IMG/VR virus record: IMGVR_UViG_3300024343_000045
Location: 1-37,644 of that record
DNA length: 37,644 nucleotides
Direction: 5' to 3' (one strand)
Origin: a virus
The notes beneath the pieces were generated by a model. The model was given only the letters and a program-made list of their open reading frames with translations. It was not told the DNA's origin and did not search any database. Numbering within the stretch: the first letter of the stretch is position 1; the number at the start of each line of letters is the position of its first letter. This document shows positions 1 to 37,644 of this stretch, piece by piece. The translations under genes were made by a program, and so were the position numbers.

Positions 1-1323
1 GTCTACATTTCCTACTAGCGTCTGGTCATAGATCAGAAACGGCCCTCGGAACATGCTTGAGTTGGTAGTAGTGTCAACGTATTGCTTGGTAGCCGCATCA
101 GAGTCAGCCGAGGGAGTCAGCAGGTTCTTGATCTGGTAGTTGTCCGTCCCGTCTCCCATCTGAACATGGTCGGTTGCAGTTCCCATGTCGCTAATAGGCA
201 GGGACGCAATACCGTTACTCAGGTTCGGGATCTCGGTGCCCAACAGAGGACCCGCAGTCAGGTCTCCCTCGCTGTCAACCCGCAAGACATAAGGAGCGGT
301 TCCTGAGTAGACTCCGCTGTAAAAGTCGGTGCCTTTCAGTTCGCTAAAGGTGATCGAGTCCGCAGCAACAGCATCCCCGGTCACCGAGTCAGTAGCCAGT
401 TTCGCAGCGGTCACCGCATCGTCGGCAATCCTAGAAGTTGTCACGGCTGAGTCCTGAATGTGGTTTGCCGTTACAGCGCGACTAACCGAAGAGAACGCGT
501 TGTCCGCAAGTTTTGCTGCGGTTACTGAGTCATCAGCAAGACCGTCAGTTGTCACGGAGCCATCGCTTACTCCACCAAGCCTAGCAGACCCAAAGTTGAC
601 CACAGAGAAAGTAATACCTACGTCACCAGGTCCCGGCGTAGGAGAGAAGACGATTTGAGCGTCGCCGCCATCGTCTGTGCCCGCAATCGAGTAGTCCGTA
701 CCGGGAACTTGGAGGGCTCCTCCCATAGACACCACCAGCATCGCGGCGTTGATGTAAGTCTGCGAGCCTAGACCCGTCAGAGTGTAGGTAGCCTCGCCGT
801 CCGCAAGAGTACCTGTGAACGTCTTAGGGTTCCCCACAACACCGTACAGCGCAAGACTATCAACATAGCTCCGCGTAACAGCCGAGGACCCATCCGTGTC
901 GGCCAGCACGTTCTTGATGACCTTCGCGCTTCCAGAGACGGCAGCATCCCATTTGCCGTCCGTGTCCCCGTAAGACAGGTAGGAAGCGTCAGGCAGAATC
1001 TCATCGTCCTTGTCCCGCTCAAATGCCTCTTGGGCAATGTACAGGAGTTGACGCTGGGCCGCGTCCAAGTCACTTTCGGTCAGAACCGCGCCGTCCGCAA
1101 AGTCCACTAACTGAGTCGCTAGAGTCCTGGGGGTAGTGCGCCTGAGTGTTACGGTAGTCCCGGTGGGCTCTGTATCGAAAACTACGTCGCTTCCTACCAC
1201 GGACCAGCCCGAACTCTGTAAAGCCGCGTCGATGTACACCGTAATGTGAGTTTCCTTCAGGTAGTTGAAAGTTACCGAGTAGGTAGTACCGCTGATTGCG
1301 TACTGGGAATAGGAGTTAGCCAT
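1..1323 (-). CDS. Tail fiber protein, N-terminal part (runs off the window)
   Basis: The reading frame opens at ATG 1323 and stays open for 441 codons to base 1, so the C-terminus lies outside this edge. Residues 1-110 look like the T7 gp17 N-terminal domain that attaches fibers to the tail: a short beta-rich start (MANSYSQYAIS), an RRTTPR segment, then LVDFADGAVLTESDLDAAQRQLLYIAQEA. Downstream are degenerate repeats of the type DDAVTAAKLA, common in fiber shafts. The gene starts 12 bases after the stop of the giant ejection protein, behind an AGAGAG ribosome site. Joining base 1 to base 37644 keeps the frame open into the fiber segment at the other end. I am sure of the N-terminal domain; the overall gene length is unknown. 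Confidence 0.9.
   Translation of the reverse strand, partial: MANSYSQYAISGTTYSVTFNYLKETHITVYIDAALQSSGWSVVGSDVVFDTEPTGTTVTLRRTTPRTLATQLVDFADGAVLTESDLDAAQRQLLYIAQEAFERDKDDEILPDASYLSYGDTDGKWDAAVSGSAKVIKNVLADTDGSSAVTRSYVDSLALYGVVGNPKTFTGTLADGEATYTLTGLGSQTYINAAMLVVSMGGALQVPGTDYSIAGTDDGGDAQIVFSPTPGPGDVGITFSVVNFGSARLGGVSDGSVTTDGLADDSVTAAKLADNAFSSVSRAVTANHIQDSAVTTSRIADDAVTAAKLATDSVTGDAVAADSITFSELKGTDFYSGVYSGTAPYVLRVDSEGDLTAGPLLGTEIPNLSNGIASLPISDMGTATDHVQMGDGTDNYQIKNLLTPSADSDAATKQYVDTTTNSSMFRGPFLIYDQTLVGNVD
72..405. repeat. Fiber repeat, copy 1 (matches 37312-37644)
   Basis: About 333 bp here are nearly identical to the last 333 bp of the window at a constant offset of 37239. Both copies encode, on the minus strand, a segment running from AKL(A/S)TDSVTGDAV to TKQYVD. 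Differences are scattered substitutions, for example SADSDAATKQYVD here against SASTDAVTKQYVD there, so this is not an exact terminal redundancy. It is either a tandem duplication inside one fiber gene or two population variants at an assembly break. Confidence 0.85.
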
Positions 1324-1335
1324 AGTGTCTCTCTA

Positions 1336-4300
1336 CTAGAGGGGGAATAGCGAGGCGCGGATAGCCTCTGGGGATGTGCCGCGATGTTGGGCGCGTTGAA
1401 TGATTGCTCGGTTCTGGCGAGCCGTGCGTACTTCAGGGAACTCTTGCATCATCTCGGTTTCAGCCTTGTTGCGGAACTTACGGATGACTTTGTTGATCTC
1501 GCTAACTCGCGGTGAACCTTCGTCACCAAAGGACTCCGGCGACATCCGCTGGTAGTTCCGCGAGTTGATTAGGCGGGTCAGGGTCTGCTTCAGACTGCGA
1601 CCTTTGATGCGGACTTCGCCGTGAAGCTCCATCCAACGGTCATACGCGGTTTGACCCGAAGAGTCCGCTAGAGCCTTCAGGTCTAAGTTGTACCGCGTGG
1701 GACTCGGGGGTCCGAAGGCGTGACCAAGGTTCTTGACCTCAAGGTTGATGGGGTCACTGGTCGTGGTCGAGTGCATGATCGGCAGGAACCAATCGGTCGC
1801 CCTACCGCCCCACGCTTGGTGCTTCTCAATCGCCTCGCCCATGAAGTTACGGACGGGCATCAGGCTGTCGCTCAAGCCAGGGATCTGCGACTTGATCTGA
1901 TCCATGACCCCGTGGATCTCGCGGAAACTCTGGTCATCTCCAAGGGTCGATGTGAAAGACCGCGTGAAGCCCGACAGAGGCACAATGGAACCGCCAGCCT
2001 TGCGGAGCATCTTTCCGGCGTATCGTTCGGGGTCCTGCATGAGACCCGTTAGATCCATAAGGCCCGTCAAATAGGTCTTTGAGCCTAGGTTTCGCGCCAA
2101 CGCCACGCCAACTTCAAGGCCCAGGTTCTCGCTGGTGTTCTGAAGTTCCTCGGGGGCGTACTGGTTTACTTCAACCATGTCGCCTACAACGCCAAGGATT
2201 GTGGCAAACGGGTCAAACCGGCGGTAACTAAAGTACTCGTCGCCAATCTTGATCGAGTAGGGTTGCCAACCAGCTTGCTCCCACAGTTTGCGCTGCTGGA
2301 TATCCTTAGGTCCACCGCCAGTGATGCCCCCTTCGGCTGCTAAGGCAGTAGCTGTAATCGTGAACCCAAGACCCGCAACGAAACGCCCGTGAGCTTCTGC
2401 GGCTCGCTTTGGGTCACCGGAGGCTAGGTCGGCAATAAAGCGCGAGCGATTGCCCAGTTTATCTGACAGGTCCTTGATCGTCTTGTCAGCAGGTACGCCC
2501 CGCAGTTTACCAGCAAGGATTCGGGCTCCGTTGAGTGCTGGGTCTACCGTGCGCTCGCCCGTCCAACTCAGCAGGTTGACCGGGGTTCGGACGAAGGTGA
2601 TAAAGGGCCGCATGACCGGATGATTGTTTACCAGTTTCTGCGTAGAGCGGCCCAGTTCTCGGAACCCAGCCTCACCTTTTTTCAACTCGCGGGTCTGTGT
2701 GACATCTCGGGAAATCTCCAGTGCCCTTGCAGCCAACGCGCTGCGACCTTGGACCTCGCGGTCCTTGAGAGCATTTGTGACAAACTCGTCTTTTGCGGAA
2801 CCGCTAAGTCCCCGCTGCTTGGCAGCAGCCCTAAGGTTCGGAAGAGTCAAAGCGAGGTCATCAACCAGCATCCCGTCCATCTGGCTCTCAATCCACTTAG
2901 CCAACTCCGGGCCACTCTTGTTTTGTTTGCGGCCCTGCTTGGCTAGGTCAGCCATGACAACGGCGCGGTAGTTCAGAGTCTTGACCGCAGAGTCTGTAGC
3001 CGACAAAGCGCGTCCCGACAGCCTAACAATAGTCCCTAGCCAGTTTGTGGCCGTTCCGGCAGCAGACTCGTCGGTGAACCCTACGTTAGCCGCCGTGATG
3101 GCGCGTTGCTGCTGCCCCGGAAGGTCCATTGTTCCTGACCCAGCCGAAGCGTCGAGTAGTAGACGGTCTTCGACCCAAGACTTCTTAGCGACACGGGCAG
3201 CATCTCCCCAGCCAAAGAACAACTTAGCAAACTCTGACGTAACGTAAGAGAACTCTGACATAAAGTCGGAAGCTGCCTCTGAGTCGCCCCTGAGTGAAGC
3301 ACCCATGGCCCCCTCAAGAGGACGGTAGAACGAAGTCAGCACGGGTCCAACGAAGTTAGTCATAAGGGTGACCGGAGAACTCAGGATTGCTGAGATGAAC
3401 CCTTCGTTATACATAGCCAACCACTTGTTGTGCTGGAACTTCTTTAGGGCCTTCATGCCGCCGCCTACGCCGCCAGCTTGGATAGCTTCGGAAAGACCGC
3501 GAGCCTTGCCTACCAGTTTCTCCCGGCCACCGAGAGCTTCTATGGTTGACTCTAGGGCCGACTTCTGCTGGGCCGACAGGTTGTCAATAAAGTTCTTCTC
3601 GGTATCCGATGGACCTTTACCGGAACCTTTGCCGGGGCCTTTACCGGGACCTTTATCGGGACCAGCACCTTCGCCTTTGCCGGGACCTTTGCCGGGACCA
3701 GCACCTTCGCCTTTGCCGGGACCAGCACCTTCGCCCATACCGGGACCAGCGCCTTCGCCCATACCGGGACCAGCGCCTTCGCCCATACCGGGACCAGCAC
3801 CTTCGCCTTTGCCGGGACCAGCACCTTCGCCCATACCGGGACCAGCGCCTTCGCCCATACCGGAACGGCGTGTGGGCTGCGCTTGTCCTGGGTCAATCTC
3901 GCCAAGATACTTGCGGAGTCTTAGAGACTGACTCTGCGCTGCCCCAAGACCCTTGACGGCACCAAAGACCGCCTGAGTGTCCTCTATTGCTAGGGCAAGT
4001 CGCACTAGGTTCTCGGAAGTGTCGGCCTCCTCGAAGGCTTTGAGAGCCGGAAGCAAGTGAGCCTCATTGAGACTCTTGAGCTTGAAATGCCACTTGAAGG
4101 CTTCTCGGGCTACATCATCCTGTGAACGAGTAGTACGTCGGATCTGCTTGAGGAGGTCTTCCACAGACTCCCCGCTGTACTCAGAGAGACCTTCGAGTGC
4201 CTCGTTGGCCGCTTCTATATCAGACCTGCGGCCAATGTGTGGAGCGATCTCTTCCTCAAAGACATCATCTAGGGTTCTGAGTATAGGAGCTACGTCTGCG

Positions 4301-6180
4301 CCCATGCCCCGGAGGTTGTAGTGGGGGAAGTCCGAAACTGCGAACTTACCGTCTTCCCACTTCTGCCGCTGAACTTTGATCTCTTCGGTGGACTGGATGA
4401 CCTTGGGGGTAGGGGTGGGAACCTCCGCGTCATCCATCATTGCTTGTCCCGGCCTTAGGTCTTGCGCTGTAGGGTCTGGGGCTTTCCTCCCAAACTTACG
4501 GGCCTGAAGTTCAGCAGGACTGAGTCCTTGGTTAGTCCCCAAACCCCCAAGATCCGTGGTATTCCCCGGCTTTGCCTCAGGTCTAGCTAGGAAGATAGCC
4601 TCAACTTCGGCGGGTGTCCGTCCTTTGGTGTCAATGCCTAAAGCAATAGTGTGCAACCGATCTAACTCTTCCTGAGCAGACTTCTGGAGCTTAGGGTCAA
4701 GACCTGATAGGGACTCTCGGATCTTTGTGATAAAGCCTTGCCACGCCTCTTGGACAGCCTTGAGTAGACCCATAGCCTCTGCGCGACCCTCTCCCCGTTT
4801 GATGAGGAAGGTTGCAAAGGATTGAGCAGCAAACTCCGAGGGGCTATTAGCAATATGCTTGAGTTGATTAGGGCCAGTAATACCCATCTCATCTCTGACA
4901 AACTTCTTAACAGCCTCTACGCCTCCTTCATCAACCAAGCGTCTATAGACATCCCTGATCGCATTGGAGGAATCCTCTATGTGCCCTAACTCATGAGCGA
5001 AGGTGTGGAGAGCCGTAAGCCCCTTGGACTCATGGATATCCTTTGCGATAGTGACCACATTGGCGATGTCGGAAGAAAAGAGATTGTCATGGTCAATCTC
5101 GAAGGTGTGGGAGCCCAGGATATCCCCAGACACCCCAAATACCTCCTTCTTGCCTACTACATTCACCTGAAGCTTGTCCGCAAAGCGGAAGTCAGATCCT
5201 CGCGTTGCTAGGTCTAGGATCTGAACCTGACCGGGAGTAATGAGTCCCGCGTCGTAGATCTCACGGATTCCATCCACGAACTTCTGGGCTCCCGGAGTGT
5301 CCGGTAGGTCCGGGAACGTCCGAGCTAGAATGTCATCAAAGGGTAGGTCATCGGGAGATACATCGAAAGGCCCTACGTCCCCCGCCTCCCCATCTACTAG
5401 GGCCTTAGGCTCCTCTAAGTCAGCCGACAGTTTTACCTCAGCCTCGGCATCCACAGCCTTATTGTAGTCAACGGCTGCTTCTTCCTTGGTAGACCCTTTA
5501 GTCATGGCATCGTCAAATGCCTTGCGCCCCTTGAAGATGGCTCGGACACCCAGCAGCAGCGAGTCAAACACTACGCCAGCACCCAGCCCCTCAACTGCTG
5601 CCTTGAGCCGCCCGACAACCTCAGGGTCATCAGGGTCAGACTTCAGGAACTCAGTGATCGGGTCGCTCAGACCGCCGTACTGCTGGAGCATGTCCGACAG
5701 TCGGGCCTCATGGCCCTGCATGACGGCAAAGTCAGCAACGAAACCAGCGGTAGCCTCTTGACCACGGCGAGCAAGCCAACCCTTGGCTCCCTTACCTTTA
5801 GCCGCCTTTTCGAGACCGCCAGCCAACTTGACCGCTTTTCCAGATTTACCTGCGGTTCCTGCAATCTTGGCTCCGCGACCTACCCAGCCAGCTACCGGAA
5901 TAAACGCGGTGCCGAACTCGGTGATGCCTTCAAGCAGACCGCCAACGACAGTCTCCGAAGTGCCAAGCCCAAGGTTCTCGGGGACATCGTAGTCCATGCC
6001 GAACACGTTGCCTAACTCTGCGATCCCCTCGACAGCACCAGCTACACCGCGAAACGGGGCGGCTACAACGTCTTTAGCGAAATCAAAGAACCCAAAGTCA
6101 TCCTCGCGTTCATCGAGAGGCTTTAGGTGGTCTGGGGCCGTGTCGTATAGTGGGTCAGACCACGGGTCGTATGGGGGCAT
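1336..6180 (-). CDS. Giant internal virion/ejection protein (T7 gp16 position)
   Basis: At 1614 residues this is the largest gene, and it sits where T7 has gene 16, the ejected core protein that helps form a channel through the cell envelope. T7 gp16 (1318 aa) begins with a lytic transglycosylase domain; I see none here. Instead residues 396-400 read HELGH within LHTFAHELGHIED, a zinc-peptidase HExxH motif, with a possible third ligand at Glu449 (NSPSEFAAQ). Residues about 771-855 are a Gly-rich tandem repeat of GMGEGAGP/GKGEGAGP. The rest is long and mostly helical, as expected of a core protein. The ATG overlaps the preceding stop (TAATG), which favours coupled translation. The role is inferred from position, size and context; peptidase activity is only suggested by the motif. 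Confidence 0.8.
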   Translation of the reverse strand: MPPYDPWSDPLYDTAPDHLKPLDEREDDFGFFDFAKDVVAAPFRGVAGAVEGIAELGNVFGMDYDVPENLGLGTSETVVGGLLEGITEFGTAFIPVAGWVGRGAKIAGTAGKSGKAVKLAGGLEKAAKGKGAKGWLARRGQEATAGFVADFAVMQGHEARLSDMLQQYGGLSDPITEFLKSDPDDPEVVGRLKAAVEGLGAGVVFDSLLLGVRAIFKGRKAFDDAMTKGSTKEEAAVDYNKAVDAEAEVKLSADLEEPKALVDGEAGDVGPFDVSPDDLPFDDILARTFPDLPDTPGAQKFVDGIREIYDAGLITPGQVQILDLATRGSDFRFADKLQVNVVGKKEVFGVSGDILGSHTFEIDHDNLFSSDIANVVTIAKDIHESKGLTALHTFAHELGHIEDSSNAIRDVYRRLVDEGGVEAVKKFVRDEMGITGPNQLKHIANSPSEFAAQSFATFLIKRGEGRAEAMGLLKAVQEAWQGFITKIRESLSGLDPKLQKSAQEELDRLHTIALGIDTKGRTPAEVEAIFLARPEAKPGNTTDLGGLGTNQGLSPAELQARKFGRKAPDPTAQDLRPGQAMMDDAEVPTPTPKVIQSTEEIKVQRQKWEDGKFAVSDFPHYNLRGMGADVAPILRTLDDVFEEEIAPHIGRRSDIEAANEALEGLSEYSGESVEDLLKQIRRTTRSQDDVAREAFKWHFKLKSLNEAHLLPALKAFEEADTSENLVRLALAIEDTQAVFGAVKGLGAAQSQSLRLRKYLGEIDPGQAQPTRRSGMGEGAGPGMGEGAGPGKGEGAGPGMGEGAGPGMGEGAGPGMGEGAGPGKGEGAGPGKGPGKGEGAGPDKGPGKGPGKGSGKGPSDTEKNFIDNLSAQQKSALESTIEALGGREKLVGKARGLSEAIQAGGVGGGMKALKKFQHNKWLAMYNEGFISAILSSPVTLMTNFVGPVLTSFYRPLEGAMGASLRGDSEAASDFMSEFSYVTSEFAKLFFGWGDAARVAKKSWVEDRLLLDASAGSGTMDLPGQQQRAITAANVGFTDESAAGTATNWLGTIVRLSGRALSATDSAVKTLNYRAVVMADLAKQGRKQNKSGPELAKWIESQMDGMLVDDLALTLPNLRAAAKQRGLSGSAKDEFVTNALKDREVQGRSALAARALEISRDVTQTRELKKGEAGFRELGRSTQKLVNNHPVMRPFITFVRTPVNLLSWTGERTVDPALNGARILAGKLRGVPADKTIKDLSDKLGNRSRFIADLASGDPKRAAEAHGRFVAGLGFTITATALAAEGGITGGGPKDIQQRKLWEQAGWQPYSIKIGDEYFSYRRFDPFATILGVVGDMVEVNQYAPEELQNTSENLGLEVGVALARNLGSKTYLTGLMDLTGLMQDPERYAGKMLRKAGGSIVPLSGFTRSFTSTLGDDQSFREIHGVMDQIKSQIPGLSDSLMPVRNFMGEAIEKHQAWGGRATDWFLPIMHSTTTSDPINLEVKNLGHAFGPPSPTRYNLDLKALADSSGQTAYDRWMELHGEVRIKGRSLKQTLTRLINSRNYQRMSPESFGDEGSPRVSEINKVIRKFRNKAETEMMQEFPEVRTARQNRAIIQRAQHRGTSPEAIRASLFPL
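3610..3868 (-). repeat. 24-bp tandem repeat coding a Gly-rich octapeptide
   Basis: Within the giant ejection protein gene, 24-bp units encode eight copies of GMGEGAGP or GKGEGAGP. They are followed by tetrapeptides of the GKGP type (DKGP, GKGP, GKGS, GKGP). Units differ mainly at the Met/Lys codon and by silent changes. The segment separates the HExxH-containing half from the C-terminal half and looks like a flexible linker. Long open frames on other strands here (Pro-rich on the plus strand) are by-products of the repeat. Confidence 0.95.
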
Positions 6181-8876
6181 TACTGTTTACCTTTGGAGGT
6201 GTGGTGGAGAGCATGCTGCTGCTTGGACACAATGGTAGCCATTAGCAGCGTTTTGCCTGACTCAAGTGTGTAGGTCTGTGGGAGCCCAAGGTTCTTTACA
6301 ATCTGGCCCCATCCGGTATTCGCAAGGTCTTCATCTGTGGGGACATCGCCTTTTGCTTCGATTAGCTCTAGGATTTCTGTGTCCAGACCCGCGTGTTCGC
6401 CAGATTTGAACCAGATGGGGATAACGGCTGTGTTACCTGCTACGCCGATATTGATAGGCTCTTTGGCATTCCGCAGGTCTTCTGAGGGGACTCCTTGTAG
6501 ACCGTACAGAGTGTTCAGCAGCTTCTTGGCTTCATCGCGGTCTACTGTAGTCCCGTCGATAGTGATGGATTCTGGAGATACGTTTGTAATCGCAGGAGTA
6601 GGACCGTCTCCCCGCCATCGCGTTACCGGAGAATACTTATTGTTTCCAACATGATAAAACTCGCCTGTTTTTTCTCGGCTCATACCCACAGATTCCAGAG
6701 CTTCATCTCGGGTAGACACGCGGCGGTCAATAAACGCATCCAGGAGCGAAATAGTGCTTGCTGTAAATCTTTCAAAGTCTGCGGACTGTCTTCCGGCAGG
6801 GCTGCTCAGAGGGTTCTTGAGCCTCTCTTTGCTGTCATCAAACAGGTCGCCTAAGTCAAGCCTTCCAGCCTGCACTCCAGCAAACGGGAGACTCCCAGTC
6901 TCTACGTCAACCTCGGGGAACTTAGGGCGAGACTGTTTAGTGGAGGTTTGAGCCCCATACTGAAGTTCCAAAGCGCGTGTCGCCTCGTTAGCGGCATCGG
7001 CTACTTTAGTTTTCATGGCTTCAAATAAACTACCGGCGTTATTTCTCAAGTGTAGATCCACAGCCGCCCTAATCTGCTCGGGGTTAGTAATCCCTTCAGC
7101 GATCTTCTCAAGCCTTACTAAGTCGGCTTCATCGCGAAGCTCCGTTTCAAACTGAGCTGTCAGATCAAGCTGTATAGTCGGGCTACCCTGGACAACCTCG
7201 GGGAAACTAGAACTGAAGGCTCTGTTCAAGTTCCCTACGGTGACGGAGAGTTTGCTAAAGATAGAATCAAGTTGGATGTCCGTCCGCTTTGCAGCCAACC
7301 CTAACCCATTAGCTTCGGCTCGAAAGTTCTCCAGAGCCTCCCCGCCCTCGCTGTATCGGGCAACGACAGCAGATTGAGCGTCTGCGTCATCTCCTGCTGC
7401 GGCCATCTCTTGGGTAAACGCTGTTGTAAAGCGGTCAGTCAACGGCCCTGCGACCTGTTGATCTTCTTCGGACAGCGCGCCCTTGGAGAACCCAAAGAGA
7501 CTCTTGGCCACATCTTGAACTACCTCACCCACGCGAATACGCACTAAGGCATCAGAAGTACTAGAGTTTTTGCTGCTGGTCTCCTCCAACCTCCTCAACA
7601 GAGGTACGGCATCATCCCATCCAACATCACCGCTATTGACTGCCGCAATAACATCGTCTTGAGATGCCGCGCCCGTCCATACCGCAATACGAAGTTCCTT
7701 CAGTTGCTGTGGGTCAGACTCATCAACGCGCTTCATAATGAACTCTTCGCCCGCCAGCAGTTCACTCTGGATCTGCTCCTCGGTAAGCCCCATTGACAGT
7801 AGACGCGGCTTTAGTACCGTGTCGCGCCACTCAATAACCTGATCTTCAGTTGCCTCGGGGTTTTCTATTTTGAACTTAGAAGCTAGGTCGGTTACCAGTT
7901 CAGTCACATCGCCCTTGCTTTCAAAATCTTGCTCCCGAACCAACTTGCGGACATCGGAATACGCAGCCGCCAGTTTTTCTGCGTCCTTGGTTCCAGGGCG
8001 AAACAAGCCCTTCCCGCCATCTCCAAACTCATCGTCTAGCCGATCTAGAAGCTCCAAAGCACGTTCTTCGCCGTGAATAGGGTCTTCTTTGACCATTTCC
8101 ATCGAGGCACGGATAAACGCATCTTGCTTCAGGCTGCGTATTTCAGACACGCTCCAACCACTCATAGCTCCCGCCTCTAACTCTACACCTTCCCAAACTT
8201 GGGCCTCATCTTCCTTAGTGAGACCAGAGCCAACAAGGACAGCCGCCTCGTAAGCCGCTTGGCTGTAGTTAGAGCCCTCACTGTCACGCAGGGCTTTCCT
8301 ACGGGACTCATGGGCTTCGCCGTCAATCTTTTCGAGAAGAGGCCCTAGGATGGACTCTGCGCCTTGGCGAGCGTAGTGCCCCTCAAACTTGTCGCGCCAC
8401 CTAGTACCCAACTCCGAAACCATCTGCTGGATATCTGGGGTCTTAGTGGGGTCCAGCATCTCGCCCTTCATGGCCTCGTAATCAGCCACGATGTCGGGGA
8501 CCATCTCTTTGGCAATCCGGCGGTTAGCATGGAACTGTACAGCAAGTTGGTAAACAGGACGATGACCTCGCGGACCCAGTTGCTTCCACTCTTCCTTGTC
8601 CCATGTGGACATGTTCTTTAGCTGCGCATCGCTCAAATCTTGAGCCGTGAGTTGCGCTGCTTCTTCGTCGTGTTCCCTCGCGCCTTTTTCCTGCCACGCC
8701 GCAAAGTCCCTGATTGTCGGACTGAGAGCCGCAAGTGCCTGAGCCGCCTCTAGGGCGGGGTTCGTCACCATTTCTTCCGTCTTTGGTGCGTTAGTCCGAT
8801 AGTAGGTGTCTACAGGTTGGGCAGCGGGTGTAACCTGGATGCCGGGAAGGTCCAGCCGTACGTCTTGTCTAGCCAC
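6180..8876 (-). CDS. Internal virion protein (T7 gp15-like)
   Basis: This 898-residue protein lies between a gp14-like gene and the gp16-like gene, the position of T7 gene 15, whose product forms part of the internal core and the DNA-ejection conduit. It is soluble, acidic and predicted to be mostly helical, with no signal peptide or membrane segment. The frame extends to a TTG at 8885, but I prefer GTG 8876. It overlaps the gp14 stop as TAGTG and has GGAG nine bases upstream, the same arrangement as at the terminase gene in this genome. The product is longer than T7 gp15 (747 aa). The assignment rests on gene order and size rather than motifs. Confidence 0.75.
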   Translation of the reverse strand: MARQDVRLDLPGIQVTPAAQPVDTYYRTNAPKTEEMVTNPALEAAQALAALSPTIRDFAAWQEKGAREHDEEAAQLTAQDLSDAQLKNMSTWDKEEWKQLGPRGHRPVYQLAVQFHANRRIAKEMVPDIVADYEAMKGEMLDPTKTPDIQQMVSELGTRWRDKFEGHYARQGAESILGPLLEKIDGEAHESRRKALRDSEGSNYSQAAYEAAVLVGSGLTKEDEAQVWEGVELEAGAMSGWSVSEIRSLKQDAFIRASMEMVKEDPIHGEERALELLDRLDDEFGDGGKGLFRPGTKDAEKLAAAYSDVRKLVREQDFESKGDVTELVTDLASKFKIENPEATEDQVIEWRDTVLKPRLLSMGLTEEQIQSELLAGEEFIMKRVDESDPQQLKELRIAVWTGAASQDDVIAAVNSGDVGWDDAVPLLRRLEETSSKNSSTSDALVRIRVGEVVQDVAKSLFGFSKGALSEEDQQVAGPLTDRFTTAFTQEMAAAGDDADAQSAVVARYSEGGEALENFRAEANGLGLAAKRTDIQLDSIFSKLSVTVGNLNRAFSSSFPEVVQGSPTIQLDLTAQFETELRDEADLVRLEKIAEGITNPEQIRAAVDLHLRNNAGSLFEAMKTKVADAANEATRALELQYGAQTSTKQSRPKFPEVDVETGSLPFAGVQAGRLDLGDLFDDSKERLKNPLSSPAGRQSADFERFTASTISLLDAFIDRRVSTRDEALESVGMSREKTGEFYHVGNNKYSPVTRWRGDGPTPAITNVSPESITIDGTTVDRDEAKKLLNTLYGLQGVPSEDLRNAKEPINIGVAGNTAVIPIWFKSGEHAGLDTEILELIEAKGDVPTDEDLANTGWGQIVKNLGLPQTYTLESGKTLLMATIVSKQQHALHHTSKGKQ

Positions 8877-9442
8877 TAGGTCCAACTCCAGTCAGTCTTG
8901 CCAGTGTTAGCGTTTTGCACCCCAAACGTCTGGATGCCCTGCATCATACCTTGGCCGAAAGCCATCGGAATCATCAACGGGTTTGGCATAGCTACGGGTT
9001 CAGGTATTGTGGACAGGATGCGGCCCTGCTGTTGGGAGCGAACTGCTTCCATTTGATCCATCATGGCCGACTCACGGAACTGCTGCGAGCGCATCTGTCC
9101 GTAACTGTATTCTGCTTCTGACCGCTCAAAGTCGCGCAGCAGGGCATCAACAGAGTTACCAGCGACCCCGCCTTCACCTGCCGCTGCTCGGCCTGACCCC
9201 ATAGCCTGACGGGCCTGACGCGAGGCTTTCATAATGTCCATAGCGCGGGCCTCTCTCTCTTGGGACATGCGTTGCTGCATCCCCTTGTACTGACTAAACG
9301 CAGCATCGTTAGCGATCTTGGTGTTCTGCGCGTGGATCTTGTTTTGGTACTCAGCGGTCGCTTCGGCTTGCTCCTTTTGACCGATGTACTGAAGACCTGC
9401 TTGAGCCACCGACATGGCGACCATTGCGGCTACGTTGCACAT
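8876..9442 (-). CDS. Internal virion protein (T7 gp14-like)
   Basis: I choose ATG 9442, which gives 188 residues beginning MCNVAAMVAMSVAQAG. T7 gp14 also begins with Met-Cys and a short hydrophobic stretch, and it is about 196 aa. A longer frame to 9508 would overlap the upstream gene more. From this start the overlap is 13 nt, with GGAG about 11 bases upstream. After the hydrophobic N-terminus comes a helical, Gln/Ala/Arg-rich body (YIGQKEQAEATAEYQNKIHAQN) typical of gp14, the first core protein ejected, which is associated with the outer membrane pore. Family assignment comes from length, N-terminus and position. Confidence 0.8.
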   Translation of the reverse strand: MCNVAAMVAMSVAQAGLQYIGQKEQAEATAEYQNKIHAQNTKIANDAAFSQYKGMQQRMSQEREARAMDIMKASRQARQAMGSGRAAAGEGGVAGNSVDALLRDFERSEAEYSYGQMRSQQFRESAMMDQMEAVRSQQQGRILSTIPEPVAMPNPLMIPMAFGQGMMQGIQTFGVQNANTGKTDWSWT

Positions 9443-9912
9443 ATTAGGGCGAACTCCAGAAAGGGTGGTTGGCGGCGAATGATTGAAACGCCCAGCCAGC
9501 GGAGCCACTTGATGTGAAGCTCGTTGTTGGCGTGGACAAAGTTGGTGAGTAAGTCGTATCCCTCAGAGACCTCCCCAAGCCACTTGCGGGACTCGCGGAG
9601 GAACTGAAACTTGATGCTCTCGATGTCAGGGGTGCCCATCATCCACAGGGCTCCTACAGAGAGCCCCGGTAAGGCTATAGGAGAGACTCCAAAGATAGCG
9701 ATGGGTTTCCCATCCAGCGTGACGGTGAACGCCTTAGAGGAGGACAGGAGGCAGTCAGTGAGTCCGTCACGCGCATTCGTGCCCGCCGCCTTGATCTCCA
9801 AAAGGTCAGCAGGACGCAGACGGTCCTCCAAAGATATAACATCCTGGTAGCAAGAGCGCCGGACTTCGGCTAACCCATGCGAGTGCTGCGGCGGTCGTAA
9901 CTTGCTTCCCAT
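9430..9912 (-). CDS. T7 gp13-like internal protein (DUF2833, GNAT-like fold)
   Basis: This 160-aa protein has the acyltransferase-like pattern of the gp13/DUF2833 family: a central strand pair around FTVTLDGKPIAIFGV, then GALWMMGTPDI, FLRESRKWL, and a C-terminal NELHIKWLRWLGV. In T7 the product is needed for assembly of the internal core but is not abundant in mature particles. The ATG lies 43 nt inside the end of the tail tubular B gene, with only a weak ribosome site (GAG). Its last codons overlap the gp14-like start. Enzymatic activity is not known for this family in phages. Confidence 0.8.
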   Translation of the reverse strand: MGSKLRPPQHSHGLAEVRRSCYQDVISLEDRLRPADLLEIKAAGTNARDGLTDCLLSSSKAFTVTLDGKPIAIFGVSPIALPGLSVGALWMMGTPDIESIKFQFLRESRKWLGEVSEGYDLLTNFVHANNELHIKWLRWLGVSIIRRQPPFLEFALICAT

Positions 9913-12764
9913 TCGGTACTCAAAAGTCGGGTGGGTAAGGGGGTGTCGTTTGTCACTTCAATCGCTACCTCGTCATGGCGAGCCATCACGGGGAACTTGA
10001 AGAGACCTGAGGCGAGCGCGGGTTCCCCGATGGTTAGAATCCCAGCACCGATGATCTGAGCCGTAAACGGGTACTCAAAAGCAGTCTGGTTGTTGGGCGT
10101 AACAGTGATCTTGAAGTAGCCTGTGTCCTCGTACAGCAACGTCCCCCGGCGAACTTGGAAGCGGCCTGACAGGACGGGAGCCATACCCCCGCGCTGAGAG
10201 GCAACTTGGAGGGTGGGCTCAGAGAAGACGTACTTGAACGTGTACTGCTCGCCAATCCACAGCGGGGTGGCAGTCTGGTCACCAGCGATGACCAAGGTGT
10301 CGGTGCCTGTAGACAGGACCTTGTGGTTGATCCCGGCCCGATAAGCGGCAGTCACGAAGTCAATACTGTCGCCCGCTGTGCCGGTAACTGTGTCAAAAGT
10401 AGGAGAGGGTGCCGCTTTGCCTTCAGGCCATTCGGCCCGGATAACAAGCGTCGAAGACCCCGGCTGGAAAAACACATCACTCACCGTATAGGGTTCCAAA
10501 GCCGAAGCGCTGAAGTTACCTCCTCCCGGCCAACTGGCAATGTCTAAGGCGATATCATCCCCGACATAGATTGACGAAGGCTCTTCAGTCAGGACCCCAC
10601 CATAGACTCTAATCTCGACGCTAGGTCCGGTCGTAAACCAGAGAGCATTTGGAGGAGTCGCATAGTACACCGCAGTCACGGTCTCACCATTTAGGTTTAC
10701 GGCTTCAGCCCCAGCCAAACTAGTTTGCCGAGAGACAACTTGAGTGGTCCGGCTAGCCGCTAAGTTGTACGGCAGGTTCAACGTAGTCTGGTCGGTGCCT
10801 GAGTCATAAGTCCGCGAGTCACAGTCAGTCTCTTTGATCCGGCGGTCTAGGTGGATCTTGAAGGTACTGTCTGTGTCCTTCTGCCCCGGCTCAAACGAAA
10901 GTTTCTCTAGGAAGACTCCCTCGGCTCGCTGGATCAGCATGTAGAGCGTGGAGTCAATGAAGTCCACGTTCTTGATCTCAGCGTCAGGGCCAAGGGTAAA
11001 AGTGAACCAGCTCGACTGGACCCTCTGGCCGCCGTTGTTGAAGTATTTGTAGACCCACAGGGTTTGGGTCGAGCCAGTTGCAAGGACCACCAGGACATCC
11101 TCCTTGGTGGAAGCCGCCATCTTAGTGATTCCCCCGGTGATGTAGGTGGGGATCGGAGCCGTGACCTCTAGGGCCTCAAAGCTCAGGCGTTGACTAGAGA
11201 CATCGCGGTACTCGCGGACACCCGCGTAAGACCCACGGTCCGTAGCAAAGAAGATCGCGTCACCCGTAGCTACGGGCTCGGCGTTGCGGCTGTTCTCAAA
11301 CTCCGATGACGGAGTGATATTGACAGTTCTTGGGGAGAGCATGCCCTCGGACCTCAGGACAAACTGGGTCTGATCGCTAAACAGCACCAGCACTTCCACA
11401 AAGGGGACCGCATGGCGCAAGACAGCGACCTTCGTGTGGGCTGCGGTAACGTCGATGACCGCAGAGTCCAGCAGTTGAGTCACGGTGGTCCTGAAGAAAC
11501 TGAAGAAGACAGCAGCCTCACTCATCAGGATATGCTCGCCAGACAGCAGCCCCAGACGGTTCTTGAAGAAGAACACATCGTTGATGGTTCCCCCTACGAA
11601 ACTGGGGTCAGGATTGGTGTCGGCATCGCCCGCCTCGCGTTCGCCCCACTCGGGGACGGTGTATTCGTCGGAGCCCAGTGTGTAAGTGTGCCCGTCAGCG
11701 GGAGTGAACCGGAAATCACCGTCAGCTTGCCGAAGCAGCAAGTGTGGCATGGTCGCTGAGTCCAACTTGTAAGTGATGCCGGGGGCGACCGTCTCTTCCC
11801 AAGTGCCTTCTTCAAAGGGCAGCGCGTTTGTGGTGACAAACTTGACGTAGTAATCGTCCGCTCCCGACTCAGGGTCACCTGCGATCTTTGTGGTGAACCC
11901 GTTGGGGGCCACTAGCGGCAAGTCGGTGAAAGTCTGGGCCGTGTCCTTGACCAGTGTAGCGTTACCGTTGCCAACTGAGTCCTCAAGGTTGATAATGAAG
12001 TCCTCGGTTACCGTAGTCCGCTTGATAGCAATGGTGGAGCCGGAGATAGACAAGTCCCAACCGTTGGTCGCGTCCGCTAGGTAACTGCCAGAGCCGCTGC
12101 GGCTGATCGTACAGCCTGCGGCAGTACCCACAGTCAGCGCGGTGTAGATGTCCGAGGCAATCTTGGTAGTCTGGATGTCCCCCGCGTCAGTCTCGGAGGT
12201 TTCCTTGGTAACCTGGATGTTATCTGCCCCGTACTTGACGTTGACCGTGTACTGGGTCTTATAGTTACCTAAGACCAGCGTGACCAACGCTTGGTGGCCG
12301 GGGTCCGTAGTAGTGTCCGCAGCCAGCGCAATCGTCTTTGTCTTATTGACGATAAAGGTGTAGTCGTTGACCGTAAGAACCTTCAGGTCTTCCACGGGGT
12401 TCGAGCAGTCTAAATAAGCAAAATCATCTATGGTAGCGGGGTTGCCCCCGTTATCCCGCACCATCTTCAGCGTACCGTCAATGTCGTAGACCCTGAGAGC
12501 GTTGCCCAGAAGGGCACTCTGGTCACCCAAGGCTACAACGTAACGCTCAGTCGTGTCCCGGTTGACCGTGTGGATCAGCAGGTCACCAGAGGTATCATCG
12601 GATACCTTGGCAATATGCTCAGTCGGAGGACGCTTCGCCAACCCCTCGACAACCGTGGACATCGCGTTGTCCTGCTCCTCGGCTTGGCCGGGGTAGCGCA
12701 TAGACGCTGGTTGCTGACTAACGCCACCAATCAAGTTGGGGACGGGAGTGCTGACTAGGGCCAT
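9870..12764 (-). CDS. Tail tubular protein B (nozzle, T7 gp12-like)
   Basis: This 964-aa beta-rich protein sits directly after the gp11-like gene. The N-terminus MALVSTPVPNLIGGVSQQPASMRYPGQAEEQDNA is diagnostic of tail tubular protein B; the GGVSQQP motif is shared across T7-like nozzle proteins. The protein forms the distal tail tube and, in T7, the platform to which fibers attach. It is longer than T7 gp12 (794 aa), with extra Thr/Asp-rich beta segments in the first third that may be an insertion domain. ATG 12764 overlaps the gp11 stop (TAATG). Confidence is high. Confidence 0.95.
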   Translation of the reverse strand: MALVSTPVPNLIGGVSQQPASMRYPGQAEEQDNAMSTVVEGLAKRPPTEHIAKVSDDTSGDLLIHTVNRDTTERYVVALGDQSALLGNALRVYDIDGTLKMVRDNGGNPATIDDFAYLDCSNPVEDLKVLTVNDYTFIVNKTKTIALAADTTTDPGHQALVTLVLGNYKTQYTVNVKYGADNIQVTKETSETDAGDIQTTKIASDIYTALTVGTAAGCTISRSGSGSYLADATNGWDLSISGSTIAIKRTTVTEDFIINLEDSVGNGNATLVKDTAQTFTDLPLVAPNGFTTKIAGDPESGADDYYVKFVTTNALPFEEGTWEETVAPGITYKLDSATMPHLLLRQADGDFRFTPADGHTYTLGSDEYTVPEWGEREAGDADTNPDPSFVGGTINDVFFFKNRLGLLSGEHILMSEAAVFFSFFRTTVTQLLDSAVIDVTAAHTKVAVLRHAVPFVEVLVLFSDQTQFVLRSEGMLSPRTVNITPSSEFENSRNAEPVATGDAIFFATDRGSYAGVREYRDVSSQRLSFEALEVTAPIPTYITGGITKMAASTKEDVLVVLATGSTQTLWVYKYFNNGGQRVQSSWFTFTLGPDAEIKNVDFIDSTLYMLIQRAEGVFLEKLSFEPGQKDTDSTFKIHLDRRIKETDCDSRTYDSGTDQTTLNLPYNLAASRTTQVVSRQTSLAGAEAVNLNGETVTAVYYATPPNALWFTTGPSVEIRVYGGVLTEEPSSIYVGDDIALDIASWPGGGNFSASALEPYTVSDVFFQPGSSTLVIRAEWPEGKAAPSPTFDTVTGTAGDSIDFVTAAYRAGINHKVLSTGTDTLVIAGDQTATPLWIGEQYTFKYVFSEPTLQVASQRGGMAPVLSGRFQVRRGTLLYEDTGYFKITVTPNNQTAFEYPFTAQIIGAGILTIGEPALASGLFKFPVMARHDEVAIEVTNDTPLPTRLLSTEWEASYDRRSTRMG

Positions 12765-13378
12765 TAGAGCGTGTTGATACTAGAGTTATTCAGGGCTGTC
12801 GGACGGTTGATAACGCGGAAGACATCGGAGTTCTGGAAGATCGAGTGGTCAGCGGTGTCGCCTTCGTGATCCTTCAGGTCCATAAGAGCCTTCACTTCGT
12901 CTTGCATGTTGTAAGCGTGGTGGTTTGCAGAGCCCACCATACGGTCTTGGAAGATGCGAGCAGAGCGGATCATCAGGTAACGGCGAGCCGCCTCTGGGAT
13001 CTCTTCGTATTCTAGGAAGTACACCACATCACAGGTCAGGGTGTCCGTGATCGTATAGGTGTGACTCTTCCGGTCGTAGAGTTTGGTCCCCCGCTGGACT
13101 ACATCATAGTCCGTGTCGTAGCCGGGGGTGTTGTCAATGCGAGCTACATTACCACTCAGCACAATCTCGTTGCTGGTGTTCGGAGCAAACTCGACCTTAC
13201 TTTCAGAGTTGAAAGCCCAGCCGAAGCTCAAGGTGTCTCGCAGGACTTCATCAAGGATATTCTGAGCGACCACAGCGTCCGCGTTCATTGCGCCGGACAG
13301 GCTGCTAATGGGGCTAGACCCCACCGCCGAAAGCATCGTGTTGACTGCTTCTAGTTTCGTGGTGTGGGTAATAGCCAT
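12764..13378 (-). CDS. Tail tubular protein A (gatekeeper, T7 gp11-like)
   Basis: The 204-aa product begins MAITHTTKLEAVNTMLSAVGSSPISSL, matching the family pattern (T7 gp11 is 196 aa). It also carries the typical EYEEIPEAARRYLMIRSARIFQDRMVGS segment. Gp11 forms the ring that joins the portal to the tail nozzle and closes the head after packaging. The ATG at 13378 lacks a clear Shine-Dalgarno; the gene follows the capsid gene across a 93-nt gap that holds a strong hairpin terminator. It is coupled to the nozzle gene by a one-base stop/start overlap. Confidence 0.95.
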   Translation of the reverse strand: MAITHTTKLEAVNTMLSAVGSSPISSLSGAMNADAVVAQNILDEVLRDTLSFGWAFNSESKVEFAPNTSNEIVLSGNVARIDNTPGYDTDYDVVQRGTKLYDRKSHTYTITDTLTCDVVYFLEYEEIPEAARRYLMIRSARIFQDRMVGSANHHAYNMQDEVKALMDLKDHEGDTADHSIFQNSDVFRVINRPTALNNSSINTL

Positions 13379-13398
13379 AAGAGGGGTCTTTCAGTTGG

Positions 13399-13437
13399 AA
13401 AAGGTGGGGCGACCCTGAGAAAACTCAAGGTCACCCC
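13399..13437 (-). terminator. Terminator after the capsid gene (T7 Tphi-like)
   Basis: Minus-strand RNA forms a 14-bp stem: GGGGTGACCTTGAG pairs with CTCAGGGTCGCCCC (bases 13437-13424 with 13419-13406), including two G-U pairs and a TTTT loop. A short T run (ACCTTTTCC) follows. It lies immediately after the capsid stop, exactly where T7 has Tphi after gene 10, so it probably makes capsid mRNA more abundant than tail mRNA. Confidence 0.85.
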
Positions 13438-13471
13438 TGGGGTGTCGGAGAGGAGGAATCCGACTAGAACA

Positions 13472-14446
13472 TTAGGTGGTGATGGCTACAGCCGATTCAG
13501 GCCGCAGAATGCCGTGACCACACATGTACTTGGCGACCATGAGGGTAGCCAATCGCTCAAGCTGGTACTCGCTTTCGACCGAGAGGTCGGCGAGCTTTAC
13601 GGTGCCAACAGCCGACTTGTGGAAAGCCAGTTGGTGAACGCCCGTCCAGTCCGTGTCGAGGTAGTCCGTATTAGCACCGAACATGTCGTTGTTGATGCCC
13701 GTAACAGGGGCGGCGGCAATGGAAGCAGACGTAGGCATGTTGTTGGTCTTCAGGATCGTCAAACCTGCGATCTTGTAGACACGGCCTTCGGCAAAGTCAC
13801 CAGAGCCATCGCTGTAGTCCTTATCCAGAACAGTTTGGTCCTGAGTCAAGGCGTAGTAAGCGGCGGGCTTCATAAGAAGGAAACGGTCTTCCGCAGGGCA
13901 ATCGTTCTCGTCCAGAGCCTGAGCAGCCTCAAACGCCTTGTCGATGATGACAGACGCACTGTCGGCACTTCCTTGGGTGAGGACCGTACCTCCCGGCTTG
14001 CCGACATCGCCAGTCGCCGTCGAGGCCGCACCGTAGATCGCACCGATAATGTTGATGTCCATCTGCTTCGCCAGAGCGCGGCCAATCATGGTCGCGTAAG
14101 ACGAGCGGACATCGTAGTGGTTCATCAGTTCGTCAGCGTCCGCAATCATCACGTTGGATGTCAAGAACTGGTCAACGTTGATGATCTTCTCGTTGTGCTT
14201 GATCTGGCTGAGGTAGTCATCACCTTCCACCAGACTGTCGCCGGGGGCGGCGTACTTGGCGGTTGCAGTACCGAGAACAGGGAACTGAGCCGACTTGCCG
14301 GACTGGATGGTGCGAACCATCTGCTTGTCCATCAGCAAGTTAGACTCTTGGAATGTAGTAAGAACCTCGCCGCCGAAGACTTTGAGGAAAAGGTCGTAAT
14401 CAGGCGCAGTTGCGTCTTTTTGACCGAGGCGTGAAATGTCAGCCAT
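13472..14446 (-). CDS. Major capsid protein (T7 gp10-like)
   Basis: The 324-aa product lies between scaffold and tail tube genes and has T7 gp10-type segments: an N-terminal DLFLKVFGGEVLTTFQESNLLMDK (residues about 18-41), GKSAQFPVLGTATAKY, the LTSNVMIADADELMNHYDVRS region with IGRALAKQMD, and a C-terminal AVGTVKLADLSVESEYQ. It is an HK97-fold shell protein, slightly shorter than gp10A (345 aa); I see no frameshifted longer form. ATG 14446 has a good AAGGAG eight bases upstream. The 120-nt leader before it holds only weak hairpins and no sequence I can call a promoter. An open frame of 356 codons on the opposite strand is a codon-bias shadow. Confidence 0.95.
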   Translation of the reverse strand: MADISRLGQKDATAPDYDLFLKVFGGEVLTTFQESNLLMDKQMVRTIQSGKSAQFPVLGTATAKYAAPGDSLVEGDDYLSQIKHNEKIINVDQFLTSNVMIADADELMNHYDVRSSYATMIGRALAKQMDINIIGAIYGAASTATGDVGKPGGTVLTQGSADSASVIIDKAFEAAQALDENDCPAEDRFLLMKPAAYYALTQDQTVLDKDYSDGSGDFAEGRVYKIAGLTILKTNNMPTSASIAAAPVTGINNDMFGANTDYLDTDWTGVHQLAFHKSAVGTVKLADLSVESEYQLERLATLMVAKYMCGHGILRPESAVAITT

Positions 14447-14566
14447 TTTGGTGACTCCTTAGATAAGGGGGTAGAAAAAACTTGGAGGGTGTCATGGGGT
14501 TACAACACGCCACCTGAGTAATCCGTACCCTGGAGCGGCCAGTTATCCGATCAAAGTCGGGCTGGG

Positions 14567-14854
14567 TCAGACAGTAGGTTCTGCGGGTGTCGTTGCTTGT
14601 TTCTTTTTGCGGCGTAGCCCCGCAAGGAGGCCCGCCACTAGCGCGGCAGCACCGCCGCCGAGCATGGGGTTGGCGGTGAAGCCTGTGACTACGGTGCCGA
14701 CAGCTTCACCAGTCGGAGTTGCCGAGTCAGCGATGATGTCGCCAACGGTGGTCTCCGTGACCGTGCCGTCAGGATTGTCGAGAAACACTTCCTTTTCCAA
14801 GACGGCGCATCCGGTCATCAGAGTGAAGACCGCAACAAGGGCAAGACGCTTCAT
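14567..14854 (-). CDS. Small phage lipoprotein with C-terminal membrane segment
   Basis: This 95-aa protein starts MKRLALVAVFTLMTGC, a short signal peptide with a lipobox-like LMTGC (Cys16; Met at -3 is acceptable but less usual). An acidic central part (TVTETTVGDIIAD) follows. A hydrophobic segment, NPMLGGGAAALVAGLLAGL, is capped by RRKKK near the C-terminus. A lipidated N-terminus plus one C-terminal membrane span is the layout of unimolecular spanins, which join outer and inner membranes during lysis, but this one is short. An alternative is a virion or exclusion lipoprotein. Its ATG overlaps the stop of the upstream membrane protein gene (TAATG), so the two are probably made together. Confidence 0.7.
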   Translation of the reverse strand: MKRLALVAVFTLMTGCAVLEKEVFLDNPDGTVTETTVGDIIADSATPTGEAVGTVVTGFTANPMLGGGAAALVAGLLAGLRRKKKQATTPAEPTV

Positions 14855-15063
14855 TACACGCCCTCCTTGGGAGCTTCAGCCATCTTGACCTTAGCTCGCA
14901 TGACAATGTATGCGCCGACAATGATGGCGAGTGCGACAGCACCAGCAGACTGAACTCGCCAGTCGCTGCTACCCGCAATCAGGTCGCTCATCATGTAAGT
15001 GGTGATGGAAGTGAACCAGCCTTCGCTGGTGCTGAACAGGGAACCGGGAGAGACTTCAGGCAT
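14854..15063 (-). CDS. Small single-span membrane protein, holin candidate
   Basis: The product is 69 aa, with one clear membrane span (about residues 40-56, AGAVALAIIVGAYIVM) and a basic-then-acidic tail (RAKVKMAEAPKEGV). The N-terminal half has aromatic and Met residues (WFTSITTYMM) that may be membrane-proximal. It starts 10 nt after the scaffold stop, with GAGG upstream, and ends in a TAATG overlap with the lipoprotein gene. Size and topology fit a class III-type holin, and pairing with a lipoprotein fits a lysis role, but its place among head genes would also suit a minor virion protein. Function is inferred. Confidence 0.6.
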   Translation of the reverse strand: MPEVSPGSLFSTSEGWFTSITTYMMSDLIAGSSDWRVQSAGAVALAIIVGAYIVMRAKVKMAEAPKEGV

Positions 15064-15073
15064 AACTAGATCC

Positions 15074-15862
15074 TCAGATTACGTTGGAGACACCCATACG
15101 GGCGTGGACTTTGGCGCGGAACGCAGGGTCTTCCTTGTACTCCTTGGTTGCCATGTCACGGGTGACCTGACTCAAGGACTCATAAGGAGCCATTCCTGTT
15201 ACGCCTTCGGGCTTTGACTGAAGGAGGTTGGGCGTTTTAGGTGCCCCGCTGGCCGCAAACTGGGACGCAAGACCACGAACGGCTAGTTCGGCCTGATGAG
15301 CCGTGCCGTTGACGCTATCGTTGAACGCCTCGATAGCCTCTGGTGACAGAGTATTTGAGGCCCAGTTGACCATCTGTGCGTACTGGGATTCACCACCTAC
15401 GGTATCGTAGATGTTTGCAAGATGCTGTTCTTCCTGCGATGCGGCGTACTGCTGGGCCATAGCCGACTTAGCGAGGTAGTCCTCAACCAGAGCGGCAGGG
15501 AACATCTTCTCCAGAGCCTCACGCGAGGCATCGGTCAGTTCTCCGGTAGACGCAAACTCGTCAATGTACGGCTGGATTGTACCCATGTCCGCTGCATCCA
15601 CAGGTGCCGCAGGTTCTTCTGGTTGAGAACCCTTGGACATCTTTTGTTCTAGCTCGCTATAAGCCTGGGCAAGCTTCTCAACATCGCCATCAAACTTATC
15701 AGCGAGCAGGTCGCCGTATCCCGTGTTTTCTTCACTCGGGATAGCGAGGTCTCCGTCAAGTACCTCAGGGTTAGCCTCGGCCTTCGCGGCCTCCATAGCT
15801 TCGTCAACAGGCTGCTCGCCAGCCATGCCGTCCTCAAACGTGACCTTATTGTAGGTACTCAT
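15074..15862 (-). CDS. Scaffolding/capsid assembly protein (T7 gp9-like)
   Basis: The 262-aa acidic, helical protein lies between portal and capsid genes. The N-terminal half is Glu/Ala-rich (DEAMEAAKAEANPE). A middle segment, YGDLLADKFDGDVEKLAQAYSELEQKM, is typical of T7-like scaffolds, and the C-terminus is basic and helical (TRDMATKEYKEDPAFRAKVHARM), the part that contacts the capsid in this family. It is expected to be lost from mature heads. ATG 15862 follows the portal stop directly (TAAATG) with GGAGGAG in the last portal codons. Confidence 0.92.
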   Translation of the reverse strand: MSTYNKVTFEDGMAGEQPVDEAMEAAKAEANPEVLDGDLAIPSEENTGYGDLLADKFDGDVEKLAQAYSELEQKMSKGSQPEEPAAPVDAADMGTIQPYIDEFASTGELTDASREALEKMFPAALVEDYLAKSAMAQQYAASQEEQHLANIYDTVGGESQYAQMVNWASNTLSPEAIEAFNDSVNGTAHQAELAVRGLASQFAASGAPKTPNLLQSKPEGVTGMAPYESLSQVTRDMATKEYKEDPAFRAKVHARMGVSNVI

Positions 15863-17398
15863 TTACTCCTCCGTGGGGGGTTGGGTTGCGCCCTCTTGCG
15901 CCATATCAAGAACTTGAGGGCCGAACTGCTGGACCATGCCAGCCATTTGTGCTTGCTGCTGTGCCGCCTGTAGTTCTTCTTCAGACTTCACTAGACCTTT
16001 GATCGGGAGCCCCAACGCCGTTGCGCGGCGAGTCAGGTAGTCTCGAATGTCGATGTACTGCTCAAGGACGGGGGCACCGAAGGTCTGCATCGCACCAGCA
16101 ATGAAGACATCCAAGCGCGTCAGGTCGTGTCCTCGGCCTAGAGCTTCGATTCCCGTGACCACGGTGGGCTTGACGATCTCATCAGGGATCTCAGGGAGTC
16201 GGCCTTGCTCACGCATACGGGACATAACCAGAGTCACCAGAGGTAACTGAAGTTCTTGAGAGAGGAGGCTGTAGGCTCCAGCGAGGTAATCCTCAAGTTC
16301 CTGGGCCATGTAGCGGATCTCCTCCGCTGTGACTCGCTCGCCCTTCCGCTGGATACTGGTATTCAGCATGAAGGCGTAGCCAAGACGCTCGGCAATGTTG
16401 TTGATCGCCTCGTAGGCAATCCGCATGTCGGACGCTTTGCCGCCCAGAGTCAGGACAGACACATCGTCGGCGCGACCCTCTCGGATTGCACCGTTGGGGG
16501 ACTCCGCTAGAGTCTTAGCTCGGGTAGGAGACGCAGGGTCAACCAAGAACAAGACCTTGGAAGCTGCCGCAGCAGCCTCGACCATAGCTTGGCTCAGGGC
16601 CTCCAGAGAGGTCAGGTCCCCGTACAACTCGGAAGCGTAGCCGTACCCGTAGTCCTGCCCAGTCACGGAGTTCATCCGAAGGGCTAGGTAGGGCAGCGTT
16701 CCAGACTGGTAGGAACCCTCGGTCCCCGGCACACGCTCGCCAGCAACTTCCTGCCACGTTTCAAACGTATCGGCATCCTTGCGGTGAACGCATGTGTAGA
16801 TATCGACCCCCTCAGGGCCTCCGGTAGACTCCGAAGGCAGGGCCGCTCGGATCTCCTCAGGGAGCGCGGCGGGGCTAATGGTCTCTTTGACCACGATGGT
16901 CTCAATGTTCCCTTGGTAGTCCCGCTGGAGGACGTAGCGGTCCAGCTTGTAGATCCGCATTCGGCCCTCAGGGGGCAGGAACAGCAGCGCGTTGCCGCAG
17001 ATCACCAGTTGCTTCAGGGCCTCAAAGACCTCGACCCGTAGGGCCATAGACTCGATCTCGCCGTGAACAGCGTTCTCAATGTCCGCGAGAGAAGCCTCGA
17101 CTTCCGTGCGTACATCGTCCATCCCCGTTAGTTGCTCCAGAGTGAACGGGTCAACTTGAAGACGGAAGAAGGGCTGGCTCGGGGGCAGCAGGGAAAGGAG
17201 GAGCTTGCTGCCTAGATTCGAGACCCCACGGGCTCCAATGGACTGGTAGGGAGTCGCCAGTTTGGAGGCGTGGCTGTGCCCTTCTTCCGTCAACAGGTGG
17301 GGGATAGTGACTTTCGCCACATCCCGCCCACGCCTCAGGTAGCTGTCTCGCTTGGTTTCTAGCTTCGTGTACAGACCTGAGGCACTAAAGTAATCCAT
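15863..17398 (-). CDS. Portal (head-tail connector, T7 gp8-like)
   Basis: The 511-aa protein matches T7 gp8 (536 aa) in size and position. It carries family segments such as YLRRGRDVAKVTIPHLL near residue 20, RGVSNLGSKLLLSLLPPSQPFFRL, and later AEEIRYMAQELEDYLAGAYS. The dodecameric portal is the channel through which the terminase packages DNA. The C-terminal region is Gln-rich (LQAAQQQAQMAGMVQQFG), as is common here. The ATG follows the Pro-rich gene's stop by 3 nt without an obvious ribosome site, so translation may depend on coupling. Confidence 0.95.
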   Translation of the reverse strand: MDYFSASGLYTKLETKRDSYLRRGRDVAKVTIPHLLTEEGHSHASKLATPYQSIGARGVSNLGSKLLLSLLPPSQPFFRLQVDPFTLEQLTGMDDVRTEVEASLADIENAVHGEIESMALRVEVFEALKQLVICGNALLFLPPEGRMRIYKLDRYVLQRDYQGNIETIVVKETISPAALPEEIRAALPSESTGGPEGVDIYTCVHRKDADTFETWQEVAGERVPGTEGSYQSGTLPYLALRMNSVTGQDYGYGYASELYGDLTSLEALSQAMVEAAAAASKVLFLVDPASPTRAKTLAESPNGAIREGRADDVSVLTLGGKASDMRIAYEAINNIAERLGYAFMLNTSIQRKGERVTAEEIRYMAQELEDYLAGAYSLLSQELQLPLVTLVMSRMREQGRLPEIPDEIVKPTVVTGIEALGRGHDLTRLDVFIAGAMQTFGAPVLEQYIDIRDYLTRRATALGLPIKGLVKSEEELQAAQQQAQMAGMVQQFGPQVLDMAQEGATQPPTEE

Positions 17399-17401
17399 CT
17401 G

Positions 17402-17584
17402 TTACTGCGGCAGATTGAGGGGGATTAGGAGTTTTGAGAGGGAACCCTTGAAGCCTGAAGAAGTCATCCTGCTCGCGGCAGACGGCGTAGGCTTGATCTT
17501 CTTAGTCATGCGCGTGGGGGGTGGCGGCACGGGAGGAGGAGGTGGGGGCATCTCCGGCATTTCAGGCTTACTAGATAGGCACAT
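17402..17584 (-). CDS. Proline-rich small virion-associated protein
   Basis: This 60-aa protein has an N-terminal Met-Cys followed by PEMPEMPPPPPPVPPPPTR, then a basic tail. Short Met-Cys, proline-rich proteins just upstream of the portal are common in T7-like phages of aquatic bacteria and are sometimes found in virions (compare the T7 gp6.7/gp7.3 area). The ATG overlaps the upstream stop (TAATG), and the stop lies 3 nt before the portal start. I do not know its exact role. Confidence 0.65.
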   Translation of the reverse strand: MCLSSKPEMPEMPPPPPPVPPPPTRMTKKIKPTPSAASRMTSSGFKGSLSKLLIPLNLPQ

Positions 17585-17790
17585 TAGGGTTTCCCTCGTT
17601 CGATCTGGGCTTCAAAGCGGTCAAGTAAAAACTCAATGACGGAGCGTTGCCCTGCGCGATACCAGATTTCTCTGTCGGTCCAGTCGAGACTGGGGTATCG
17701 GGCGGGGAACCGCTCGTCTAAGTCTTTCAAAAGGGCCTTAGTGACCCGTGGAAAAGGGGTAGATTCCGTAAGGTCACCGCTATTACCCAT
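17584..17790 (-). CDS. Small conserved-looking protein upstream of the portal
   Basis: I place the start at ATG 17790 (68 aa), which has GGGGAAAG just upstream and overlaps the previous gene by 8 nt. An earlier start at 17820 lacks these features. The C-terminal half (REIWYRAGQRSVIEFLLDRFEAQIERGKP) resembles a short helical motif (xAGQRSVIEWL) seen in small proteins at this position in other T7-like phages. No catalytic motif is visible. It probably belongs to the head-gene cluster; its function is unknown. Confidence 0.7.
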   Translation of the reverse strand: MGNSGDLTESTPFPRVTKALLKDLDERFPARYPSLDWTDREIWYRAGQRSVIEFLLDRFEAQIERGKP

Positions 17791-18175
17791 TATCTTTCCC
17801 CTTATCGTGGATGTAGGCACTCAGAAGGACGGTGTAGTTGACCAGATCCATAAGGGTATCCTGCACCCCCTCGTCCGCAACCTTGAGTTTACCTGCCTTT
17901 GCAAACGTACTCAGGCGGGACATCTTGTCGATCATCCGCACCAGGAAACCCTGCTCGGTAGTCATCACGCCCATAGCCTCAACGCGAGCAAAGTTGGCAA
18001 ACGGACCTGCGTTGCCGCCCGTAGCATAGTCGTGGTTCTTAGCCCTACATATCTTCAGGGCTCTGCTGCACATGGCGGCGTGGTAGGCAAACAGTTCCTT
18101 GTCATCCATAGCGTTTGACCTTGTAGGTTCGCGTAGCCACGCCTCAGCATCAGTAGGTGAAATCAAATCAGTCAC
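17783..18175 (-). CDS. Nucleotide-modification-associated protein (DUF1599/Nmad1-like)
   Basis: The 130-aa product has the DUF1599 pattern: KNHDYATGGNAGPFANFARVEAMG, then EQGFLVRMIDKMSRL, then an acidic helix, DEGVQDTLMDLVNYTVLLSAYI. This domain (Nmad1) is MazG-like and is found in phages near DNA metabolism genes, where it is thought to act on nucleotides or DNA modification. The start is GTG 18175, six bases after GGAGG, overlapping the exonuclease stop by 8 nt. The family match is good by eye; its biochemical role here is not established. Confidence 0.75.
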   Translation of the reverse strand: MTDLISPTDAEAWLREPTRSNAMDDKELFAYHAAMCSRALKICRAKNHDYATGGNAGPFANFARVEAMGVMTTEQGFLVRMIDKMSRLSTFAKAGKLKVADEGVQDTLMDLVNYTVLLSAYIHDKGKDNG

Positions 18176-18920
18176 TTTTGGCCTCCTTCGGTTCCCATAG
18201 CTTTACCTTGCTTGTCCGTAAGTTGAAGTCTGAAGCGCGGAGAATACGCGCCACCCGTGCTTGCGTAAGGGCCTCGTTTTCATTGAGCCCCTTGTTCTCG
18301 TATGCCTCGACCACTTCGCCCCAGCAGCCAACCTGTAGGATCTTCTCGGCGGTCTTGGGGCCACAGCCGGGAAGCCCTGTGTAGCCATCTGTCGAGTCGC
18401 CAGTCAGGACTTGAGTGAAGAACCAGCGGTCTGCCTTCTGCTTTGAGATTTTGTGAACGGTGTCCTCCGAGGGGCGGTAGACATACCCAGGAATCTGGAG
18501 AAGATCCTTGTCCTCACTCACGATGATCTTGGTTCCCTTGAGTGTCCGTGAGGTTCCGAGGATGCCTAGAACATCGTCAGCCTCCAGCCTTGGGATCACC
18601 CGTGTCGGGTAGGCATTGATGCAGTAGTCCCGCAGTTCCGGCAGGATGGTGGGCTTGCGAGTAGCCTTGCGGTTCCACTTATAGGTAGGCAAGACCTCCT
18701 TGCGGAAGTTCTTAGCGTCACTGAAAGCAATCAGTACCTTGTCAGCTTCCAGCCGCTGCTTGAGAGCCACAATCTCTAGGTCAATACGCTGCTTGGCTTC
18801 ACGCGCATCAGCCGTAAGTGACCACAGGTCTTGGTCGGCATCCCAGCATACAGCGTATTCCACAGCCGCTGCTGTCCGGTAAGCCAGAATATCTCCATCA
18901 ATCAGTATCGTCTTCGTCAT
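18168..18920 (-). CDS. 5'-3' exonuclease (FEN/T7 gp6-like)
   Basis: The 250-aa product begins MTKTILIDGDILAYRTAAA, the first metal-binding acidic motif of flap/5' exonucleases. It continues with RLEADDVLGIL, IIVSEDKDLLQIPG, and the helix-three-turn-helix GDSTDGYTGLPGCGPKTAEKIL. In T7 the corresponding gp6 removes RNA primers and degrades host DNA to nucleotides. Here it lies downstream of the DNA polymerase gene as in T7. The start at ATG 18920 overlaps the previous small gene by 23 nt, with AAGGAA about ten bases upstream. Confidence 0.95.
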   Translation of the reverse strand: MTKTILIDGDILAYRTAAAVEYAVCWDADQDLWSLTADAREAKQRIDLEIVALKQRLEADKVLIAFSDAKNFRKEVLPTYKWNRKATRKPTILPELRDYCINAYPTRVIPRLEADDVLGILGTSRTLKGTKIIVSEDKDLLQIPGYVYRPSEDTVHKISKQKADRWFFTQVLTGDSTDGYTGLPGCGPKTAEKILQVGCWGEVVEAYENKGLNENEALTQARVARILRASDFNLRTSKVKLWEPKEAKSD

Positions 18921-19134
18921 CGTTGTTGAGTTCCTTGATTATCTCGGTTGCGTAGTCTGAGCCATTGACAATAAGAGACAGCACTTTTTGGAGTGGTCCC
19001 TCGGCGGCACAGATGTATCGTTCTTTTGGGTTGTTGGTCTTCCGTTCTCCGAAGATGACCAGAGCGGCATAGCGGTCCAGCAACTCGTTGATGAGGACGT
19101 TGCTGTCGTATTCGGAGAGGTCGGGGGAGCCCAT
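18898..19134 (-). CDS. Small acidic-tailed protein between polymerase and exonuclease
   Basis: The 78-aa product begins MGSPDLSEYDSNVLINELLDRYAAL and ends in an acidic tail, NNDDEDDTD. It reads like a real protein (amphipathic helix, GERKTNNPKERYICAAEG). It shares nearly 200 nt with the 3' part of the LAGLIDADG frame. In the shared stretch this frame looks more protein-like than the other, which is Ser/Thr/Pro-rich and low in complexity. No ribosome site is evident before ATG 19134. I cannot assign a function. Confidence 0.6.
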   Translation of the reverse strand: MGSPDLSEYDSNVLINELLDRYAALVIFGERKTNNPKERYICAAEGPLQKVLSLIVNGSDYATEIIKELNNDDEDDTD

Positions 19135-19511
19135 AGGTGGTGGATGCGTTTCAGGTCTTTCAGTTCGCGTTTGACTTGGAGCCGCATTGCTGACCTTGCG
19201 GCGTACCTGTGGCCCTTGAGCAGTAGGTCGGCCTGGTGAGCCTTCTCAACAAGCCAAGGGCGCACACTCTTCACTAAGTCCCGACAGGCATCCCCGTTGA
19301 CTGCCCATCCCCAGCAGGGGCGGCAGGTTTCGGTTGCGTCTTCTTTCTTAGCAACGGTTCCTCCATAAGTGTCCGCTAGTTGGCATAGGATCTCACGGTA
19401 AGTTGAACTTACTTCGACTCGGGGGCCGCTTAGAAAACGGAAGCACCCTTCGCCGTCGAGGAACCCAGCCGCGTATGCGGGATCAATGTGTCTGCCACCA
19501 GTTCTTTCCAA
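18939..19511 (-). CDS. LAGLIDADG homing endonuclease, free-standing
   Basis: The frame begins at a TTG (19511) inside the last codons of the DNA polymerase gene. It contains YAAGFLDGEGCFRF near residues 13-26, a single LAGLIDADG helix ending in the catalytic acidic residue, then RVEVSSTYREILCQLADTYGG, typical of small single-motif enzymes that work as dimers. Up to about residue 126 (IHHLWAPP) it looks conserved. After that the frame overprints the 78-aa gene and becomes Ser/Thr-rich, so its natural end may have been near 19135. Such genes spread by cutting cognate DNA lacking the insertion; a target at the polymerase/exonuclease junction is likely. Confidence 0.75.
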   Translation of the reverse strand: MERTGGRHIDPAYAAGFLDGEGCFRFLSGPRVEVSSTYREILCQLADTYGGTVAKKEDATETCRPCWGWAVNGDACRDLVKSVRPWLVEKAHQADLLLKGHRYAARSAMRLQVKRELKDLKRIHHLWAPPTSPNTTATSSSTSCWTAMPLWSSSENGRPTTQKNDTSVPPRDHSKKCCLLLSMAQTTQPR

Positions 19512-21219
19512 TACGGGCCTCGCCAGCTAAGGGGATTCGGAAATCAAAAGCCTCACCTGCCTGTTCAATCGACAGGCAAGCGTTTTTCGCTACTTGCGAA
19601 CTAGTCACCGAACGGCACTCGGTCTGCCACTCGTCATGGACATGGGCGACAATGGCCCAGTCCTCGTTCTTCACGAAGCCATGCTTGGCTTGGAGGTTGC
19701 TGAAGATGCAGGTTGCGGTTTTCATCGCGACCGCTCCGGCAGATTGTAGAAGAAGGTTCAGGGCAGAGTGGGGACTCCGGCAATACAACGTGCGTCCGTC
19801 TAGTCCCGTCAGGTGGCCCTGAACCTTAGCTTTTTGTTTGACCATCTCGGTCAGTTTTTTGAGGGCGGGGGTCCGATCAAGGAAACGCTTGCGGAGAGCG
19901 CGTCCTTCCTTAAGTCCACCGTCAATGATCTCGCCCAGCTTTGCGTCACCCGCCCCGTAGATCAGGGCATAGATCAAAGTCTTGGCTTGGGAGCGGCTGG
20001 TCAACCCAGCAGCCTCCATGTTCATCGTATGAATGTCACCGCTAAGGATCTGGTCAGCGTACTTCCCGTCATCCCAGGTATACATATAGTGAGCCAGACA
20101 GCGGAGTTCCAAACCTGAGGCATCGCAGCCCACTAGGTCGAACCCGTCAGGGACCGTGAACAACTCGCGGAAAGTCTCCTCTGCCGGGATCTGAGCAAGG
20201 TTGGGAGCCCTGTGTGTCATGCGTCCGCTGACTGCGCCGTTGCTGTTGACAGAGCCGTGGATGCGGTTGTCATTTGCGACCTCCCCCAGCAACCCTCGGT
20301 TACCTTCGGCCAACTGACCGATGCGCTTTGTCACCAGCAGGTAGTCCTTGAGAACCCTTGCTTCGGGGATCGTCCCCTCTAGGCTAACTAAGACTGTCTC
20401 TGAAACCTTCGGTTTACCGTCAGGCGTAAACTCGGTCGGTTTCCAGCCCCGCTCCATGAACCGCTCGGCAATCTGCTTGCGGCTACCAGGGTTGAACTCC
20501 TCAACCTTAGGCTTCAGTTTGCGGCCCGTCTTCTCCGAGATACGCTCGGTTACCTTGGTCGGGAAGATTGACTTCATCTCCTCGCGGATACGGTCCCGCT
20601 GAGAGCAGAGCCGCGCATACAGCCGCTCGCCCTTGCGGCGGTCAAACAGGAAACCGTAGTGTTCCATGTCGTGCATCAGGGTAAAGATCCGATGCTCCAA
20701 GTTGACAGAGCCTTCGTTCAAGTCCTTCTTCTTGCACTCCTGCCAGAACCTGTGGTTGACCTCGACATCGCGCTGGCAGTAGTCCTCAAGCTCGCGGCTC
20801 CACCGCTCAAACATGGACTTGTCCTCGACAACGTGAGACCACTTCTTGAAGCCCAAGCGGTCACCCCAAGCACCGAGGGAGTGGGAACCTGACTTCTTCT
20901 CAAGGTCGCCCCACTTCTTCTGGTGATCTAGTTCGCGGATGTTCGGCCAGCCAAGGCGCGAGTAGACCAAGGTGTCCTTGATCTCGGCAGAGGTAGTCCA
21001 GTCGGGGTACAACTTGCGGATAGCCCACAGGTCGTACCCAATGATGTTGTGGCCGATAAGCACATCAGCCTCAGCCAGCGCCTCTAAGCCTAGAGTGAAG
21101 TTACCTTCTTCGGCGTGGTTGTAACGCCGGATCTCTCCGTTCTCGTCCATCGTCACAATGCAATGGATAACGGTTGGGTCGAGACCGTCAGTCTCAATGT
21201 CAAAAACTAGATCGCTCAC
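19483..21219 (-). CDS. DNA polymerase, family A (T7 gp5-like)
   Basis: The 578-aa enzyme starts MSDLVFDIETDGLDPTVIHC, the ExoI motif of the 3'-5' proofreading domain. NHRFWQECKK and related segments follow. The polymerase domain has GCDASGLELRCLAHYM (motif A), RSQAKTLIYALIYGAGDAKLGEII (finger O-helix, motif B) and VAHVHDEWQTEC (motif C). The C-terminus EARIGKNWWQTH parallels the end of T7 gp5. It is shorter than T7 gp5 (704 aa). The start is GTG at 21219, overlapping the methyltransferase stop as GTGA, which suggests coupled translation. The endonuclease gene begins within its last 29 nt. Confidence 0.97.
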   Translation of the reverse strand: MSDLVFDIETDGLDPTVIHCIVTMDENGEIRRYNHAEEGNFTLGLEALAEADVLIGHNIIGYDLWAIRKLYPDWTTSAEIKDTLVYSRLGWPNIRELDHQKKWGDLEKKSGSHSLGAWGDRLGFKKWSHVVEDKSMFERWSRELEDYCQRDVEVNHRFWQECKKKDLNEGSVNLEHRIFTLMHDMEHYGFLFDRRKGERLYARLCSQRDRIREEMKSIFPTKVTERISEKTGRKLKPKVEEFNPGSRKQIAERFMERGWKPTEFTPDGKPKVSETVLVSLEGTIPEARVLKDYLLVTKRIGQLAEGNRGLLGEVANDNRIHGSVNSNGAVSGRMTHRAPNLAQIPAEETFRELFTVPDGFDLVGCDASGLELRCLAHYMYTWDDGKYADQILSGDIHTMNMEAAGLTSRSQAKTLIYALIYGAGDAKLGEIIDGGLKEGRALRKRFLDRTPALKKLTEMVKQKAKVQGHLTGLDGRTLYCRSPHSALNLLLQSAGAVAMKTATCIFSNLQAKHGFVKNEDWAIVAHVHDEWQTECRSVTSSQVAKNACLSIEQAGEAFDFRIPLAGEARIGKNWWQTH

Positions 21220-21956
21220 TTTGCTTGCTCCTGCTTTAGTATTACTCGGCCTATCAACTCAGGTATTTGGGGGACAACGGCATTGCCTAGCTGTCTAAGT
21301 CTGTCCATCCGGCGGGGAACCCCATTAGCCACTCGACCCACGCTGGGTTTAGACTGCCAGAAGTCTGATAGTTTTCCCTCGCGTGGACCTCGCGACCCAA
21401 CAGACCGTTCGCTGGGACATTCCTGCAAGCCTTCGCGGAGCCGTCCTTCCAGTCTCGGCTGGTCGGGGTAGGCCAAGAGCCAGATCCTGTCCCTTTGGTG
21501 AGGCGCACCAACGGCACTAGCGGGTATGCAATGCCATTCTGCGACATACCCGATCTTGCTGATATCTTGAAGGACCAGGGCAAGCCCTTTAGATCGAAGG
21601 GCTGATACATTTTCAACAATCGCCCACGCTGGCCGTACATCTCGGATGAGTCGAAACATCTCTGACCAGAGCCCAGATCTGTCCCCGACGATTCCGGCCT
21701 GTCTTCCGGCAAAGCTAATGTCTTGGCAGGGGAATCCTCCACAGATGACTTCGGGTAGGGGAACTCTGTCTGTTTGTAGTTGCTCAAGCGTTAGCTCCTT
21801 GATGTCTCCATAGATCGGCACATCCGGCCAATGCTTGCCCAAAACCTTCTGGCACTTTTCATCTTTCTCGCAAAAGGCCACCGTCCGAAAACCCCCGGTG
21901 CGCTCTAACCCTAGCGAAAAGCCACCAATGCCTGAGAACAAATCGAGCAGCCCCAT
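21216..21956 (-). CDS. DNA (cytosine-5) methyltransferase
   Basis: The 246-aa enzyme starts GLLDLFSGIGGFSLGLERTGGF (AdoMet-binding motif I) and continues CEKD, GDI, then ICGGFPCQDISFAG with the catalytic Cys of motif IV, WAIVENV (motif VI) and HQRDRIWLLA (motif VIII). A very short target-recognition region comes before RQLGNAVVPQIPE (motif X). No partner restriction gene is visible, so it is an orphan, probably protecting phage DNA from host restriction or adjusting its modification. ATG 21956 overlaps the helicase stop (TGATG). It is inserted between helicase and polymerase, genes that normally work together. Confidence 0.95.
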   Translation of the reverse strand: MGLLDLFSGIGGFSLGLERTGGFRTVAFCEKDEKCQKVLGKHWPDVPIYGDIKELTLEQLQTDRVPLPEVICGGFPCQDISFAGRQAGIVGDRSGLWSEMFRLIRDVRPAWAIVENVSALRSKGLALVLQDISKIGYVAEWHCIPASAVGAPHQRDRIWLLAYPDQPRLEGRLREGLQECPSERSVGSRGPREGKLSDFWQSKPSVGRVANGVPRRMDRLRQLGNAVVPQIPELIGRVILKQEQAK

Positions 21957-23581
21957 CAAAATGGCACCTCCTCAAGTGGCGTAGACTCAAACATGGGCTC
22001 AACTGCGTTCAACTTTCCGGTTGCTTCGTCGTAGCGAAGGCAGTCAGCTTCTCCGATCTGACCAGAAAAACGGTTCTTGCCTACCCGCAGTCTCCGCAGG
22101 TTCGGCTCGTTGTCGCGGTCGGGAGCCTCCAAGAAGACCACCGAGTTTGCGTAGTGGGCGATGGAGCCAGAGCCGCGCAGGTCGGAGATCGAGATTGCCC
22201 CCGACTCTTCGTGCGCTTGGCCCTGAGACTTCCGCAGGTGGGACACTAAGATGATCCCGATGCCCGTGGACTCGACCAAGGCCCGAAGCTGGGCCATCGT
22301 TGAGTCGATGAACTGACGCTCCCCACCTTCGGGGGCGTTGGAGATCAGCATGTGCAAGTGGTCGAGGATCACGAACCGACAGCCTTCACTGACCCGCATG
22401 TACTTGATGCGCGACAGCAAGCTGGCGATCTTGCTGGACGGGTCGTGCTTCAAGATTACCAGTCGGTCCTTGAAGTGCGTGTCGATCTCGTCGGCCAACT
22501 GTTCCGGCGACAGGCCACAGCGGTCAAGATGTAGCGGCTTGTCTAGGGCTTGACCAAGAAGACCGAGGGCCGTCTGGATGGCGCACTCTTCAAGGCCGAT
22601 GTAGCCAACCTTAGCGTTCTCACTGACCATGTGGTGCGCGAGTCCCCGGCAGAGTTGACTCTTGCCCATACCAGTACCGCTGGAGATCACGGTGATCTCG
22701 CCTTCGCGGCAACCCCTTAGCAGTTCCTGGATCTTCGGGTAGGGCCAAGTCACTGAGGGAACCTCGACCTCGTTGGTCAGCAAGTCTCTCAGGTCATCTG
22801 TGGTCAAGATGCCGTCCGGTCGGTAGGTCTTAGCCTCCCACCAAGCGTTCGTTAGTTCTTCGTAGAGCCCTTTTTCCACCGCCTCGCCAACGTCCTTACA
22901 GCCGTTCGGGGGCAGCGCAATCTTCGCCTTACCAGGAGTAAGCAGAGAGGCGCATTCAATAGCGGCGGCTCTGCCGGGAGCGTCCGCGTCAAAGAAGAAG
23001 ATGACGGACTCATAGGTCTCCAGCATCTCGATGTTCTTTGCCACTACCTTCTTTGCGGACTGAGCCCCGTTTGGCAGAGAGACACATGGCCGCTTCCCGC
23101 CTAGAGTTTGATCCAAAGCTAGGGTGTCGATCTCGCCTTCACAGATAGTCAGGACGCGCCCACGGTCGTTGCGGAATCGGTGAGCTTGCCAAAGCCCCAT
23201 TGCCTGAGCGTTGCCTTTGATCTCAAACTTCTTGTCGGGGTAGCGCACCTTCTGGGCAACAAGTACCCCCGTGTCATCGCAGTAGTCTGCAACTTGAACA
23301 GGCTGGCCCTTGCTCTCCCCCACGCCGTACCCTGCTCTCGCGCAAGTGGCTCGGCTGATACGGCGCACTCCCAGTTCGGTCGGGCTGTGTTGTATAAAAT
23401 CACCAGACATCCAGTTTACCTCCTTGACCGCTTCGTGTCCGTCAGGCCAGAAGGTCGCGCCACACACAAAGCAGAACTTGTGGTGGACCTCTTGCGTGTC
23501 TGTGTCACCGTAGACGGCTCGCCCGTCTGAACTTCCGCATGAACATTCCTCATGCCTTAGAAACGAGTTGGTATCGTGCAT
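21956..23581 (-). CDS. Primase-helicase (T7 gp4-like)
   Basis: The 541-aa bifunctional replication protein has an N-terminal zinc-binding region (Cys pairs CSCG and CFVCG around residues 14-40) and TOPRIM primase motifs EGEIDTLAL and FFFDADAPGRA. Its RecA-type hexameric helicase has Walker A SSGTGMGKSQL, Walker B RFVILDHLHML and the arginine/H4 segment near SISDLRGSGSIAHYANSVVFLE. The C-terminus is acidic and ends in Phe (STPLEEVPF), like T7 gp4, whose tail docks on the polymerase. GGAAGG lies four bases before ATG 23581. It overlaps the preceding HTH gene by 32 nt. Confidence 0.97.
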   Translation of the reverse strand: MHDTNSFLRHEECSCGSSDGRAVYGDTDTQEVHHKFCFVCGATFWPDGHEAVKEVNWMSGDFIQHSPTELGVRRISRATCARAGYGVGESKGQPVQVADYCDDTGVLVAQKVRYPDKKFEIKGNAQAMGLWQAHRFRNDRGRVLTICEGEIDTLALDQTLGGKRPCVSLPNGAQSAKKVVAKNIEMLETYESVIFFFDADAPGRAAAIECASLLTPGKAKIALPPNGCKDVGEAVEKGLYEELTNAWWEAKTYRPDGILTTDDLRDLLTNEVEVPSVTWPYPKIQELLRGCREGEITVISSGTGMGKSQLCRGLAHHMVSENAKVGYIGLEECAIQTALGLLGQALDKPLHLDRCGLSPEQLADEIDTHFKDRLVILKHDPSSKIASLLSRIKYMRVSEGCRFVILDHLHMLISNAPEGGERQFIDSTMAQLRALVESTGIGIILVSHLRKSQGQAHEESGAISISDLRGSGSIAHYANSVVFLEAPDRDNEPNLRRLRVGKNRFSGQIGEADCLRYDEATGKLNAVEPMFESTPLEEVPF

Positions 23582-23753
23582 AGCGCCTTCCGTTTATATC
23601 TTGTTTGATTTTAGTTTCGATTTTGTGCCCTCGGTTCCGAAGGTCATTGATCCGTGCGGCCAAGCGGAAGCAGCCAGCTACGGTCAAAGCCTCGACGGGC
23701 GAGATGGATTCGTGTTGCTCTAGGTAGTTCAGGATTGTGTCACTCTGGGTCAT
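23550..23753 (-). CDS. Small winged-helix/HTH protein
   Basis: The 67-aa product reads SDTILNYLEQHESISPVEALTV, then CFRLAARINDLRNRGHKIETK, then a beta wing, GRRYARYQLVSKA. This is a compact winged-helix DNA-binding domain of a kind often found in phages at the replication block. GGAG lies seven bases before ATG 23753. It overlaps RusA by 14 nt and the primase-helicase by 32 nt. It could be a transcription regulator or a replication accessory factor; the sequence does not decide. Confidence 0.8.
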   Translation of the reverse strand: MTQSDTILNYLEQHESISPVEALTVAGCFRLAARINDLRNRGHKIETKIKQDINGRRYARYQLVSKA

Positions 23754-24138
23754 TGCGTTGCTCCATGTAGATTTCGATTTGGCCTTCTTCCTCTGGCTTT
23801 GCCCACGCTTTGACTGCGGTAAGCAGGACTACCTGGTAGTCATCGACAAAGAGCTTTCCGTTGAGGCTGTCCAGAATAGCTTTGCTGTAGTTGTCGATGT
23901 CAGGCTTGGGGTACTGGAGAGATGTCTTCTTGGGGCGCTTGACTAGGAACACAATGCTCACATCAATAGGCCCAGCAATAGGACACCCCTCCAACCCTTG
24001 GCGTTCAATCTCTGCCTCAATCACAGGCTTCGCCTCGCGGCGGAAGTTGGCGTAGGTCTTCTGGTAGAAGACATGGCCCGTGCGAGTGACTCGGGGTCGG
24101 CTCGCGGGAACTGGATTGATAGGCAGGATTAGCCGCAT
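23740..24138 (-). CDS. rusA: RusA-type Holliday junction resolvase
   Basis: The 132-aa protein matches the RusA family: N-terminal INPVPASRPRVTRTG, then the signature PKPDIDNYSKAILDSLNGKLFVDDYQVV with the metal-binding acidic residues, and a C-terminal strand (GQIEIYME). It cuts four-way junctions so that branched replication products can be packaged. It occupies the place where T7 has the unrelated endonuclease I (gene 3). It follows the ssDNA-binding protein gene by one base. Confidence 0.95.
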   Translation of the reverse strand: MRLILPINPVPASRPRVTRTGHVFYQKTYANFRREAKPVIEAEIERQGLEGCPIAGPIDVSIVFLVKRPKKTSLQYPKPDIDNYSKAILDSLNGKLFVDDYQVVLLTAVKAWAKPEEEGQIEIYMEQRNDPE

Positions 24139-24139
24139 C

Positions 24140-24721
24140 TTAGAAGTCGGCGGCTCCCATCAGATCCTCGGTGCCCGTAGCCTCGTCGGAGAAGCCTTCG
24201 GTAGCGGCGAATCCAAAGTCACCCGCGCCACCGCGCTCAACCAAGTCGATCACCTGAACAGCCTTGCACCAAAGGGTAACTCCGGTGTCGCCAGCAGGGG
24301 TGCAGTAGAAGTTGGCCTCTACAGAGATGCGAGCCTTGGTGCCGCCACCGACAGATACCGTGGTGGGCTTGAGGCTCGCGTCAAGAATCGCTGGACGTTG
24401 CTCCCAGGAATCCCCGGTGCGCGTCACAACTTTAGCCTTCAGCTTGAACTTGACGATGAACTCGCCCTCACTCTCCTCGTCTTCAGACCAAGGAAGCGGG
24501 TTCTGGTTGAGCTTCTTCTTGCCGCGCTGGCTGCACTCTTGCTGGTACTGCTCGTCACGGAAGGTAGCAACCTTGTCCATGAACTCCTGAGCGTCCGCGC
24601 CGGAGACGCGCATCTTCGTGTGGTAAATACCCATTGCGTCAAACTCGCGGTCAGGCTCGTTCAAGTGGGGGTAGATGAGGATGCCCGGAGGCGTGACAGC
24701 TTTGAGTCGTTTTGCTTTCAT
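24140..24721 (-). CDS. Single-stranded DNA-binding protein (T7 gp2.5-like)
   Basis: I choose ATG 24721 (193 aa), which follows the RNA polymerase stop; a longer frame would begin inside that gene. The N-terminus MKAKRLKAVTPPGILIYPHLNEPD and an OB-fold-like body (GEFIVKFKLKAKVVTRTGDSWEQRPAILDAS) fit the gp2.5 family. The C-terminus is acidic and ends in Phe (GTEDLMGAADF), the tail that contacts polymerase and helicase in T7. The gene lies directly after RNA polymerase and before the resolvase, the usual position. Confidence 0.9.
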   Translation of the reverse strand: MKAKRLKAVTPPGILIYPHLNEPDREFDAMGIYHTKMRVSGADAQEFMDKVATFRDEQYQQECSQRGKKKLNQNPLPWSEDEESEGEFIVKFKLKAKVVTRTGDSWEQRPAILDASLKPTTVSVGGGTKARISVEANFYCTPAGDTGVTLWCKAVQVIDLVERGGAGDFGFAATEGFSDEATGTEDLMGAADF

Positions 24722-24734
24722 ATTTAGTTTTCCG

Positions 24735-27125
24735 TTAGTTGAAAAAGTAGGTGCTGTTGATGACACAGCGGGGATCGAGGTCGCCGTACTCAGGCAGGGG
24801 TGGAAGCTCCACTCCAGCCGGAAGGTAAGACTGAACCTCCTTGGCGAACTCCTCCAAGAGATCGAAGGAGAACATTTCGGCGTACGAGGCGCGGAGGGCT
24901 CCGGCCAGCGTTGCGCTGTCGGCAGCTAGTGTACCAAACGAGTCATGGACCATAGCGAAGTCTTTGACCCCGATTTCTAGCGCGGTGTTTACAGTCACGA
25001 ACATGGCCGAACTGTCCAGCGAGTGGATGAAGTTGGGGGTCAGCGCGTTCGTTGACTTGCGGCGGTCGAGCTTGTTCGTGGCAATACGCAGAGAGTGTGT
25101 CCTGATCTTCTCCCCAATGCGTGTCTTGACCGCTGCGGACTTCCATTTGGTGTAGAACTGCTTGACGGGTAGCCCAATGGGTGTAGTCCAGCGGATAGGT
25201 AGATCATGCTCGCAGCAAATCTTTCCCACTTCTTGGAACCAAGCCATTGAAGCCATCGGGCCAGACAGCAGCGAGGCCATCGCCTCACGAATCTTGTTCG
25301 ACAGCAACATGCAGGGTTGCCAAGTGTTGAAGAGGGGATACTTGTTGCCCGTCTTCGCCGCCTTTGCCTGATACCAAGCGCGGGTGTACTCGAACATGGC
25401 GTGGGGAGTCCCCCCGTAGACCGACACCATCGTCTGCCTTTTAGTAGTCGTGCGGTCGATGCCAAAGTCCAGCCACCACTTAGCCATCTCGCTGCCGTCT
25501 TCCTCCAGAAGCTCGCAGGTTCGCTGGGCCACAGCACCATAGAGGTCTTGCGGCTGCTCCGAGTCTATGCAGTTGGTCGCTATGGCTCCGCTGACGTTGC
25601 GCGTGAGCAGACTTAGGATTTGCAATCCCGATTGCGTTGCGTCTTGCGGGATGGGCATACGGCTGATGAAGTTCTTTGGGTCCGCAACATAGCCAGCCCA
25701 CTCGTAAGCTCCAGCCAAGGCCGTCCACGGACACGCAGCATCCTGCCACTCCTTGTTTTCATACGGGTCTTTTGCAATCCGTAGCAGCATGTCCTGGTTC
25801 TCTTCAATCCAGATCACACGGTCATCTAAAGACTTCTTGTCGTAGCCGAACGCATTAGCGATGCCGATTGCCAACCAAGCAGCAGCCACCTCGTCCTCAA
25901 TGGGCTTGCCGCGCTCAAATAAGAGGAGCCCTCGGCAGATCGAAGGCCCTTGCGGGTGCAGCCCAAGAGACACAGGGTACTGACGGCCACGAAAGTCGCA
26001 CTGGCTGGTAAACCACAGCGGCTGCTCGCGGTACTTGTTGGCAATCCAAAGGACTTTAGACAGCATGATGCGCTCGCTGCGGGAGGCTGCGTTAGCCTCT
26101 CTGACAGCGGCGGCTGCTCGGCGGTACTTCTTGCGGACATCCTCGTCCTCCCCGATGTTCTCCGGTTTCGGGGGAAGCGGTAAGTCCTCGCGGCTAGGCA
26201 GACCCGCAGTCTCTATCGAGTTTTCCCAGAAGTGTCGGAAGACCTCCAAGACGGGCTCATTGATGCGGAAAGGGGTCGCTTGGATTCCGTTGACAGCCTT
26301 GAGGAAGTGAGTCAGATCGGCTTCTGCCAGTTCCTCTAGGTACTGACGGTCCCAGGTCTTGATAAGGATGCGCTTGTGCAGGTCGCGGGTATGGAAGCCA
26401 CCCTCGGTGACCGAGACCCACGGCTTGGGCTCCATCACGCAAGGCAGATAGCAAGGCGCAAGAAGCTCGTCCCGGTCGTGGGACTCCATGAGCATCTTGT
26501 GGCAGTTGTGGGTCGCGTGTAGTTCCGTGCGAGTCTTGCCAAAGATTGTCGTGCGGTTGACGATCTCAACCAGTTGGGTGACGTTGGCGAACAACTCCAC
26601 CAACACCACGCCCACGTTTAGTTTGTCCTTCTGCGGCCAAGGAGTGAAGCCATGCTCCACCTCCTTCATCGCTGACATGATGTGTCGGCGTTTCGTGCCG
26701 TAACTATTCCAGTCTTTAGTGCGCTGGTATAGCTCGCGCCATAGACCTGGATCGGATTCCTTGACGGCACTGTAGCGCACCTCGTCCTCCAGTCGGGCCG
26801 AGACCGTCATGGAGGCGCGGGTGAATAACTTGGCCTGAGCTACGCCGTCCAAGATCGCCCGTGCCGCAAGGGCCGCAATGATCTTGTCGGGCAGGAGGTC
26901 AAGGTAGTCGATAGCGCGGTGCCTACGCCCCGGCTTCTTTTTCGCCTGTCGTTTCCATGCAGCAATCTCGTCCGCGAAAGGCTCTAGGTAATGGGCAAGA
27001 AGGCGGCGACCAACTGGCAGAGTGGTTTCTAGGTTCTTGTCTCGCGCCTTAGCGAGTTTCGTGCGGTAGCGAGAGACCCCAAGACTGGTCATCTCCCGCT
27101 CCACATCACTTTGTCCGAGGCTCAT
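24735..27125 (-). CDS. Single-subunit DNA-dependent RNA polymerase (T7 gp1-like)
   Basis: This 796-aa polymerase is shorter than T7's (883 aa) but has all catalytic elements: CDFRGRQYPVSLGLHPQGPS, the motif A Asp in PQDATQSGLQILS (near 492), the Lys and Tyr of TTTKRQTMVSVYGG (near 562-570), NFIHSLDSSAMF, and the motif C Asp in AMVHDSFGT (near 727). It should transcribe the middle and late genes from phage-specific promoters. GAGGAG lies six bases upstream of ATG 27125. The start codon itself lies in one arm of an 11-bp inverted repeat. The integrase gene ends 79 nt upstream. Confidence 0.98.
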   Translation of the reverse strand: MSLGQSDVEREMTSLGVSRYRTKLAKARDKNLETTLPVGRRLLAHYLEPFADEIAAWKRQAKKKPGRRHRAIDYLDLLPDKIIAALAARAILDGVAQAKLFTRASMTVSARLEDEVRYSAVKESDPGLWRELYQRTKDWNSYGTKRRHIMSAMKEVEHGFTPWPQKDKLNVGVVLVELFANVTQLVEIVNRTTIFGKTRTELHATHNCHKMLMESHDRDELLAPCYLPCVMEPKPWVSVTEGGFHTRDLHKRILIKTWDRQYLEELAEADLTHFLKAVNGIQATPFRINEPVLEVFRHFWENSIETAGLPSREDLPLPPKPENIGEDEDVRKKYRRAAAAVREANAASRSERIMLSKVLWIANKYREQPLWFTSQCDFRGRQYPVSLGLHPQGPSICRGLLLFERGKPIEDEVAAAWLAIGIANAFGYDKKSLDDRVIWIEENQDMLLRIAKDPYENKEWQDAACPWTALAGAYEWAGYVADPKNFISRMPIPQDATQSGLQILSLLTRNVSGAIATNCIDSEQPQDLYGAVAQRTCELLEEDGSEMAKWWLDFGIDRTTTKRQTMVSVYGGTPHAMFEYTRAWYQAKAAKTGNKYPLFNTWQPCMLLSNKIREAMASLLSGPMASMAWFQEVGKICCEHDLPIRWTTPIGLPVKQFYTKWKSAAVKTRIGEKIRTHSLRIATNKLDRRKSTNALTPNFIHSLDSSAMFVTVNTALEIGVKDFAMVHDSFGTLAADSATLAGALRASYAEMFSFDLLEEFAKEVQSYLPAGVELPPLPEYGDLDPRCVINSTYFFN

Positions 27126-27186
27126 ACACTACTCCTCGGCTGTCCACCGATGTAACTTGACTGGAAACTAGATCCAGTAGTGTATG
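27123..27186 (-). promoter_or_regulatory. Inverted repeat covering the RNA polymerase start codon
   Basis: CATACACTACT at 27123-27133 is perfectly complementary to AGTAGTGTATG at 27176-27186. In the mRNA the arms could form an 11-bp stem with a 42-nt loop whose 3' arm ends in the polymerase AUG; the GAGGAG ribosome site would be at the loop/stem edge. A smaller competing hairpin (CTGGA with TCCAG) lies in the loop near the 5' arm. This is a plausible translational switch, or alternatively a protein operator. Confidence 0.6.
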
Positions 27187-27204
27187 TAGATTGTAACGTT
27201 TTCA

Positions 27205-28236
27205 CTAGCCCAGCACCTCGGCAACATTCTCCAGGTCACGGCCAGCCACCTTGATATAGATGTCGGTCGTGGCCTCATTACGGTGGCCCAGCCAAGTCGA
27301 GATGTGGCTCTTGTGGACGTTGGCTTGGGCTAGTCGTGTGCCCACCCCGTGACGCAGCGAGTGAGGGACAAACTCTTTGTCATCCGCTAGGCCCATGTCG
27401 CCCTTGACCGTGCGCCAGACGCGATTCAGGTGCGTCTGCGAGACATCAGGGAACAGCTTGGCCGTGCGGCGACCTAAGCGAGACTCGATAACCTCTTGGA
27501 CACGCGGGGTCATGGTCAGGGTCCGCTCGTTGCCGCCCTTCATCACTTCAAGCTCGATCTTTGAGCCTACCACTTTGCTTGCGGGGAGACTCAGAAGCTC
27601 GCCCGTCCGCATCCCGGTCCCCGCCAGCACCTCGACAAAATCGGCCAGAGAATGATTGCCACGCTCGCGCATCCGGCGAGCCATCTCTTGGCCCTCCTCT
27701 TTGGTCGCATAGCGCATCCTCCGGTCAGTCCTTGGGTCTTCGGGGATCATGGGGATGTGCGGCAGCGAAGAGATCCAGCCGAGGCGTAAGGCTTGCCGCA
27801 AGATTACCGACAATGTGGTCAGCTTGCGGTTGACCGTCTTGTAACTGCGGCCCTGACTGATGGCTTGCTTGGCTACCACAATGTCATCCGTGGTCAACGC
27901 CACCAGCAGAGTCTCTGGACCTAGCAAGTCCAACCACTCGACCGCGCTGGCCCATTGGTTCTTGATGCCCTTCTCGCTCTTGCAGGTAAGCTCCCAGCGT
28001 TCCCGCAAGGTGTACTCGGCGGCTTCCTTGAGTGTCTTGGGAGTCCTCCGCAAGACTTCCTCGGGCTTGGCAACCTGCCGTCCCGCAAGGATATCGCTGA
28101 GGGCCGCATGGCCCCACTTCTCTGCCTCCTCGTAACTGGGCAGGGTGCGGCGTTGCCTGACAGACTTACCGTCTGGTGCAAGGGCTCGGACGTAAGCCTC
28201 AAAGCCTCGTCCTCTTGAGTTGATTGTCATTCCCAT
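27205..28236 (-). CDS. int: Tyrosine recombinase/integrase
   Basis: The 343-aa protein has an N-terminal SAM-like/AP2-type arm (SRGRGFEAYVRALAPDGKSVRQRRTL), a core-binding domain, and a catalytic domain with Arg210 (GTGMRTGELLSL), His292 and Arg295 (HSLRHGVG), His318 (WLGHRNE) and the nucleophile Tyr327 (TTDIYIKV). It would integrate the phage at a host attachment site. ATG 28236 has GGAGG five bases upstream. The position immediately before the RNA polymerase gene matches other integrase-bearing T7-like phages. I could not identify attP without a host sequence, nor any excisionase or repressor. Confidence 0.95.
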   Translation of the reverse strand: MGMTINSRGRGFEAYVRALAPDGKSVRQRRTLPSYEEAEKWGHAALSDILAGRQVAKPEEVLRRTPKTLKEAAEYTLRERWELTCKSEKGIKNQWASAVEWLDLLGPETLLVALTTDDIVVAKQAISQGRSYKTVNRKLTTLSVILRQALRLGWISSLPHIPMIPEDPRTDRRMRYATKEEGQEMARRMRERGNHSLADFVEVLAGTGMRTGELLSLPASKVVGSKIELEVMKGGNERTLTMTPRVQEVIESRLGRRTAKLFPDVSQTHLNRVWRTVKGDMGLADDKEFVPHSLRHGVGTRLAQANVHKSHISTWLGHRNEATTDIYIKVAGRDLENVAEVLG

Positions 28237-28279
28237 TAGATCCTCCTTTGGTTGGGTTGAGAGTGTGAGAGATTAGATC

Positions 28280-28294
28280 GGCCAAGTCTTGGCC
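28280..28294. promoter_or_regulatory. 15-bp palindrome upstream of the integrase gene
   Basis: GGCCAAG-T-CTTGGCC is a perfect 7-bp dyad 44 nt upstream of the integrase start. It could be an operator for a regulator of integrase, a short RNA hairpin, or part of an attachment region. There is no T run, so a terminator is unlikely. Confidence 0.4.
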
Positions 28295-28348
28295 TTTAGT
28301 TATTAGTCCGACGAGTTGCTTTCTCAGGTCTGTCTGGTCTACCCAATG

Positions 28349-28384
28349 AAAAGGGCCAGCGACCCCCGAAAGAGACGCTGGCCC
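28349..28384 (-). terminator. Rho-independent terminator between early operon and integrase
   Basis: In minus-strand RNA, GGGCCAGCG (28384-28376) pairs perfectly with CGCTGGCCC (28361-28353) around a 14-nt loop and is followed by TTTTCATT. It probably ends host-polymerase transcription of the early genes before integrase and RNA polymerase. The same hairpin, read on the plus strand, stands just before a degenerate copy of the early-gene leader. Confidence 0.75.
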
Positions 28385-28464
28385 AGGTTTCTCACAACCT
28401 ACCACAACGGTCCTTACTCTTAGTCTCAGGGTCTAAGTGCAGGGTCACCATCAGGGATACGAAT

Positions 28465-28470
28465 ATTATA
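28465..28470 (-). promoter_or_regulatory. Possible sigma70 -10 box (TATAAT)
   Basis: A perfect TATAAT lies on the minus strand in an AT-rich patch of an otherwise GC-rich gap. No good -35 hexamer is found at 16-18 bp. If active, transcription would start near 28458 and meet the hairpin at 28384-28349, giving an RNA of about 110 nt or attenuated expression of integrase. Confidence 0.35.
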
Positions 28471-28510
28471 CCGTGTAAAATGCAGACAGCGGACAGAAAC
28501 TCTAAGGCAG

Positions 28511-28783
28511 TCATAGTGTTTTCCCCTTGGGAGAGAGGGCGGACGCGGGTGGCGTGGGGAGCGGCATCCACCCTAGCGCAGACCGCCGAAGTGACCGAGG
28601 GACGGACGAACTCTGAACTAAGGTGCAGCCTACCTCAGAATAGAGCAATACCCGCTCATCCGTGTCGGGCATCGCATCCATCGGTTGCCACTCGACTCTT
28701 GCCCGTAGGGCGGCAAGCTCGCGCTCGTACTCGTCGGCAGACTTCTTGGGGGGCAGGTGCTTGGGGTTTGGTTTATGTGTCAT
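28511..28783 (-). CDS. DUF551-like small protein
   Basis: I place the start at ATG 28783 (90 aa), which overlaps the previous stop as ATGA. The longer frame to 28864 overprints that gene. The core WQPMDAMPDTDERVLLYSEVG, then GWMPLPTPP, is the DUF551 pattern found in many phages and prophages, of unknown function. The N-terminus is basic (MTHKPNPKHLPPKKSADEYERE). It is the last gene of a five-gene coupled chain, followed by the gap that holds the terminator before integrase. Confidence 0.75.
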   Translation of the reverse strand: MTHKPNPKHLPPKKSADEYERELAALRARVEWQPMDAMPDTDERVLLYSEVGCTLVQSSSVPRSLRRSALGWMPLPTPPASALSPKGKTL

Positions 28784-28959
28784 CGTCCGGCCCCCTCGCA
28801 GTCCTCGCAGACCCATAGGTCGCGTGTTGGACCACAACAGCACTCCTCTGTGCTGCTGCCGCAACGCCGACAGCCAGACCCCTTACCATCGCACCCGTAA
28901 CACTCCAGGTTATCCGGCTCGTCGGGAGGTGTGGTCTTCCAGACATCGTAGCGGCTCAT
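28780..28959 (-). CDS. Cysteine-rich zinc-ribbon-like small protein
   Basis: From ATG 28959 (59 aa) the protein has NLECYGCDGKGSGCRRCGSS, then TEECCCGPTRDLWVCEDCEGAG: paired CxxC motifs with a DnaJ-like CxGxG spacing. It probably binds one or two zinc ions. GGGGAGG lies seven bases upstream, and the ATG overlaps the previous stop (ATGA). It may bind nucleic acid or a host protein; its function is unknown. Confidence 0.75.
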   Translation of the reverse strand: MSRYDVWKTTPPDEPDNLECYGCDGKGSGCRRCGSSTEECCCGPTRDLWVCEDCEGAGR

Positions 28960-29216
28960 AGGTTGGCCTCCCCAAAGTCCAGCACAGAACGCCGAGGGGC
29001 GTAAGTGTCGAGGATAGCGCGGACAATCTGGGCGCAATCGTCGTACTGCCCTTGGTCCTCAAAATATAAGATGAGCTTGGCCCATGGGGCACCGACAGGG
29101 TTAGCGTGGGGATTGGTAAGGATGTAGGCGCGAGCCTCGTCCTCCCCCTCTGGCGAGTAGAGATAGTGCGCCTCCAAGTCGGATAGGGCGACGATGGTTT
29201 TCTCGCTTAGGATCAT
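28956..29216 (-). CDS. Small early protein, unknown
   Basis: The 86-aa product (MILSEKTIVALSDLEAHYLYSPEGEDEARAY...) is soluble, helical and acidic. I recognise no family. It starts at an ATGA overlap with the upstream gene and ends in another with the downstream gene, so it is translated as part of the 29790-28511 chain. The regular overlaps on both sides argue that it is a real gene. Confidence 0.7.
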   Translation of the reverse strand: MILSEKTIVALSDLEAHYLYSPEGEDEARAYILTNPHANPVGAPWAKLILYFEDQGQYDDCAQIVRAILDTYAPRRSVLDFGEANL

Positions 29217-29488
29217 CGGTCATCCTCCCGAAGCTCGTACTCCAAGAAGACAGGCTCGTCGGCGTTCCCCGGCTTCAGGACGCACCGGATGACCTCATTG
29301 TGGACCGTCAGAAAGTGCAGCACAGGCCAGCCTCGGCGGCTGGTGACCTTGAGCAGCCCCCCGTCGATGATCCCGTCAAAGGCGGCGACAATGGCAGGGC
29401 GGCGGTTAGTGGGCGAGCCGCTGTCGGCCAGCATCTTATCGGTTTCGTGGCCGCGTGGCGTTGCGGCCTCGATTGGAAGAGCCCTCAT
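29213..29488 (-). CDS. Small early protein, unknown
   Basis: The 91-aa product has a basic, polar N-terminus (MRALPIEAATPRGHETDK) and a beta-rich C-terminal part (GWPVLHFLTVHNEVIRCVLKPG, EPVFLEYELREDDR). I recognise no family. It is joined to both neighbours by ATGA overlaps. Confidence 0.7.
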   Translation of the reverse strand: MRALPIEAATPRGHETDKMLADSGSPTNRRPAIVAAFDGIIDGGLLKVTSRRGWPVLHFLTVHNEVIRCVLKPGNADEPVFLEYELREDDR

Positions 29489-29790
29489 AGTTGCACCTCG
29501 GATGCCTCTAGGAGTGCGGTGACCTCTTCGACCACGATATCGTAGGTGCTACGCAGAGTCGCCTTAGTGCGGCAACCGGGAGCCCCTAGGTGGATGATCG
29601 CGTTGTGATCGGGGTCCAGCATACGCTCATCGTCGGACACCAGGTAATGAATGAGGTCATCGACGGATAGCTGCGGGTCTTCGGTGAGCTGACCTAGGAT
29701 CGAGTCGGTGATTGTCGAGGCGACCTCGTGGAAGTATTCACGGGCAGCGTGAAGGGCGATGGATGCGTTGGGGGATTGTGAGTGATTCAT
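29485..29790 (-). CDS. Early protein, first gene of the coupled five-gene chain
   Basis: The 101-aa acidic, helical protein (MNHSQSPNASIALHAAREYFHEVASTITDSIL...) shows no motif I can name. ATG 29790 has no Shine-Dalgarno; it follows the repeated early element by a leader of about 25 nt that contains CACAACACC and CCTAAAG. The four genes downstream have ATGA overlaps and probably depend on initiation here. Confidence 0.7.
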   Translation of the reverse strand: MNHSQSPNASIALHAAREYFHEVASTITDSILGQLTEDPQLSVDDLIHYLVSDDERMLDPDHNAIIHLGAPGCRTKATLRSTYDIVVEEVTALLEASEVQL

Positions 29791-29814
29791 GGGTTTACTT
29801 TAGGTGTTGTGAGT

Positions 29815-29906
29815 GGCTTTGCCGGGTGCCTTGCTCCATCAGACAGGAGCCCCGCCAGTTACGGTAACTAGTGCCGGGAGCTTTCGGTGCCCCCGTTACC
29901 GTTAGG
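29815..29906 (-). repeat. Early intergenic RNA element, copy 1
   Basis: As minus-strand RNA: P1 stem 29894-29889 with 29881-29876 (GGGGGC/GCUCCC, loop ACCGAAA), P2 stem CUAGUUA/UAACUGG (29871-29865 with 29861-29855, loop CCG), and P3 GCUCC/GGAGC (29850-29846 with 29837-29833). A GGCACCCG box lies at 29830-29823. P2 differs from the other copies by a compensatory change (C-G to U-A) and a U-G pair, so pairing is conserved. It separates the 54-aa gene from the five-gene chain. Confidence 0.9.
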
Positions 29907-30071
29907 TTACTGGCCTTTCAAAAGCTCCAAAAGTTCGGCATCAGAAAGCGTATCCAGAAAGGGGTCGAGTGGATCAAGTATTTCTAAGACTTCAATCAGG
30001 GTGCTATTCGGTATATCGGGCAACTCGCGCAAGATAGCCGAGGCTATGCGGTCGAGGGTAATAGTTTCCAT
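29907..30071 (-). CDS. 54-residue acidic early protein
   Basis: The frame METITLDRIASAILRELPDI... runs to ...DAELLELLKGQ and gives 54 aa of mostly amphipathic Leu-rich helix. ATG 30071 follows a CA-rich leader without a Shine-Dalgarno, below repeat copy 2. Its stop abuts repeat copy 1. The first eleven bases (ATGGAAACTAT) equal those of the acidic gene at 31557, so leader and start region may have been duplicated together. I recognise no family. Confidence 0.65.
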   Translation of the reverse strand: METITLDRIASAILRELPDIPNSTLIEVLEILDPLDPFLDTLSDAELLELLKGQ

Positions 30072-30098
30072 GAGTTTCTTGTGGTTAGAGTGAGAGAT

Positions 30099-30191
30099 GG
30101 CCTTGCCGGGTGCCGCGCTCCATCCTTGCAGGAGCCCCGCTAGCTACGATAGCTAGTGCCGGGAGCTTGACGGTGCCCCCGTTACCGTAGG
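30099..30191 (-). repeat. Early intergenic RNA element, copy 2
   Basis: The same three-hairpin layout is present: P1 30180-30175 with 30166-30161 (loop ACCGUCAA, one base longer), P2 CUAGCUA/UAGCUAG at 30156-30140, P3 at 30135-30117 with loop UGCAAGGAU, and the GGCACCCG box at 30114-30107. It lies between the 214-aa gene and the 54-aa gene. Loops vary while stems stay constant. Confidence 0.9.
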
Positions 30192-30836
30192 TTAGCTGTG
30201 CGTCTTGGGATTGCGGCGGTAGCCTACGGCATCCGCTATGGCTATCATGGCCTCGCGTACTGCCTCCATGCCCACGCCGGAGACCTCGCGTGATAGCCTT
30301 ATTCCTGCGTCATTTAGTGCCGCCTCGAATGCTGCGCTTTGTTTGCAGTAGCCCCCTCCTCCGGCGTATGCTTCGCCGTGGTGGTGGGTGTTGTCTTTGC
30401 GGTAGATTTGGACGGCGCAATAAACACGCTCGGCGTTTGCGCTTTTGCCCATGTACCAGGTGGCGCGGATTGGGACTTTGAAGCCTTCGCTCGTGCCGTC
30501 TCGGTATTCTCCCATCTGCTGATGCCGTGCCGCGTCAAATACGGTTATGGCCCTGCGTCCGATTACCTCCTTCGATGCTAGGGCTAGGGTGCTGCCGTCT
30601 GTGCTTGCTGGCGGTAGGGATACACGCTGGCGGTATCGGCGCAAGTCGTGCAGGGTTTCTCTTCCTTCCGGGGTTGACCGATAGACCTCACCTTCGGGGC
30701 CTTGAATGGACTCGATCAAGCCTCTTCTGCTCAAGGCTTCAAGCGTGGTTTTGGGCGCGTGGTAGGTTGAAAAGCACGAGTTCCAATCGTTTACGATTTT
30801 GGTTAGCGTGTCGTGTTGTGTGGGTGAGAGTTTCAT
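30192..30836 (-). CDS. Early protein with winged-helix-like N-terminus
   Basis: I choose ATG 30836 (214 aa), which lies at the end of the shared leader; a longer frame runs through repeat copy 3. Residues 1-75 (LSPTQHDTLTKIVND, TTLEALSRRGLIESIQG, VYRSTPEGRETL) look like a winged helix with a C-terminal strand pair. The second half has RVYCAVQIYRKDN, then GGGGYCKQSAAFEAALNDAGI, then GVGMEAVREAMIAIADAVGY, a module I recall from uncharacterised prophage proteins. It has no Shine-Dalgarno. A regulatory or host-takeover function is possible but unproven. Confidence 0.7.
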   Translation of the reverse strand: MKLSPTQHDTLTKIVNDWNSCFSTYHAPKTTLEALSRRGLIESIQGPEGEVYRSTPEGRETLHDLRRYRQRVSLPPASTDGSTLALASKEVIGRRAITVFDAARHQQMGEYRDGTSEGFKVPIRATWYMGKSANAERVYCAVQIYRKDNTHHHGEAYAGGGGYCKQSAAFEAALNDAGIRLSREVSGVGMEAVREAMIAIADAVGYRRNPKTHS

Positions 30837-30868
30837 AGTGTCGTTGTGGTTAGAGTGTCGTGAGAGTT

Positions 30869-30960
30869 GGCCTTGCCGGGTGCCGCGCTCCATCAAACAG
30901 GAGCCCCGCTAGCTACGATAGCTAGTGCCGGGAGCTTTCGGTGCCCCCGTTACCGTTAGG
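30869..30960 (-). repeat. Early intergenic RNA element, copy 3
   Basis: P1 30948-30943 with 30935-30930 (loop ACCGAAA), P2 30925-30909, P3 30904-30887 with loop UGUUUGAU, and the GGCACCCG box at 30884-30877. It stands between the stop of the acidic 198-aa gene and the leader of the 214-aa gene. Confidence 0.9.
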
Positions 30961-31557
30961 CTACTGGCCTTCCAAGTACAAGCTAGGCGTGATAACCACA
31001 GGCTCACCGTCAATGGTAGCGTGATACTCGCCGTCAAGCCACGAACCCGAATCAGAGTCTAGCGCGTTTTCGAGTTCACTAGACGGGCAAGCCGAATAAC
31101 CTGCGCTAAATCTTCCGTCTTCGTCTAGGTTTTCTCCATCGGGCGAGTACACAGCAAACCCAAGTTTCCATTCTAGAAAACCGCACTCGGCAAGGTTAGA
31201 CGCACGGTATATTTGCGGTCCCCCATAGTTGCCCCGCGCATCGCCGCCACGGTGGAGGCATACGGCAACGATTAGATCTTCGTCGCTCCAAATCCAGTCC
31301 GCGCTATCCTCGGGACCAAATACCGTAAAAGTGAAAATGGCGGAGAAATCTTGCTCGTTATTATAAACGTTGTCCCGGTGTAGCTCGACATATCCAGGGC
31401 ATCCGGCGGCGGCGGGGATTTCCGGGTCGTTATCCCAATCCAAGGGAATATCTAAGTCAAGCTCGGGTCCAAGGGTTGTGGCGAGAAAGGCATCGGTGTC
31501 GATAGCTGCATCGCAAAGATACGGGGAGTGATCTGCCGGAGAAATGATAGTTTCCAT
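30961..31557 (-). CDS. Highly acidic early protein (possible DNA mimic)
   Basis: From ATG 31557 the product is 198 aa with about 39 Asp/Glu and only about 6 Lys/Arg. Examples are DLDIPLDWDNDPEIP, PEDSADWIWSDEDL and DGENLDEDGRF. It has many aromatics and looks folded and beta-rich rather than disordered. T7's first early protein, Ocr, is an acidic DNA mimic that blocks restriction enzymes; this protein has a similar charge and time of expression but no similarity I can see (Ocr is 117 aa). The leader is CA-rich without a Shine-Dalgarno, below repeat copy 4. Function is inferred only from charge and place. Confidence 0.7.
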   Translation of the reverse strand: METIISPADHSPYLCDAAIDTDAFLATTLGPELDLDIPLDWDNDPEIPAAAGCPGYVELHRDNVYNNEQDFSAIFTFTVFGPEDSADWIWSDEDLIVAVCLHRGGDARGNYGGPQIYRASNLAECGFLEWKLGFAVYSPDGENLDEDGRFSAGYSACPSSELENALDSDSGSWLDGEYHATIDGEPVVITPSLYLEGQ

Positions 31558-31589
31558 GAGTGTCGTTGTGGTTAGGTGTTGTGAGAGTT

Positions 31590-31681
31590 GGCCTTGTCGG
31601 GTGCCTTGCCCCATCCTTGCAGGAGCCCCGCTAGCTACGATAGCTAGTGCCGGGAGCTTTCGGTGCCCCCGTTACCGTAGG
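31590..31681 (-). repeat. Early intergenic RNA element, copy 4
   Basis: P1 31670-31665 with 31657-31652 (loop ACCGAAA), P2 31647-31631, P3 31626-31608 and the GGCACCCG box at 31605-31598. P3 is GCUCC/GGGGC here: the A-to-G change keeps pairing as U-G on the minus strand, while the plus strand would have a C/A mismatch. Confidence 0.9.
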
Positions 31682-31774
31682 TTAGATTAGAAAAGTGGGG
31701 AGGAGTAGCGCGGCGGCGAATAAAAGGGATTCGAGGGCGCGTAGGGTTAGCTGGCGGTTTCCTTTGGGGTCCAT
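31682..31774 (-). CDS. 30-residue membrane peptide
   Basis: ATG 31774 opens a 30-aa frame, MDPKGNRQLTLRA then LESLLFAAALLLPTFLI, that is, a short basic head and one hydrophobic span at the C-terminus. Unlike its neighbours it has GGAGG nine bases upstream, inside the last codons of the previous gene (stop at 31776, 1 nt away). A tiny membrane peptide could alter host membrane physiology or be a toxin, but the frame is short and needs support from related phages. Confidence 0.5.
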   Translation of the reverse strand: MDPKGNRQLTLRALESLLFAAALLLPTFLI

Positions 31775-31775
31775 G

Positions 31776-31943
31776 CTAGACTTCCTCCACAATGACCGAT
31801 TGTTCGATTTCTTCGATGTCTTGAAGGCCATATCCGGTGGCGGCTTCCAGGTGGTTGGAGATGTCTTGTAGTCCATCTTGGATGGCGTCTAAGAGTGCGG
31901 ACGCGTCCGGTGCCGAGACGGTGAAGGTTACTTGGTGCTGCAT
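31776..31943 (-). CDS. 55-residue acidic early protein
   Basis: The frame MQHQVTFTVSAPDASALLDA... through ...EEIEQSVIVEEV gives 55 aa with a beta strand, then acidic amphipathic helices (IQDGLQDISNHLEAA). ATG 31943 follows the CA-rich leader without a Shine-Dalgarno, below repeat copy 5. It is followed immediately by the 30-aa membrane peptide. I recognise no family. Confidence 0.65.
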   Translation of the reverse strand: MQHQVTFTVSAPDASALLDAIQDGLQDISNHLEAATGYGLQDIEEIEQSVIVEEV

Positions 31944-31973
31944 AGTGTCCTTGTGGTTAGAGTGTCGTGAGAT

Positions 31974-32066
31974 GGCCTTGTCGGGTGCCTTGCTCCATCA
32001 AACAGGAGCCCCGCTAGCTACGATAGCTAGTGCCGGGAGCTTGGCGGTGCCCCCGTTACCGTTAGG
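31974..32066 (-). repeat. Early intergenic RNA element, copy 5
   Basis: P1 32054-32049 with 32040-32035 (loop ACCGCCAA), P2 32030-32014, P3 32009-31992 and the GGCACCCG box at 31989-31982. It abuts the stop of the SymE-like gene and precedes the leader of the 55-aa gene. Confidence 0.9.
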
Positions 32067-32381
32067 TTAGACTTCCTCCTTGGGGCAGATGGTTAGTTTG
32101 ATCCCCCATCTGCTGCCATAGACGGTGACGCAAAAGTGGGTAGCGGTCCCCATAAAATCGGTTACCCACTTGCCGCACAAGTCGAGGATAGGACGTTCCG
32201 GAGTCCCGGCGATCTTATGCTTTCGGCCATCGGCGGGGACGGTGGACAAGGTGATTTGCCCATCGGTCCTTGTGCGGTATAAAACGGTGCCTCGAGCGAA
32301 TCCGGCGGATGATAGGCGGTTACCCTCGATCCAAATACGGCGGTTGCCCTTGTTTAGGCCTGATTTGAGTATATGTTGCAT
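32067..32381 (-). CDS. SymE/AbrB-like early protein with two swapped-hairpin-type repeats
   Basis: The 104-aa product has two similar halves: IWIEGNRLSSAGFARGTVLY, then DGQITLS, and LCGKWVTDFMGTATHFCVTV, then GIKLTI. Both follow the SymE-type pattern (G.WL..AGF..G..V.V....I.I) that belongs to the AbrB-like fold. SymE proteins are RNA-cleaving or nucleoid-binding toxins in bacteria, and AbrB-like proteins bind DNA. I infer a nucleic-acid-binding early protein. ATG 32381 follows the shared CA-rich leader, here preceded by a different hairpin. The family call is by eye only. Confidence 0.55.
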   Translation of the reverse strand: MQHILKSGLNKGNRRIWIEGNRLSSAGFARGTVLYRTRTDGQITLSTVPADGRKHKIAGTPERPILDLCGKWVTDFMGTATHFCVTVYGSRWGIKLTICPKEEV

Positions 32382-32428
32382 AGCGTTGTGGTTAGGTGTC
32401 GTGAGAATGGCAAGCTGACTCGCTTGCC
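32382..32428 (-). promoter_or_regulatory. Sixth early leader with its own hairpin
   Basis: GGCAAGC (32428-32422) pairs with GCTTGCC (32415-32409) around GAGTCA, followed by the same CA-rich leader seen after the repeat elements (CACGACACCTAACCACAACG) and then the ATG of the SymE-like gene. There is no P1-P3 block, no GGCACCCG box and no Shine-Dalgarno. Confidence 0.65.
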
Positions 32429-32815
32429 TTGCCCCTATACTAACGGTCGCCCCGCGTATCCTGCGCCCCTTTTCTCGGGTTTACTTGCGGTGGCTTGGCG
32501 TTATCGCGTGTAACTCTGGGTGGCCAAGGGACTTAGGTTGCCTCGGGTTTCCGGCTCACCGAACAAAAAGCCCCGAAGAAAGCCGGGCAGGCTCTCTCGA
32601 GGCATTGTGCAAGCTGGCGAGTCTAGGACCCCCCCCCTAGGTAGCAGGTTGAACACCTGCAACCATTGGAGGTGGAGAGCCCCTTGGGCCGGGACACTAG
32701 GTCAGCTTGTGGATACGGTGTGGACCGATGGCCGACAGCGGGGCCGAGGGAAGGGCAAGGGGGGGACCGCGCGCGGCGCTCTATACGTTACCCACTCACA
32801 TTTTTAGACCATTTT
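32429..32815. other. Noncoding stretch in the early region
   Basis: I see no credible gene here. It holds a likely terminator (32565-32588), a run of nine C at 32629-32637, a hairpin GCAGGT/ACCTGC near 32645-32661 that is not a proper tRNA T-arm, a seven-G run near 32760, and two TATAG-containing sites on the minus strand (near 32440 and 32790) that might be promoters. Plus-strand open frames here lack ribosome sites and protein-like composition. Confidence 0.6.
32565..32588 (-). terminator. Likely rho-independent terminator
   Basis: Minus-strand RNA pairs GCCCG (32588-32584) with CGGGGC (32575-32570) with one bulged base and an 8-nt loop, followed directly by TTTTTG. It would end transcription coming from the first early gene, before the SymE-like gene. 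Confidence 0.6.
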
Positions 32816-33106
32816 TCAGTCACCCAGAGTAACCAGCGGTTTCCTGGAGACAACCACGGCCTTGGGTATGCAGTTGACATTGCCAACTTGCAGTTCCCCG
32901 CCGACTTCCAGAGTCCCTGCGATGACCAGAAACTCCGAGGTCTCTTTCAGTACCCAGCCAGTGGTAGCCATCAGTGTTGGCTCAAGAGACTCAAGGTCAT
33001 CTCTGGACAACCAAGCGGAGTCTACGCCCACAATGTCTAACCATTCGATCAGCACGGGGACCAGGGGAGAGTCGGAGTCATCATACTGCGGGCCTAGAGT
33101 CATCAT
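32816..33106 (-). CDS. First early gene, small acidic phage protein
   Basis: The 96-aa product (MMTLGPQYDDSDSPLVPVLIEWLDIVGVDSAWLSRDD..., ...MATTGWVLKETSEFLVIAGTLE, ...VNCIPKAVV) resembles a group of small phage proteins with the pattern VEWLD...W, then TVGW, then IPK, of unknown function. Two ATGs occur in tandem at 33106. No Shine-Dalgarno is seen; the leader contains AGTAACCTCAAGTAACCC. It is the first gene after the packaging genes, hence probably the first to enter the cell. Confidence 0.7.
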   Translation of the reverse strand: MMTLGPQYDDSDSPLVPVLIEWLDIVGVDSAWLSRDDLESLEPTLMATTGWVLKETSEFLVIAGTLEVGGELQVGNVNCIPKAVVVSRKPLVTLGD

Positions 33107-33503
33107 AGGGTTACTTGAGGTTACTGGGAGTGGACTTTAGACACGGATGTAGCTCCCCCTCCCCTCACCTTAGGTCTACTTTAGGTTACCTATAGGTTGA
33201 CTATAAGTATCTTAGTAGAGGGGGCTGCTGCCCCCCTTCTCTTCTCTAGTCCTTCTCTGTCCGGAGGATGACTCTTAGTAACTCTAGGGTCTTTCTTCCG
33301 TATGGTCTGCGCTTTAGGTAAGTCCTTGCTGGCTAACTCTTTACGTTAGACCTCCATTTGACCTGTCTTACCCCCGTTTACAAGGTCCCTAGGGTGCCTT
33401 TCCCTCTAAGGTGTCTAGGAGCCCGTGTAACGCACGGAAACTCTAAGTAGACTCAGAGGACCAAAGATAACTTTGAGTCTCTTAGCGGCTCTCTCAGGGG
33501 CCT
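33107..33503. other. Noncoding stretch after TerL, candidate genome-end region
   Basis: No gene is visible. On the minus strand it holds CCTAAAG-type repeats (ACCTAAAGCGC, AACCTAAAGTAG, ACCTAAGGTG, GTCTAAAGTCC), which strikingly resemble the repeats at the T7 left end. It also holds a palindrome ACCTATAGGT (33188-33197) and a strong hairpin GGGGGC-AGCA-GCCCCC (33235-33220). A sequence AAGGCACCC (near 33390) resembles the box in the early elements. In T7-like genomes the direct terminal repeat lies between the terminase end and the first early gene. Confidence 0.6.
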
Positions 33504-35210
33504 CTACAGGTTCATCCAGACTGGACCTGAGTTACGGGTCTTCCCTAGGGCTCCTGCTAGGAACTTCTCCATCTCAGCGTCTATCTTAGAGTCCTTGTGG
33601 TCTTGCATCTGTCTGTCGGTGTCTCTAGCTAGTGCATCAACGTGCCATTGGACAGCCATAGCCAGCGCATCCAGTCGGTCATCGTGCCTCAGGGCTCCTC
33701 TAAGTCGCGTGACTCGGGACATCTGGTACATCAGTTGGTACTTGATGGCCTGATCCGCTGGTAGATCCTGGGTTGACTTGAAGTCTTCCTCGATGACCTT
33801 GCGTCCGATGCACAGCTTGTGGCTGTTCATGACTGGCTCTAGGACATCACAGATCCTGCGCTCCTTTTGGATGTTATGCCGGACCTCTTCAACGCGACAC
33901 GGGTAGACCTTGTGGAGAACCGGGGTCACCAGGGAGGTAAACATACCGTCACCCATGTTTGACTCGACGATTACGCCGCTGACCTGCTGTCTCTTAGCGA
34001 TGACTGACAGTTTCTCTAGGACCTCGGGTCCGTAGCCGCCTTTCAGGCCCCCGCACTCATGGACATACAGTTGACCTCCGTAGGACTTCACCACCGCATA
34101 GGAGGTCTCGTCCGCGCCTCTACCGGACGGGTCAATAGACAGGACAGAAGCCTGATAGGGGACCATATCCCCCAGAATCTTCAGGGGTCTGTAGTAACGG
34201 TCCCCGTTGTACCCCACGCAATGCAGGTCTCTCCAGGAGAACTCGGGGTCATTGGACCACACAAGCTTCTCTGGGCAGACCTCGGGGTCAAGGTCCATGA
34301 CCAGCAGGTCGTTGATCTTCAGCGGGTAGCGGTCGGTGTCCGCAAGGGACTGGTCAAGCTGGAACTGGAGGGCGAACAACGAGCGACCATAGGACAACTC
34401 TCGTTCCGCTAGTTCCAACTCCCCGAACCGCATGGGGTCCGTGGGTTTACCTGCCTCCTCGGCTATCTCACGGATCATGGGAGCCAGAGACTCCCCGTAA
34501 CCCTTGGTCTCTCGGGAGTCCGGCACTCGGCTGGGCCAAATGCGGGTGCTGTACCCACGGTCTTCCAGACACTTGTAGACCGACTCTTGGGTCTGAGGTG
34601 TCCCTAGGAAGATGATCTTGGAGTGGTCCCCCGGCTTGATGATGGCATCGTATTCCTTGATGGTCTCAGACAGTTTCTCCCGCATGTTCTGGGTCTGGCT
34701 GTTGTTCCAAGACTCAATGTCATCCGCAATCAGGTAGTCCGCTCGGGAGCCCGTCAGGGCCGACGAGAAGACACCACAGGACTTCACAGAGGGACTGTGG
34801 GATGCAGGGGCTGGCCCGACATCAAAGGACACCTTGGAGGCTCTGCCAGTCTCGCTGGGCAGCAAGTGGTTCAGGAACGGTAGCTCCCGCATCAACTGCA
34901 AGGTGAACGTAGAGAAGTCATCGGCTCGACTCTTAGATGCCGAGACCACCAGGAAGTTCAAAGAGGGATCGAGCAGTAACTTCCATACAACGAACGCTGA
35001 AGTGATGTATGACTTCCCTACACCGCGAAATGCCTGGATACAGGCTCGCCGTGGGCCGGAGTCCAAGTACCTAGCAATGTCATACTGAACGGGGGTCGGA
35101 GCGGGCAGCCCCAACCCCTGTGTCCACGCAACGTACAGGAAGTTTAGAAAGCCGTTCTCCCCCGTCAACCTGGGGTCAACCGGGGGTAACTCGGGCTTCT
35201 TAGTCGCCAC
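33504..35210 (-). CDS. terL: Terminase large subunit (T7 gp19-like DNA maturase B)
   Basis: The 568-aa packaging motor has an ATPase domain with a Walker-A-like segment, IQAFRGVGKSYITSAFVVWK (residues about 58-77), and Walker B YLIADDIESWNN. A nuclease domain has Asp motifs VLSIDPSGRGADETSYAV and, near the C-terminus, HDDRLDALAMAVQWHV. T7 gp19 is 586 aa. It pumps concatemeric DNA through the portal and cuts it at genome ends. The start is GTG 35210, overlapping the previous stop as TAGTG. Confidence 0.97.
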   Translation of the reverse strand: MATKKPELPPVDPRLTGENGFLNFLYVAWTQGLGLPAPTPVQYDIARYLDSGPRRACIQAFRGVGKSYITSAFVVWKLLLDPSLNFLVVSASKSRADDFSTFTLQLMRELPFLNHLLPSETGRASKVSFDVGPAPASHSPSVKSCGVFSSALTGSRADYLIADDIESWNNSQTQNMREKLSETIKEYDAIIKPGDHSKIIFLGTPQTQESVYKCLEDRGYSTRIWPSRVPDSRETKGYGESLAPMIREIAEEAGKPTDPMRFGELELAERELSYGRSLFALQFQLDQSLADTDRYPLKINDLLVMDLDPEVCPEKLVWSNDPEFSWRDLHCVGYNGDRYYRPLKILGDMVPYQASVLSIDPSGRGADETSYAVVKSYGGQLYVHECGGLKGGYGPEVLEKLSVIAKRQQVSGVIVESNMGDGMFTSLVTPVLHKVYPCRVEEVRHNIQKERRICDVLEPVMNSHKLCIGRKVIEEDFKSTQDLPADQAIKYQLMYQMSRVTRLRGALRHDDRLDALAMAVQWHVDALARDTDRQMQDHKDSKIDAEMEKFLAGALGKTRNSGPVWMNL

Positions 35211-35470
35211 TATTTACCTTTTTTCTTCTTTTTCTTTCTGGTGGGGATAGACAGTCTGCCGCCGAGACCTGCGGAAGTTTTGTTGTAGGCTTTAGTCACT
35301 TTGTACGGGACCTCTTTGATGGAAGGGGGCGGGGTTGATGCCTGACCTGTGGTTTTAGTTTTTGCCGCAGGGGTAGAAGGACCTAAAGAAAGGTTTCCGA
35401 TCTTGACAGAATAGGTCGTAGGACGGTGCCCCTTACGGGACCGGGGGGGTGTGGGTGCGCCTCTTGGCAT
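35210..35470 (-). CDS. Small basic protein before TerL
   Basis: The 86-aa product is rich in Pro, Thr and Lys (MPRGAPTPPRSRKGHRPTTY..., ...GLGGRLSIPTRKKKKKKGK) and is strongly basic at both ends, so it probably binds DNA or is disordered. It occupies the T7 gene 18.5/18.7 (spanin) slot between terminase subunits, but has no signal peptide or membrane span, so it is not a spanin. It overlaps the TerL start by one base. Confidence 0.65.
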   Translation of the reverse strand: MPRGAPTPPRSRKGHRPTTYSVKIGNLSLGPSTPAAKTKTTGQASTPPPSIKEVPYKVTKAYNKTSAGLGGRLSIPTRKKKKKKGK

Positions 35471-35478
35471 AGGAACCT

Positions 35479-35703
35479 CTACTGGGCTTGGGAAATGGGT
35501 GCTTCGGGGTCTTCAAATGGCATTACAACAGCCAACTGAGTCATGGGGTTTCCCTCTTGGGGAGACTGGTCGATGCCGTTGTCTTTGAGTAACTGGCGGG
35601 CAACCGAAAGCTCGGAGGCTGTTGCCTCGCCGCTCTTTACTCGGTCAAGCAGGAGTTCAATCGAGGCAACGTGGAGTTCTTGGAGTAGTGCTTCTATATC
35701 CAT
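35479..35703 (-). CDS. terS: Terminase small subunit (T7 gp18-like DNA maturase A)
   Basis: The 74-aa product has the core IEALLQELHVASIELLLDRVKSGEATASELSVARQLLKDNGI, the helical motif typical of the small terminase in T7-like phages of aquatic bacteria, then an acidic tail. It recognises the packaging substrate and stimulates the large subunit. The start overlaps the previous stop (TAATG). T7 gp18 is 89 aa. Confidence 0.88.
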   Translation of the reverse strand: MDIEALLQELHVASIELLLDRVKSGEATASELSVARQLLKDNGIDQSPQEGNPMTQLAVVMPFEDPEAPISQAQ

Positions 35704-36026
35704 TACTCGATAAACCAGACCTTGAAGGTGTTAGCCCCGGTTCCTCCTGCGGCGACTACCTTGATTCTCATTAGGGGAAAAATGGGAACCTCGCTGAGAA
35801 AACCAGTAGTAGTAAGATCCTCTGCCACTGTCTGGTCGCGCCCGTGACGCGCACCTATCAGTGACCAAGGGGCCTCTTCGCTTGCGCGTCCGTATACTCT
35901 AGCCGTGATGTCTCCAGCAGCCTCCTCAACTTGGAGGATTCCCGTTTCGTCGCGGCGGCGCTGACAGGCAAAAGTTGTCTCGTAGTCACCATTGTCGGCA
36001 TTGGTTTCTGAAAGTCGTAAGTTCAT
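35703..36026 (-). CDS. Small beta-rich structural-type protein
   Basis: I choose ATG 36026 (107 aa) because GGAG lies seven bases upstream and the codon overlaps the previous stop (ATGA). A longer Cys-rich extension to 36098 overprints that gene. The product is beta-rich (MNLRLSETNADNGDYETTFACQRRRDE..., ...IFPLMRIKVVAAGGTGANTFKVWFIE), suggesting a virion decoration or tail component. I recognise no family. Confidence 0.7.
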   Translation of the reverse strand: MNLRLSETNADNGDYETTFACQRRRDETGILQVEEAAGDITARVYGRASEEAPWSLIGARHGRDQTVAEDLTTTGFLSEVPIFPLMRIKVVAAGGTGANTFKVWFIE

Positions 36027-36247
36027 TTTTGGACTCCAATCCAGTTCATCAGTTGTGAAGACATCGCTCCCAGAACAGCAGCCGCACCGAGTAGCCAACT
36101 TCGGCTACCCTCAAGAGTGCGGAGACGTTTTTCTAGGCGACCTATAGATTCATCTTGGGAACGCTGGACGCTGATGAGCGCGTCTACCTTCCCTTCTAGA
36201 CGGCCCAGCGCAAGCATAAGGCCGTTGTTGTTGTTGCCGCTTACCAT
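36023..36247 (-). CDS. Coiled-coil plus membrane-span protein, holin candidate
   Basis: The 74-aa product has a helical, coiled-coil-like part (LGRLEGKVDALISVQRSQDE, then IGRLEKRLRTLEG) followed by one hydrophobic span (WLLGAAAVLGAMSSQLMNWIG). T7 has its holin (gene 17.5, 67 aa) between fiber and small terminase, exactly here. The topology (charged helix first, span last) also fits phage membrane anchors with unknown jobs. It starts 7 nt inside the end of the upstream gene. Confidence 0.65.
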   Translation of the reverse strand: MVSGNNNNGLMLALGRLEGKVDALISVQRSQDESIGRLEKRLRTLEGSRSWLLGAAAVLGAMSSQLMNWIGVQK

Positions 36248-36834
36248 CGAAGGACCACCCCGCTAACTCGAATCTCCTTAGTATTCAGAGTCTTCACGCG
36301 GTACTTCATGCTGGTCCCGCTGGGTTGACCGCTGATGTCTGCGGAGCCTTCGTACAGCGTAAAGCCGCCGTTGACCGCTCCAGCAGCCAGCGTCACCGCA
36401 GTCCAAGTCGTGCCGCCATCTCGGGAGATTTCTGCGGTCAGGTCTGTGTTGACTGTCGCGCTATCGACAAACTCAGCTTGAACCGAAATCCGGCCCGTGG
36501 ACGGAGCGGTAGAAGCGGTCAACCCAGAGTTGATCAGGGTCATGTCGGTCGAACTGTGATAATAATCGTTAGCAGCGTCATAAGTCTCGTTGGTACTTGT
36601 AGCACCTAGAGTGTCTGAGCTAAAAGCATCTGCCTGTCCTTCCGAAAAGTTTAGCGCAGCACCCTTTAGGTCAGCCAGTTCCAGCATCATTGCGCGGCCA
36701 TCGGCAAGAGTCAGAAAGTTACCGCCAATGGCAAGGTTGGACCTTGCGTTCGATGCGCGGCTAGTAAGTTCACTAAGGTCGTTGGCAGCAACCAAGAGAC
36801 CGCTGGTCATAGCGGCAGATATTCGAGTAGTCAT
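36241..36834 (-). CDS. Probable tail/fiber-associated structural protein
   Basis: The 197-aa product is Ser/Thr/Ala-rich and beta-rich, with SRASNARSNLAIGGNFLTLADGRAMMLELADLKGAAL, then a jelly-roll- or Ig-like second half (RISVQAEFVDSATVNTDLTAEISRDGGTTWTAV). The last part resembles carbohydrate-contacting or fiber-cap domains of phage tails. It lies 15 nt after the fiber stop and before the holin candidate, so it is probably a virion surface protein or fiber partner. Confidence 0.65.
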   Translation of the reverse strand: MTTRISAAMTSGLLVAANDLSELTSRASNARSNLAIGGNFLTLADGRAMMLELADLKGAALNFSEGQADAFSSDTLGATSTNETYDAANDYYHSSTDMTLINSGLTASTAPSTGRISVQAEFVDSATVNTDLTAEISRDGGTTWTAVTLAAGAVNGGFTLYEGSADISGQPSGTSMKYRVKTLNTKEIRVSGVVLRW

Positions 36835-36849
36835 GGTGGGGGGCCTGGG

Positions 36850-37644
36850 CTATGAAGTTATGTATGTGAGGTAGATCGTCAAGCTTCCAGTCAGCCGGAG
36901 CCCATCGGCACCGCTGTAACCTATAGAACTGTACATGCTCAACCTGAACCCTGAAGCCATCTGAGACCCTGGAATACTAGTCGTTAGATACTGCCAAGGC
37001 GGCTGGGAGAGGGTTGGGATACTGAAAGTTGCGAAGTAGCTCGATTCGGGAAAGAAACTTGCGGAGGACTGATTGCCAGTGATGTTAGGATAGAACTTTA
37101 GGTACGCATGCCCATTATCGTTTGAGCCGGAGAGCCCCGCCGACCCCGTGAACGGGTCACCGTCCGCGACAACAAAGACTCCAGTTACCAGAGCTATGTC
37201 AGAGGGAAGCCCAGTAACGGTCGTTAGGGTGGTAGTTGTATCTTTGGGGATTTGAAAGTTAGAGAAGGCAATAGCTCCCGAACTCCAAGTCTTTGTGCCT
37301 CCTGCAAGGTTATCAACGTACTGCTTGGTAACTGCATCTGTTGAAGCCGAGGGAGTCAGCAGGTTCTTGATCTGGTAGTTGTCCGTCCCGTCTCCCATCT
37401 GAACATGGTCGGTTGCAGTTCCCATGTCGCTAATAGGCAGGGACGCAACAGCGTTGCTCAGGTTCGGGATCTCGGTGCCCAACAGAGGACCCACAGTCAG
37501 GTCTCCCGTGCTGGCAACCCGCAAGACATAAGGAGCGGTTCCTGAGTAGACTCCGCTGTAAAAGTCGGTGCCTTTCAGTTCGCTAAAGGTGATCGAGTCC
37601 GCAGCAACAGCATCCCCGGTCACCGAGTCAGTAGACAGTTTCGC
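36850..37644 (-). CDS. Tail fiber protein, C-terminal part (enters from the window edge)
   Basis: The frame is open from base 37644 to the stop at 36850 (264 residues). An internal GTG at 37623 is a Val in context, not a start. The first 111 residues repeat the segment found at the other window edge. The rest (FSNFQIPKDTTTTLTTVTGL..., ...FRLSMYSSIGYSGADGLRLTGSLTIYLTYITS) is beta-rich and probably the receptor-binding tip. Joined to the 1-1323 part without missing sequence, the fiber would have 705 residues, longer than T7 gp17 (553 aa). Confidence 0.85.
   Translation of the reverse strand, partial: AKLSTDSVTGDAVAADSITFSELKGTDFYSGVYSGTAPYVLRVASTGDLTVGPLLGTEIPNLSNAVASLPISDMGTATDHVQMGDGTDNYQIKNLLTPSASTDAVTKQYVDNLAGGTKTWSSGAIAFSNFQIPKDTTTTLTTVTGLPSDIALVTGVFVVADGDPFTGSAGLSGSNDNGHAYLKFYPNITGNQSSASFFPESSYFATFSIPTLSQPPWQYLTTSIPGSQMASGFRLSMYSSIGYSGADGLRLTGSLTIYLTYITS
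37312..37644. repeat. Fiber repeat, copy 2 (matches 72-405)
   Basis: This is the second copy of the near-identical 333-bp segment; it runs to the very edge of the window, so its true length is unknown. After TKQYVD the two copies diverge completely (TTTNSSMFRGPFL in copy 1, NLAGGTKTWSSG here). Confidence 0.85.

Follow-up and report, generated by a model that had tools for sequence, protein, structure and literature searches.

Zincin domains are already known from phage proteins that are injected into the host, namely from polyvalent proteins and from the virion RNA polymerase (vRNAP) of phage N4 (PMC5512222, PMC12633501, PMC8472413). In phage T7, the internal virion protein gp16 has a periplasmic N-terminal part, and its C-terminal part is believed to enter the cytoplasm (PMC8954989). 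Homologs of gp16 are mosaic in their domain content, and the words peptidase and zinc are absent from the available text of that review. The terms "gp16" and "internal virion" are absent from the main text of PMC5512222, and no paper on zincin modules in T7-like gp16 was found among the open-licence PMC literature.

The window (the whole stretch of 37.6 kb that was analyzed) carries the gene set of a T7-like podophage. A T7-type RNA polymerase, portal, major head protein, tail tubular proteins, terminase and a gp14-like protein were assigned by Pfam and PHROG. For bases 1-25000, there is no near phage record at the DNA level. The phage may be able to integrate, because an integrase gene (27205-28236, minus strand; phrog_1, E 9.5e-43) adjoins the RNA polymerase gene. 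A C5 cytosine DNA methylase (PF00145, E 2.9e-41) is encoded at 21216-21959 (minus strand), between the genes for primase-helicase and DNA polymerase.

The protein under study, P0001 (1336..6180, minus strand; 1614 aa), matches the PHROG family phrog_6651 ("internal virion protein") with E 3.4e-55, so that the motif discussed below indeed lies in an ejection protein, as the earlier note had proposed. Its gene is placed after those in gp14 and gp15 position. The former codes for a gp14-like internal virion protein (8876..9508, minus strand; Pfam T7_gp14, E 4.8e-24). The latter codes for P0002 (6180..8885, minus strand; 901 aa), which is assigned by position only and gave no significant match to Pfam or PHROG. 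With tblastn, P0001 has matches in 87 phage records, many of them annotated as internal virion protein D. Roseobacter phages CRP-227 and CRP-114 are among the best matches (28.5% identity). Homologous core and synteny both assign P0001 to the gp16 type.

Compared to five cultured relatives, P0001 matches at its N-terminal region and its C-terminal part only, and most of its middle is without counterpart. Slot borders were set with L012 and L156, which are its nearest relatives. The conserved N-terminal ejection domain (residues 8-249; 5434..6159, minus strand) is 60.7% identical to L156, while L012 aligns over residues 95-330 (51%, fading past about residue 245). It contains hydrophobic stretches at residues 78-96 and 192-218 according to hydropathy. 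The latter precedes a cargo slot (residues about 250-578; 4447..5433, minus strand), for which there is no counterpart at this place in L012 or L156. The middle segment (residues 579-773; 3862..4446, minus strand) shows weak kinship to L156 (26.5%) and to L012 (24%, aligning weakly over residues 564-758). It is followed by a Gly-rich tandem repeat (3611..3863, minus strand), the copy number of which varies between near-identical contigs. One of these (L011) has 20 residues fewer in the repeat, and its zincin region is the same as that of the window. The conserved C-terminal ejection core (residues 875-1614; 1339..3558, minus strand) carries the PHROG match and is 43.3% identical to L156 and 47% to L012 (from residue 877). 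L156 does not align to P0001 between these three regions.

In the slot, L156 carries some 770 residues that include a different HExxH domain, and L012 carries about 140 residues in which HExxH is lacking. Outside its zincin, the L156 insert matches a PHROG profile labeled endolysin (E 1.5e-7), but this profile has 2564 positions and its label is not evidence of a lytic function. By eye, the L012 insert had looked ParB-like, but this was dropped as unsupported, the Pfam and PHROG matches being weak. The cleanest case comes from another branch, with L020 and L018, which have flanks with 73% and 86% identity; a stretch of about 300 residues with HELWH in L020 is missing from L018. In the pairs L059/L178, L020/L157, L181/L168, L080/L068 and L061/L024, the change falls in the same protein region. 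Pairs with 80-90% identity in the C-terminal part have the same HExxH label in 8 of 9 cases and pairs with 40-50% identity in 97 of 122, where pairs in which both proteins are without the motif also count as having the same label. Slot turnover is thus real, yet it is not constant. As judged from the alignments, residues about 250-578 of P0001 are a discrete insert, and the HExxH modules of the slot look like exchangeable cargo and not like a permanent component of the injection apparatus. The modules are dispensable and are swapped while the ejection parts are kept, and therefore cargo is more likely than machinery.

The HELGH motif was confirmed on the minus strand at residues 396-400 (4981..4995), where the earlier note had placed it. 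It provides two candidate His ligands and the candidate catalytic Glu397, and is the sole match of CAYGARNNNNNNCAY within the window. P0001 has 23 His and 114 Glu, and a shuffled copy is expected to contain about 0.023 HExxH motifs. The corresponding DNA pattern was found once, with 2.29 occurrences expected in shuffles, and the idea that the DNA motif is unusual in itself was dropped, its count not being above chance. Around the motif, a zincin-like domain core (residues 326-540; 4561..5205, minus strand) was delimited by the profile score and by alignment A7, which contains P0001 and 18 other slot domains with 13-22% identity to P0001. In A7, H396, E397, H400 and E449 are shared by 19 of 19 sequences and no other column is invariant, although the HExxH motif itself helped the aligner. 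The earlier note had suggested Glu449 (4834..4836, minus strand) as third zinc ligand; this residue is invariant in alignments A2 and A7 and is retained as candidate. The conservation that had been named as a check holds among the inserts but not between orthologous gp16 proteins, being absent from all five cultured relatives and from L012, which follows from the insert nature of the entire domain.

A profile built from the other 18 domains, with P0001 left out, scores P0001 with 6.9 bits over residues 373-504, a value reached by none of 3000 shuffles (maximum 3.5). Masking of E449 reduces the score to 3.7 bits. Masking of HExxH leaves no more than background (-3.2 bits, which 260 of 3000 shuffles equal or exceed), and thus the similarity of P0001 beyond motif and Glu is thin. 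Asp403 (4972..4974, minus strand), three residues past HExxH, together with His358 and His364 in the stretch before HELGH, resembles sequence features of the phage-type clade described by Iyer 2017 (PMC5512222).

To see how far the motif recurs, relatives were collected by their C-terminal core. Alignment A1 of this part confirmed 509 IMG/VR relatives, and the best 80 were kept for a first set. Among 69 gp16-type frames from this set with at least 249 aa upstream, including a near-copy of the window and five cultured phages, 30 have HExxH upstream of the core, a count that is biased, like those below, because loci were kept by similarity to the C-terminus of P0001. Shuffles of the same 69 upstream parts have a mean of 0.33 with HExxH (maximum 2). 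No HExxH occurs in the 84 C-terminal parts of this set. Evidence above chance is thus provided by the relatives, and the zincin motif that had been noticed earlier is supported. When a second set (best 80 of at least 558) is added, HExxH is found upstream in 40 of 99 viral frames (20 of 119 had been dropped as too short upstream). It is found in none of 35 frames from genome contigs (37 loci, one without a frame and one with a frame too short) and in none of the five cultured phages, which also lack a comparable insert. Dereplication at 90% C-terminal identity left 83 full-length proteins (50 viral, 28 from genome contigs, 5 cultured). Of the viral ones, which include the window and stem from the best-ranked relatives, 20 have HExxH upstream; of the 28 genome-contig proteins, none has. 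The absence from genome-contig proteins counts against a universal role. The relatives from bacterial genome contigs (L119-L155) are ejection proteins, many from Sphingobium, Sphingopyxis and Erythrobacter (sphingomonads and kin). Two prophage-type proteins among them have SNase-like matches just below the Pfam cut-off. A bacterial or prophage source of the P0001 zincin was sought with a profile search (A5) of genome contigs; none of 589 stretches was confirmed.

The HExxH domains sort into four groups (G1-G4), the type of P0001 itself and the HEYGH type of L168 and L172. In the latter two, the HEYGH context is at residue 464, in the same region but outside G1-G4. Profile comparison joins G3 with G4 (98%) and G1 with G4 (96%), and thus these are sequence groups whose separate origins are unproven. 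When P0001 was compared to the group profiles without selection by motif, it reached 55% with G1 over 28 columns, 11% with G2 and less than 1% with G3 and G4. A scan for HELGHIxD returned 29 stretches. A profile probability of 92% between P0001 and nine of these was not counted, being circular because the stretches had been selected by motif. Searches for the zincin type of P0001 itself recovered it from the window and a near-identical copy alone, which counts against the reading preferred below, as does the lack of any Pfam or NCBIfam peptidase match in P0001. Some relatives carry more than one module. L028 (924-4862) combines, in the insert region of one ejection-type protein, two HExxH motifs with the Pfam domain ART-PolyVal (PF18760; 44.4 bits, cut-off 31.2). 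L167 (1229-9073) has a 2615-aa frame with a gp16-type C-terminus, HELWH, DUF7178 above its cut-off and a weak methyltransferase match.

Structure prediction gave no clear fold, so that the zincin claim rests on sequence. AlphaFold2 was run twice, with 14 sequences and with 19 better-trimmed sequences. Both models have HExxH and Glu449 in helices and lack beta strands, and their mean pLDDT is low (58.6 and 66.3), the second being better, with blocks around model residues 81-130 at 87-95. Foldseek (PDB, BFVD) and VIA-align returned nothing usable for these models, where a missing match excludes no fold. In a search of the PDB with the 19-row profile, Pro-Pro endopeptidase/ATLF-like gluzincins (E 0.1-3.8) and other HExxH enzymes have weak matches, none with E below 0.1, those of the gluzincins running from HExxH to the later Glu. 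They are not significant, and helical designs rank above them in the same search (E 0.005). The G1 profile finds HExxH enzymes as short matches alone (E about 1), and the G2 profile finds none.

Taking this together, we consider a candidate metal site in P0001 very probable from its sequence, and catalysis by the domain is predicted as likely. We infer zinc binding, peptidase activity, ejection and a host substrate. The preferred reading, to which we assign a probability of about 0.5, is that residues about 250-578 are an exchangeable insert whose zincin-like metallopeptidase would act on the host after ejection. By homology to T7 gp16, P0001 would be packaged in the head and leave it with the genome, and its N- and C-terminal parts would form the ejection channel. 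The zincin would travel along as accessory effector through the T7-type ejectosome and would most likely cleave, at an early stage of infection, a host protein involved in defense, envelope or takeover.

The main rival to a host-protein effector is self-processing, by which the zincin would cut its own carrier, whether ahead of packaging, inside the head or upon entry, freeing or re-folding parts of it. Iyer 2017 put this forward for polyvalent proteins, and P1 DdrB is cut before packaging, but the N4 vRNAP has such a domain and is nevertheless packaged unprocessed (PMC5512222). Release would make sense where one chain holds several effector domains, as in L028; in P0001 itself, however, no other effector domain was recognized by Pfam or PHROG, and L018 manages without the module despite its close similarity to L020. 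We consider self-processing unlikely. Another rival is wall opening, where the zincin would take over from the T7 transglycosylase and cleave peptide cross-bridges. P0001 has no Pfam match to a transglycosylase, as had been stated before, and Pfam recognizes no wall hydrolase in the scanned proteins of the window (which included part of the small ORFs). In T7 gp16, the hydrolase belongs to the periplasmic N-terminal region, and domains of this kind can shift between ejection proteins (PMC8954989). The wall step is not generally needed, however, because all five cultured relatives, as well as L018, are without a HExxH module. Wall metallo-endopeptidases are mostly of the M15, M23 or M74 type, unlike HExxH with a distant Glu. 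We consider wall cleavage improbable. The evidence, with L018 set against L020, points to an accessory module instead of the earlier proposal of a zincin that replaces the transglycosylase.

The zincin fold might also serve binding or structure rather than catalysis, or the motif might have arisen by chance in a helical region. The AlphaFold2 models, which have helices only, favor this, as do six G2 proteins (L030, L032, L037, L040, L041, L166) with EExxH instead of HExxH. In these zincin-like domains the metal site appears to be lost or altered, so that such a site can be lost, and the N4 domain is described, in the passages covered, only as bearing a conserved HExxH (PMC12633501). Both variants of this reading are opposed by the invariance of all four ligand and catalytic residues at such low sequence identity, and by an excess of HExxH of about 80-fold over shuffles in the upstream region. 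We regard a non-catalytic domain or a chance motif as quite improbable.

Beyond P0001, we tentatively suggest that gp16 of T7-like phages from aquatic bacteria may be a dedicated cargo port, into which unrelated effectors are recombined and which delivers them at entry. The site would be located just past the conserved N-terminal domain and would hold several kinds of HExxH domains, an ADP-ribosyltransferase and further modules. If this is true, the T7-type DNA ejectosome doubles as a delivery system for swappable enzymes, and environmental phages offer a defined place in which to seek early effectors of anti-defense or host takeover. The L020/L018 pair allows a direct test of the role of the module, because little beyond the cargo differs in that protein.

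Among known systems, the accessory zincin is best read as belonging to the polyvalent protein kind (Iyer 2017, PMC5512222). Polyvalent proteins are, like P0001, large, linked to virion genes and predicted to be delivered at infection; the P0001 gene is among the virion late genes, adjoining the gp14-like and tail genes. Their zincin-like MPTase domains have HExxH and a Glu on a later helix, and the phage-type clade has Asp three past HExxH, as P0001 has by sequence. ART domains accompany these zincins, as is also the case in L028. With respect to several disparate domains per polypeptide, P0001 has one recognized insert domain besides its ejection parts. It differs from polyvalent proteins in that the carrier is a gp16-type ejection protein of a T7-like phage. 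The G2-type HExxH domain of L050 and L156 has related domains in Bbp10 of Bordetella phage BPP-1 and similar giant podophage proteins. A direct search finds no kinship to the domain of P0001 itself, so that the likeness is to slot relatives, at the domain level.

The N4 vRNAP is, like P0001, a giant ejected podophage protein with a HExxH domain, named C1 (PMC12633501, PMC5512222). There, however, the carrier is an RNA polymerase from another phage group, and the domain sits at the C-terminus rather than amid ejection domains. T7 gp16 is, like P0001, a large internal virion protein encoded after the gp14 and gp15 genes, with a homologous core according to PHROG annotation. P0001 differs from it by the missing N-terminal transglycosylase and by the insert of about 330 aa; at 1614 aa, it exceeds the 609-1337 aa of the gp16 homologs in a reviewed set (PMC8954989). 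Injected zincins as such are already known, and it is T7-like gp16 as their predicted carrier that appears to be the new part.
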